From: a virus
IMG/VR virus record: IMGVR_UViG_3300010883_000128
Location: 1-37,998 of that record
Length of the DNA stretch: 37,998 nt
Strand: one strand, 5' to 3'
The translations under genes were made by a program, and so were the position numbers. Under the pieces are notes generated by a model. That model saw nothing but the letters and a program-made list of their open reading frames with translations, did not search any database and was not told where the DNA came from. Of this stretch, positions 1-37,998 are shown one piece after another (the stretch's first letter is position 1; each line of letters begins with the position of its first letter).

Positions 1-143
1 GCAGCACCAGTCAAGATATACTTAAGCTGACTTCCGTTGTCATCGTTTTCTATTAACGCGTCTCCAGGAACTACCTGGTCATGATAGATAAATTCTAATA
101 AGACGTCTTCGTCTATTCTTGCATATTTTGATGATTGAGCCAT
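1..143 (-). CDS. 5' end of unrecognised protein, cut by window edge
   Basis: An ATG at 143-141 opens a frame that runs without a stop to the left edge, giving at least 47 residues beginning MAQSSKYARIDEDVLLEFIYHD. It starts 20 bases after the stop of the collagen-like fibre gene and has the A/T-rich leader seen at its neighbours, so it is likely the next gene of the tail operon. The visible part is acidic and has no recognisable domain. Function unknown; a virion protein is the natural guess from position alone. Confidence 0.6.
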   Translation of the reverse strand, partial: MAQSSKYARIDEDVLLEFIYHDQVVPGDALIENDDNGSQLKYILTGA

Positions 144-162
144 TTATATTACTTTAATTTTT

Positions 163-1662
163 TTAACAACTTGAGAACCCGGTAAAGGCCAATGTCTGAT
201 TGTTCCATTGGACTTGGACGTTAACTGTTCCATCATCGTAATTGTATATACCACTATCTGCGAGAATCCCTGGCCCTTTATAGAGATACGATCCACTTGT
301 CACAGTATTACCATTAAACCCAGTACTAGATCCACTCTGATCGAACAGATACACATTTACATTAACGGAATTATATACATTCCAATTATAACTACCACAT
401 GTAGGGCTGGCAATTGTTGCGGTCCATAATTTTGCAAGCATTGTATTGTAAGAACTACTTGTAACATCGGTGAATCTCCAAACATAGTTACCAGAAGCAG
501 GTATTCCTAAATACACTATATGCGGTACTTTAACTAACTTAAAGTCGTCGTGATTAGTCATTGCATAGTCTGCACTACCAAACTTTGCGTTTTTGGTAAT
601 ATCAACGATTTCGGTAGCAATATCAGTGCTACTATTTTGGTTAGCTGTAATATCTAAATGAGCTCCACTAAGTATAGTGTCCATTGTTTCTTCCTCAACA
701 GTAGTAACATCCGTAAATTTCCTACTCGATATTTGAGGTAAATCAAATGAAGCCTGAGTGGATGTGTTATACCACGTATATCCATGACATAAATACCATC
801 CCTCATAAGGAGTTCCTGCTTTACCAGCACCTGCCCGTTGTGTATAGTCAGTTGCACTAACAACAGCATCTGATTTAATAAAATTAGTGGTGTTAAACAC
901 TGATCTTAGTATTGGAATAACAGTACCTATTGGAACGTTTGCTCCTAATGCAGATGGAGCAACCCACTTTAACAACCCAGTATCATCAGCAGCAACTAAC
1001 ACATCGTTAGTACTTGCAGTTCCGTTTATTTGTAAAGATAAAGTATCGTTAAATTGGACATTGCTATCAATGGTTACGTTTTTTAAGAAGAATATGGAAC
1101 TCCCAAATTCTGCAAATATATCATTATCTACTGAATCAGAAAGCACAGCCTTATCTGCGTTTAGTTTAATAAGTGTGCTAGCTGCAGCAGAGTTAAAGCC
1201 AATATCTAATTGACCAACTGAGTGTTTAAAATCAACGTAGTTTACGGAGCCAGAAACTGAAAGCCTAATATTTGAATCAAACTCTGCCGTGTTTCTACCG
1301 ACTATAAGTTGAGATTCGCTGTTATTTGCAAAAGATGCAGGCTCTCCTAATGTTATTGAAGTTGTTGCACCTACACTTACACTAGGTTTTGGTACCATTA
1401 TATTAGTACCACTTATTGTTGTAGTGTCGTTTGCCCACTCTATTGCAGCTGCACTACCCGTACCACCTACACCACCTGTAGCACCAACAATACCCTGAAT
1501 ACCTTGGGTTCCTTGTACTCCAGTTGCACCAGTAGCACCAATAGTACCTGCGGCACCTGATGCTCCATATCCATTGGCTATTAGCTGATCAAAGTTATAG
1601 TTGATTAAATCTAAAACAGTACCGGGACTAGCAGAATCGTATATTATGTTCTTTAAGTTCAT
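163..1662 (-). CDS. Collagen-like tail fibre protein with tail-collar domain
   Basis: A 499-residue protein built like a host-contact fibre. Residues 19-25 hold LINYNFDQL, a short motif shared with two other fibre-type proteins in this window. Residues about 32-70 are Gly-X-Y repeats (GATGATGVQGTQGIQG), which in phage fibres form a collagen-like trimeric rod. The middle is beta-rich and Ser/Thr/Asn-rich. Around residues 285-310 YEGWYLCHGYTW followed by FDLPQ matches the core of the phage tail collar family (short tail fibre, T4 gp12-like). The C-terminus is rich in Tyr, Asn and Gly and may be the receptor-binding head. It lies 55 bases after the sister fibre gene and has its own TATAAATA box upstream. 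The fibre role is well supported; which fibre it is, and its receptor, are not. Confidence 0.8.
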   Translation of the reverse strand: MNLKNIIYDSASPGTVLDLINYNFDQLIANGYGASGAAGTIGATGATGVQGTQGIQGIVGATGGVGGTGSAAAIEWANDTTTISGTNIMVPKPSVSVGATTSITLGEPASFANNSESQLIVGRNTAEFDSNIRLSVSGSVNYVDFKHSVGQLDIGFNSAAASTLIKLNADKAVLSDSVDNDIFAEFGSSIFFLKNVTIDSNVQFNDTLSLQINGTASTNDVLVAADDTGLLKWVAPSALGANVPIGTVIPILRSVFNTTNFIKSDAVVSATDYTQRAGAGKAGTPYEGWYLCHGYTWYNTSTQASFDLPQISSRKFTDVTTVEEETMDTILSGAHLDITANQNSSTDIATEIVDITKNAKFGSADYAMTNHDDFKLVKVPHIVYLGIPASGNYVWRFTDVTSSSYNTMLAKLWTATIASPTCGSYNWNVYNSVNVNVYLFDQSGSSTGFNGNTVTSGSYLYKGPGILADSGIYNYDDGTVNVQVQWNNQTLAFTGFSSC

Positions 1663-1676
1663 TGTATTACTTTATT

Positions 1677-1684
1677 TATTTATA
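1677..1684 (-). promoter_or_regulatory. TATAAATA box, candidate late promoter
   Basis: The minus strand reads TATAAATA exactly, the -10 box of T4 late promoters, 14 bases before the ATG of the collagen-like fibre gene. It lies in a 55-base AT-rich gap. In such AT-rich DNA a chance match is likely, so this is a candidate only. Confidence 0.35.
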
Positions 1685-1717
1685 TATTTCTAATTTTATT
1701 TATGTTTTATTTAAAAA

Positions 1718-3658
1718 TTAATTTTTGTCATTAGAAGCAACCATTGGTGGATTAGTATACCAATATAAATCTCCTCTACCTAACCAAACAACATGAATTG
1801 TGTTGTTTAGTGAAGCTTCTCCTGCAAACCCAGTACTAATATAATAATTATGATCCCATAAGAAGGACTGTCCTCCGTCCTGGAGTAAATATGAATGCAT
1901 TGGATCTGCTCCTGAAGCATCTTCTATGGAAATATCTCCCTGTGCTCCAGTTGCTTTTGTAATTTCTAGCTTGCTTCCAGTTATAGCATAATACTCGTTT
2001 CCGTAAGTATTAGGTTCAGAATCTGTGGATATTTGATAATTAGTGTTGACTAGTTTTGGTACATATTGCTGGAAACCCGGCTGAACATTATTTAGATGAA
2101 TTGTTTGCCATTGTCTACCATTACATAAGTACCAACCTTCATAGTTTCCAAACCCTTTGCCATGCTCAGATTCAAATCCTTGCCCAATACTAGACCCTGT
2201 CGGGGTTCCTGTATATCTGAGAGTATCCTGATAGTTGTTTAAGAAGTTTTCTATATATTCTCTTTGAGTCATAGAAATTATAGAGCCATACGGAAAACTA
2301 TTATAATTAGACGTTACATCAACAAGCGCAACATTACCATACCCTGTGCCCGTTCCAGTATTGTAACCATACACTGATTTAATAGCAAATCCTGTAGTAT
2401 TACCAGCAGGTATCGTAACTCCATTTCCTATTACATATTGATTTGCTGATGCTGCCGCAACTACAGTTAAGGTATAATTAGATCCATTATCAACTAGGTT
2501 AGTATAGTCTACTACGTTACTTACACTTCCGTCTGTTACTGTTGCAGTACCTGCAGTTGACCAGGTTGATCCACCTACAGGTATTGCCACTTTAATCGTA
2601 GTATCAGTAGAAGGATCCCAGGCTTGGATTAATGTTGTTGCAGAATAAATTGTAGCTAAGCTAGTTGCTATAACATCACCCGTTATATTAACGTTACATG
2701 GAATCTTTGGAGTACTCAGGTTATTTCCAAAAAACACTACATTTGCTGGCTGTAAAATTATCCCATTGTCTGTAAAATAGCCACTCGTGTGTGTGTCACT
2801 TCCAATTGTAAAGTTACTTGCCTTTAAGTTTATCTCAGATCCAGTTGAATATTGTTGTTTTTCAGAAGCTATTCTCAATGTTGGCTGATCATTGGCCACT
2901 GATTCAAGAAAGCCTATATGGCTTCTAACTGTGGCAGAACCAGACTTACTTAATGTTATATGTTTTCTCTGGTTTAATGCTTTTGTATAAACTGGCGTTC
3001 CTATCGCATATACCGTAGTGTTGCCGTAGAGGGTATGGATACCTTGATAGCCGATATATAGTACATAATTACCACCAGATGGTGTTATAGAGGCATATGA
3101 TATAATGTTTCCACCAATATCTACAACACCAGAGTCTGGCCACCCATATGCAGCCCCTACTGTTATAGTCTGATCTATGTTTGCATCCCACGCAACTGCT
3201 AATGATGTATTTGGATGTGTGGTTACTTTATCTACTGTATTTATTCTCAATACTGATGGTTTAACGCCAGTTCCTGTTTCAACAAAGGTACCGGTCTGCA
3301 CAACCTCTGGAGTAGAGTCCATTAGAAGACCAACAATAACAATTGATTTGTCATTTCTTGTAGTAAGTTTTGATTTTTGCGGGGATTGTGTACTATCATC
3401 TAATCGCTCCCATAGGTTTAAACCTTGGCCACCTACTATACCGCCTGCTCCTGCAACACCTACAATACCACTAGCACCTACAATACCTGCAGGTCCGCTA
3501 ATACCCATACTACCACCAACACCGGTAGGTCCAGCATGTAGTCCATTTGAAAGGCGATTAAAGTTTTCATTTAATTTAAGCAGTTTATCTTCTGACCAAA
3601 ATTCACCATCATACGTATTTCCATTAACATCTGAAATATAAAATTCTTTAATATCCAT
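1718..3658 (-). CDS. Collagen-like tail fibre protein with tail-collar domain (paralogue)
   Basis: A 646-residue fibre protein with the same plan as the following gene. LLKLNENFNRL lies at about residues 26-36, Gly-X-Y repeats (GPTGVGGSMGISGPAGIVG) at about 43-80, then a long beta-rich region, then YEGWYLCNGRQW near residue 505, the signature of the phage tail collar domain. The region between contains two stretches of the type TVTDGSVSNVVDYTNLVDNGSNYTL, resembling the short beta units common in marine phage fibres. The start ATG at 3658 follows the preceding stop at 3660 directly, so the two genes are probably translationally coupled. Probably a trimeric short tail fibre or fibre tip that contacts the host surface. 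Two non-identical copies in tandem suggest either two fibre types or duplication and divergence. Confidence 0.8.
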   Translation of the reverse strand: MDIKEFYISDVNGNTYDGEFWSEDKLLKLNENFNRLSNGLHAGPTGVGGSMGISGPAGIVGASGIVGVAGAGGIVGGQGLNLWERLDDSTQSPQKSKLTTRNDKSIVIVGLLMDSTPEVVQTGTFVETGTGVKPSVLRINTVDKVTTHPNTSLAVAWDANIDQTITVGAAYGWPDSGVVDIGGNIISYASITPSGGNYVLYIGYQGIHTLYGNTTVYAIGTPVYTKALNQRKHITLSKSGSATVRSHIGFLESVANDQPTLRIASEKQQYSTGSEINLKASNFTIGSDTHTSGYFTDNGIILQPANVVFFGNNLSTPKIPCNVNITGDVIATSLATIYSATTLIQAWDPSTDTTIKVAIPVGGSTWSTAGTATVTDGSVSNVVDYTNLVDNGSNYTLTVVAAASANQYVIGNGVTIPAGNTTGFAIKSVYGYNTGTGTGYGNVALVDVTSNYNSFPYGSIISMTQREYIENFLNNYQDTLRYTGTPTGSSIGQGFESEHGKGFGNYEGWYLCNGRQWQTIHLNNVQPGFQQYVPKLVNTNYQISTDSEPNTYGNEYYAITGSKLEITKATGAQGDISIEDASGADPMHSYLLQDGGQSFLWDHNYYISTGFAGEASLNNTIHVVWLGRGDLYWYTNPPMVASNDKN

Positions 3659-3659
3659 C

Positions 3660-6600
3660 TTATGCTTTTATTTTAATATTTAACTTGAAGTCATAGTTAT
3701 ATCCAACCCTCTTTTCGAATATAAATCTGAAACCAATTTCACTTTCATTAAATGACTGTAGGTTGTGTGACGTTGATTTTTTATAACCCACTAACTGAGA
3801 TACGTCGCTACTAAAGCCAGTTTTAATATTCTTACTCTCTTTAAAATACACGTCAATGCTATCAATAATATATCTACTAGCTATGTTATGTTTTACATAC
3901 TCTGATATGTCATCATCAATCGTTGTTATATCACCATAGGAGTCAGCTGCTATAATATTTTCAGAAAACTTATATAATATGCCATCCGCAATCAAAGTTT
4001 CTCTTAGTGAATCTGTTATGTAAAAATCAGCAAAGATTCTATTTTCGTCTTCAAAGAAATGCACACTAGATATGTTTAAATTGTCTTCAAATGTTTCATT
4101 TAATTCATTAAGACTTGTATGTGCTTCTGCTACGCTAAACGTATCAATATCATATATATCGTTTACCTTCATGACAGTAGATGCCATAAATGCTTTAACC
4201 TCCTCTGGACTTTTAGTTCCTTTTGCATTTTCATTTTCAAGCCCAACTAATCCTCTTTTAAAGAAACCTTCAGTATATTTAGAGTCTAATATATTTAAGT
4301 CTGTTTTATCAATAGCAATCTCACCAATTAAAGGGTATAGCGGAAGCTTGTCACTAGACTCCGACAATTTTATTATATCTAAATCTGTATCCTCATTAAC
4401 CTTATGGTAGTAGAAGTTTTTAATTATTCCATAATCTTCTATGCAGTTTTTATAAGACTCAAATGCTATACCATGTCCATTAAATTTGCCATAAATAATA
4501 GATTCTCTCAATGTATTATTATTATATGCAGAGTACTTTAATTTATGTTGATTGTATATAGAGTCAAAAGATATTATATTTTTTACAGCAGGATTGTAAT
4601 CGCCGCTATGTCTATTTAATCTCGTGATATATTTAACAACCTTGTCTACTATGTTATAGCCAACAGATTCTGCAGTTACTGCAAAGGCACTTGGTTTTTC
4701 AGTATCTCCTATTGCTCTTTTTTCTGAAATCTTAATAACGCTATATGGTTTTATTAGTTTGATACGAGGCCCTTTATTTATTGAGGTTCCATCTGAATAC
4801 GCTGTATGATAAGTTATTCCAGCATTGTTTATAAATCTTTTAGAAGCTTGACCTAAACATATACTATCAAATAAGCCCTTAAACCCATTCTCTCCACCAT
4901 ACTTTAGTGTTAATGTAAAGTCGTCGTGAGCGTGTCCAGGCATTGCAGTGTAATAATTCGATGTTAAAGTAAAATTACCGGTAACCACGACAGGGTAACC
5001 TGCTACAAGAAGTGAAGAGTCATCAATAATATCAAGTATTTTTACTGCATACTGTGTGCTTGTGATCGGGTCAAGGAATTTAATAAATGAATATGAACCT
5101 GTACTATTCTTAACAATTTGAGAATTAAATCGAGCATCTCCTGCGTCTATTGATTGTTGCGATGCCTTTAAAATAAATGAATCTCCTGGTGAAGAAATTG
5201 GTGGCCATATAGATCCTCCAAAGTCAAAAGTCGCTTTTATTGGGGTATCGACTAGAGTTAATGGAAGTTGAGTATATCCACTTAGCTCAGTATTTCCATA
5301 ATTTCCCCAAGCAATAGGTATTGATGGGTTAAATGTAGCAGAAGGGCTTGTATTTAATGAAGGCGCTGTAGTAATTGCAGTTACCGTACATGTTGAATTA
5401 ACAATGCTGTTAGAATCTGAAAATGAAAGTACATCTCCTACCTTATAACTAATACCTTTAGTGTTAATTGTTACAGCAGAAACCTGTCCATTAGGAACTG
5501 ATAGTGTAGTATCAAGGGTCGCGCCGGAACCAATACCACTTGATGTAGTCGCTAAATTAGTTTCCCCTGCATTTGTAAATCCACTACCTGGTGTAGTTAC
5601 ACTAAGTGTTAAAATAGCACCAAGATCTTCTGCCGAATTATATTGCGTGATGTCTTTAACTGAGTACATATGACCCTTAGTTAATCCATGTACAGGAATA
5701 TCGTTTGTTATTGTTTTTATAGTTGTAAATATTACTAAAGTCTTCCACTTTTCGTTTTTTATAACCTCAATTAATGTATCATTTTCATCAGTAGAATGTT
5801 CGTACCTTAAAATATTCATAAACCTGTACCCGTCTAAACCTTCTGAAAACTTATAGTTAACTCCTTTAGAAAAAACGGTTCCTCTTCTTATTATATCGCT
5901 GTGGTTTACCTTTTTCATATCTTCCCATACTTCACTAGTTCCACTCTCGGTTGGAAGACCTGCAGGGTCTGACGTTATATAGTTAAAATATCCGTTAAAG
6001 TTTTCGAATAAAGAGAAGTAATCAATACTAGTGTTCTTTGCTTTTGTTGAATCAAACCCATCAAAGCCAGTTCCGTTTGTATAATCTACAGACGCATTAT
6101 CATATGAAAATAATAGCGAATCATCTATATTATATAAACCTTTTTCAGTTTTAACAGGTAATGTATACAATCCTCCAATATTTCTAATAGATGCTTGTAG
6201 CTTTGATATCTGCGCCATGGTATACTGCTCAAGATTCATAAATCTAAACTCAGATTGTCTTGCTGCAATACTTGGTGACATATTGTCTATTCCCATAGAC
6301 TCGTTAACGTTTAACACGTAATCATTCCCTCTAATATTACTTGAATCATTTCTAACAAAAGTGTTTATGTGCGGAACTATTCTTGAAAGTATTGCAGTTT
6401 CTTTTATTTTATTTTCTTTAAGTCTTTCGTAAATATTTGAAATTCTTCCTACACTATCTGGTCCAAGTATGTTATCTATTAAACCCTTAAACCTATTTGG
6501 GTTTTCTCTACGAACTATATCATCAGAATGATATTCATATTTTTTAAATCCTAAATCCAATTGTAAAGAACCTAACCCAGATATTTCATCATCATGAAAA

Positions 6601-8531
6601 TCAAACATAAGGTCTTTTAAATCATATGCTCTAAGCTTTCCAAATTCAGCATAGAATTTATTATACAATTTTACATCACCGTTGTTTGATAAAACTGCAG
6701 ATTTTTTTAATATAACTCTATAATGAGTGTCATTATAATCTTTTACAACATCAATAACTTCGACATAAGAATTTAAATCTTTTTCTTTAATGTAATCACC
6801 CACTGCAACATCTCCATACTCGCTTGATTCTATAAACATTCCTTGGTTTTCACCAGCTCCTCCTCTTAGCGTGTGAATGTCCCAATCAGTAAATGTTATA
6901 GTACCTGATGCAGAGTTAAGTCCCATATCATCCTTAGTAGACGTCACTATCTCAATAAATTCTACAGCATTAGTATCATGTAAACCAAACATCAATATAT
7001 TTGAGTCTTCTCCAACCACATAACTTTCAATAACAAGATGTTCACCGATTGGAGTAACTTTAACTCTACCCTCATCTATTGTATTCTTAATAACATCAGA
7101 TATTGCCATAACAATCTGACTTAAGGACCCTTGATTTGAAAAATAATTACCACTATATTGTCCAGCGTTTAAACTAGAATCTGCAATAATAGTATATGAA
7201 CCCATATTGTATGAGTCATCCTCCATTGAAAATCTATTACCTATAAAAAATCTATCAAGGTTGTTCGGTACATCTACTATTTTTAGCTTAATAAAACTCT
7301 TAAAGCTTCTTTTTTCCTGGTCTATTGTAAGAGTTCCTTGTTTTTCAGAATAACCCTTGAAGTCTTCTAAATCAGGTATCCTTAAATTTATTTTATTCTC
7401 ATTAGTAGCAGTAGCTTTATTTTGAATATGATATAACTTATATTTTTTGTCCTTTACATAATTTAATGTGGGTAAGGCTAAATCTAAACTATTAGGTACC
7501 ATAAATAACGAAGCAGCTCCAATACTTCCAAGAGCTGCACTAAGTGAATTAAATTGTGTAACCTCTTCGTAAACGCTAGTAGCACTGTTATATAATATGT
7601 TATCTGATGTAACTGAAGATAGTGTTAGATTTCCTTCTTTTATGCTATCAGCGTATAACCCAAAGTATCTATATGTTTTATATTTTTCACCAGTAGTATC
7701 GTCAAACATAAACTCAAGGTTTAATATATTTGAAAAAGCAATTCCATTTCTTTCAAAACCATCAGTAAGTAGCTGATTTTTATTTATTTCAAGATCGTCA
7801 GTTCTAATATAATCATCAGCTAGATACTCTTCTTTATTTACAAACCCACCATATTTAACATCAATACCTCTGTATGTACATGCCTCTTCGGTATCAAAAT
7901 TAAATGTTAACCCCGCAGAAGGAATTGTAGAGTCTTCGATATGCCCTCTTATGTATTCTCCTATTTTTGAGTTTATACTTAAATCAAAGTCAGCGACTAT
8001 GGTAGCATTTGCTAACATATCCATTATCTTTTCATTTTGACCTAAATAAGAATTTGCGTTTTGTATATTTGAAGGCTTAGCTGTTTCTACTCTGTATATT
8101 ACAAAATTCTTTGGAATATCTCTATTTAACCAAATTGGAGCAAGAAACTTATACTGCTCGTCATACAATTTAGTTGCATTAAACTCAGCACCATAATTAT
8201 ATTGGTTTTCAAATTGTTTAGAATATTCGTTATGTGTAGATATATCAGAGAATTTTCGCATTACCTCAAACCTTTCAGTCATTGGCACGCTACCATAAAA
8301 CCTAGAAACATCCATTGAATACCTACCGCTACCATCTATTTTAAATCTTTTAAACTGACTAGATGATAAATGTTTTGTAGCACTAAATGAACTCAGGAAT
8401 ATATTGTCATTTGAGTCAACTACAATCTTAACGTTTGAAGTAAGTTTAGGGTTTGTTCGAAGTAATCCAAACGATTTGTCCCCTTCGATATTGTATTTAA
8501 TATCAGTATTTAGTGTTGTCGCAGATGCCAT
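3660..8531 (-). CDS. Giant baseplate/tail structural protein (1623 aa)
   Basis: The largest gene of the window, 1623 residues, soluble, with no signal peptide or membrane segment. I do not recognise a named T4 homologue. It is acidic, rich in Asn, Asp, Ser and Tyr, and beta-rich, as expected of a peripheral baseplate or fibre-network protein. Residues about 960-1050 hold the units SVTTPGSGF and VTINTKGISYKVGD, the Gly-x-Gly-(Y/F) beta units frequent in fibre proteins of marine phages. It lies between a 1174-residue structural protein and the collagen-like fibres, so it may link wedge to fibres. A 45-base gap upstream carries a GATATATATAG box and a TACCTTTG element. Structural role likely from context; exact function unknown. 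Confidence 0.7.
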   Translation of the reverse strand: MASATTLNTDIKYNIEGDKSFGLLRTNPKLTSNVKIVVDSNDNIFLSSFSATKHLSSSQFKRFKIDGSGRYSMDVSRFYGSVPMTERFEVMRKFSDISTHNEYSKQFENQYNYGAEFNATKLYDEQYKFLAPIWLNRDIPKNFVIYRVETAKPSNIQNANSYLGQNEKIMDMLANATIVADFDLSINSKIGEYIRGHIEDSTIPSAGLTFNFDTEEACTYRGIDVKYGGFVNKEEYLADDYIRTDDLEINKNQLLTDGFERNGIAFSNILNLEFMFDDTTGEKYKTYRYFGLYADSIKEGNLTLSSVTSDNILYNSATSVYEEVTQFNSLSAALGSIGAASLFMVPNSLDLALPTLNYVKDKKYKLYHIQNKATATNENKINLRIPDLEDFKGYSEKQGTLTIDQEKRSFKSFIKLKIVDVPNNLDRFFIGNRFSMEDDSYNMGSYTIIADSSLNAGQYSGNYFSNQGSLSQIVMAISDVIKNTIDEGRVKVTPIGEHLVIESYVVGEDSNILMFGLHDTNAVEFIEIVTSTKDDMGLNSASGTITFTDWDIHTLRGGAGENQGMFIESSEYGDVAVGDYIKEKDLNSYVEVIDVVKDYNDTHYRVILKKSAVLSNNGDVKLYNKFYAEFGKLRAYDLKDLMFDFHDDEISGLGSLQLDLGFKKYEYHSDDIVRRENPNRFKGLIDNILGPDSVGRISNIYERLKENKIKETAILSRIVPHINTFVRNDSSNIRGNDYVLNVNESMGIDNMSPSIAARQSEFRFMNLEQYTMAQISKLQASIRNIGGLYTLPVKTEKGLYNIDDSLLFSYDNASVDYTNGTGFDGFDSTKAKNTSIDYFSLFENFNGYFNYITSDPAGLPTESGTSEVWEDMKKVNHSDIIRRGTVFSKGVNYKFSEGLDGYRFMNILRYEHSTDENDTLIEVIKNEKWKTLVIFTTIKTITNDIPVHGLTKGHMYSVKDITQYNSAEDLGAILTLSVTTPGSGFTNAGETNLATTSSGIGSGATLDTTLSVPNGQVSAVTINTKGISYKVGDVLSFSDSNSIVNSTCTVTAITTAPSLNTSPSATFNPSIPIAWGNYGNTELSGYTQLPLTLVDTPIKATFDFGGSIWPPISSPGDSFILKASQQSIDAGDARFNSQIVKNSTGSYSFIKFLDPITSTQYAVKILDIIDDSSLLVAGYPVVVTGNFTLTSNYYTAMPGHAHDDFTLTLKYGGENGFKGLFDSICLGQASKRFINNAGITYHTAYSDGTSINKGPRIKLIKPYSVIKISEKRAIGDTEKPSAFAVTAESVGYNIVDKVVKYITRLNRHSGDYNPAVKNIISFDSIYNQHKLKYSAYNNNTLRESIIYGKFNGHGIAFESYKNCIEDYGIIKNFYYHKVNEDTDLDIIKLSESSDKLPLYPLIGEIAIDKTDLNILDSKYTEGFFKRGLVGLENENAKGTKSPEEVKAFMASTVMKVNDIYDIDTFSVAEAHTSLNELNETFEDNLNISSVHFFEDENRIFADFYITDSLRETLIADGILYKFSENIIAADSYGDITTIDDDISEYVKHNIASRYIIDSIDVYFKESKNIKTGFSSDVSQLVGYKKSTSHNLQSFNESEIGFRFIFEKRVGYNYDFKLNIKIKA

Positions 8532-8556
8532 TTAGTATAACTCTTTTTTTGCTATA

Positions 8557-8575
8557 CTATATATATCAAAGGTAT
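8557..8575 (-). promoter_or_regulatory. Candidate promoter: TACCTTTG followed by GATATATATAG
   Basis: In the 45-base gap before the 1623-residue gene the minus strand reads TACCTTTGATATATATAG. TACCTTTG fits TAnnTTTG, the -7 element known for Bacteroidota sigma-A promoters, and GATATATATAG is the box that recurs in other gaps here. The element ends 26 bases before the ATG, a workable leader length. No convincing -33 TTTG was confirmed. Confidence 0.4.
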
Positions 8576-8576
8576 A

Positions 8577-11500
8577 TTATCTAAAACTTTGTACTTGAGC
8601 GGACGGTATAGTGTTTATATTATCTCCAACTGGTTTATATGTTGACGATACCTCAACATCAAAGCTAAATATTTCATTACCAGATGCGTGTATATCAATA
8701 CCAATTGTTTTTGAATATGTTATATTTGCTGGATTAGATTTTAGCCCTCCAACAAGGCCAATTCCAGAACCGACTCCATTATAGTCTGACATTCTGTATT
8801 GCCAAACAAGGTCAACGTTAATTGTGTTCTCTTCTCCAAAGTCTAATCGCTTTCTACCAAACTTATTATCTGAATCTACTGAAAGAGCGTATTTATCAAC
8901 AGGCGACATGTATAAAAATGAACCACATGACTTACCTCCTAGTGTATATTTGTCACCACTATCAAACGATATTTTATTAGCACGCCTATATGATGTTGCT
9001 GCGTCTGAATCAACGCCAATTGCTGGTAAGAAAGCAGTTTGTTTATGTGAATTTGCTTCAGTAGATAGTAAAGTAGCTGCATCAGGAATACCAACATATC
9101 CATTTGATATAATCTTCTGAATGCTAAGTACTGTTGCCATAGGATGATCTTTGTGTATAAATATGTTATCATCATAGTCTGCAGATGCAGGATTTGGTCC
9201 AGCACCAGGAGTAGTAGCAGCAGTTCCATTCCAAACACCATCAGTTCCACCAGCTCCAGCAGAGGTTGGCGACCCTGATTGTGTTAAATTCTGCCAGTCT
9301 ACTGTATTACCAGAATGAGAAGGTCCTCCACTTAATCCGTAATATGATAGGTCCGTTCCGCGTTCTGCTTGAGTATACCCATTTAAAGCAGCTCCTGTTA
9401 AAATAGACTGAGAGTATAGCGAACCTTCACCTGATATGTTCATATATCTAGAGTATATAAATTGACCTCTTGTCTGTGATGATTGACTAGGTAATTTATT
9501 AAATGTATTTAGTACGTCTAGGTCGGATGCTAATACGTTTTGGTAACCTACTGGAACTAAATCATAGTTACCTTCAGTAGTGTACCTTATATTATTTTCT
9601 ACGCTAACATCTACATTTCCATTACCTAAACCAAAAAGAGTAGCCGAAGTAGATATTGGCGGAGCAAAAGACCTAGTACCATGCATTATTGAAACTAACT
9701 CAAGTTGAGTAGCTTTAGTGTTGCTTAGTTCAATTCTAAAGTTTTTTGATACTATTTCACCTTTATAGTCAGTGTCTGTAGAAACCTCTTCAGTATAATA
9801 ACCTCCAAATAATTTAACAGAAGAGTCTGGTCTAACAGATGTTGCATTTCCTGCAGCGTCTACTATTTTTACAACAAGTTTACCAATAGCTTTTGCGGCT
9901 GCAGTTTTTAACCTTTCAATTTCCAACTGCATTTCAACTAGCTTATCGTATAATGATATTGACGTTTGTTCTGGGCTTAAAAACCCAGAAGAAATAGAAG
10001 AAGATGTATGTGAAAAATCTTCAGTACTGTCTTCAATATGAGAATACACTCCTTTAGCCTCAAGATCGCCTATGATTTCTACTTTAATAGAATCTCTTTC
10101 ATTACTTTCAACCATTCCAGTTACTGAATCTATTGAAAATTCTTCTGGAAACTCAATCTTTACAGGATCTGAAAAATCAGAAGTTATTGGATTTGAAGGA
10201 TACCCTGCTTCAGAAACAGATTTAACCATAACCTCAACACTTTCTCCTGGAGATAGTGGAACATCTAATGAATTAAAGTTAATAGCCTGTCCATCCTCTT
10301 CGCTTTCAAAATACCATTCATATTTTTCAGTCTCTTCATTAAATCTTCGTTTCTTAACTGAACTTTCTTTTTCTATCCAATTTGAAAAAGCACCAGTTTT
10401 AGTAACTTGATTTGTAGTATCTGTAAACTCAATTTGCTCAATAGTAGAAGACTTACCATTACTTGATAAATATCTATATCTTACTATGAATTGAATAACA
10501 TCTTGTGACATTTCCTCTCCATATGTTTTAGGAGCAGGTACTGCCCAAAAACCTCTAGTTCTAAACTTTGGTTTAATTGCAGAAACTTGAGTAGATTCTG
10601 CAGTAAATTTAATATCACTAACAAGCGAAGCAAACAGCTTAGAACTATCAGATCTTTTATTTATAAGAGATGATAACTCAGCCTTATGCTGATTCTTTTC
10701 AACACTAGACTTAAATCGAGTCCTACGCAATAGACTTCTTTTTTTATTGATAGCTCCGTCAGTCCTTTTAATAGACTGTTCTGCTGATTTCTTGTCAGCC
10801 TTAAGCTTTATAATCTTATTAGTTGTAGCGTTGTCTGTAAGATGTTTGTTAATTTGAACTACTTTGAAATTTGCTACGTCTACTACTGGAGAACTTGGTT
10901 TTAAAGCAACTGCAGCAGGTGGAATATAATCAACCTTAAGTCCTTTAATAAATTGTCCAAAATCAGCAACCTCGTCTTTGTAGTATTTAGCAAGATTCGT
11001 AACGTCTCCATTATCAAGACTCATTTGTAAAGAGTTAGACCAAAACCCAACGCCAGGCGAAAAGTTATCTGATGCTATCTTAGAAAGTGGATCGATTGGT
11101 TTTATAAAAATAACCTGCCACTCATTATATCCTATGTTTATTTCAATTTTAGCTCCTTTATCAATACCCTTATAAACCTTTAATTGATTAACTCCTACCT
11201 TAACAGGCTCGTATCCTTCAAGTAATTGAAGTTCAACTTGACTATTTGCAGAATCAATAGATGTTATTTTATATCTTGTAGAATACGATGCTGTGTTTAT
11301 AGCTAAAGAATCACCAACTTGTAAAACCTCAGTATCATTCATTGTTTTAGATGAATCTGAGTAACTTAATTTATTTAAGGTGAATAACTTTATAGATTTT
11401 GTGCGAGTGACTCCATCAACTATCTGAGTAACCTGAGTGTTAACCATATCGTTAACATCAAAGGCTCCAGAATATTGAAGACTTCTAACTGGCATATCTA

Positions 11501-12101
11501 TTATATTAGAATCTAAATGAAATTTAATATTTTCACTAGATAATTTATTTTTAAAACCAACATACTCGATATCGCTAGCATTTAAGTAATTGCTCTTAAA
11601 TACGTCTATCGAATTAGTATCTTTATCATCAAATAAATATCTCTCAACGTAAACCCTTTCAGTTTCTATTGGTATTTGATTATCAACATCCAGCTCAATT
11701 GTTAGTAGTGGATTCAAAAAGTCTTCAAAAAAGTCGTTTAGCTTTGTATTAAATAATACAGGAGATGATAGTGAAGTTATAGGCTTTGAAGGCCCTTTTA
11801 GTTTTGAAGTATGTAGTCTTCTATACGAGCCGTCAGCAAGTCTAATATTTGTATTAGCTGAGTCTAGTCCACTTATAGATTTTACATTAGTATCTAGTCT
11901 TTCAATTTCTCTTTTTAGATAACCAAATGCTGGAATTTGAATAGGGTTCATTAGACCAGTAGCCTGATCGTATAGGTTTATAACAACGCTTTGCTTGTCT
12001 GTCGTTATTGCCTCATTAATTCGTTCAAACGTTTCTAATGAGTTTGTATTTAATTCTAGAAATTGTTCTAGTAGTTTTGATATTGAATTGTTAGCGCTCA
12101 T
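8577..12101 (-). CDS. Large baseplate/fibre structural protein (1174 aa)
   Basis: An 1174-residue soluble protein of the baseplate block, with no clear T4 counterpart by eye. The N-terminal 60 residues look helical (ISKLLEQFLELNTNSLETF), as in docking segments. A strongly basic helical segment lies at about 424-497 (KKSAEQSIKR, KKRSLLRRTRF), likely coiled coil. Residues about 535-660 are beta-rich with the VIQFIVRYRYLSSNG and VEVMVKSVSEAGYPSNP features of a fibronectin type III fold. A second short coiled coil lies near 714-735 (KLVEMQLEIERLKTAAAK). The C-terminal third is Gly/Ser/Asn-rich. It starts 7 bases after the 663-residue gene. Probably a trimeric peripheral baseplate or long-fibre adaptor; I would not assign a T4 gene name. 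Confidence 0.65.
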   Translation of the reverse strand: MSANNSISKLLEQFLELNTNSLETFERINEAITTDKQSVVINLYDQATGLMNPIQIPAFGYLKREIERLDTNVKSISGLDSANTNIRLADGSYRRLHTSKLKGPSKPITSLSSPVLFNTKLNDFFEDFLNPLLTIELDVDNQIPIETERVYVERYLFDDKDTNSIDVFKSNYLNASDIEYVGFKNKLSSENIKFHLDSNIIDMPVRSLQYSGAFDVNDMVNTQVTQIVDGVTRTKSIKLFTLNKLSYSDSSKTMNDTEVLQVGDSLAINTASYSTRYKITSIDSANSQVELQLLEGYEPVKVGVNQLKVYKGIDKGAKIEINIGYNEWQVIFIKPIDPLSKIASDNFSPGVGFWSNSLQMSLDNGDVTNLAKYYKDEVADFGQFIKGLKVDYIPPAAVALKPSSPVVDVANFKVVQINKHLTDNATTNKIIKLKADKKSAEQSIKRTDGAINKKRSLLRRTRFKSSVEKNQHKAELSSLINKRSDSSKLFASLVSDIKFTAESTQVSAIKPKFRTRGFWAVPAPKTYGEEMSQDVIQFIVRYRYLSSNGKSSTIEQIEFTDTTNQVTKTGAFSNWIEKESSVKKRRFNEETEKYEWYFESEEDGQAINFNSLDVPLSPGESVEVMVKSVSEAGYPSNPITSDFSDPVKIEFPEEFSIDSVTGMVESNERDSIKVEIIGDLEAKGVYSHIEDSTEDFSHTSSSISSGFLSPEQTSISLYDKLVEMQLEIERLKTAAAKAIGKLVVKIVDAAGNATSVRPDSSVKLFGGYYTEEVSTDTDYKGEIVSKNFRIELSNTKATQLELVSIMHGTRSFAPPISTSATLFGLGNGNVDVSVENNIRYTTEGNYDLVPVGYQNVLASDLDVLNTFNKLPSQSSQTRGQFIYSRYMNISGEGSLYSQSILTGAALNGYTQAERGTDLSYYGLSGGPSHSGNTVDWQNLTQSGSPTSAGAGGTDGVWNGTAATTPGAGPNPASADYDDNIFIHKDHPMATVLSIQKIISNGYVGIPDAATLLSTEANSHKQTAFLPAIGVDSDAATSYRRANKISFDSGDKYTLGGKSCGSFLYMSPVDKYALSVDSDNKFGRKRLDFGEENTINVDLVWQYRMSDYNGVGSGIGLVGGLKSNPANITYSKTIGIDIHASGNEIFSFDVEVSSTYKPVGDNINTIPSAQVQSFR

Positions 12102-12107
12102 ATGTTA

Positions 12108-14099
12108 TTATCTAATAATGTCGTATTCGAATGTTTTAGTTACCGCATTGACGCAAATAATCTCAATATAGTCTTGAAGACTTAACCGATCAGACGAGTT
12201 TATTGTTATTTTTTGTACCCATGTATTAGTACTTGTTTTATCAGTAAATATATTTATAGTTTTACCAGCGGCTAGTTTCCAATTATTTCTAAATGTTATT
12301 CTTAAAACTTGACCATCAGACCAACTAATATTAGTATCGTCTAGGTATATATTAAGATTATCTCCAGTAGTACTTACATCAGAGTGAACTCTTAATATAT
12401 TGTTAAATGGTCTAACACTATGGTAAATACCCTTATTTGCTGATGTAGATAGAGTAAATGGAGCCGATGCTGTAATTTCTGCACCTGTTACTCCACTTGA
12501 AATATCAAACTGATAACCTCCAGTAAGCGTATACCCATCATTAATAGTTTTAAGTTTTATAAAATTACTATCAGCAGAACGAGTTACCTCAATACCGCTA
12601 TTTGGTATTGACTTTATAACATCTGTATTTACTTGAAGCGACGCCTCAATTTCTCCAGATATTAACTTATTTATTCTGCTATTAGCGCTTGTTATAAGAT
12701 CTAATAGTGATGTTGAGTCTGCATAATTTAAAGATGCATTCTCTACGTCAGTTGTAAGTTTTGTCATCTTAGTACTAAGGTCTAATAATTGAGGAGATGT
12801 TAATACCATGCTCTCTAAATCATCTAATCTTTGAGCAATTTTAAGATACCTATTATTTGCTGACTTTAATAAACTAGCAGCACTTTCAAGAGTTGAAGTC
12901 GTATCAAAGAATAAATCCATCGAAAACGTAGTATAGTCATTTATATTACTCTCAACTCCAACATTATCAAGAGATGAGTTAAACTTAACGTTTAGCTTTA
13001 AGGCATATGAATTACCATTAAGTCCTGTTATATCATTAGGTTTATTCTTAGTAAGTTCTGGTATATAATACCCTGTTCCAGCACTACCAGCATCTTTAAA
13101 GTTATCTAATAAGAGAACGCCGTATAGATTTGTAGCCTTGTGATTAGGGTTTGATTTTGAATATATGTCATAGTAGACTAAAACTGCGTTAAATCTAAAA
13201 TCTCCTCCTCTTTTTGAATAATCAAATAAATTATTTAATTTAGGGTCACTTACTATTTTAGCATACTCTGTAGACTCCCAATCAATACCACAATGTTGTG
13301 TTGTTGCTTCGTTAATATTATATATTGCAGGAGCAGGTGTAGCAAAGACTGCTCTTTCAGCAACCGCGTCCATATTCAAGTTAAGATCTGGATGTGTTTG
13401 ACCTCCTCTACCGTTTATATAGTTAGTAAGAGGAATATATGAAGTAGCAGTTGTATTAAAGTTTGATTCTTTAAAAAGAATAGTTGGTGTATGTCCAACT
13501 GAAGATGGCACGTTTATAAAAATCTCATTGTATGATTCTCCACCGTACTGTTTATCATTTGCAACATCTATCTCACCGATGTATTTTACAACTCTAGAAT
13601 ATTGAGTACCTGTTGTTGTTGAATTGTTTTCTTCAACTAAGCGAGTTATTGGGCTCGTAGCTGCCTCATCTGAATTAGCAGCTCTAGTTCTAAAAGCCTT
13701 AATTTCATTTAAGTATTTAAAAAATATCTTTTCAGCATCTGATTGATAAAGAGCAACGTCAAAGTCATCATCAGTTAGAATATAATTCTCTAGGTTTAAT
13801 GCGTAATTTTGAAACGTTTGAGCAAAATCGACGTTTACATCTCCACTCGCTACTCCAGAAAATAATGGTCCATTTCCAGCACTACCAGCAGACGTACATA
13901 ATTTTCCAAATTGAATGTAATTATCTGTAGTACCTGCTGCAGGAGCATCAACTACCGGCAAATCAATCAAAGCAAACTTCGAGTATTCGAAGTTTACGTC
14001 TGGATTATAGTATGCCCTAGTAAGGTCCTTTGCCGCACTTGCAAAAGCGTACATGGTACCTCCTTGGGCTTTCGGTATTCTTATTAGTGGTGTAGCCAT
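12108..14099 (-). CDS. Baseplate-associated structural protein with coiled coil (663 aa)
   Basis: A 663-residue virion-type protein beginning MATPLIRIPKAQGGTMYAFASA. The N-terminal 380 residues are mixed beta. A region predicted helical lies at about 407-487 (RYLKIAQRLDDLESM, LSTKMTKLTTDVENA, SANSRINKLIS) and has the heptad look of a trimeric coiled-coil stalk. The last 170 residues are beta-rich and Ser/Thr/Asn-rich and end FEYDIIR. This head-stalk-tip plan fits a baseplate-periphery protein in the position of T4 gp8-gp11, but I see no specific residue match to any of them. It sits between a small fibre-like gene and the 1174-residue gene in a tightly packed run. Confidence 0.65.
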   Translation of the reverse strand: MATPLIRIPKAQGGTMYAFASAAKDLTRAYYNPDVNFEYSKFALIDLPVVDAPAAGTTDNYIQFGKLCTSAGSAGNGPLFSGVASGDVNVDFAQTFQNYALNLENYILTDDDFDVALYQSDAEKIFFKYLNEIKAFRTRAANSDEAATSPITRLVEENNSTTTGTQYSRVVKYIGEIDVANDKQYGGESYNEIFINVPSSVGHTPTILFKESNFNTTATSYIPLTNYINGRGGQTHPDLNLNMDAVAERAVFATPAPAIYNINEATTQHCGIDWESTEYAKIVSDPKLNNLFDYSKRGGDFRFNAVLVYYDIYSKSNPNHKATNLYGVLLLDNFKDAGSAGTGYYIPELTKNKPNDITGLNGNSYALKLNVKFNSSLDNVGVESNINDYTTFSMDLFFDTTSTLESAASLLKSANNRYLKIAQRLDDLESMVLTSPQLLDLSTKMTKLTTDVENASLNYADSTSLLDLITSANSRINKLISGEIEASLQVNTDVIKSIPNSGIEVTRSADSNFIKLKTINDGYTLTGGYQFDISSGVTGAEITASAPFTLSTSANKGIYHSVRPFNNILRVHSDVSTTGDNLNIYLDDTNISWSDGQVLRITFRNNWKLAAGKTINIFTDKTSTNTWVQKITINSSDRLSLQDYIEIICVNAVTKTFEYDIIR

Positions 14100-14126
14100 C
14101 TATTATTTAAGTTTAATTTTTTAATA

Positions 14127-14705
14127 TTATGATACAGTAGCTCCAGAACCAACACTTACGATGTGCCATTTGGCAGCAAAGTACCTTAATAGAACAGTGT
14201 CCTTAGTATCGTCTCCTACTGTTAATATAATACCACCAGCAGCAACGCCATGTATATTAGAACTATCTGGTAGTAATGTTAACGTCTTAGTAGCAGTTCC
14301 AATCGCCTTAATCAATATTTCTTGTCCCTCATTTCCGTTATGCAAAGCCTCCGATATATTTGAAGTACATGTTACTTGGTATATTGATTTATCAAAGCTA
14401 GTCGCATTTGGTAAAGTAGTTATTGTACCAGTAGCCACAGAAAAACGAACGCTTTTGTTTACTATCAAGTCTCCGTTAAGCGTGGTTAGCCCAGTAACAG
14501 TAAGAGCTGACTGTGCTACAACATTACCAGAAGCTGTTATAGCTGCTGCTGATATTGGTCCAGTAAGAGTAAGACTTTGTGCAGATATTCCGAAGAAACT
14601 ATGAACCTCAATAAGTTCTGTGTTTAGTTTATCGAAATTGTCGTTAATGTTTAACCTAGAGGAAGATATACTGTCCGTTCCTTTAATTGTATAAATAGTA
14701 GCCAT
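14127..14705 (-). CDS. Small fibre-like protein (192 aa)
   Basis: A 192-residue protein. Residues about 16-29 (SSRLNINDNFDKLN) carry the L-N-x-N-F-x-x-L motif also present at the N-termini of the two collagen-like fibres downstream. This suggests a common way of docking to the baseplate. The centre (LTLTGPISAAAITASGNVVAQSAL) has the alternating small/hydrophobic pattern of a triple-stranded beta-helix fibre shaft, and the C-terminal half is a compact beta-rich domain. The gene starts 4 bases after the stop of the 1246-residue wedge protein. Likely a short trimeric fibre or pin protein of the baseplate. It has no collar or collagen part. Confidence 0.65.
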   Translation of the reverse strand: MATIYTIKGTDSISSSRLNINDNFDKLNTELIEVHSFFGISAQSLTLTGPISAAAITASGNVVAQSALTVTGLTTLNGDLIVNKSVRFSVATGTITTLPNATSFDKSIYQVTCTSNISEALHNGNEGQEILIKAIGTATKTLTLLPDSSNIHGVAAGGIILTVGDDTKDTVLLRYFAAKWHIVSVGSGATVS

Positions 14706-14709
14706 AGTT

Positions 14710-17700
14710 TTATTTTATTGTTAATATGTTTTTTGTTGTTTCCATTTTATTTCCGTTTACATCGGTTAATTTTAAGCCAATTGTGTAATCTCCCTTTTCG
14801 TCAAATACATATGTCAACCACCTGTTAGTATAATATATATCCCCGATATTTTTGTTATTATTTTTGATAGACCATTCATGTGTTAATACTCCAGGTACTT
14901 TTGAATTATCAAAAGAAAACGTAAAATGATTTAACTTATTGTATATATCATGTTGATTTATCAACTTAGTATCGACGTATGTTGGATTAAAGCTTTCATG
15001 TAGATTATGTTGAAGTATTTGTACTTTACGATAACCTCCAGTAGTAGCTACCGTATTTTCATGATAAAATTGCTGTATATTTTTAGAATTAAATTCTGCT
15101 TTTGCTACTGCCAATATATAACCGGCAGTATCTGCTGTTCCATCTCCATTCGTGTCTTGTGCAACTAAATTATATGTAAATTGAGATAGGATTGGATATG
15201 TAGTAGTGTTAAGTCCATTTAGTTCAGTTTCTGCTGCAGTCCATTCAGCAATATCAGTAGCCGAGCTTGGATAATTTGTTAAACTATATGATTCAATAGT
15301 TACTCCATTAGTAGGGTGTACCGATTTTGCACGTATATCTGAGTAGTTAGGAGTACCTGGGTTAAATCCATATGCAAATTCAATCTTAAACGCAGCTAAC
15401 ATATCACTACCAACTCTTGCCATATCCCAAGACATTGTATTACCGTCGTTCCAATCGTGTTTTTTCATATTATTATACGAATAAGGTCCAGCAGTTTCTG
15501 AAAAGCCACTAACTGAAGTAGGATCATTATATCTTACAACAGTTGAGTGTCTCCAATTATCGTCGCTATTTGCATAGTTATTCCTATCTAACGTTAAATA
15601 ATATGAACCTATGAAATCTTCAATACTTGAAGTATTTTCAGCAGCGGTATTCCAATCCGAACCTGCTGTTATCCAAGAATAATTATAATATTTATTCCAA
15701 TCTAACACCGGAGATTTTGATTGAGTTATTGCATATGTTTCAACCTCTTTAGATTTTACTTCTATAATCTCTTTATCAAACTTAACGCTACGAATATTAT
15801 ATAGGTCATAGAATGAAAGCTCAACGCTATACTTACCAATGTATGGTAGTGTTATATAAAATTCGTAATAGTTTTCTATGCTACCTCTAAATGTTCTATC
15901 ATATCCTTCAGGTCCAATTAATCTCCATTCTACCTCATATATTCTTTTGTGCCACCACTTGTCCCAAGTAAAATCATTAGTAAACGTAATCCATGATGCG
16001 GAATTCCATATCAATGGCAGCATTTGACCAGCTGCAGTCTTCTTAAGAACAAGTTGACCAATTCCAGCATTTCCAGGAGATATCGCACTTACTCCAGCAA
16101 CATCTTGTAGTCCATATGTATAATCCATACCATCGTTTGAATCATTATACGAACAATCACAGTCATCCCATGTGTCTTTAAGAGAATTAGATTTTAATAT
16201 AATAGGACATCCTACTGGTATATTTAGTTCTGAAAATGTAGAAAGATCAGACTCTCTATATCCATTATAAAAAGATGTAATTTCACCTGCTACATTATCT
16301 CCAAAGTATTTTTTCATACCAGTATTATAGCAGTCTAGCATTTCAACTGAATTTAAAGCTCTTCCAATAATTCCAACCTCTCCTATATTTCCATGCCAGT
16401 AGCTTTCAAGTCCTGCCAGCACGTATGCTGGATTAAACGAAGGTTCTGCTCCTACGAATAAAGAATTACTACTACCGTATGATATTTTATTACCAGATAA
16501 CAGCCAAGTATTAGAACCTACAGGTGGCGAAAGAGGGTGCGTTGTTGCGTTATAGTATGGTTCTATAGATATATCTTTATTAGTAGAATCTGAAAAGGAT
16601 GAATGGGGCTCAGCTAATACACCATCTATATACATTTTAACATATCTTCCGTCAAAGGTAAATGAAATAAGATGCCATCCGTTATTAGTATCATTCGTGT
16701 TTCCACTAGAGAACAGATTAAATTGAGAAACCATATGTGAAATACCAGCAGGGGCGCTTGTTTGTATCGAATATCCGTTTATATAAATTCCTAAGCATAT
16801 TCTCTTATTGTAGTAAAACAACTCCCATCCGCCTTGTTCTATACATGACATTATTGTAAACTTGTCGGTAGCAGCTCCACTATAGTTCCACTCATGGAAG
16901 TTTACCCATGCACTTGCTGTTATTTTATCCTTTCTACGGAAATCGGGATGTTGCGCTGTCGCAACACTTCCATTAGTAGGTGAAAACGCAACAGAACCTC
17001 CTGACATAGAAGCATATTCTGTTGTTTGTGGCAGCGAATAATCATCTAAATTAACACCAACATGTTCTAGGTCATTATCACCATCTCTTGAGTCTATTGT
17101 CTTAGGATAATTAGTAGAATCTCCAAGTTTCCAATAAGCACCACTATCTCTTTGTACAAGTTCTTCAAAGTCTTGTCCTTTTCCTGTAAGCCATGGACTT
17201 ACCTTTCTTAAGTCTTCTAAATAAAGACCTCTTTTTGGAAAAACTTCATATCCTACATCTACTCCCTCACTTACTGTTGAAATATTTTGTTGATTGTTCC
17301 ATGTATTTATATTAAATTGAGAAAAGTAATCTGCCTCCCCGACAATATCTACAATTTTAGCTTGCATAGGGATATAGCTCTTTTGCAACCTATTTTTAAG
17401 ACCATATAATTTAATTAAAACCTCATCGGGTGAAAACTCGAGTGCCTCTTTAACCTTAGGAATGTCCCATTCATCGTACTCTCCAGTTGCATTATTAAGC
17501 CTATATACTAATGAAAATCTTGAAGTCTTTTTTAAATTAGAATTTGGAAGTTCGCTTGTTGAATTCTTAGCAGCTAGGAATCCTTTAACATCTTGATTTG
17601 GAACAGCAACTGCCTTTAATTTACCAAAGTTTTCAGCAGTTTCATTTATATTTAACCAATATTCCTTAAGTGTAATATTCTCGTAACCAAAATATTTTAT

Positions 17701-18450
17701 AGCATTTAAAAGAGCTTTATACGTACCAATAAATGGTTTAATATTTGCAGCTTCTAAAAGAAGTTCTCTCCTTTTTCTATTTATAAGTTTCCAATCTGGA
17801 CTTGACTCTCTAATATCAGCATCTTCAAATACAAAGTGATCAGTCGGCGAAAGCGACATCCCAATATTTGAAAGTAATGTCTCTAATCTATCGTCTTCTC
17901 CTACAGTTTCACCATATACTCTAATCGTAGCAATATTGTTAGCTATTGAACCGTCAGCATTTATCTCATTTATTAACAGAGTTCTTTTATGATATGTCTC
18001 GGTGTCAGATTTTAAAGCAACATTTATTTGTATTGGTTCGATATCTATAGTGCTTGAAACTACGCGAAAACCATCTGAGTTTGTTGTGCTAGAAGTCGAT
18101 GAAGGTAATCTTAATTTAAGTTGAGACTTATCTGTTTTAATATACAATTCTCCAGATTCAATAGATGTGCTGTATAGTATTATATTTCCACTAGAATCAT
18201 ATTCATTTTCAAAGCTAGCATGAATATTATTATTTGTAGAAGTAGCGTCAGCAAGGGGTTTAATATATCTAGTTTCATTTAAGTCGCCAATAGCCTCTTG
18301 TAATATATAAATTGTTAATGTTTCATAAAGACCTGTAGAAACTTCAGGCAAATACACAATACCTTGCCATGTATCGGTATTGGAATCATATTTTAGATTC
18401 AGCTCATCTGAATTACTATCAAAGAATTTAAGATTTGAATACTTAGCCAT
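14710..18450 (-). CDS. gp7-like baseplate wedge protein with lectin-like and PKD-like domains
   Basis: A 1246-residue protein directly after gp25- and gp6-like genes, in the position and size class of T4 gp7 (1032 residues). The N-terminal 340 residues include IGTYKALLNAIKYFGYENI (about 241-259), a pattern seen in wedge/tail proteins of this group. Residues about 480-714 form a concanavalin-like (LamG-type) jelly roll: ITASAWVNF, WHLISFTFDGRYVKMYIDG. Near 1100 there is DTNGDGTAD, a calcium-loop-like motif. The last 75 residues (HEWSIKNN, GDYTIGLKLTDVNG) match a PKD-type beta sandwich. The start overlaps the previous stop as TAATG, implying coupled translation. The wedge role is inferred from synteny. 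The carbohydrate-binding folds are visible in the sequence and suggest surface glycan contact or virion decoration. Confidence 0.7.
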   Translation of the reverse strand: MAKYSNLKFFDSNSDELNLKYDSNTDTWQGIVYLPEVSTGLYETLTIYILQEAIGDLNETRYIKPLADATSTNNNIHASFENEYDSSGNIILYSTSIESGELYIKTDKSQLKLRLPSSTSSTTNSDGFRVVSSTIDIEPIQINVALKSDTETYHKRTLLINEINADGSIANNIATIRVYGETVGEDDRLETLLSNIGMSLSPTDHFVFEDADIRESSPDWKLINRKRRELLLEAANIKPFIGTYKALLNAIKYFGYENITLKEYWLNINETAENFGKLKAVAVPNQDVKGFLAAKNSTSELPNSNLKKTSRFSLVYRLNNATGEYDEWDIPKVKEALEFSPDEVLIKLYGLKNRLQKSYIPMQAKIVDIVGEADYFSQFNINTWNNQQNISTVSEGVDVGYEVFPKRGLYLEDLRKVSPWLTGKGQDFEELVQRDSGAYWKLGDSTNYPKTIDSRDGDNDLEHVGVNLDDYSLPQTTEYASMSGGSVAFSPTNGSVATAQHPDFRRKDKITASAWVNFHEWNYSGAATDKFTIMSCIEQGGWELFYYNKRICLGIYINGYSIQTSAPAGISHMVSQFNLFSSGNTNDTNNGWHLISFTFDGRYVKMYIDGVLAEPHSSFSDSTNKDISIEPYYNATTHPLSPPVGSNTWLLSGNKISYGSSNSLFVGAEPSFNPAYVLAGLESYWHGNIGEVGIIGRALNSVEMLDCYNTGMKKYFGDNVAGEITSFYNGYRESDLSTFSELNIPVGCPIILKSNSLKDTWDDCDCSYNDSNDGMDYTYGLQDVAGVSAISPGNAGIGQLVLKKTAAGQMLPLIWNSASWITFTNDFTWDKWWHKRIYEVEWRLIGPEGYDRTFRGSIENYYEFYITLPYIGKYSVELSFYDLYNIRSVKFDKEIIEVKSKEVETYAITQSKSPVLDWNKYYNYSWITAGSDWNTAAENTSSIEDFIGSYYLTLDRNNYANSDDNWRHSTVVRYNDPTSVSGFSETAGPYSYNNMKKHDWNDGNTMSWDMARVGSDMLAAFKIEFAYGFNPGTPNYSDIRAKSVHPTNGVTIESYSLTNYPSSATDIAEWTAAETELNGLNTTTYPILSQFTYNLVAQDTNGDGTADTAGYILAVAKAEFNSKNIQQFYHENTVATTGGYRKVQILQHNLHESFNPTYVDTKLINQHDIYNKLNHFTFSFDNSKVPGVLTHEWSIKNNNKNIGDIYYTNRWLTYVFDEKGDYTIGLKLTDVNGNKMETTKNILTIK

Positions 18451-18722
18451 TATCTAATGTTTTTATAGTCTTTTTTAACGGTGAAAGATTTGAACACCTT
18501 TATTGAATTTACTCCGTCGACCCAGTTGGCAACGATAAGCTGAATGTAAGATACGAAATCAAACATCTGATTATTTCTAAAAATATGAGATGATAGAGCG
18601 TTCTTAAGCATGTTTGTTCTGTAATTATTAGGAAGGTTCTTTCTATCATCAGCAATAGTATCAGTTACTTGATATACATTTGAACGCCTACTCTTAAATA
18701 AATTATCGGTTAACTTAGCCAT
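18450..18722 (-). CDS. Small unrecognised baseplate-operon protein (90 aa)
   Basis: A 90-residue basic protein (MAKLTDNLFKSRRSN, ending KDYKNIR) without a recognisable domain. It is fixed in the wedge operon by one-base TAATG overlaps on both sides, with the gp6-like gene before it and the gp7-like gene after it. Translation of the three is therefore probably coupled and their amounts matched. It contains FDFVSYIQLIVANWVDG, a helical segment that could pack against a wedge subunit. The place and size suggest a minor wedge component; no homologue recognised. Confidence 0.65.
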   Translation of the reverse strand: MAKLTDNLFKSRRSNVYQVTDTIADDRKNLPNNYRTNMLKNALSSHIFRNNQMFDFVSYIQLIVANWVDGVNSIKVFKSFTVKKDYKNIR

Positions 18723-20542
18723 TATATGGTTTTTCTATTTTTTGCCTGTATCTTTCTAAATGTTGTATTTGGAACGGCAGGCTCATCAAAGTAAACTGAA
18801 AGAGCTCCTAACTCTCCAATTTTAGCAGAATCTGGAACTTCAATTCCGTCTCTATCTGCCCAGCCGCCTCTAAACAAGGCAACTTCGTCCTTTTCTAATA
18901 GAATATCTCCAAATGAATCTAAATTTATTATGTTTTCTGGAAGTGCAGCACCTGGTTCGAAAGTAACGTTTCTTGAAGTTACTGTTCTTTTAAAGAATAC
19001 AAATTTCTGCTGGCCATTCCCAATATCTTCAAGAACCGGAGTTGATGGAGTAACCGTCACAGTCTCAGACTTATAATATCCGTTTTTTCTAGCATCTTCT
19101 TCAGCCTTACTAACAAACTTAACATTTACAGAATCTATACCATCTACGCCTTCTAAAATAGCAACAATATCAGAACTTGGTAATCTATCTCTTCTTGTTA
19201 TGTTAATTAAGTAATCAGAAATAGAAGATTTAATATTATTAAAAATAGTATGCTTGTCATTTCCTTCAAAATACCTTACCTTAATATCCATTCTAAAATA
19301 TTGAGCTGATGGTTTAACAATCTTAACCTCAGAAGTAAGCATTTGTCTTCCTGATTTTTCAAGCAATCCCAGTATAGAATTGTTTTCTTCTTCAGTAAAG
19401 AAGAATTCGTCTACTTCGAAACTAAAATAATCCTTATTTCCACTTATCTTACGCTTAACATCAGGCAACATAAATAAGTATATTACATTGTCATCATCTA
19501 AATAACCATCATCTGTCGTATTGTATGCGTCTAGGTAAGAGAACATACCATACTTGGCTAAGAACGACTCGTAATTATCAGGAGTTGCTAGCACAAAAGA
19601 ATGCGACTGCAGTGGAGCTATAAGTTTTGTAAGCTCTATACTTTCTGGATTTGAACCCATCATAGGAGCAACAGTTACTTCAGAATCTATAAGTGAATTT
19701 AGGTCATATGTGTTTCCAACACTATCAAATCCTTCGCTTTCAAACTTAAATACTAAGTTTTTATGACTAATTAAATTACCATTAGCTCCTTCAGTTTTAA
19801 CGTAAGTTATCTCTATAGAAGTTCCAGTTGCTGGAACTTTACCAAAACTTCCATTTCCAAAATAAATATCCAAACCACCAGTTATACCAGTCTTAACTAT
19901 AAAACCATTAGTGTTTACCTTCATATCATATATAGAATCAAACTTTTCCCAAGGCATTGCATTTACAAAAACCTTTACAAAAGAATGATCTGTATTTCCT
20001 TTTGTTATAATATTAAATGATTGAAACTTTTCACCAGTACCGGTTACTGTCTGAGATTCTATAGTTCCTTGTATTATAGGTATTCGTAATGCATTACTAT
20101 CAGACTTATCTATTCTAAATTTATCTGTGTTAGTTAGCATAGTGTATTTTAAACCATTAACCTCCATCTTAAGCATAGAGTTTGGTAATATATTTATAGC
20201 GTCACCTGCAATTTCATCAAGCGACGTTGGATTTAATCTAATAGAAATTTCTCCAGTAGCAGAAGAGCCTCTAAATGGATCATGTCCTGCCAACCTAGAT
20301 AAACCATAAACAGATTCCTTATGTTGAGCAGTTAGTATGTTTTGTTCTATCATTGCATTTTCAATATAGTAAAAAACAAACGTTGTAAGTTCATTTAATA
20401 CATTTAATATCTGTGCAAATGGAGACGCTGAAGTAAATAGAGTACCTGCCCTAGCATATACCCTACTGATAAATGACTGAGTGTCATCTATCATTTCAAC
20501 TGTTTTGATTCTAGACTTTTCTAAAAATTTGAATTCTGCCAT
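18722..20542 (-). CDS. 6: Baseplate wedge protein, gp6-like (BaseplateJ family)
   Basis: A 606-residue homologue of T4 gp6 (660 residues), the subunit that forms the continuous ring of the baseplate inner wedge. The N-terminal part (FISRVYARAGTLF, then FVFYYIENAMIEQNILTA) is the usual helical entry. Residues about 235-258 (ATGTSIEITYVKTEGANGNL) show the V-x-Y-x-x-T-x-G-x-x-G-N signature of the BaseplateJ/gp6/gpJ fold. A later segment, IVAILEGVDGIDSVNVKFVS (about 455-475), is the conserved C-terminal domain in which adjacent gp6 copies meet. It directly follows the gp25-like gene, the order typical of contractile injection systems. Only the ring role is inferred from the family; the motif match is direct. 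Confidence 0.88.
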   Translation of the reverse strand: MAEFKFLEKSRIKTVEMIDDTQSFISRVYARAGTLFTSASPFAQILNVLNELTTFVFYYIENAMIEQNILTAQHKESVYGLSRLAGHDPFRGSSATGEISIRLNPTSLDEIAGDAINILPNSMLKMEVNGLKYTMLTNTDKFRIDKSDSNALRIPIIQGTIESQTVTGTGEKFQSFNIITKGNTDHSFVKVFVNAMPWEKFDSIYDMKVNTNGFIVKTGITGGLDIYFGNGSFGKVPATGTSIEITYVKTEGANGNLISHKNLVFKFESEGFDSVGNTYDLNSLIDSEVTVAPMMGSNPESIELTKLIAPLQSHSFVLATPDNYESFLAKYGMFSYLDAYNTTDDGYLDDDNVIYLFMLPDVKRKISGNKDYFSFEVDEFFFTEEENNSILGLLEKSGRQMLTSEVKIVKPSAQYFRMDIKVRYFEGNDKHTIFNNIKSSISDYLINITRRDRLPSSDIVAILEGVDGIDSVNVKFVSKAEEDARKNGYYKSETVTVTPSTPVLEDIGNGQQKFVFFKRTVTSRNVTFEPGAALPENIINLDSFGDILLEKDEVALFRGGWADRDGIEVPDSAKIGELGALSVYFDEPAVPNTTFRKIQAKNRKTI

Positions 20543-20558
20543 TTTAATTTTTTTTAAT

Positions 20559-20912
20559 TTATATGAAGAGGCCTACTTGATATTTAGCATCAATAACGAT
20601 ACTAACAAATACTAAGTGCCTGTCAACTTCATCAGTAAAATCAACAGTTACATCTACATTATATTTTTTTGATAGCGGTACGTATTTATCAATAGCATCA
20701 CTAATTATTCCAACCAACATATTATCATTATATCTAAACGAATACACATAGTCATCTAAATTTAAACCAAAGTCAGGATCGCCTAACACAGAGCCCTTTG
20801 AAGTAAATAATAAAGTCTCTAACTGAATCATTATCTCAGAAATATCTCCATCAATCTCCATTTGACTTTTGTCAAATCTAGGGTCTCCTTTTTTCTTTAT
20901 GTAAAATTCCAT
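20559..20912 (-). CDS. 25: Baseplate wedge protein, gp25-like (GPW/gp25 family)
   Basis: A 117-residue protein of the GPW/gp25 family, the small wedge protein that attaches to gp6 and contacts the sheath. Key features: ISEIMIQLETLLFTSKGSVLGDPDFGLNLDDYVY (residues 24-57), where the L-x-T-x-x-G-S-x-x-x-x-P-D-F-G core is intact, followed by the helical stretch MLVGIISDAIDKYVPL. The length is close to T4 gp25 (132 residues). The gene is followed after 16 bases by the gp6-like gene. The upstream gap holds GATATATAG five bases before the ATG. Confidence 0.88.
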   Translation of the reverse strand: MEFYIKKKGDPRFDKSQMEIDGDISEIMIQLETLLFTSKGSVLGDPDFGLNLDDYVYSFRYNDNMLVGIISDAIDKYVPLSKKYNVDVTVDFTDEVDRHLVFVSIVIDAKYQVGLFI

Positions 20913-20929
20913 ATAACTATATATCCTAT

Positions 20930-21736
20930 TTATGAGTGCATCATCCAGTCTGTTCCTTCGTCAGCAGCAATTTCTTCTATTATAGTTTCAAGTTCACTTT
21001 CACCGAGACTTTGTATCGCATCTGCATTTACTGCAATATTACCAGGTAATGAGAATTCAAAAATGTTTAATTTGTTACCTAAAGAAATCTTAACCTTTGC
21101 GGCAACATATCTAAAGAATATCTCATCTTCATATAGCGCGCAATCAGGAATAGTTTCATAAATTTCCAAAATAACATCTGTTGTTGGAGTTTCACCAGTA
21201 AACCTTAAGGCTCTATTAAGTCTATTATAGTCGTAACTATATGGGTTATTTAATATTTGTCTCGCAAGATCAAAGAACTTCTGGTTAATAACATAATACT
21301 CTAAAGCCTCTGCAGATCCTGCAGTTCCAGAATTACCATACATATTTGCAGCAAACATTCTTTCTATTGAAAAATCTCCTTCAGTAAAATTTATATCACC
21401 ACTTAAACTACTTGAATTTGTTTTATGAACTCCAAATATAGAATAAACAGTACTTGGCATATTTATAGTTCTTGAAGCCTTAAAATATGCTGATGTAAAC
21501 GTAGCCTTAGGAATAACAAAGAAATTCTCTTGAACAGAATACTCATATTTTTTATAGAACCATTTTCTAGCTCTTTTAATTATGTTAGTTACTTCTGCTG
21601 CCGGAAGATGCATAGGAATCATACAAGATCCTGTTATTTCGTCAGCTAACTCGTTAACAAAGTTAGTTAAACATGTGCTGCCAAAATCATGTTCAGTAGC
21701 CATGCTAGTTCCGTTTCCTAAATGAATATTACTCAT
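20930..21736 (-). CDS. Virion structural protein, possibly neck or baseplate (268 aa)
   Basis: A 268-residue soluble protein. Visible features are a helical N-terminal part (TNIIKRARKWFYKKYEYSVQ, about 50-70), a central beta part, and an acidic C-terminal part (FFRYVAAKVKISLGNKL, then SLGESELETIIEEIAADEG). The C-terminal pattern, helix followed by a short glycine loop and an acidic helix, is common in head-completion, neck and connector proteins of tailed phages, but I cannot name a family. It stands between the amidoligase gene and the gp25-like gene, 14 and 17 bases from them. A structural role is likely; neck versus baseplate is not decided. Confidence 0.6.
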   Translation of the reverse strand: MSNIHLGNGTSMATEHDFGSTCLTNFVNELADEITGSCMIPMHLPAAEVTNIIKRARKWFYKKYEYSVQENFFVIPKATFTSAYFKASRTINMPSTVYSIFGVHKTNSSSLSGDINFTEGDFSIERMFAANMYGNSGTAGSAEALEYYVINQKFFDLARQILNNPYSYDYNRLNRALRFTGETPTTDVILEIYETIPDCALYEDEIFFRYVAAKVKISLGNKLNIFEFSLPGNIAVNADAIQSLGESELETIIEEIAADEGTDWMMHS

Positions 21737-21750
21737 ATCTTTTTATTATT

Positions 21751-23040
21751 TTATACCTCAACGTACCTGAGTTTCTCAGTTCCGTCAAATCTTGCTCTTT
21801 TTTTATCATACGTACCTTCTCTGAAAATACCTTTTATCATTTTACCCTTAAATATTCCTTTACCATATACATAACATTCTTCTGCTGTCGAATTAACACT
21901 GACATAGCAGCTTTTAAGTTTTGTCGAAGATATTTTGGCGCTATTGTAGAAGTTGCAACTAATAATGTCTGAACCATCTATAATACCTCCAAATATATCA
22001 CAGTTTTCTAACTCTCCGCGAATATCACAATTAATAAAATCATAACCATCAAGACTAACACAATATGAAAGTTCTCCATCCTTGACTTGAACCCTTCCAG
22101 TATCTGTGTCGTAATTTATATGTCCTTTTTTAAGGGCACCGTGTGTAAATAACCTCAGCACTCTTTTTTGTATATTTGCCCAGTGTAGTCCTATTATTTG
22201 TTTATCCTTATGTAGGTCAACTGTAAAATCAACATTTTTCCATTTCTTATCTATAACACTACTATCAATCCTAGCATCTATTATTCTTCTATTATCCGAT
22301 AATATCCTTTTAAGTTCTATAGAGTTCGATCCACTGAACCATTTAGACTCAGTACTTTTCCATAGTTGAACTAAAAATAAATCTAATAGATGTAATACTT
22401 TAGCAGGTTTCTTTTCCCAATCCTTTCCACCAATATATCTAAACTCAAGATAATTGCTTATTCTTTTCTCAAAGTTTACACCATAGTATTTTGAATTAGG
22501 GAATGTAAAATTATTTTCGTCAATTAAACTACCATCAACATTAAATGTTTCTGAATTTGGAAGTACAAACTTTATAGATTTAGCGTATGCTGAATTTTCT
22601 CTTTTTGGAAACAAACTAAACACATAATCTTCGTCAAAATCTAATATAAACTTAAGAACATTCATGTTAATTCTTCTAGAATCATCTATTTTATCAGAGT
22701 CAAATGAAAGATTTAGGTGTATCGATGTCATATCGTTAGTAAACCCATTTTTTTGAATCCATTCTGAAACCTTTATAATCATAAGCCTAGCAGACTTATA
22801 ATCTTGGGCTCCAGTAACTAGCTCCATAAGTTTTTCACCTCCACTAAAATCAGGTTCTATCTTAAACTCTTTATCAGTAGGGGCAAAATCACTATGTGCC
22901 TTATCCTCAACTCTAATCTTTTTAGAAAGTAAAGTTGCTAGGTCTCTTGCAGTAGAGCTAATGTCTTTGTTCGAATAAAATTCAAACTCTACACCAACTC
23001 TACATTTGGATAATATTTCAGCTTCGTTAAATCGATTCAT
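21751..23040 (-). CDS. Putative amidoligase (GCS-like) with pentapeptide-like C-terminal domain
   Basis: A 429-residue protein whose first 300 residues match the amidoligase family related to glutamate-cysteine ligase, enzymes that join a carboxylate to an amine using ATP. Visible motifs: GVEFEF (16-21) with the paired acidic residues E18 and E20, ELVTG (73-77), SIHLNL (106-111) with H108, and YLEFRYIGGKDW (197-208) with E199 and R201. Residues about 333-405 are short repeats (YDFINCDIRGELENCDIFGG, then SDIISCNF) that look like a pentapeptide or right-handed beta-helix domain. It sits inside the baseplate operon, after a terminator and a GATATATAAA box, so it may be transcribed on its own. 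The substrate is unknown; peptide, cell-wall or virion-protein modification are possible. Family call from motifs only. Confidence 0.7.
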   Translation of the reverse strand: MNRFNEAEILSKCRVGVEFEFYSNKDISSTARDLATLLSKKIRVEDKAHSDFAPTDKEFKIEPDFSGGEKLMELVTGAQDYKSARLMIIKVSEWIQKNGFTNDMTSIHLNLSFDSDKIDDSRRINMNVLKFILDFDEDYVFSLFPKRENSAYAKSIKFVLPNSETFNVDGSLIDENNFTFPNSKYYGVNFEKRISNYLEFRYIGGKDWEKKPAKVLHLLDLFLVQLWKSTESKWFSGSNSIELKRILSDNRRIIDARIDSSVIDKKWKNVDFTVDLHKDKQIIGLHWANIQKRVLRLFTHGALKKGHINYDTDTGRVQVKDGELSYCVSLDGYDFINCDIRGELENCDIFGGIIDGSDIISCNFYNSAKISSTKLKSCYVSVNSTAEECYVYGKGIFKGKMIKGIFREGTYDKKRARFDGTEKLRYVEV

Positions 23041-23062
23041 TTGAGTTTATATAACTTGAGTT

Positions 23063-23076
23063 GGTTTATATATCTT
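23063..23076 (-). promoter_or_regulatory. Candidate promoter box before the amidoligase gene
   Basis: The minus strand reads AAGATATATAAACC, ending 22 bases before the ATG at 23040 and just after the terminator of the S1-like gene. Its place between a terminator and a gene makes it one of the better promoter candidates among the recurring GATATATA boxes. A second TATATAAAC lies closer to the start. Confidence 0.4.
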
Positions 23077-23087
23077 AGTTTTTGTAG

Positions 23088-23118
23088 ATAAAAAAATCCC
23101 GCTCTTTAGAACGGGATT
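23088..23118 (-). terminator. Rho-independent terminator after the S1-like gene
   Basis: On the minus strand AATCCCGTTC and GAGCGGGATT form a ten-pair stem (one G-U) around the loop TAAA, followed at once by a run of six to seven T. It lies 26 bases beyond the S1-like stop codon. The GC-rich stem stands out in this AT-rich DNA. On the plus strand no T run follows, so it acts in the direction of the genes. Confidence 0.88.
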
Positions 23119-23143
23119 AAATTATTTATATGTATTTTATATA

Positions 23144-24343
23144 CTATAGTTCCATGAAAACCTTGCGAGTCTCCTCGTCTATTCTAGTGACAGTGACTGT
23201 AATATCAGATCCTTTCTTTAAACTATTCAAATCAAATCCTTCAGGGAATTCAGAGACGTGCAGTAATCCTACAAGACCTTCTCCAATATCAACGAAAGCT
23301 CCATAATCTTTTAAAGATCTAATCTTTCCAATTATCTCAACTGGAGTTTTAAACCTCTCTGATGCGTTATACCAAGGATCGCTGACAGGCTCAACTGGTT
23401 TTTGAGACAATGTAATCTTATTTTCAGATATAATTTTCTTGATAAAGAATTCAATCTCTTCTCCAGGCTTAACATCTCTATTAATATGCCTCTTCATTGT
23501 TTCCTCGTCAAGATCATTTACATGTATCATTCCAGTTAAACATTCATTAAACTCACAGAATATTCCAAACTTAGCAGAACCTGTAACGCTACCTCTAACA
23601 ACAACGCCATTTTCATATTCTTCTATTTCAGCAATTTTAGTAGGGATCATAGCTTTTAAATATTCTCTATGAGAAACTACAATAGTACCTCTGTCTGATG
23701 AGTAGTTCATAGGAACAACATACATTTCAGTACCTAATATTGACTCAAAGTCATGTAGTTTATTAATCCCAGCTAGAGAACCTGGCATGAAACATTCTAC
23801 TCCTTGAATTTCAACAATATAACCTCCACCTGGAATTAAACTCTTTACAGTAGAATTATATGCAGTTTTAGAATTTTCTACACTATCAAGTATTTCATCG
23901 AATATAGCTCGCTTAAAACCAGCTTCAATAGAACCTAATATGTAATTTCCTTGTTTAGAACCATTAGACTCTATAATTTGAACATTAATCTTCTCACCAA
24001 TCTTAAGTAAGTCCTTGTACTCTTTTGCTTCTTTTGCCATATCGATATATACGTCGTCTCTAGCTCCAATGTTTATAGTACACCACGCAACGTTAATCGA
24101 ACTAACAGTTCCTTCATATGACTGGTCAAGCTTAACGTCAACTACCCTATTATTATCTTCAAAATCTCTAGAGTATGCCTTAAGAGCCTCTTCTGCATAG
24201 GGCTCAGAGCAATATAACTTTATACCATTTTGGGTTTTTAATTTTGTGTTACGACGTCTTGATGACGGACATGTTGCTTCTAAAGCTGCCCAGTCGAACT
24301 CTGGGTTAGGGTTGTTGTGATCTACAACGGTTTCCTTTGACAT
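23144..24343 (-). CDS. Ribosomal protein S1-like RNA-binding protein, four S1 domains
   Basis: A 399-residue protein made of four S1 (OB-fold) RNA-binding domains: about 74-140 (YEGTVSSINVAWCTINIG), 162-226 (VKSLIPGGGYIVEIQGVECFMPGS), 248-314 (VVRGSVTGSAKFGIFCEF, GMIHVNDL) and 334-399 (IIGKIRSLKDYGAFVDIG, VGLLHVSEF). The last two match the S1 consensus best. The N-terminal 70 residues are not recognised. Bacterial S1 usually has four to six such domains and brings mRNA to the 30S subunit. A phage copy could favour phage mRNAs lacking a Shine-Dalgarno, or act in RNA protection or replication. It lies between spike-region and wedge genes, with a strong terminator after it and a promoter-like box before it, so it looks independently expressed. 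Domain call firm; role inferred. Confidence 0.9.
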   Translation of the reverse strand: MSKETVVDHNNPNPEFDWAALEATCPSSRRRNTKLKTQNGIKLYCSEPYAEEALKAYSRDFEDNNRVVDVKLDQSYEGTVSSINVAWCTINIGARDDVYIDMAKEAKEYKDLLKIGEKINVQIIESNGSKQGNYILGSIEAGFKRAIFDEILDSVENSKTAYNSTVKSLIPGGGYIVEIQGVECFMPGSLAGINKLHDFESILGTEMYVVPMNYSSDRGTIVVSHREYLKAMIPTKIAEIEEYENGVVVRGSVTGSAKFGIFCEFNECLTGMIHVNDLDEETMKRHINRDVKPGEEIEFFIKKIISENKITLSQKPVEPVSDPWYNASERFKTPVEIIGKIRSLKDYGAFVDIGEGLVGLLHVSEFPEGFDLNSLKKGSDITVTVTRIDEETRKVFMEL

Positions 24344-24383
24344 TTTTTTTGTTTTAGGGGGTTAATAAATTTGTAATATTATA

Positions 24384-24394
24384 GTATATATATC
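24384..24394 (-). promoter_or_regulatory. Candidate promoter box before the S1-like gene
   Basis: The minus strand reads GATATATATAC, followed by TATAATATTAC, 40 bases before the ATG at 24343, in a 57-base non-coding gap. The leader would be AT-rich and end CCCCCTAAAACAAAAAAAATG. It belongs to the GATATATA set that recurs in gaps of this window; function not shown. Confidence 0.35.
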
Positions 24395-24400
24395 TAAGTT

Positions 24401-25957
24401 TTAGAATACGTTTGGCACAAAACCAATCATTGGTATATGAGGAACAAGAGGTACTGGTATTCCACCTAAATAAATAAACTTAAGAGAAACTAAATGTCTA
24501 GTATATGCTAATGAAAGGGCCTTTGATACTTTTTGTCCAGCCTCTCTTTTATTATTAGAATCTTTACCAGCGTTTAATGCCTTTCTAATTCCTTCTGCTA
24601 ATTTCTTTTTATTACCCATATAAACTTGGATATATTTACCGCCTAGTGGGCTTGATGATAGACAAGGTGGAGCAGGTGGAGTAGCAGTTAATGGCTTTTT
24701 TTCGGTAGACTTCCAATATTCTATAGTAGCCTCCGCAAGTAATTCATATGGATCTTCACCAGCATCTCCGTTTTCAATCTCAGCAAGGGCATCAACAGTT
24801 CTCTGTCTAGTAAACATATAAGGTGCCGCTCTATTTTTTTTATCAACGACATCTTGAACGTTATCAGGAACTTCTATTTTACCCCATTTATTTTTAAGCT
24901 CATCTCTAAGATAGTTTCCTTTAACTCCGTCATCTGTCCAATGTGAAGCATCATCTTGACCGCTCCTACCTGTAAAAAAAGTTATAAATTCTTTTGTTAT
25001 AATAGGAGAAACTTTATAATCTTCTGATTCATTTTCTTTGTCAAAAACTTCTTGAACTACAGTAGGTCTAAAATCCTTTGTACCGATATTATACTTCATT
25101 TCAGATGGTATACCATCACCAACTGCAGATTTAAGGTCTACTCCGTCAACGGTATTAGCAGCATAAGATTCTTTAAGTCTTTCATTTGTTCTATATTTTA
25201 CTTTACCAATAATATATTCAGCATCATATCCATTATCATCCATAGATTTGTACACTAGATCCTTGAAGAGTTCTCTTCTAGAGTTAGTGGTTGTGCTTAT
25301 AGTATCGGTGTCCCAGTTCTGAAAACTAGAAATCCATTCAAGCATGTCCTGTCGCTTACTTCCATTTCCTTCTAAAAGAAAAGAGAATAAAATCCTATTC
25401 GATATTATATTAGCAGCCTCATCTTTTGTTTCGCTACCGTCAAGAGTAAACTCAAAATATCTATATCTATATAAATCATAAGTATCTGTGTATTCATTTA
25501 AAAATATAGTCAATTCTTCAGGATCTATTACAGGTTCCTCAACTTCAGTCATATCAGGATCTGCATATTCTGGATCTGGTTCTGCAGGTGTAATTACGCT
25601 TGGATTACTAGGATCGCTTTTCTTACCACTAAATGGTACCTCATTCCCATCATCATCTATTGTATTACTATTTGGAATATCTGGTTGAGTATCACGAGCA
25701 CCATCTTCTGTAGTATCTTCGCCAAGTAACCTCTTAAATTGAGTCTCATAGACATCAACTAATGGCCCTAAACTTCCACTTCCACCATGCGATTGTCCAT
25801 ATATTGAAGTTGCTGGTCCTATTGCAGAAAAGTATTCATTAGCTACGAATGCTCCAAATTGTTCTGCACCTGCCTCGTCCGTTGCCGCACCAGAGGCAAC
25901 TTCGTCAACTATAAAATCAGTGACATTAGTTATAAATGTTGGCCAGTTTGCGGGCAT
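24401..25957 (-). CDS. Unrecognised virion protein next to the spike gene (518 aa)
   Basis: A 518-residue soluble protein directly after the spike gene (TAATG overlap). The N-terminal 70 residues (MPANWPTFITNVTDFIVDE, then EQFGAFVANEYFSAIGPA) are helical and look like a module seen at the start of structural proteins beside gp5-type genes in T4-like phages. Residues about 75-150 are an acidic Pro/Asp/Glu-rich linker. The middle is helical and charged. The C-terminal part has PPAPPCLSSSPLGG, then a basic helix (NKKKLAEGIRKALNAG) and ends in a hydrophobic Pro-rich tail (GGIPVPLVPHIPMIGFVP). Probably a hub- or spike-associated component. I cannot name its family. Confidence 0.6.
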   Translation of the reverse strand: MPANWPTFITNVTDFIVDEVASGAATDEAGAEQFGAFVANEYFSAIGPATSIYGQSHGGSGSLGPLVDVYETQFKRLLGEDTTEDGARDTQPDIPNSNTIDDDGNEVPFSGKKSDPSNPSVITPAEPDPEYADPDMTEVEEPVIDPEELTIFLNEYTDTYDLYRYRYFEFTLDGSETKDEAANIISNRILFSFLLEGNGSKRQDMLEWISSFQNWDTDTISTTTNSRRELFKDLVYKSMDDNGYDAEYIIGKVKYRTNERLKESYAANTVDGVDLKSAVGDGIPSEMKYNIGTKDFRPTVVQEVFDKENESEDYKVSPIITKEFITFFTGRSGQDDASHWTDDGVKGNYLRDELKNKWGKIEVPDNVQDVVDKKNRAAPYMFTRQRTVDALAEIENGDAGEDPYELLAEATIEYWKSTEKKPLTATPPAPPCLSSSPLGGKYIQVYMGNKKKLAEGIRKALNAGKDSNNKREAGQKVSKALSLAYTRHLVSLKFIYLGGIPVPLVPHIPMIGFVPNVF

Positions 25958-26685
25958 TATTCGTTAGCGTTTGTAGACTTATTGTCTTGTTGGTAATTTT
26001 TGTGCTTTGGCTTACTCTTAGCCTTAAATGATATTGCTTCAGCAGATGGACTTGAAGGTCCTACCCCAGTTGGATGTATGTGTTTTGCATAATCATCTAT
26101 AAAATCAGTAAGGAACTTTTCTAAACTTCCACCACGTACTGCAGGTTGGCTATCATTACCCATATCATTAAAGTCGTCTCCTTCTGGAGTTGCTATATAA
26201 ATGTTAGCACTATATAAAAATATCTTACCGTCATCAGACAATCTAATAAGAGGCTCAGAATTTTTACCGTCCTTTCCATGCGCTATAACTAAACCGTCGA
26301 CATCTGATTGATATATTCTAATATTTCGTTTAGCATCATATACTAATGACACTACATTATCAGGTTCTCCTGAAGAATCTAACACCTCGTCCTTAAGTTC
26401 TTTATTTTGATTTATTTGAAACCAATATTCTGGATGGTATATGTTTCCATTGTCAAATCTAACAGAAACAACGTCACCAATATGAGGAAGATAATGAGAT
26501 CCTACATTGTTGCGATTCATTGGAGTTGCCCATGGAATAGCTTCGTTATCTAGTAAATCAAATTTACCAAAAACTTTAACTTTACATTTGCCGAAATTAT
26601 CAGGGTCTTTATTATCTACTACAGTACCTAACCAATGAGTATCCCTTATTTCTTCTCTTTGTCTATCTTTTTTATTCGTTAACAT
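25957..26685 (-). CDS. Baseplate central spike protein, gp5-like OB fold, no lysozyme domain
   Basis: A 242-residue spike protein. Residues about 17-90 form the gp5/VgrG N-terminal OB fold: HWLGTVVDNKDPDNFGKCKVKVFG, then PWATPM (51-56) and LPHIGDVVSVRFDNG (66-80). All are hallmarks of the domain that sits on the hub trimer. Residues about 118-165 are short beta strands (IRIYQSDVDGLVIAHG, LIRLSDDGKIFLYS) that could form the triple-helix spike. HIHPTGVGPSSP (near 203-214) resembles the motif near the end of phage spike proteins. The muramidase domain that T4 gp5 carries is absent. The Lys/Asn-rich tail KPKHKNYQQDNKSTNANE follows. It overlaps the previous gene by 14 bases. A tip or PAAR protein is not seen in the window. 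Confidence 0.82.
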   Translation of the reverse strand: MLTNKKDRQREEIRDTHWLGTVVDNKDPDNFGKCKVKVFGKFDLLDNEAIPWATPMNRNNVGSHYLPHIGDVVSVRFDNGNIYHPEYWFQINQNKELKDEVLDSSGEPDNVVSLVYDAKRNIRIYQSDVDGLVIAHGKDGKNSEPLIRLSDDGKIFLYSANIYIATPEGDDFNDMGNDSQPAVRGGSLEKFLTDFIDDYAKHIHPTGVGPSSPSAEAISFKAKSKPKHKNYQQDNKSTNANE

Positions 26686-27982
26686 TTCCTAGGTTATTAT
26701 CTCCATCAGTTCCAGAGTTTGTTGTGTTAGAGTCTTGATTAACATTTTCGCCAATGTTTAAACCAGCAGTTGCTCCTTGGTCAAAGCCGTCCTGTACTGT
26801 ACTTCCTGGCATAACTCCAAATACGTTTTCAGGCATATTATCTGAAAGTGCACCTACATCAGTCGCCTTGTCAGCATCTGCAACCATGTTAGTGTATATG
26901 TTCTCAAAGTTTGGAACGTTTGCCCTGTATAGATCACTACCTAATTGACCAACCTGCTGCTTTTTCTTTTCCATAAATAATGCAGCGTCGTCAACAAACC
27001 TATCGCCCATTTCTCCAAGTTTATCCTTTATCTTATCTCCAATTAAACCTTTAAAATCATCAGGTGAATAGGTCTTTGATTCTTCTGCATTTGCCGGTGA
27101 CATTCTAGCAGTGTCATTTCCAGCCTCTACTAATGTTCCATTAAGAACTCTAGCTGAAACCTTACCAACCTTTTCATAACTAAACCCTATTTCAGATGCT
27201 GCAAAACCTTCTGGTGATTTTTGTAAATCAGCAAATTGAGCAGTACCTAAAGTCATATCCCATTCACAACTTCCTAATTCAAATAAGAAAAAGGGTCTAC
27301 TGTCAGTTCCACTAATATCAGCGTTTGCGTTTGAAACACCAAATGAAGGATTAAATGCGTCACCAACTTTACCATTTCCTTTTATAGCATCCTTTGCGCT
27401 ATCTTTATCAAAACCAAGAGACGCTGCAATTTTAGATAAGTTTTTTATTGGTCTAACTTCAGTTACATATATCCAAATCCTAAACTTTCGTAAATTACAA
27501 GGCAGTATATATGACCATCTTTCTTCATCAAAAACAGCAGTTCTATATAAATGCATTAAACCAGCAATTGTTAAATCAAGAGATTCTAATGTTCCAATTG
27601 TTATTTTAGACTCATCACCGCCTCTATATCCTTTAAGAGGGTCGTATTTTTGAAGAGCATCAATTCCAGCTAAAGACTGCCAATACCATGGCATTTCTTG
27701 ATTTATTTTCTTTAAAGTTAATATGAAATCGTCAAGAGCTTTTAATCTATGTCCATATCCGGTAGAATATTCTGCATGAGACTGAATTGGTGCTTCTTTT
27801 CCGTCAGCATCTGTGTTTTGTTTTATAAACGCTCTAGCAGCTCCAGATAAAAGTGGAGAAGAAGAAGTGTTCGTGAAATCGAACATAAGAGAAAATGAAA
27901 GATATGTTGGGTCAGAATATTGATTATTCTTACCTAGCTTATATCCTTTTCTAAAATCGTTAAATGTACTAAAGTCTGACAT
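26672..27982 (-). CDS. Tail tube/baseplate-type structural protein (436 aa)
   Basis: A 436-residue protein between hub and spike genes. Residues about 85-185 (MPWYWQSLAGIDALQKYDP, LYRTAVFDEERWSYILP, FRIWIYVTEVRPIKNL) and about 225-285 (FFLFELGSCEWDMTLGT, EIGFSYEKVGKVSARVLNG) suggest two parts of a beta fold of the tail-tube type, as in the proteins that join tube and hub (T4 gp48/gp54 class). The last 50 residues are low complexity, Asn/Thr/Asp/Gly-rich. The upstream GAATATATAA box ends three bases from the ATG. The fold assignment is my reading of the pattern and could be wrong; a structural role is likely from the neighbours. Confidence 0.6.
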   Translation of the reverse strand: MSDFSTFNDFRKGYKLGKNNQYSDPTYLSFSLMFDFTNTSSSPLLSGAARAFIKQNTDADGKEAPIQSHAEYSTGYGHRLKALDDFILTLKKINQEMPWYWQSLAGIDALQKYDPLKGYRGGDESKITIGTLESLDLTIAGLMHLYRTAVFDEERWSYILPCNLRKFRIWIYVTEVRPIKNLSKIAASLGFDKDSAKDAIKGNGKVGDAFNPSFGVSNANADISGTDSRPFFLFELGSCEWDMTLGTAQFADLQKSPEGFAASEIGFSYEKVGKVSARVLNGTLVEAGNDTARMSPANAEESKTYSPDDFKGLIGDKIKDKLGEMGDRFVDDAALFMEKKKQQVGQLGSDLYRANVPNFENIYTNMVADADKATDVGALSDNMPENVFGVMPGSTVQDGFDQGATAGLNIGENVNQDSNTTNSGTDGDNNLGNVNE

Positions 27983-27998
27983 GTATTATATATTCTTT

Positions 27999-30014
27999 TT
28001 ATCCTGGTATGAATGTTACTGTAACTGGTATACGAACCGTAGCTGCATCTCCAGCGCTGACGGTAATATTACCAACTGCACCATCATCCATCGCCTCTTC
28101 TACATATACTTCAATATCGAAATCTACCTCTCCGTCAGGTAAATCTGGAAAGTCAGATGATGAAAAATGAAAGCTACTATTTCCATAGTTTTTATCAAAC
28201 CCTGGTAATTGAACGTCGAAGTATACATCTGCTGTTTGTGCTGGCATATTTACAGTTAATGCGAAAATACCTAAACCAGTCGCTTTTATATTTATTAACC
28301 TAGCGTCAGAATCTCCATCTTCAACTACATCAAAACTCAAAGGAGTTGTTGGAGTAACTGTTATTACAGTTTCTGGTTCTTCTGGCTCCGGTTCTGGATC
28401 CGGTTCTGGATCCGGTTCTGGCTCTGGTTCTGGCTCCGGTTCTGGCTCTGGTTCAACTACTGGATCCGGTTCAACAGGCGGTGGAGGTTCTGGCGTTGAA
28501 GTATCTGTTGGTTTTGAGTCTAGTAATGCACCATCTAAATTATTACTCCTACTATCCCATTCTCTTTTCCATAGTATTAATTTTTGCTTTATAACACCAT
28601 CTTTCGAATCATACACGTATTGAATACCACCGACAATATAATAACCTGTTAAGAATGAATTTATTTTCTGGTCTCCTGAAGCAGATTCGCCGCCTTCAGT
28701 ATTACCAGTATTATCAAAACCTTCCTCTGATTTTTTATCTTCAACATCATCAGAACCTAATTTTTGATTAAGACCTTCCGTGAATATTATTACAGGTAGT
28801 TTTTGGTATCTATATATTGCTGGGTTAAATACAGGTAATTCAACTTCAAGGCTTAACTTCTTAAGTTCTGCCATGTTTTGCTTATTTTGAGTTTCAGCAA
28901 ACTTCCATTGCGGATGTGTATTACTTGTATTACTCGCCCTTCCCATATATTTATATTTAATCTCAGTAAGATACCTTTCTTCTCCTCTCCTTCCCTTTAG
29001 CGGCTCAGCAATATCAGTTAAGCTTTCGCTAGATATTGGTTCAATGTCAGTTCTAATTTCTCCAAGACCTCCATTATCATGCATTGGATTGTCTTCATAA
29101 AACTGCAAGACTTTTTTATATCCTTCTTTTTTAGCAATTGCTCCTGCTCCATGTTTAAGTGCAAATTTAGATATAAATGTATTTGAACCCTCTGCTGAAG
29201 AAAGCGTAGTTAATACAAGGGCTGAGTCCATCTGGTCATCCTCTTCTCCGGCCTTTTCGTCATATCTTTCAGCAAAATTAGCAAATGAAACATCTACTCC
29301 ATCTTCTGAGTTTATAGCTCTATTCACGTCAACATACGTCAAGTAGTAATATGGGTCAATTGAATATGTTTGAAATCCAGTTTCTCCAGTGTATGAGTGT
29401 CCTACTGTTTCTGTAATAACATCTGACATTGTTTTAAACGGTATAACTAAATTCATTAAATCTTCAGCATCCGGAGCATCTACATTAGAGGCGAAACCTA
29501 ATTGAAGATCTGTTGCCATAGCCTCTAAATGGTCTAATGAACTACCTTCACCATACGTTTTACAAACATCTGCAAAAAGTCCTGGAATCTTCATAGTTCC
29601 AATAAAAGTATACTTAGCACCGCTTTCTGATTGTTCCTTAGCCGGCTTAGGCACGCTCAATACCTTCTCAATATCAAAATCAATTCTAATATCTTTATAT
29701 GTAGTTGTCTGTCTTGATGCTATTCTAATACTCAACACATCTCCACTTCTTGGATAATTATCAACTATGAAATATCCAGAAGAATCTGTTATAGTGACTG
29801 TAATTTTAGGCAATACTCCATTCATATCAAGAACCATGCTCTTTATGTCAGATTCTCCAAAGACATAACCATTTATGTGTATTAATGGAGCTCTACCTCC
29901 AAGATCCTTAGAGATATTAGCCTTACCGTCCTCTTCACCATTTGATTTAAATTGTAAATCATCAAGTGCTATTGTCGGCTCAGTTATTGTTAAAATTTGC
30001 CTATCTAACGCCAT
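27999..30014 (-). CDS. Baseplate hub protein, gp27-like, with Glu-Pro rod and Ig-like tail
   Basis: A 671-residue hub candidate. Residues about 44-98 (LIHINGYVFGESDIKSMVLD, PKITVTITDSSGYF, GDVLSIRI) match the first domain of hub proteins of the gp27/gpD/VgrG class, which form the ring carrying the spike. The rest to about 500 is mixed beta, ending in a typical hub closing segment (FLTGYYIVGGIQYVYDSKDG, IKQKLILWKREW). Residues about 501-547 are a Pro/Glu/Asp-rich linker with a long run of Glu-Pro pairs. The last 124 residues are a beta-sandwich of Ig type (FALTVNMPAQTADVYFDVQ). The linker and the Ig domain are additions to the usual hub. It starts one base after the gp53-like stop. The hub call rests on fold pattern and position before the spike. 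Confidence 0.72.
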   Translation of the reverse strand: MALDRQILTITEPTIALDDLQFKSNGEEDGKANISKDLGGRAPLIHINGYVFGESDIKSMVLDMNGVLPKITVTITDSSGYFIVDNYPRSGDVLSIRIASRQTTTYKDIRIDFDIEKVLSVPKPAKEQSESGAKYTFIGTMKIPGLFADVCKTYGEGSSLDHLEAMATDLQLGFASNVDAPDAEDLMNLVIPFKTMSDVITETVGHSYTGETGFQTYSIDPYYYLTYVDVNRAINSEDGVDVSFANFAERYDEKAGEEDDQMDSALVLTTLSSAEGSNTFISKFALKHGAGAIAKKEGYKKVLQFYEDNPMHDNGGLGEIRTDIEPISSESLTDIAEPLKGRRGEERYLTEIKYKYMGRASNTSNTHPQWKFAETQNKQNMAELKKLSLEVELPVFNPAIYRYQKLPVIIFTEGLNQKLGSDDVEDKKSEEGFDNTGNTEGGESASGDQKINSFLTGYYIVGGIQYVYDSKDGVIKQKLILWKREWDSRSNNLDGALLDSKPTDTSTPEPPPPVEPDPVVEPEPEPEPEPEPEPDPEPDPEPEPEEPETVITVTPTTPLSFDVVEDGDSDARLINIKATGLGIFALTVNMPAQTADVYFDVQLPGFDKNYGNSSFHFSSSDFPDLPDGEVDFDIEVYVEEAMDDGAVGNITVSAGDAATVRIPVTVTFIPG
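28376..28456 (-). repeat. In-frame hexamer/dodecamer tandem repeat coding for Glu-Pro rod
   Basis: The plus strand shows a run of degenerate hexamers, GGTTCT alternating with GGCTCC, GGATCC or GGCTCT. On the coding strand these give alternating Glu-Pro and some Asp-Pro pairs in the hub protein. The repeat is a microsatellite-like tract inside a gene and could change length by slippage in steps of two residues. Confidence 0.8.
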
Positions 30015-30599
30015 CTATCCTTTACTTTGGTTATTGTCCGTTAATTTCTGTTCCGTAAATTTCTTATTTCTTAAAGTGTCTGCTTTATAGTTTGCGAAAG
30101 CAGTAGGATTAAGAGATATTTTACCACCAGCTATTGCAATATTACTATCTCCTGGTTTTAAGATATTAGGAGGAGCAGGAACGCTTGAGCCATTTGCCTT
30201 TTTCTCAGACTTAGCCTTAAGATATTCAACTCGTTTTACATCTGCCTTAGTAAGTCTTTTAGTCTCTAAGAATTGAGCTTTAACTTGATTAAGCTCAGGA
30301 ATATCAAATCCTACAATATCTTTCCAGTTTTTTAGACCTATAGATCTGTCTGGAATCATCATAACATCACCTTCAAGAAATGAAAATGGGTTTGATATAT
30401 TATTAAACTTCAATATAACGTCTCCCATTGCATCTGTACCATATTCACTAAGAGATATTAAATCTACCCTACAAACCTCGTCAGCCGTAATGTAATGTTC
30501 AGTATATTCTGAACCCTCAATCTGATCAAACATCAGAGAAGGTTTAGCAATATTTAATACTCCGTCTACTATCTTTTTATTTAAACTTTTAAAATCCAT
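30015..30599 (-). CDS. 53: Baseplate wedge protein, gp53-like (LysM fold)
   Basis: A 194-residue protein, the size of T4 gp53 (196 residues), which clamps neighbouring wedges of the inner baseplate. The signature lies at residues 46-83: VDLISLSEYGTDAMGDVILK, then FNNISNPF (65-72) and EGDVMMIPD (76-84). This is the LysM-like Y-G-(x)n-I-x-x-x-N-x-I-x-x-P-F-x-x-x-x-G-x-x-x-x-I-P pattern of gp53. The C-terminal 100 residues are basic and probably extended. It is linked to the previous gene by a TAATG overlap and to the hub gene by one-base spacing. A generic LysM protein is the alternative; size and neighbours favour gp53. Confidence 0.78.
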   Translation of the reverse strand: MDFKSLNKKIVDGVLNIAKPSLMFDQIEGSEYTEHYITADEVCRVDLISLSEYGTDAMGDVILKFNNISNPFSFLEGDVMMIPDRSIGLKNWKDIVGFDIPELNQVKAQFLETKRLTKADVKRVEYLKAKSEKKANGSSVPAPPNILKPGDSNIAIAGGKISLNPTAFANYKADTLRNKKFTEQKLTDNNQSKG

Positions 30600-32314
30600 T
30601 ATCCATTTGTAATTTTCATAAACTCTTTAACTGTTGCCTGGTTACCCATTGCTCTTCCATAAACATCAACATCTTTAACACTATCGACATCAACACCATC
30701 TTTAGGTTGCAGATAAAATCTACCCTTACCGCAATTAAACATTGATTCAATATCAGATTTATCTCTAGGTCTACCTGGTTTTAATGTTATAGTTACCACC
30801 ATTTTCTCAGGAAAATCTTGTATACCAAGAGGACCTTCAAATGATATATCAGTATTCTCACAGCATAGGTTTCCGATAACAGCCATAGGATTCAAAGGGT
30901 TTCCTATTGTTAAGTGCCACTGTCCTGTTGGATTTCCACTTAAAAAAGCAGCAACTGCCTGTCCTCCTTGTGGGGTGTTCATCATCTCCATTAGTTTACC
31001 ACCAATAACATTCTTTAAACCCTTACCAAGTATTTCTCCAAATGATTGTCCAGAGAACATTCCCTTTACATCACTAACGACACTTCCAAAAAATCCGCTA
31101 ATATCACCATTCTTAAGTTTATCTAAATCTCCGAGAGGCTGTGCTACACTACCAGATCCTGTCCACCTCGTTGATCCTCCCCAAAACGGAGCATTGTTAT
31201 ATGTTAGAGCTAATATATTTGATAATTGGTCCATCATCATAATCTTAGGGTTTGCTCCACCAAGAGACCTTAATTCATATTCAAACTTAAGACTAAATGA
31301 GTGCTCAAACTTTAAACCCTGCTTCCGCATGTTTATGTTTTTAATAACATTTAAGGGACCGAATACATGGTTAGGATATGTTTCTTTAAACGAGTCATAT
31401 CCTGCATTTGCCTTTTGCGAGGCTATATCAACTGAATTCTTACCTTGAATTGCACCAACTGCCGCACTTGCAATAGGACTTTCATTTATAAATGCTCCAA
31501 ATGTTCCAGACCTTGCTCCTGATTTTGATTGTAATTCTTGTACTTTAGACTCTACATCTTCCCAATTAAAACCAAGTTTAAATCCAAGTATTTCCTTTAT
31601 ATTATTTTCAGTTTGCTCTCCCATCCACGTAATAGCTCTTGCAATGTCAGGTGAAGAAGTTATTACAGGCTTCCCATCTTTTCCAAGTTCTTTAGGAGAT
31701 ATAATATCATCAGCACATGGAAATGGAAATCTTCTAAGAGTTAACATTTGATTATTTGGAATCTTACCAAAGTATTTCGCCAAAGCAAAATCGCCATAGT
31801 TATATCGATAACCTAAATTATCAGTTCCCATCTCGTCAGTTATTTGTATTATTTTAGTTGCAGTTGGGTTGACTAGTGTGCTTTGGTCTATTTTATTAAA
31901 TTGTTCTATATCTACTCCACCAGTATCCTTTGTTTGTCCAATAGTACCCTTGAAGTTCATTAAACTATATTTGTTAAATACAGAATACGGCCTGTTACCA
32001 TCAGTTATATTTTCTGTTGTAGGTTTTCCGTCCTTGCCCTTTTTAAAGTAGCCTATAGATTCAATTTCTTTTGTGTAATAGATTGCTGGATCACCTTCAT
32101 TAGCTATTGATGTTGGGTACGGTCCTGGGTCGAATGTTCTAGATACTACCTCTCCATCTGCTGGAGTGTCATTGTTCTCTGAAGCTGTTGTTGAGTTAGT
32201 AGAGTCGTTATCGTCATCAGCACCTAACATGCTATCAAACTTATTTTCAATACTTTCTGCGACACTAAGCGAAGTATCTACAATATTCTCCAAAAATTCA
32301 CTAAATATTCCCAT
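30599..32314 (-). CDS. Baseplate/tail-tube junction-type structural protein (571 aa)
   Basis: A 571-residue protein at the head of the hub operon. The first 55 residues are helical then low complexity (DDDNDSTNSTTASENND). The C-terminal part (WHLTIGNPLNPMAVIGNLCC, then FEGPLGIQDFPEKMVVTITL and GRPRDKSDIESMFNCGKGRFYL) is the pattern found at the end of proteins that close the tail tube on the baseplate (T4 gp48/gp54 class, tube fold): a beta meander, the LG-x-x-DFP turn and the PRD-x-x-x-IE-x-MFN-x-G segment. A Gly/Ser/Phe-rich, partly hydrophobic middle (about 390-460) is noticeable. It has a GATATATAG box 22 bases before its ATG, so it may begin a transcription unit. Assignment to the tail junction is moderately supported; the exact T4 equivalent is not. 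Confidence 0.65.
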   Translation of the reverse strand: MGIFSEFLENIVDTSLSVAESIENKFDSMLGADDDNDSTNSTTASENNDTPADGEVVSRTFDPGPYPTSIANEGDPAIYYTKEIESIGYFKKGKDGKPTTENITDGNRPYSVFNKYSLMNFKGTIGQTKDTGGVDIEQFNKIDQSTLVNPTATKIIQITDEMGTDNLGYRYNYGDFALAKYFGKIPNNQMLTLRRFPFPCADDIISPKELGKDGKPVITSSPDIARAITWMGEQTENNIKEILGFKLGFNWEDVESKVQELQSKSGARSGTFGAFINESPIASAAVGAIQGKNSVDIASQKANAGYDSFKETYPNHVFGPLNVIKNINMRKQGLKFEHSFSLKFEYELRSLGGANPKIMMMDQLSNILALTYNNAPFWGGSTRWTGSGSVAQPLGDLDKLKNGDISGFFGSVVSDVKGMFSGQSFGEILGKGLKNVIGGKLMEMMNTPQGGQAVAAFLSGNPTGQWHLTIGNPLNPMAVIGNLCCENTDISFEGPLGIQDFPEKMVVTITLKPGRPRDKSDIESMFNCGKGRFYLQPKDGVDVDSVKDVDVYGRAMGNQATVKEFMKITNG

Positions 32315-32335
32315 ATAAAACTAATTATCTTTAGT

Positions 32336-32344
32336 CTATATATC
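32336..32344 (-). promoter_or_regulatory. Candidate promoter box GATATATAG before the hub operon
   Basis: The minus strand reads TTAGATATATAGACTAAAG, the box ending 22 bases before the ATG of the 571-residue gene and lying in a 39-base gap. It stands where small auxiliary genes give way to the structural block, a sensible place for a late promoter. Activity not shown. Confidence 0.4.
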
Positions 32345-32353
32345 TAATAATAT

Positions 32354-32941
32354 TTAATCAATCTTGTCAAGTTCTCTGGAAGTTGCTCGAAATAATATAT
32401 CGTCGAGGTATTTATCGCCATCATATCCTCTATCTCCTAAAAACTTTAGAAGATGGGCTTTAAAAACACCTTTACTTTTGTAGTAGTATACTCCATCAGA
32501 ATATGATGACCTACCACATAGCTCGAACATCTCATATATTTTATTCTCAATAAAGAAATTATGAATCTTATTAAACAAGTCCATCATTTCTATTTTTGTT
32601 TTACATATCATTGGACCGTCGACTACCACCTTATATGATTCACCGCTTCGAACCATAAGTTCGTTAAAGTCTGATTTTGTTTTATAGTTTTTTCGTAGTA
32701 GTTTCCACTTAGTCACTCCACCGCCGAAACCCTTTTTGAATTTTGCTCCAAATAAAAATCTTTTAAGAAAGTCAAGGTCGTCGAAGAACTGATCTATTCT
32801 AACATGATACTCAGTTATTGTGTCACCGTGCTTCACATCATGAATTACACACCTTGTAGGAAATAATATATCGTGATTACTTGTACTTGAAATTAGAGCA
32901 TATACAATCTCACCCTTAGCGTACACTCTATTCCTTATCAA
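32354..32941 (-). CDS. Unrecognised protein, 195 aa, TTG start
   Basis: A 195-residue basic protein with no recognised family. The start is TTG at 32941-32939, overlapping the TGA of the gene before it (TTGA), with a possible GTG five codons later. No in-frame ATG occurs near the start. Visible features: VKHGDTITEYHVRIDQFFDDLDFL, a basic glycine stretch KFKKGFGGGVTKWKLLRKNYK and a helical C-terminus ending SRELDKID. The overlap with the upstream gene implies coupled translation. Not obviously structural; may be an early or auxiliary gene. Confidence 0.65.
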   Translation of the reverse strand: MIRNRVYAKGEIVYALISSTSNHDILFPTRCVIHDVKHGDTITEYHVRIDQFFDDLDFLKRFLFGAKFKKGFGGGVTKWKLLRKNYKTKSDFNELMVRSGESYKVVVDGPMICKTKIEMMDLFNKIHNFFIENKIYEMFELCGRSSYSDGVYYYKSKGVFKAHLLKFLGDRGYDGDKYLDDILFRATSRELDKID

Positions 32942-33333
32942 AATTGTAGTTTTTCGTGACTGTCAAACATATCAACTATATCTTCAGGTACGTCTTCTAC
33001 GTTTATAGTAACTAGGTTAATTTCTTCTAGGCCACAGAACATATCAAATGCAAGTTCTTTAAGGTTATCAATAGTCTCTTTGTCAAGGTTCTTTAGAAGA
33101 TATATTACCCTCTCACTAACTTGTTTTTTACGAATGTTATTGAATGCATTTCTAATAGCCATACCAACTATAAATGGATGAGGTTCGACATCATGAAAAT
33201 CTGACTTAATAAGCTTTGATGTTATTGAAACATAGTCTACTGACGAGGTTGTCTCGTCCTTCTCGATTCTAACATATTTGTTAAATTTACGAGTTGAGTC
33301 ACATATTACACAGTCTATTGAAGTCACTTCCAC
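32938..33333 (-). CDS. Unrecognised protein, 131 aa, GTG start
   Basis: A 131-residue protein read from a GTG at 33333-33331, one base after the TAA of the preceding gene. It begins EVTSIDCVICDSTRKFNKYV, where CVIC near the start is a short Cys pair without a partner pair, so a zinc site is doubtful. The C-terminal half is helical and acidic (DKETIDNLKELAFDMFCGLEEINL). It couples by overlap to the 195-residue gene that follows. No family recognised. Confidence 0.65.
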   Translation of the reverse strand: MEVTSIDCVICDSTRKFNKYVRIEKDETTSSVDYVSITSKLIKSDFHDVEPHPFIVGMAIRNAFNNIRKKQVSERVIYLLKNLDKETIDNLKELAFDMFCGLEEINLVTINVEDVPEDIVDMFDSHEKLQF

Positions 33334-33334
33334 T

Positions 33335-33649
33335 TTATTTTAATTTTTCTTTAAGACTTTTAATTTCAAGTTCAAGTTCTTTTATTCTTGAAACAGCCTC
33401 AGATTTTGAAGGTTCATAGTGAATGCCCCAAGATTCGGCTATCTTTATTTGATTAGACTGTCTTGAGTTACCAAAGTCCATTCCTATGTCTAGGCATATA
33501 TCTCTCATAAACCTTCGTTTGTTTTCGGTTCCATTACTCCAATCATAAACCATTACAGTTTCGTATGAGTCACCTCCGGCATTTATGTTGTCATCTTTAA
33601 TTTCTTTAATGACTCCATTATCTGCTATTTTAAGAATTATCTTTTGCAT
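33335..33649 (-). CDS. Unrecognised small protein with C-terminal coiled coil (104 aa)
   Basis: A 104-residue protein. The N-terminal half is beta-rich (MQKIILKIADNGVIKEIKDD) and the end, AVSRIKELELEIKSLKEKLK, is a short ideal coiled coil, pointing to oligomerisation. It overlaps the end of the preceding gene by 20 bases. The middle segment (RRFMRDICLDIGMDFGNSRQ) has no family match that I know. Function unknown. Confidence 0.65.
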   Translation of the reverse strand: MQKIILKIADNGVIKEIKDDNINAGGDSYETVMVYDWSNGTENKRRFMRDICLDIGMDFGNSRQSNQIKIAESWGIHYEPSKSEAVSRIKELELEIKSLKEKLK

Positions 33650-34040
33650 TAAGCCTCTTAGTCTTTAGTTCACTCGCTTTATTCATTAATCTTTTTGCTT
33701 CCTTCTTGTCAGCTCTATACGTTTCTTTATGTTTAACAGATGTTATAACCCATGCCTCTTCTAATAGCTTAATCTCTGCCTTATTATATCCGATATCCTT
33801 CCACGTTTCTTTAACTGAATCTAACTTCATTTGAATTTGTTCGCTTATAGAATCATTAGCTCTACTCGTATTCAGTGCGTGTGCATCTTCTCCCTCTTGT
33901 CTAAGTCTTCTATATAACTCTCTTCCCTCTTCAGTGTTTCTATTCTTTTTATCCTGAAGCCCATACATATTATACATTTTTCTTTTCTGCGGCCTACTCA
34001 TGGACGGCATTGCTTGATGTTCCTCTTTTTCTTTACTCAT
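33630..34040 (-). CDS. Unrecognised Lys/Glu-rich helical protein (136 aa)
   Basis: A 136-residue, highly charged, almost entirely helical protein (RELYRRLRQEGEDAHAL, AEIKLLEEAWVITSVKHKE) ending in a basic stretch (KKEAKRLMNKASELKTKRLN). Such composition occurs in nucleic-acid-binding and scaffold proteins, but no motif allows a choice. It overlaps the genes before it (8 bases) and after it (20 bases), so all are probably translated together. Confidence 0.6.
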   Translation of the reverse strand: MSKEKEEHQAMPSMSRPQKRKMYNMYGLQDKKNRNTEEGRELYRRLRQEGEDAHALNTSRANDSISEQIQMKLDSVKETWKDIGYNKAEIKLLEEAWVITSVKHKETYRADKKEAKRLMNKASELKTKRLNAKDNS

Positions 34041-34581
34041 AGTATTTGTTTATAAAGTTAGTTATTTCAGTTTGTAAAAATTCTTGTAGTTTATTTATTT
34101 CAATTTCTTTAATTGCGTTATTTACAACAGCCTGTACCAGTTCTGATTTCTCTTCTTCAGAATTTTCAATAAGCATTTCAATAACTTTCTTCTTTGGAAT
34201 GTTGATATTTAATTTAACATCAACGCCCTCAACGTTTTTCTTAGATATTGTCTTAACTAAAACCTGAAGCGGTGAATATGTTGGTTCAACAGGAACAACC
34301 TCTTGAACTTTCTTTTTCTTTGTTTTAATTATCACATTAGCAGAGTCTTGTTCAACTGAAGCCACATGAGATAGGGACAGGTCTAACGGTTTAGCGCCTG
34401 GTAATGGAGCTTCTCCATCAATAAATTCACTTAAAAATTCAGGAATAATGTTTGTAAAAATCTTACTACCGTCTGTAAAATATGTAAATTCAGTATCAGT
34501 ATCTTTTACTTCTACGATAACTCCAAATTTATCACCCTTATTCCATTGGTAGCGTTTGACATCTTCTTTTGTTTCTGACAT
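34033..34581 (-). CDS. Unrecognised protein, 182 aa
   Basis: I chose the ATG at 34581 (MSETKEDVKRYQWNKGDKFG), not the longer frame opening at 34680. The extra 33 residues lie inside the upstream gene's coding region and in a gap holding a promoter-like box, while the chosen ATG has the A-rich leader AACATAAATAAA. The protein has a compact beta-rich N-terminus (FGVIVEVKDTDTEFTYFTDG), a Lys-rich linker (IIKTKKKKVQEV), then a beta strand pair (VDVKLNINIPKKKVIEMLI) and an acidic helical C-terminus (EIEINKLQEFLQTEITNFIN). No family recognised. Confidence 0.65.
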   Translation of the reverse strand: MSETKEDVKRYQWNKGDKFGVIVEVKDTDTEFTYFTDGSKIFTNIIPEFLSEFIDGEAPLPGAKPLDLSLSHVASVEQDSANVIIKTKKKKVQEVVPVEPTYSPLQVLVKTISKKNVEGVDVKLNINIPKKKVIEMLIENSEEEKSELVQAVVNNAIKEIEINKLQEFLQTEITNFINKYYE

Positions 34582-34598
34582 TTTATTTATGTTTAGTA

Positions 34599-34610
34599 GA
34601 TTATATATTC
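34599..34610 (-). promoter_or_regulatory. Candidate promoter box GAATATATAATC
   Basis: The minus strand reads GAATATATAATC, ending 17 bases before the ATG at 34581, in the 43-base gap after the 65-residue gene. It is a variant of the GATATATA box recurring in gaps here. Confidence 0.35.
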
Positions 34611-34624
34611 TATTAAGTAGAGAC

Positions 34625-34822
34625 CTACCCAATATCATAAAACTGATTTTCGGAATTTCTCCACTTATCCACAAATGCATCTATAAAGTCCATTGATTCA
34701 GGAGAACCAATATAAGCGTCTACTGTCTTTACATATCCACGATAGAAGCTATCACTTCCATTTTCAGATAAGATAGTTACTAATTCTTTTTCGGTTGGTA
34801 GGTATTTTTTATTAAAACTCAT
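34625..34822 (-). CDS. Unrecognised small acidic protein (65 aa)
   Basis: A 65-residue protein (MSFNKKYLPTEKELVTILSE) overlapping the last 11 bases of the dCMP deaminase gene, which argues for coupled translation and supports it as real. It has a helical look and an acidic C-terminal half (ESMDFIDAFVDKWRNSENQF). No family or motif recognised, and no membrane segment. Confidence 0.6.
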   Translation of the reverse strand: MSFNKKYLPTEKELVTILSENGSDSFYRGYVKTVDAYIGSPESMDFIDAFVDKWRNSENQFYDIG

Positions 34823-35333
34823 TCCAGACTATTACTTTATTTACGTTAATATTTGCTTTCTTTAATAATTCTATTCCTTTAGTATCTCTATATTCCTCGC
34901 TATAGAATACATTTTTTATTCCTGACTGTATAATCAATTTAGAACACTGGTAACATGGACTCATCGTTACGTATAAATCTGCACCATCTGAACTCATAGT
35001 ACTTTTTGCTAATTTAGCAAGTGCGTTAGACTCCGCATGTAGAACTTCAGGTTTTGTAGTAGTAGTTTCTTTAGTACAACAACCATTTTCACAATCAAAT
35101 CCGTGTTCTTCTATTAAATCCATTGCAATATCTGGATTTTCATAATACACGGTTTCTGTTTTAACCTCTTCACATGCGTTATTAAACCCATGAGGTGTTC
35201 CATTGTATCCGAATGAAACAACTTGCTCATCCTTTACAATAACGCTGCCAACTTTCTTACGTTCAGCATAACTAAGCTTTGCAAATTGATAAGCAACTTG
35301 CATGTATATTTTCTCTATTGGTATTCTTGGCAT
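34812..35333 (-). CDS. Deoxycytidylate (dCMP) deaminase
   Basis: A 173-residue zinc-dependent dCMP deaminase, which converts dCMP to dUMP, the precursor of dTMP; phages carry it to balance nucleotides for AT-rich DNA. The catalytic motif HAE (H99, A100, E101) and the second zinc motif PCYQC (126-130, with C127 and C130) are intact. GSVIVKDEQVVSFGYNGTPHGF (29-50) is the conserved substrate-binding start. Between the two halves there is an insert with C54, C81, C85 and C86, as expected for the extra zinc site of T4-type enzymes. The length is close to T4 Cd (193 residues). A strong intrinsic terminator lies directly upstream, so it may have its own promoter or depend on read-through. Well supported. 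Confidence 0.93.
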   Translation of the reverse strand: MPRIPIEKIYMQVAYQFAKLSYAERKKVGSVIVKDEQVVSFGYNGTPHGFNNACEEVKTETVYYENPDIAMDLIEEHGFDCENGCCTKETTTTKPEVLHAESNALAKLAKSTMSSDGADLYVTMSPCYQCSKLIIQSGIKNVFYSEEYRDTKGIELLKKANINVNKVIVWNEF

Positions 35334-35334
35334 A

Positions 35335-35366
35335 ATAAAAAAGTCTCTATAGTTATATAGAGACTT
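35335..35366 (-). terminator. Rho-independent terminator before the dCMP deaminase gene
   Basis: AAGTCTCTATA and TATAGAGACTT form a perfect eleven-pair stem with a four-base loop. On the minus strand the stem is followed by six T. It ends only two bases before the deaminase start codon, so the gene must be read from RNA passing through it or from a promoter inside it. Confidence 0.85.
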
Positions 35367-35393
35367 CTTGTATTGTTTATGTAAAAATTGATG

Positions 35394-35771
35394 TTATTCT
35401 TCTTCCTCTCCGGATTTATACATCTCTATAACTTCGTTAAGTTTCTTAGAGAATTCATCTCCAATTCCTCTAACTGCTGCCTCGTATTGTTCTTCTGTAT
35501 GGTCACAAGATTCCTTCAATGCATCTGCCGTAAGAACAGCAAGTAAAGCCGCATTTTCTTTCATATATGATTCTTCAGTATGTTCGTCATGTACGTCTGC
35601 TGCCCATTCTTTAGCCTCATATACTGCAGCTTCTTTATAAATTTCATTAAGCTTGTCAGCTACCTTATATTTATCTTCTGTAGAAACTGAATCGCCTGAT
35701 GTAGTTTCTTCAGAATCCTCTTCGTTTATAAACAAGTCGAAAGATTTCATTTTGTTAATTTGATTACTCAT
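35394..35771 (-). CDS. Acidic helical protein with capsid-targeting-like N-terminus
   Basis: A 125-residue very acidic protein. After a seven-residue lead, or from an alternative ATG at 35750, it reads MKSFDLFINE followed by EDSEETTSGD. This resembles the T4 capsid-targeting sequence (MKTYQEFIAE in internal protein III), and INE then E fits the I-x-E cleavage site of the T4-type prohead protease. The remainder is helical and Glu/Ala-rich (KLNEIYKEAAVYEAKEWAAD, FSKKLNEVIEMYKSGEEEE), like core or internal head proteins. No enzyme motif. It is followed by a strong terminator. Prediction: packaged in the prohead core and trimmed. It could instead be a non-virion protein with a chance N-terminus. 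Confidence 0.65.
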   Translation of the reverse strand: MSNQINKMKSFDLFINEEDSEETTSGDSVSTEDKYKVADKLNEIYKEAAVYEAKEWAADVHDEHTEESYMKENAALLAVLTADALKESCDHTEEQYEAAVRGIGDEFSKKLNEVIEMYKSGEEEE

Positions 35772-35791
35772 AATTTCTTTTATTTTATTTA

Positions 35792-35802
35792 GGTTATATA
35801 TC
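35792..35802 (-). promoter_or_regulatory. Candidate promoter box GATATATAACC
   Basis: The minus strand reads AAAGATATATAACC, ending 20 bases before the ATG at 35771, in a 32-base gap after the hydrolase-fusion gene. Together with the terminator 3' of the acidic gene it could delimit a one-gene unit. Confidence 0.35.
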
Positions 35803-35803
35803 T

Positions 35804-36649
35804 TTATTCCTCCTGTATCTTTTTAGAAGTTCGTATAGCCCAATCTACTCCTTCATCTCCTCCCCAAGTAAGCCACGCAACATATCCGTTATCTTTCCAT
35901 GGAGTATCTTTATATTCTGAATTTATTTTACTATTCTTTCTATGTCTATTAAATGCAGACATTCGCTTAACGGTATCTGCACTTAGGTTTTCTCCTTTCG
36001 CAAGTTGATGAGCTCTAGCCCAACCAACTCTAGTTGCTGCAGTTACTTCATCACGACCATGCTCCTCTTTCCAGTCAATTGCTTTTTTAGCATTTTTCTT
36101 AGCAGCTTCTGGATAGTCAGAATATGTATCTTCTTCGAATATTTTATTTTCGTGGAATGAATTAAATGAATGTACCCTAGATTCTTTTATTTTAAGAGTT
36201 TCTATGATTGCACTTTTAAAAACTTCGTCTGGAACTCTATGTCCTCCATCATATGTATTATATTTAAAAGAACCTACTCCGCTGTTAGAAAAGTATTTTT
36301 TAATATTAGAACCTTTAATTACGTTATCAGTTCTACCGAGATACACTGTGTTTTTAGTAGCTCCTTTAGGAGATGGTTCTATTTCAGGATCAAATGTTCT
36401 GTCAACTACTGCAGGATTAAACAATAGCGTTGGTATATTTAAATGCTGTCCTATGATATATGCAAAATAACCTCCCATTGAAGATCCTATTATTAAACTA
36501 GAGCCCCTACATCCTTTTAAAACCTCATTGAATATATTGCTATCTGTATATTGTATTTTAGGAACATACGTTTTAAACTTATCATTCAGCCAATCTACTT
36601 TAGGTCCATAATTTGGACTTTCTAATCCGTGTAAGTATGCTACTTTCAT
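35804..36649 (-). CDS. Alpha/beta hydrolase (YqiA-like) fused to a phage C-terminal domain
   Basis: I chose the ATG at 36649 (MKVAYLHGLESPNYGPK), since this is the usual start of YqiA-type esterases and it follows the previous stop directly; an ATG seven codons earlier is possible. Residues 1-155 are a small alpha/beta hydrolase: IGSSMGG (54-60) holds the nucleophile S57, with D108 (GRTDNV) and H137 (GGHRVP) completing the triad. Residues 158-174 (RVHSFNSFHENKIFEED) resemble a capsid-targeting/protease-cleavage segment with IFE then E. Residues about 180-281 carry ATRVGWARAHQLAKGENLSA, TVKRMSAFNRH and VAWLTWGGDEGVDWA, a module that I have met in phage head-protease and capsid-related proteins. 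The fusion is uncommon. Esterase substrate unknown. Confidence 0.75.
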   Translation of the reverse strand: MKVAYLHGLESPNYGPKVDWLNDKFKTYVPKIQYTDSNIFNEVLKGCRGSSLIIGSSMGGYFAYIIGQHLNIPTLLFNPAVVDRTFDPEIEPSPKGATKNTVYLGRTDNVIKGSNIKKYFSNSGVGSFKYNTYDGGHRVPDEVFKSAIIETLKIKESRVHSFNSFHENKIFEEDTYSDYPEAAKKNAKKAIDWKEEHGRDEVTAATRVGWARAHQLAKGENLSADTVKRMSAFNRHRKNSKINSEYKDTPWKDNGYVAWLTWGGDEGVDWAIRTSKKIQEE

Positions 36650-36650
36650 A

Positions 36651-37283
36651 TTATATTTTTGGTTTTCCAATCATTATTTTCTTGTGCTTAGTTCCTCCTA
36701 ATATCCTAGTGTACCATCCATCTCCGCTTCTATTTGGATCTGAAGGGTCTTTACCGTGCCATTCAATATCTTTTCCACTTAGTAATTCCTCAACCTCTTC
36801 TTGATCGTCTATTGAAGGAACTCCATATTTGTCTAACATAATATCTGCTAGCTTTCCACTAACCTCTCCGTAATATCCAGACTTTTTTAATACGGTAGCT
36901 TTATGATTTAGATATTCTCTAGTAGTATCTTTTTGTCCATCGTGTCCAACACCACTAAACTTAACACCATACTTTGTGTTCTGTCCCCATATAATTAAAT
37001 CAAGGTCTGGTGATCCATGAATATCAACACCTTGCCAAAACGTCCAATTTGGATCTGCAAAAACCTGTTCTGGAGATTTAACCTTTGCATGTCCTCCTAG
37101 TGTAGAGTATGCAATTGTAATAAGGTCAAAGAATTCACCTGCTAATTGCGGATGTTTTCTTGGTTTAATCTTCATCCATTTACCCTTTTTAGGTTTTAGT
37201 AATTTACCGCTAACGTCAGCATGTTGAGGACCGAAACTGCCAGCTTCGTCAATAAACTCCTCATATAGTTTTATCTTTTTCAT
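36651..37283 (-). CDS. Conserved-type phage protein with capsid-targeting-like N-terminus (211 aa)
   Basis: I chose the ATG at 37283, since the frame opening at 37307 overlaps the upstream gene and the short form starts MKKIKLYEEFIDEAGSFG. That start closely resembles the T4 capsid-targeting sequence MKTYQEFIAEA, including the I-x-E-A protease site. The body (QLAGEFFDLITIAYSTLGGHA, FWQGVDIHGSPDLDLIIWGQ, YGVKFSGVGHDGQKDTTREY) is a compact mixed alpha/beta domain with several conserved-looking His, Asp and Gly residues (H-G-S-P-D-x-D, G-H-D-G-Q-K-D), which hints at an enzyme or nucleic-acid-acting fold, but I cannot name it. A GATATATAG box lies five bases upstream of the ATG. Likely packaged in the head and perhaps injected with DNA. 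Confidence 0.65.
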   Translation of the reverse strand: MKKIKLYEEFIDEAGSFGPQHADVSGKLLKPKKGKWMKIKPRKHPQLAGEFFDLITIAYSTLGGHAKVKSPEQVFADPNWTFWQGVDIHGSPDLDLIIWGQNTKYGVKFSGVGHDGQKDTTREYLNHKATVLKKSGYYGEVSGKLADIMLDKYGVPSIDDQEEVEELLSGKDIEWHGKDPSDPNRSGDGWYTRILGGTKHKKIMIGKPKI

Positions 37284-37297
37284 ATAACTATATATCT

Positions 37298-37702
37298 TTA
37301 ATTCCAATCCTTTTCAAAAGTATACCAGTGATCAGCGCCTGCGCAATCCCTCATTCCATCTAAGATAATAACATCCATCTCGCTACCACTTAAACTATCT
37401 ACGAATGATTTGATAATACCTTCAAGTAAAAGTAATTCATCGTCTGTCCTACTGAAATTGCTACACATATGGTATGAGATCGCGTTCTTAGTAATTGCTG
37501 AACAGATTCTAGTTGTAATATCTTCGTCGCTATTAAATCTACCGCCTGAATGATATTCTCCTTCTGGAAACATATCAAAGATTTCTTCTTCTGTATGTCT
37601 CATCTTAAATAATGATACTGCAATTTTAATAGTATCTCCTGAGGCATTCTGTGCAGGTTCGTTGTAACTGATTCCGCTACTTATTATATTTTCTACTTTC
37701 AT
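37298..37702 (-). CDS. Unrecognised acidic protein (134 aa)
   Basis: A 134-residue acidic protein (MKVENIISSGISYNEPAQNA) with five Met, several Cys and a negative C-terminal half (DDELLLLEGIIKSFVDSLSG, DVIILDGMRDCAGADHW). Its start codon follows the stop of the previous gene by one base, so the pair is probably coupled. The MFPEGEYHSGGRF segment has no family meaning to me. No signal or membrane segment. Function unknown. Confidence 0.65.
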   Translation of the reverse strand: MKVENIISSGISYNEPAQNASGDTIKIAVSLFKMRHTEEEIFDMFPEGEYHSGGRFNSDEDITTRICSAITKNAISYHMCSNFSRTDDELLLLEGIIKSFVDSLSGSEMDVIILDGMRDCAGADHWYTFEKDWN

Positions 37703-37703
37703 T

Positions 37704-37997
37704 TTAGTTTTTATTTAGATTATTACGATATACTACTGCACAATGAGCTATTCTTTCTAAACGAGCAGATGGGTATGGAATCATGATACGTGCAGTAGAT
37801 TCATAATGCTTTCCCATTACTTTTCGAGTTTTATTTATTTGGTAAATGCTACGAACAAGTCTAGATGTCCAATAGCTTGAACGAGTATACGCTCTACGAA
37901 CATAACCACTTTCATAGCTTAGATAATCGCAATCCGCTAACGGGTCATAGAAACATCTAGTTCCATTATTTGCTTGAGCTGTTGAGGTCTGCTCCAT
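37704..37997 (-). CDS. Unrecognised Tyr/Arg-rich protein, possibly cut at its 5' end
   Basis: A 97-residue frame beginning at an ATG one base from the right edge. The true start may lie outside the window. It is basic and rich in Tyr and Arg (SYESGYVRRAYTRSSYWTSR, RIMIPYPSARLERIAHCAVV), with DPLADCDYL near its start. It is coupled to the following gene by one-base spacing. No family recognised. Confidence 0.5.
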   Translation of the reverse strand: MEQTSTAQANNGTRCFYDPLADCDYLSYESGYVRRAYTRSSYWTSRLVRSIYQINKTRKVMGKHYESTARIMIPYPSARLERIAHCAVVYRNNLNKN

Positions 37998-37998
37998 A

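Follow-up and report, generated by a model that had tools for sequence, protein, structure and literature searches.

The window, that is the whole stretch of DNA analyzed here, is a virus record of 37,998 nt. On its minus strand lies an open reading frame (21751-23040) that starts with ATG and encodes 429 amino acids. Working from the letters alone, an earlier note had read this frame as a putative amidoligase with a pentapeptide-like tail; the frame is real at exactly these coordinates, and the motifs on which that reading relied are all present, namely GVEFEF (residues 16-21), ELVTG (73-77), SIHLNL (106-111) and YLEFRYIGG (197-205). Residues are counted from Met1 as 1; the window row of the alignments and the model lack Met1 and their numbers are one lower. 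The features of the encoded protein are as follows.

21751-23040, minus strand: amidoligase–beta-helix fusion protein (open reading frame, 429 aa, ATG start; PF12224; AlphaFold2 model)
22141-23040, minus strand: GCS/GS-like amidoligase domain, residues 1-300 (ligase-only model; PDB matches to glutamine synthetase and GshA)
22981-22995, minus strand: GxExE motif (G16, E18, E20), predicted metal/ATP ligands, invariant in 52 sequences
22837-22857, minus strand: EPDxSGG motif (D64, S66), both residues unchanged throughout the family and in 9 other phage amidoligases
22810-22824, minus strand: ELVTG motif (E73), from the family alignment and nine other phage amidoligases
22711-22725, minus strand: SIHLN motif (H108, N110), HxN here and HxH in cassette-type phage amidoligases
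22471-22491, minus strand: KYYGVNF motif (Y185, N189), from the family alignment and nine other phage amidoligases
22438-22449, minus strand: LEFR motif (E199, R201), invariant, with the counterpart YIEVR in GshA
21805-22053, minus strand: pentapeptide-type beta-helix, about residues 330-412 (model strands, Pentapeptide_4, PDB profile hits)

The assignment to an enzyme class draws on profiles, conserved residues and predicted structure. Against PF12224, the family suggested by the earlier note, the window protein scores 24.5 bits, above the curated cut-off of 22 and over residues 13-67 only; 34 of the 52 family members match the same profile (E≤0.1), with a best E of 3.6e-10. No match to the window protein was returned by an NCBIfam search, or by a PDB search with the single sequence. 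A PF12224 profile search of genomes overlooked the window and most huge phages, and genome-wide absences of this profile are not used because the first pass of that search was too insensitive.

Conservation in the ligase domain is concentrated at the expected positions. The residues that are invariant in the alignment of 52 ligase sequences include G16, E18, E20, D64, S66, E73 and H108, followed by N110, Y152, Y185, N189, E199 and R201. All five residues proposed earlier as an active site (E18, E20, E73, H108 and R201) are thus unchanged in 52 relatives, down to 21-23% identity, and no acidic metal-binding residue is missing from the alignment. The set formed by E-E, D-S, E, H, Y-N and E-R is common almost in its entirety to nine other phage amidoligases, the departures being E20D in LAh9 and Y185F in Edmundo. 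A difference concerns H108-x-N110, which is found in the window family and in Atu_ph07, whereas the nine other phage amidoligases have HxH. E. coli GshA has HxN, in SGVHYNFSL (H150-Y-N), together with GLERE at 25-29 and YIEVR with its glutamate at 328 (328-330). Kinship with GCS rests on motifs and fold, because hhalign of the family profile with the single GshA sequence gave no significant alignment (E 0.3).

AlphaFold2 modelling with 52 relatives gave a pLDDT of 91.1 and a pTM of 0.81 for the full-length protein, and 90.8 and 0.88, respectively, for the ligase domain taken separately. With Foldseek the model matched glutamine synthetases (E 1.6e-5, probability 1.00), with GshA lower in the list. 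Superposition on solved GS/GCS structures yields TM values of 0.27-0.44 with large rmsd, so that kinship of the model to these structures, as predicted, is remote; this remoteness weakens the amidoligase explanation. The best match among viral models is an uncharacterized phage protein (TM 0.85 over the full length), and the other significant matches that carry a name are mostly called amidoligase, including that of Atu_ph07, with E values down to 3.7e-12. The predicted fold is therefore GS/GCS-like, at a distance, and not an unrelated one. With PF12224 above its cut-off, the full set of conserved motifs, this fold and a beta-helical C-terminus, the amidoligase identity given by the earlier note holds, and the protein very probably belongs to the GCS/glutamine-synthetase-like amidoligases. 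Its predicted activity is ATP-dependent amide bond formation. Purifying selection on the gene is strong, with a dN/dS of 0.08-0.12 that is among the lowest of the block and as low as that of the structural neighbours.

The C-terminal domain had been described from the sequence as a pentapeptide or beta-helix repeat. In the model, strands of three residues recur approximately every five residues from about 330 to 412; Pentapeptide_4 is matched by 15 of the 52 relatives (best 2.6e-6), and the family profile matches pentapeptide proteins in the PDB (best E 0.0016). Of 52 family rows, 51 have a positive lag-5 hydropathy correlation. In the window sequence by itself the correlation is weak and not significant (0.09, p = 0.18), so that the repeat is supported by the family profiles, the PDB hits and the model strands and not by the window sequence alone. 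Over about 83 residues, the net charge of the helix is -3 in the window and 0 to -7 in relatives. No description of an amidoligase-pentapeptide fusion was found in the literature searched; in a jumbo-phage overview, R2K ATP-grasp ligases are treated and an amidoligase is named once, in the reference list.

The gene order around the amidoligase in the window comprises an OB-fold spike, a protein of unknown function, an S1-domain protein, the amidoligase, a head-tail adaptor, gp25 and gp6. The neighbouring features are listed below.

20930-21736, minus strand: head-tail adaptor (Ad2-like), next gene in the amidoligase unit (phrog_211, E 3.9e-12)
20559-20912, minus strand: gp25-like baseplate wedge protein (PF04965, E 8e-4, below cut-off; phrog_43, E 0.006)
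18722-20542, minus strand: gp6-like baseplate wedge protein (phrog_219, E 3e-35)
23144-24343, minus strand: S1-domain protein, upstream neighbour beyond the terminator (PF00575, E 4e-20; synteny)
23095-23118, minus strand: intrinsic-terminator-like hairpin after the S1 gene (10-bp stem and T run)
23054-23073, minus strand: 20-nt element ATATATAAACCAACTCAAGT (also given as ATATATAAAYYAACTTAAGT) upstream of the start codon (upstream-region conservation)

The earlier note had placed the gene between spike and wedge genes; the nearest gene is instead a neck/adaptor homologue, 14 nt downstream. The note had also considered the enzyme to be out of place there. It belongs to the resident genes of the window's clade: the gene before it encodes the S1 protein in all 75 contigs showing both flanks and the gene after it is the adaptor in 80 of 80 fetched contigs, with a gap of 9-18 nt in 76 of the 80. 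These contigs are redundant or overlapping and were all retrieved with the amidoligase gene as query, so that the counts indicate a stable arrangement and not universal presence. A search with gp6 as query returned only close relatives. The S1-domain RNA-binding protein that always lies upstream in this clade is itself unusual within a structural block.

Some other genes of the window deserve mention. A 1246-aa tail protein (14710-18450, minus strand) matches Tail_P2_I weakly, contains a laminin-G/concanavalin-like domain and is possibly a receptor-binding protein. A 663-aa protein (12108-14099, minus strand) has a weak LicD match below the cut-off (E 0.004), and a dCMP deaminase gene (34812-35333, minus strand; phrog_174, E 2.7e-51) is located near the tail gene block.

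The 20-nt element ATATATAAACCAACTCAAGT lies between the S1 and amidoligase genes. Among 63 distinct regions upstream of the amidoligase, 37 contain it with no more than two mismatches, and every one of these belongs to the window's clade. Of 12 contigs measuring 81-177 kb, 10 contain the element, once each except for one contig with two copies, and the reversed control had no match in these 12 contigs. The probable function of the element is that of a promoter or regulatory site for the unit formed by amidoligase, adaptor, gp25 and gp6. A hairpin similar to the one in the window is visible upstream of several relatives; the terminator scan as a whole found 2 against 1.8 expected by chance. As judged from sequence, the amidoligase heads the head-tail-adaptor/gp25/gp6 transcription unit in the window's clade, behind a predicted terminator and the 20-nt element. 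The diverged clade has a TTAATATATA-like sequence instead, a few bases before the start codon.

Other arrangements are found outside the window's clade. In the diverged clade (29-33% identity), the amidoligase usually points away from a pair of tail/baseplate genes and from a conserved gene for a 129-aa protein. The 129-aa protein is highly conserved in this clade and stands head to head with the amidoligase (for example L044, 11511-11900, minus strand, and relatives). On the other side, a small conserved gene comes directly after the amidoligase, often with an overlap of at most 4 nt, and next to it stands a DHH-phosphoesterase-like gene of 500-750 aa; this arrangement is located at 13368-15820 in L044 and at 11395-13663 in L137. 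One contig was binned with a Bacteroidetes MAG; there, the amidoligase starts 7 nt after a head-closure Hc2-like gene. The Atu_ph07 copy, two genes away from the portal, borders a lysin-like gene and is included in CDS 170-215, a cluster reported to be rich in virion proteins (PMC6102473). The amidoligase stays among virion genes in four different arrangements. Co-expression with virion genes is not universal, because the amidoligase of Atu_ph07 and that of the diverged clade are transcribed in the direction opposite to that of the adjacent virion genes.

The family is widely distributed. A profile scan of IMG/VR identified at least 567 relatives among 598 candidate stretches, and the gene occurs in eight phage records: two are entries for Atu_ph07, and the other six, from uncultured phages, measure 462, 634, 636, 642 and 735 kb (735 kb twice). 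The four sizes from 634 to 735 kb are those of the largest complete phage genomes of Al-Shayeb et al. 2020 (PMC7162821), each of which carries the gene; in that paper, Bacteroidetes hosts were predicted for its five genomes over 634 kb, all of the Mahaphage clade (PMC7162821). The contig binned with a Bacteroidetes MAG contains one relative. In another relative (L040, 6001-7293), the amidoligase is interrupted near its middle by an in-frame stop that leaves two open reading frames (6001-6654 and 6655-7293); this could reflect an assembly error or a real variant. Both the spread of the gene and its attachment to virion genes exceed what the earlier note could see.

What the enzyme does can be approached from this setting. 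The explanation we tentatively prefer is that of an ATP-dependent amide ligase, made late and docked through its beta-helix, whose target would most likely be a virion-assembly protein. Activation of a carboxylate with ATP and metal is known chemistry of the GS/GCS superfamily, from which the catalytic steps are taken. ATP and a divalent metal would be held by E18, E20, E73, H108, E199 and R201, and a carboxylate would be phosphorylated; the activated carboxylate would then be transferred to an amine, giving an amide or an isopeptide. The pentapeptide-type beta-helix would dock the enzyme on a partner. The enzyme would be produced late, its gene being the one that opens the neck/wedge transcription unit in huge myophages, and the target would be a protein of head-tail joining or of tail/baseplate assembly, modified during assembly. 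For the window protein we infer catalysis, the use of metal and ATP, late timing and the docking role of the helix; the substrate is the weakest step of the explanation. The assembly reading is supported by the adaptor gene, so close downstream in most contigs of the window's clade, and by the copies in the diverged clade, the MAG contig and Atu_ph07, which also lie near virion genes. It is weakened by Atu_ph07, where the beta-helix is lacking, and by the opposite orientation of the gene with respect to adjacent virion genes there and in the diverged clade. That huge phages would modify or cross-link their own neck or tail proteins during assembly, by means of a beta-helix-steered ATP-dependent amidoligase, is rather unlikely. 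To our knowledge, such an enzymatic step in tail assembly has not been described for T4-type phages.

Modification of the host envelope, with new amide links added to surface peptides or to the side chains of peptidoglycan so as to block superinfection or ease lysis, is possible, if on the doubtful side. It has been proposed for the phage amidoligase cassettes of phiEco32 and PSA-HP1 (PMC5498523; PMC11318856), in which glutamine amidotransferase (GATase), ATP-grasp, ligase and gamma-glutamyl cyclotransferase (GGCT) genes would together modify peptidoglycan (PMC5498523), and it would fit the lysin-like gene that borders the amidoligase of Atu_ph07 as well as the GGCT gene found in 3 of 8 huge-phage records. 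Those GGCT copies, however, are unlinked to the amidoligase, and AIG2_2 was not found in the huge-phage records scanned. Of 9 annotated phages examined, 7 have a partner gene of this type (GATase, ATP-grasp, a second ligase or GGCT) near the amidoligase, whereas no GATase, ATP-grasp, second COOH-NH2 ligase or GGCT partner was found among the 30 window genes scanned, and a scan of eight huge-phage records gave no GATase_6 (control positive, 14 of 14). Synthesis of a small gamma-glutamyl-type amide or peptide in the manner of GCS, for example a redox buffer or a counter-defence metabolite in the infected cell, would agree with the HxN motif that the family has in common with GshA and the nine other phage amidoligases lack, and with the GCS structures among the fold matches; such a product is unlikely in view of the docking beta-helix and the linkage to virion genes, unexpected for a metabolic enzyme, and of the failure of the family profile to align with GshA.

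The location in a virion block and the beta-helix, a module typical of scaffolding or binding parts, would also suit an amidoligase fold that has lost catalysis and now serves as a neck/baseplate structural or chaperone protein. This is improbable, given that every catalytic position is invariant while the remaining protein drifts to about 23% identity. DNA mimicry by the repeat domain, raised in the earlier note, finds no support. If the helix mimicked DNA towards gyrase or a host protein that binds DNA, and the ligase served as effector, this would account for the weak resemblance of the profile to MfpA, Qnr and McbG-like proteins; that similarity is generic to the repeat, and a mimic of the Qnr/MfpA type, for which a strongly acidic helix surface is expected, was rejected on the low net charge given above, which makes this alternative very improbable.

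If virion proteins are the target, as in the assembly explanation preferred here, enzymatic covalent modification would be added to myophage assembly; if the envelope is the target, the idea of superinfection exclusion would reach the largest phages without the usual cassette. The conserved residues provide a short list for testing, whichever the target. The gene is present in the four largest complete genomes named above and across hundreds of environmental contigs; it is linked to neck/baseplate genes and strongly constrained by purifying selection.

Comparison with known systems places the family among phage amidoligases. The phage members of PF12224 (phiEco32 gp84, LAh_9 and the Porphyromonas prophage amidoligase) have the same ligase domain as the window family and the motifs GxExE, DxS, E, H, Y..N and ExR in common with it; the Porphyromonas protein aligns with the family profile over 183 columns (E 5.8e-8, single comparison). 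The window family differs from them by HxN in place of HxH and by its C-terminal beta-helix, and from most of them by its virion gene unit and the lack of the usual partner genes. Two annotated phages, a Lachnospiraceae phage and the Porphyromonas prophage, are likewise exceptions without cassette partners, and in the latter the amidoligase lies between adaptor and neck genes. With no linked partner genes, the window gene was not assigned to the phiEco32/PSA-HP1-type peptidoglycan-modification cassettes. Atu_ph07 gp196 (A0A2L0UZM1, named Amidoligase enzyme in UniProt) resembles the window family by its HxN, its jumbo phage origin and its position near the portal; it is 21-23% identical to the window protein and differs from it by a long insertion and the absence of a beta-helix. 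E. coli GshA (1v4g, 2d33) is similar in predicted fold and in the GxExE, HxN and ExR motifs, but has no significant sequence alignment with the window protein and no beta-helix. Pentapeptide-repeat proteins (MfpA, Qnr, McbG-like) have the repeat signature in common with the C-terminal domain, which in the window is fused to an enzyme and weakly charged, the similarity being generic only. The family is a variant of the phage amidoligase kind.
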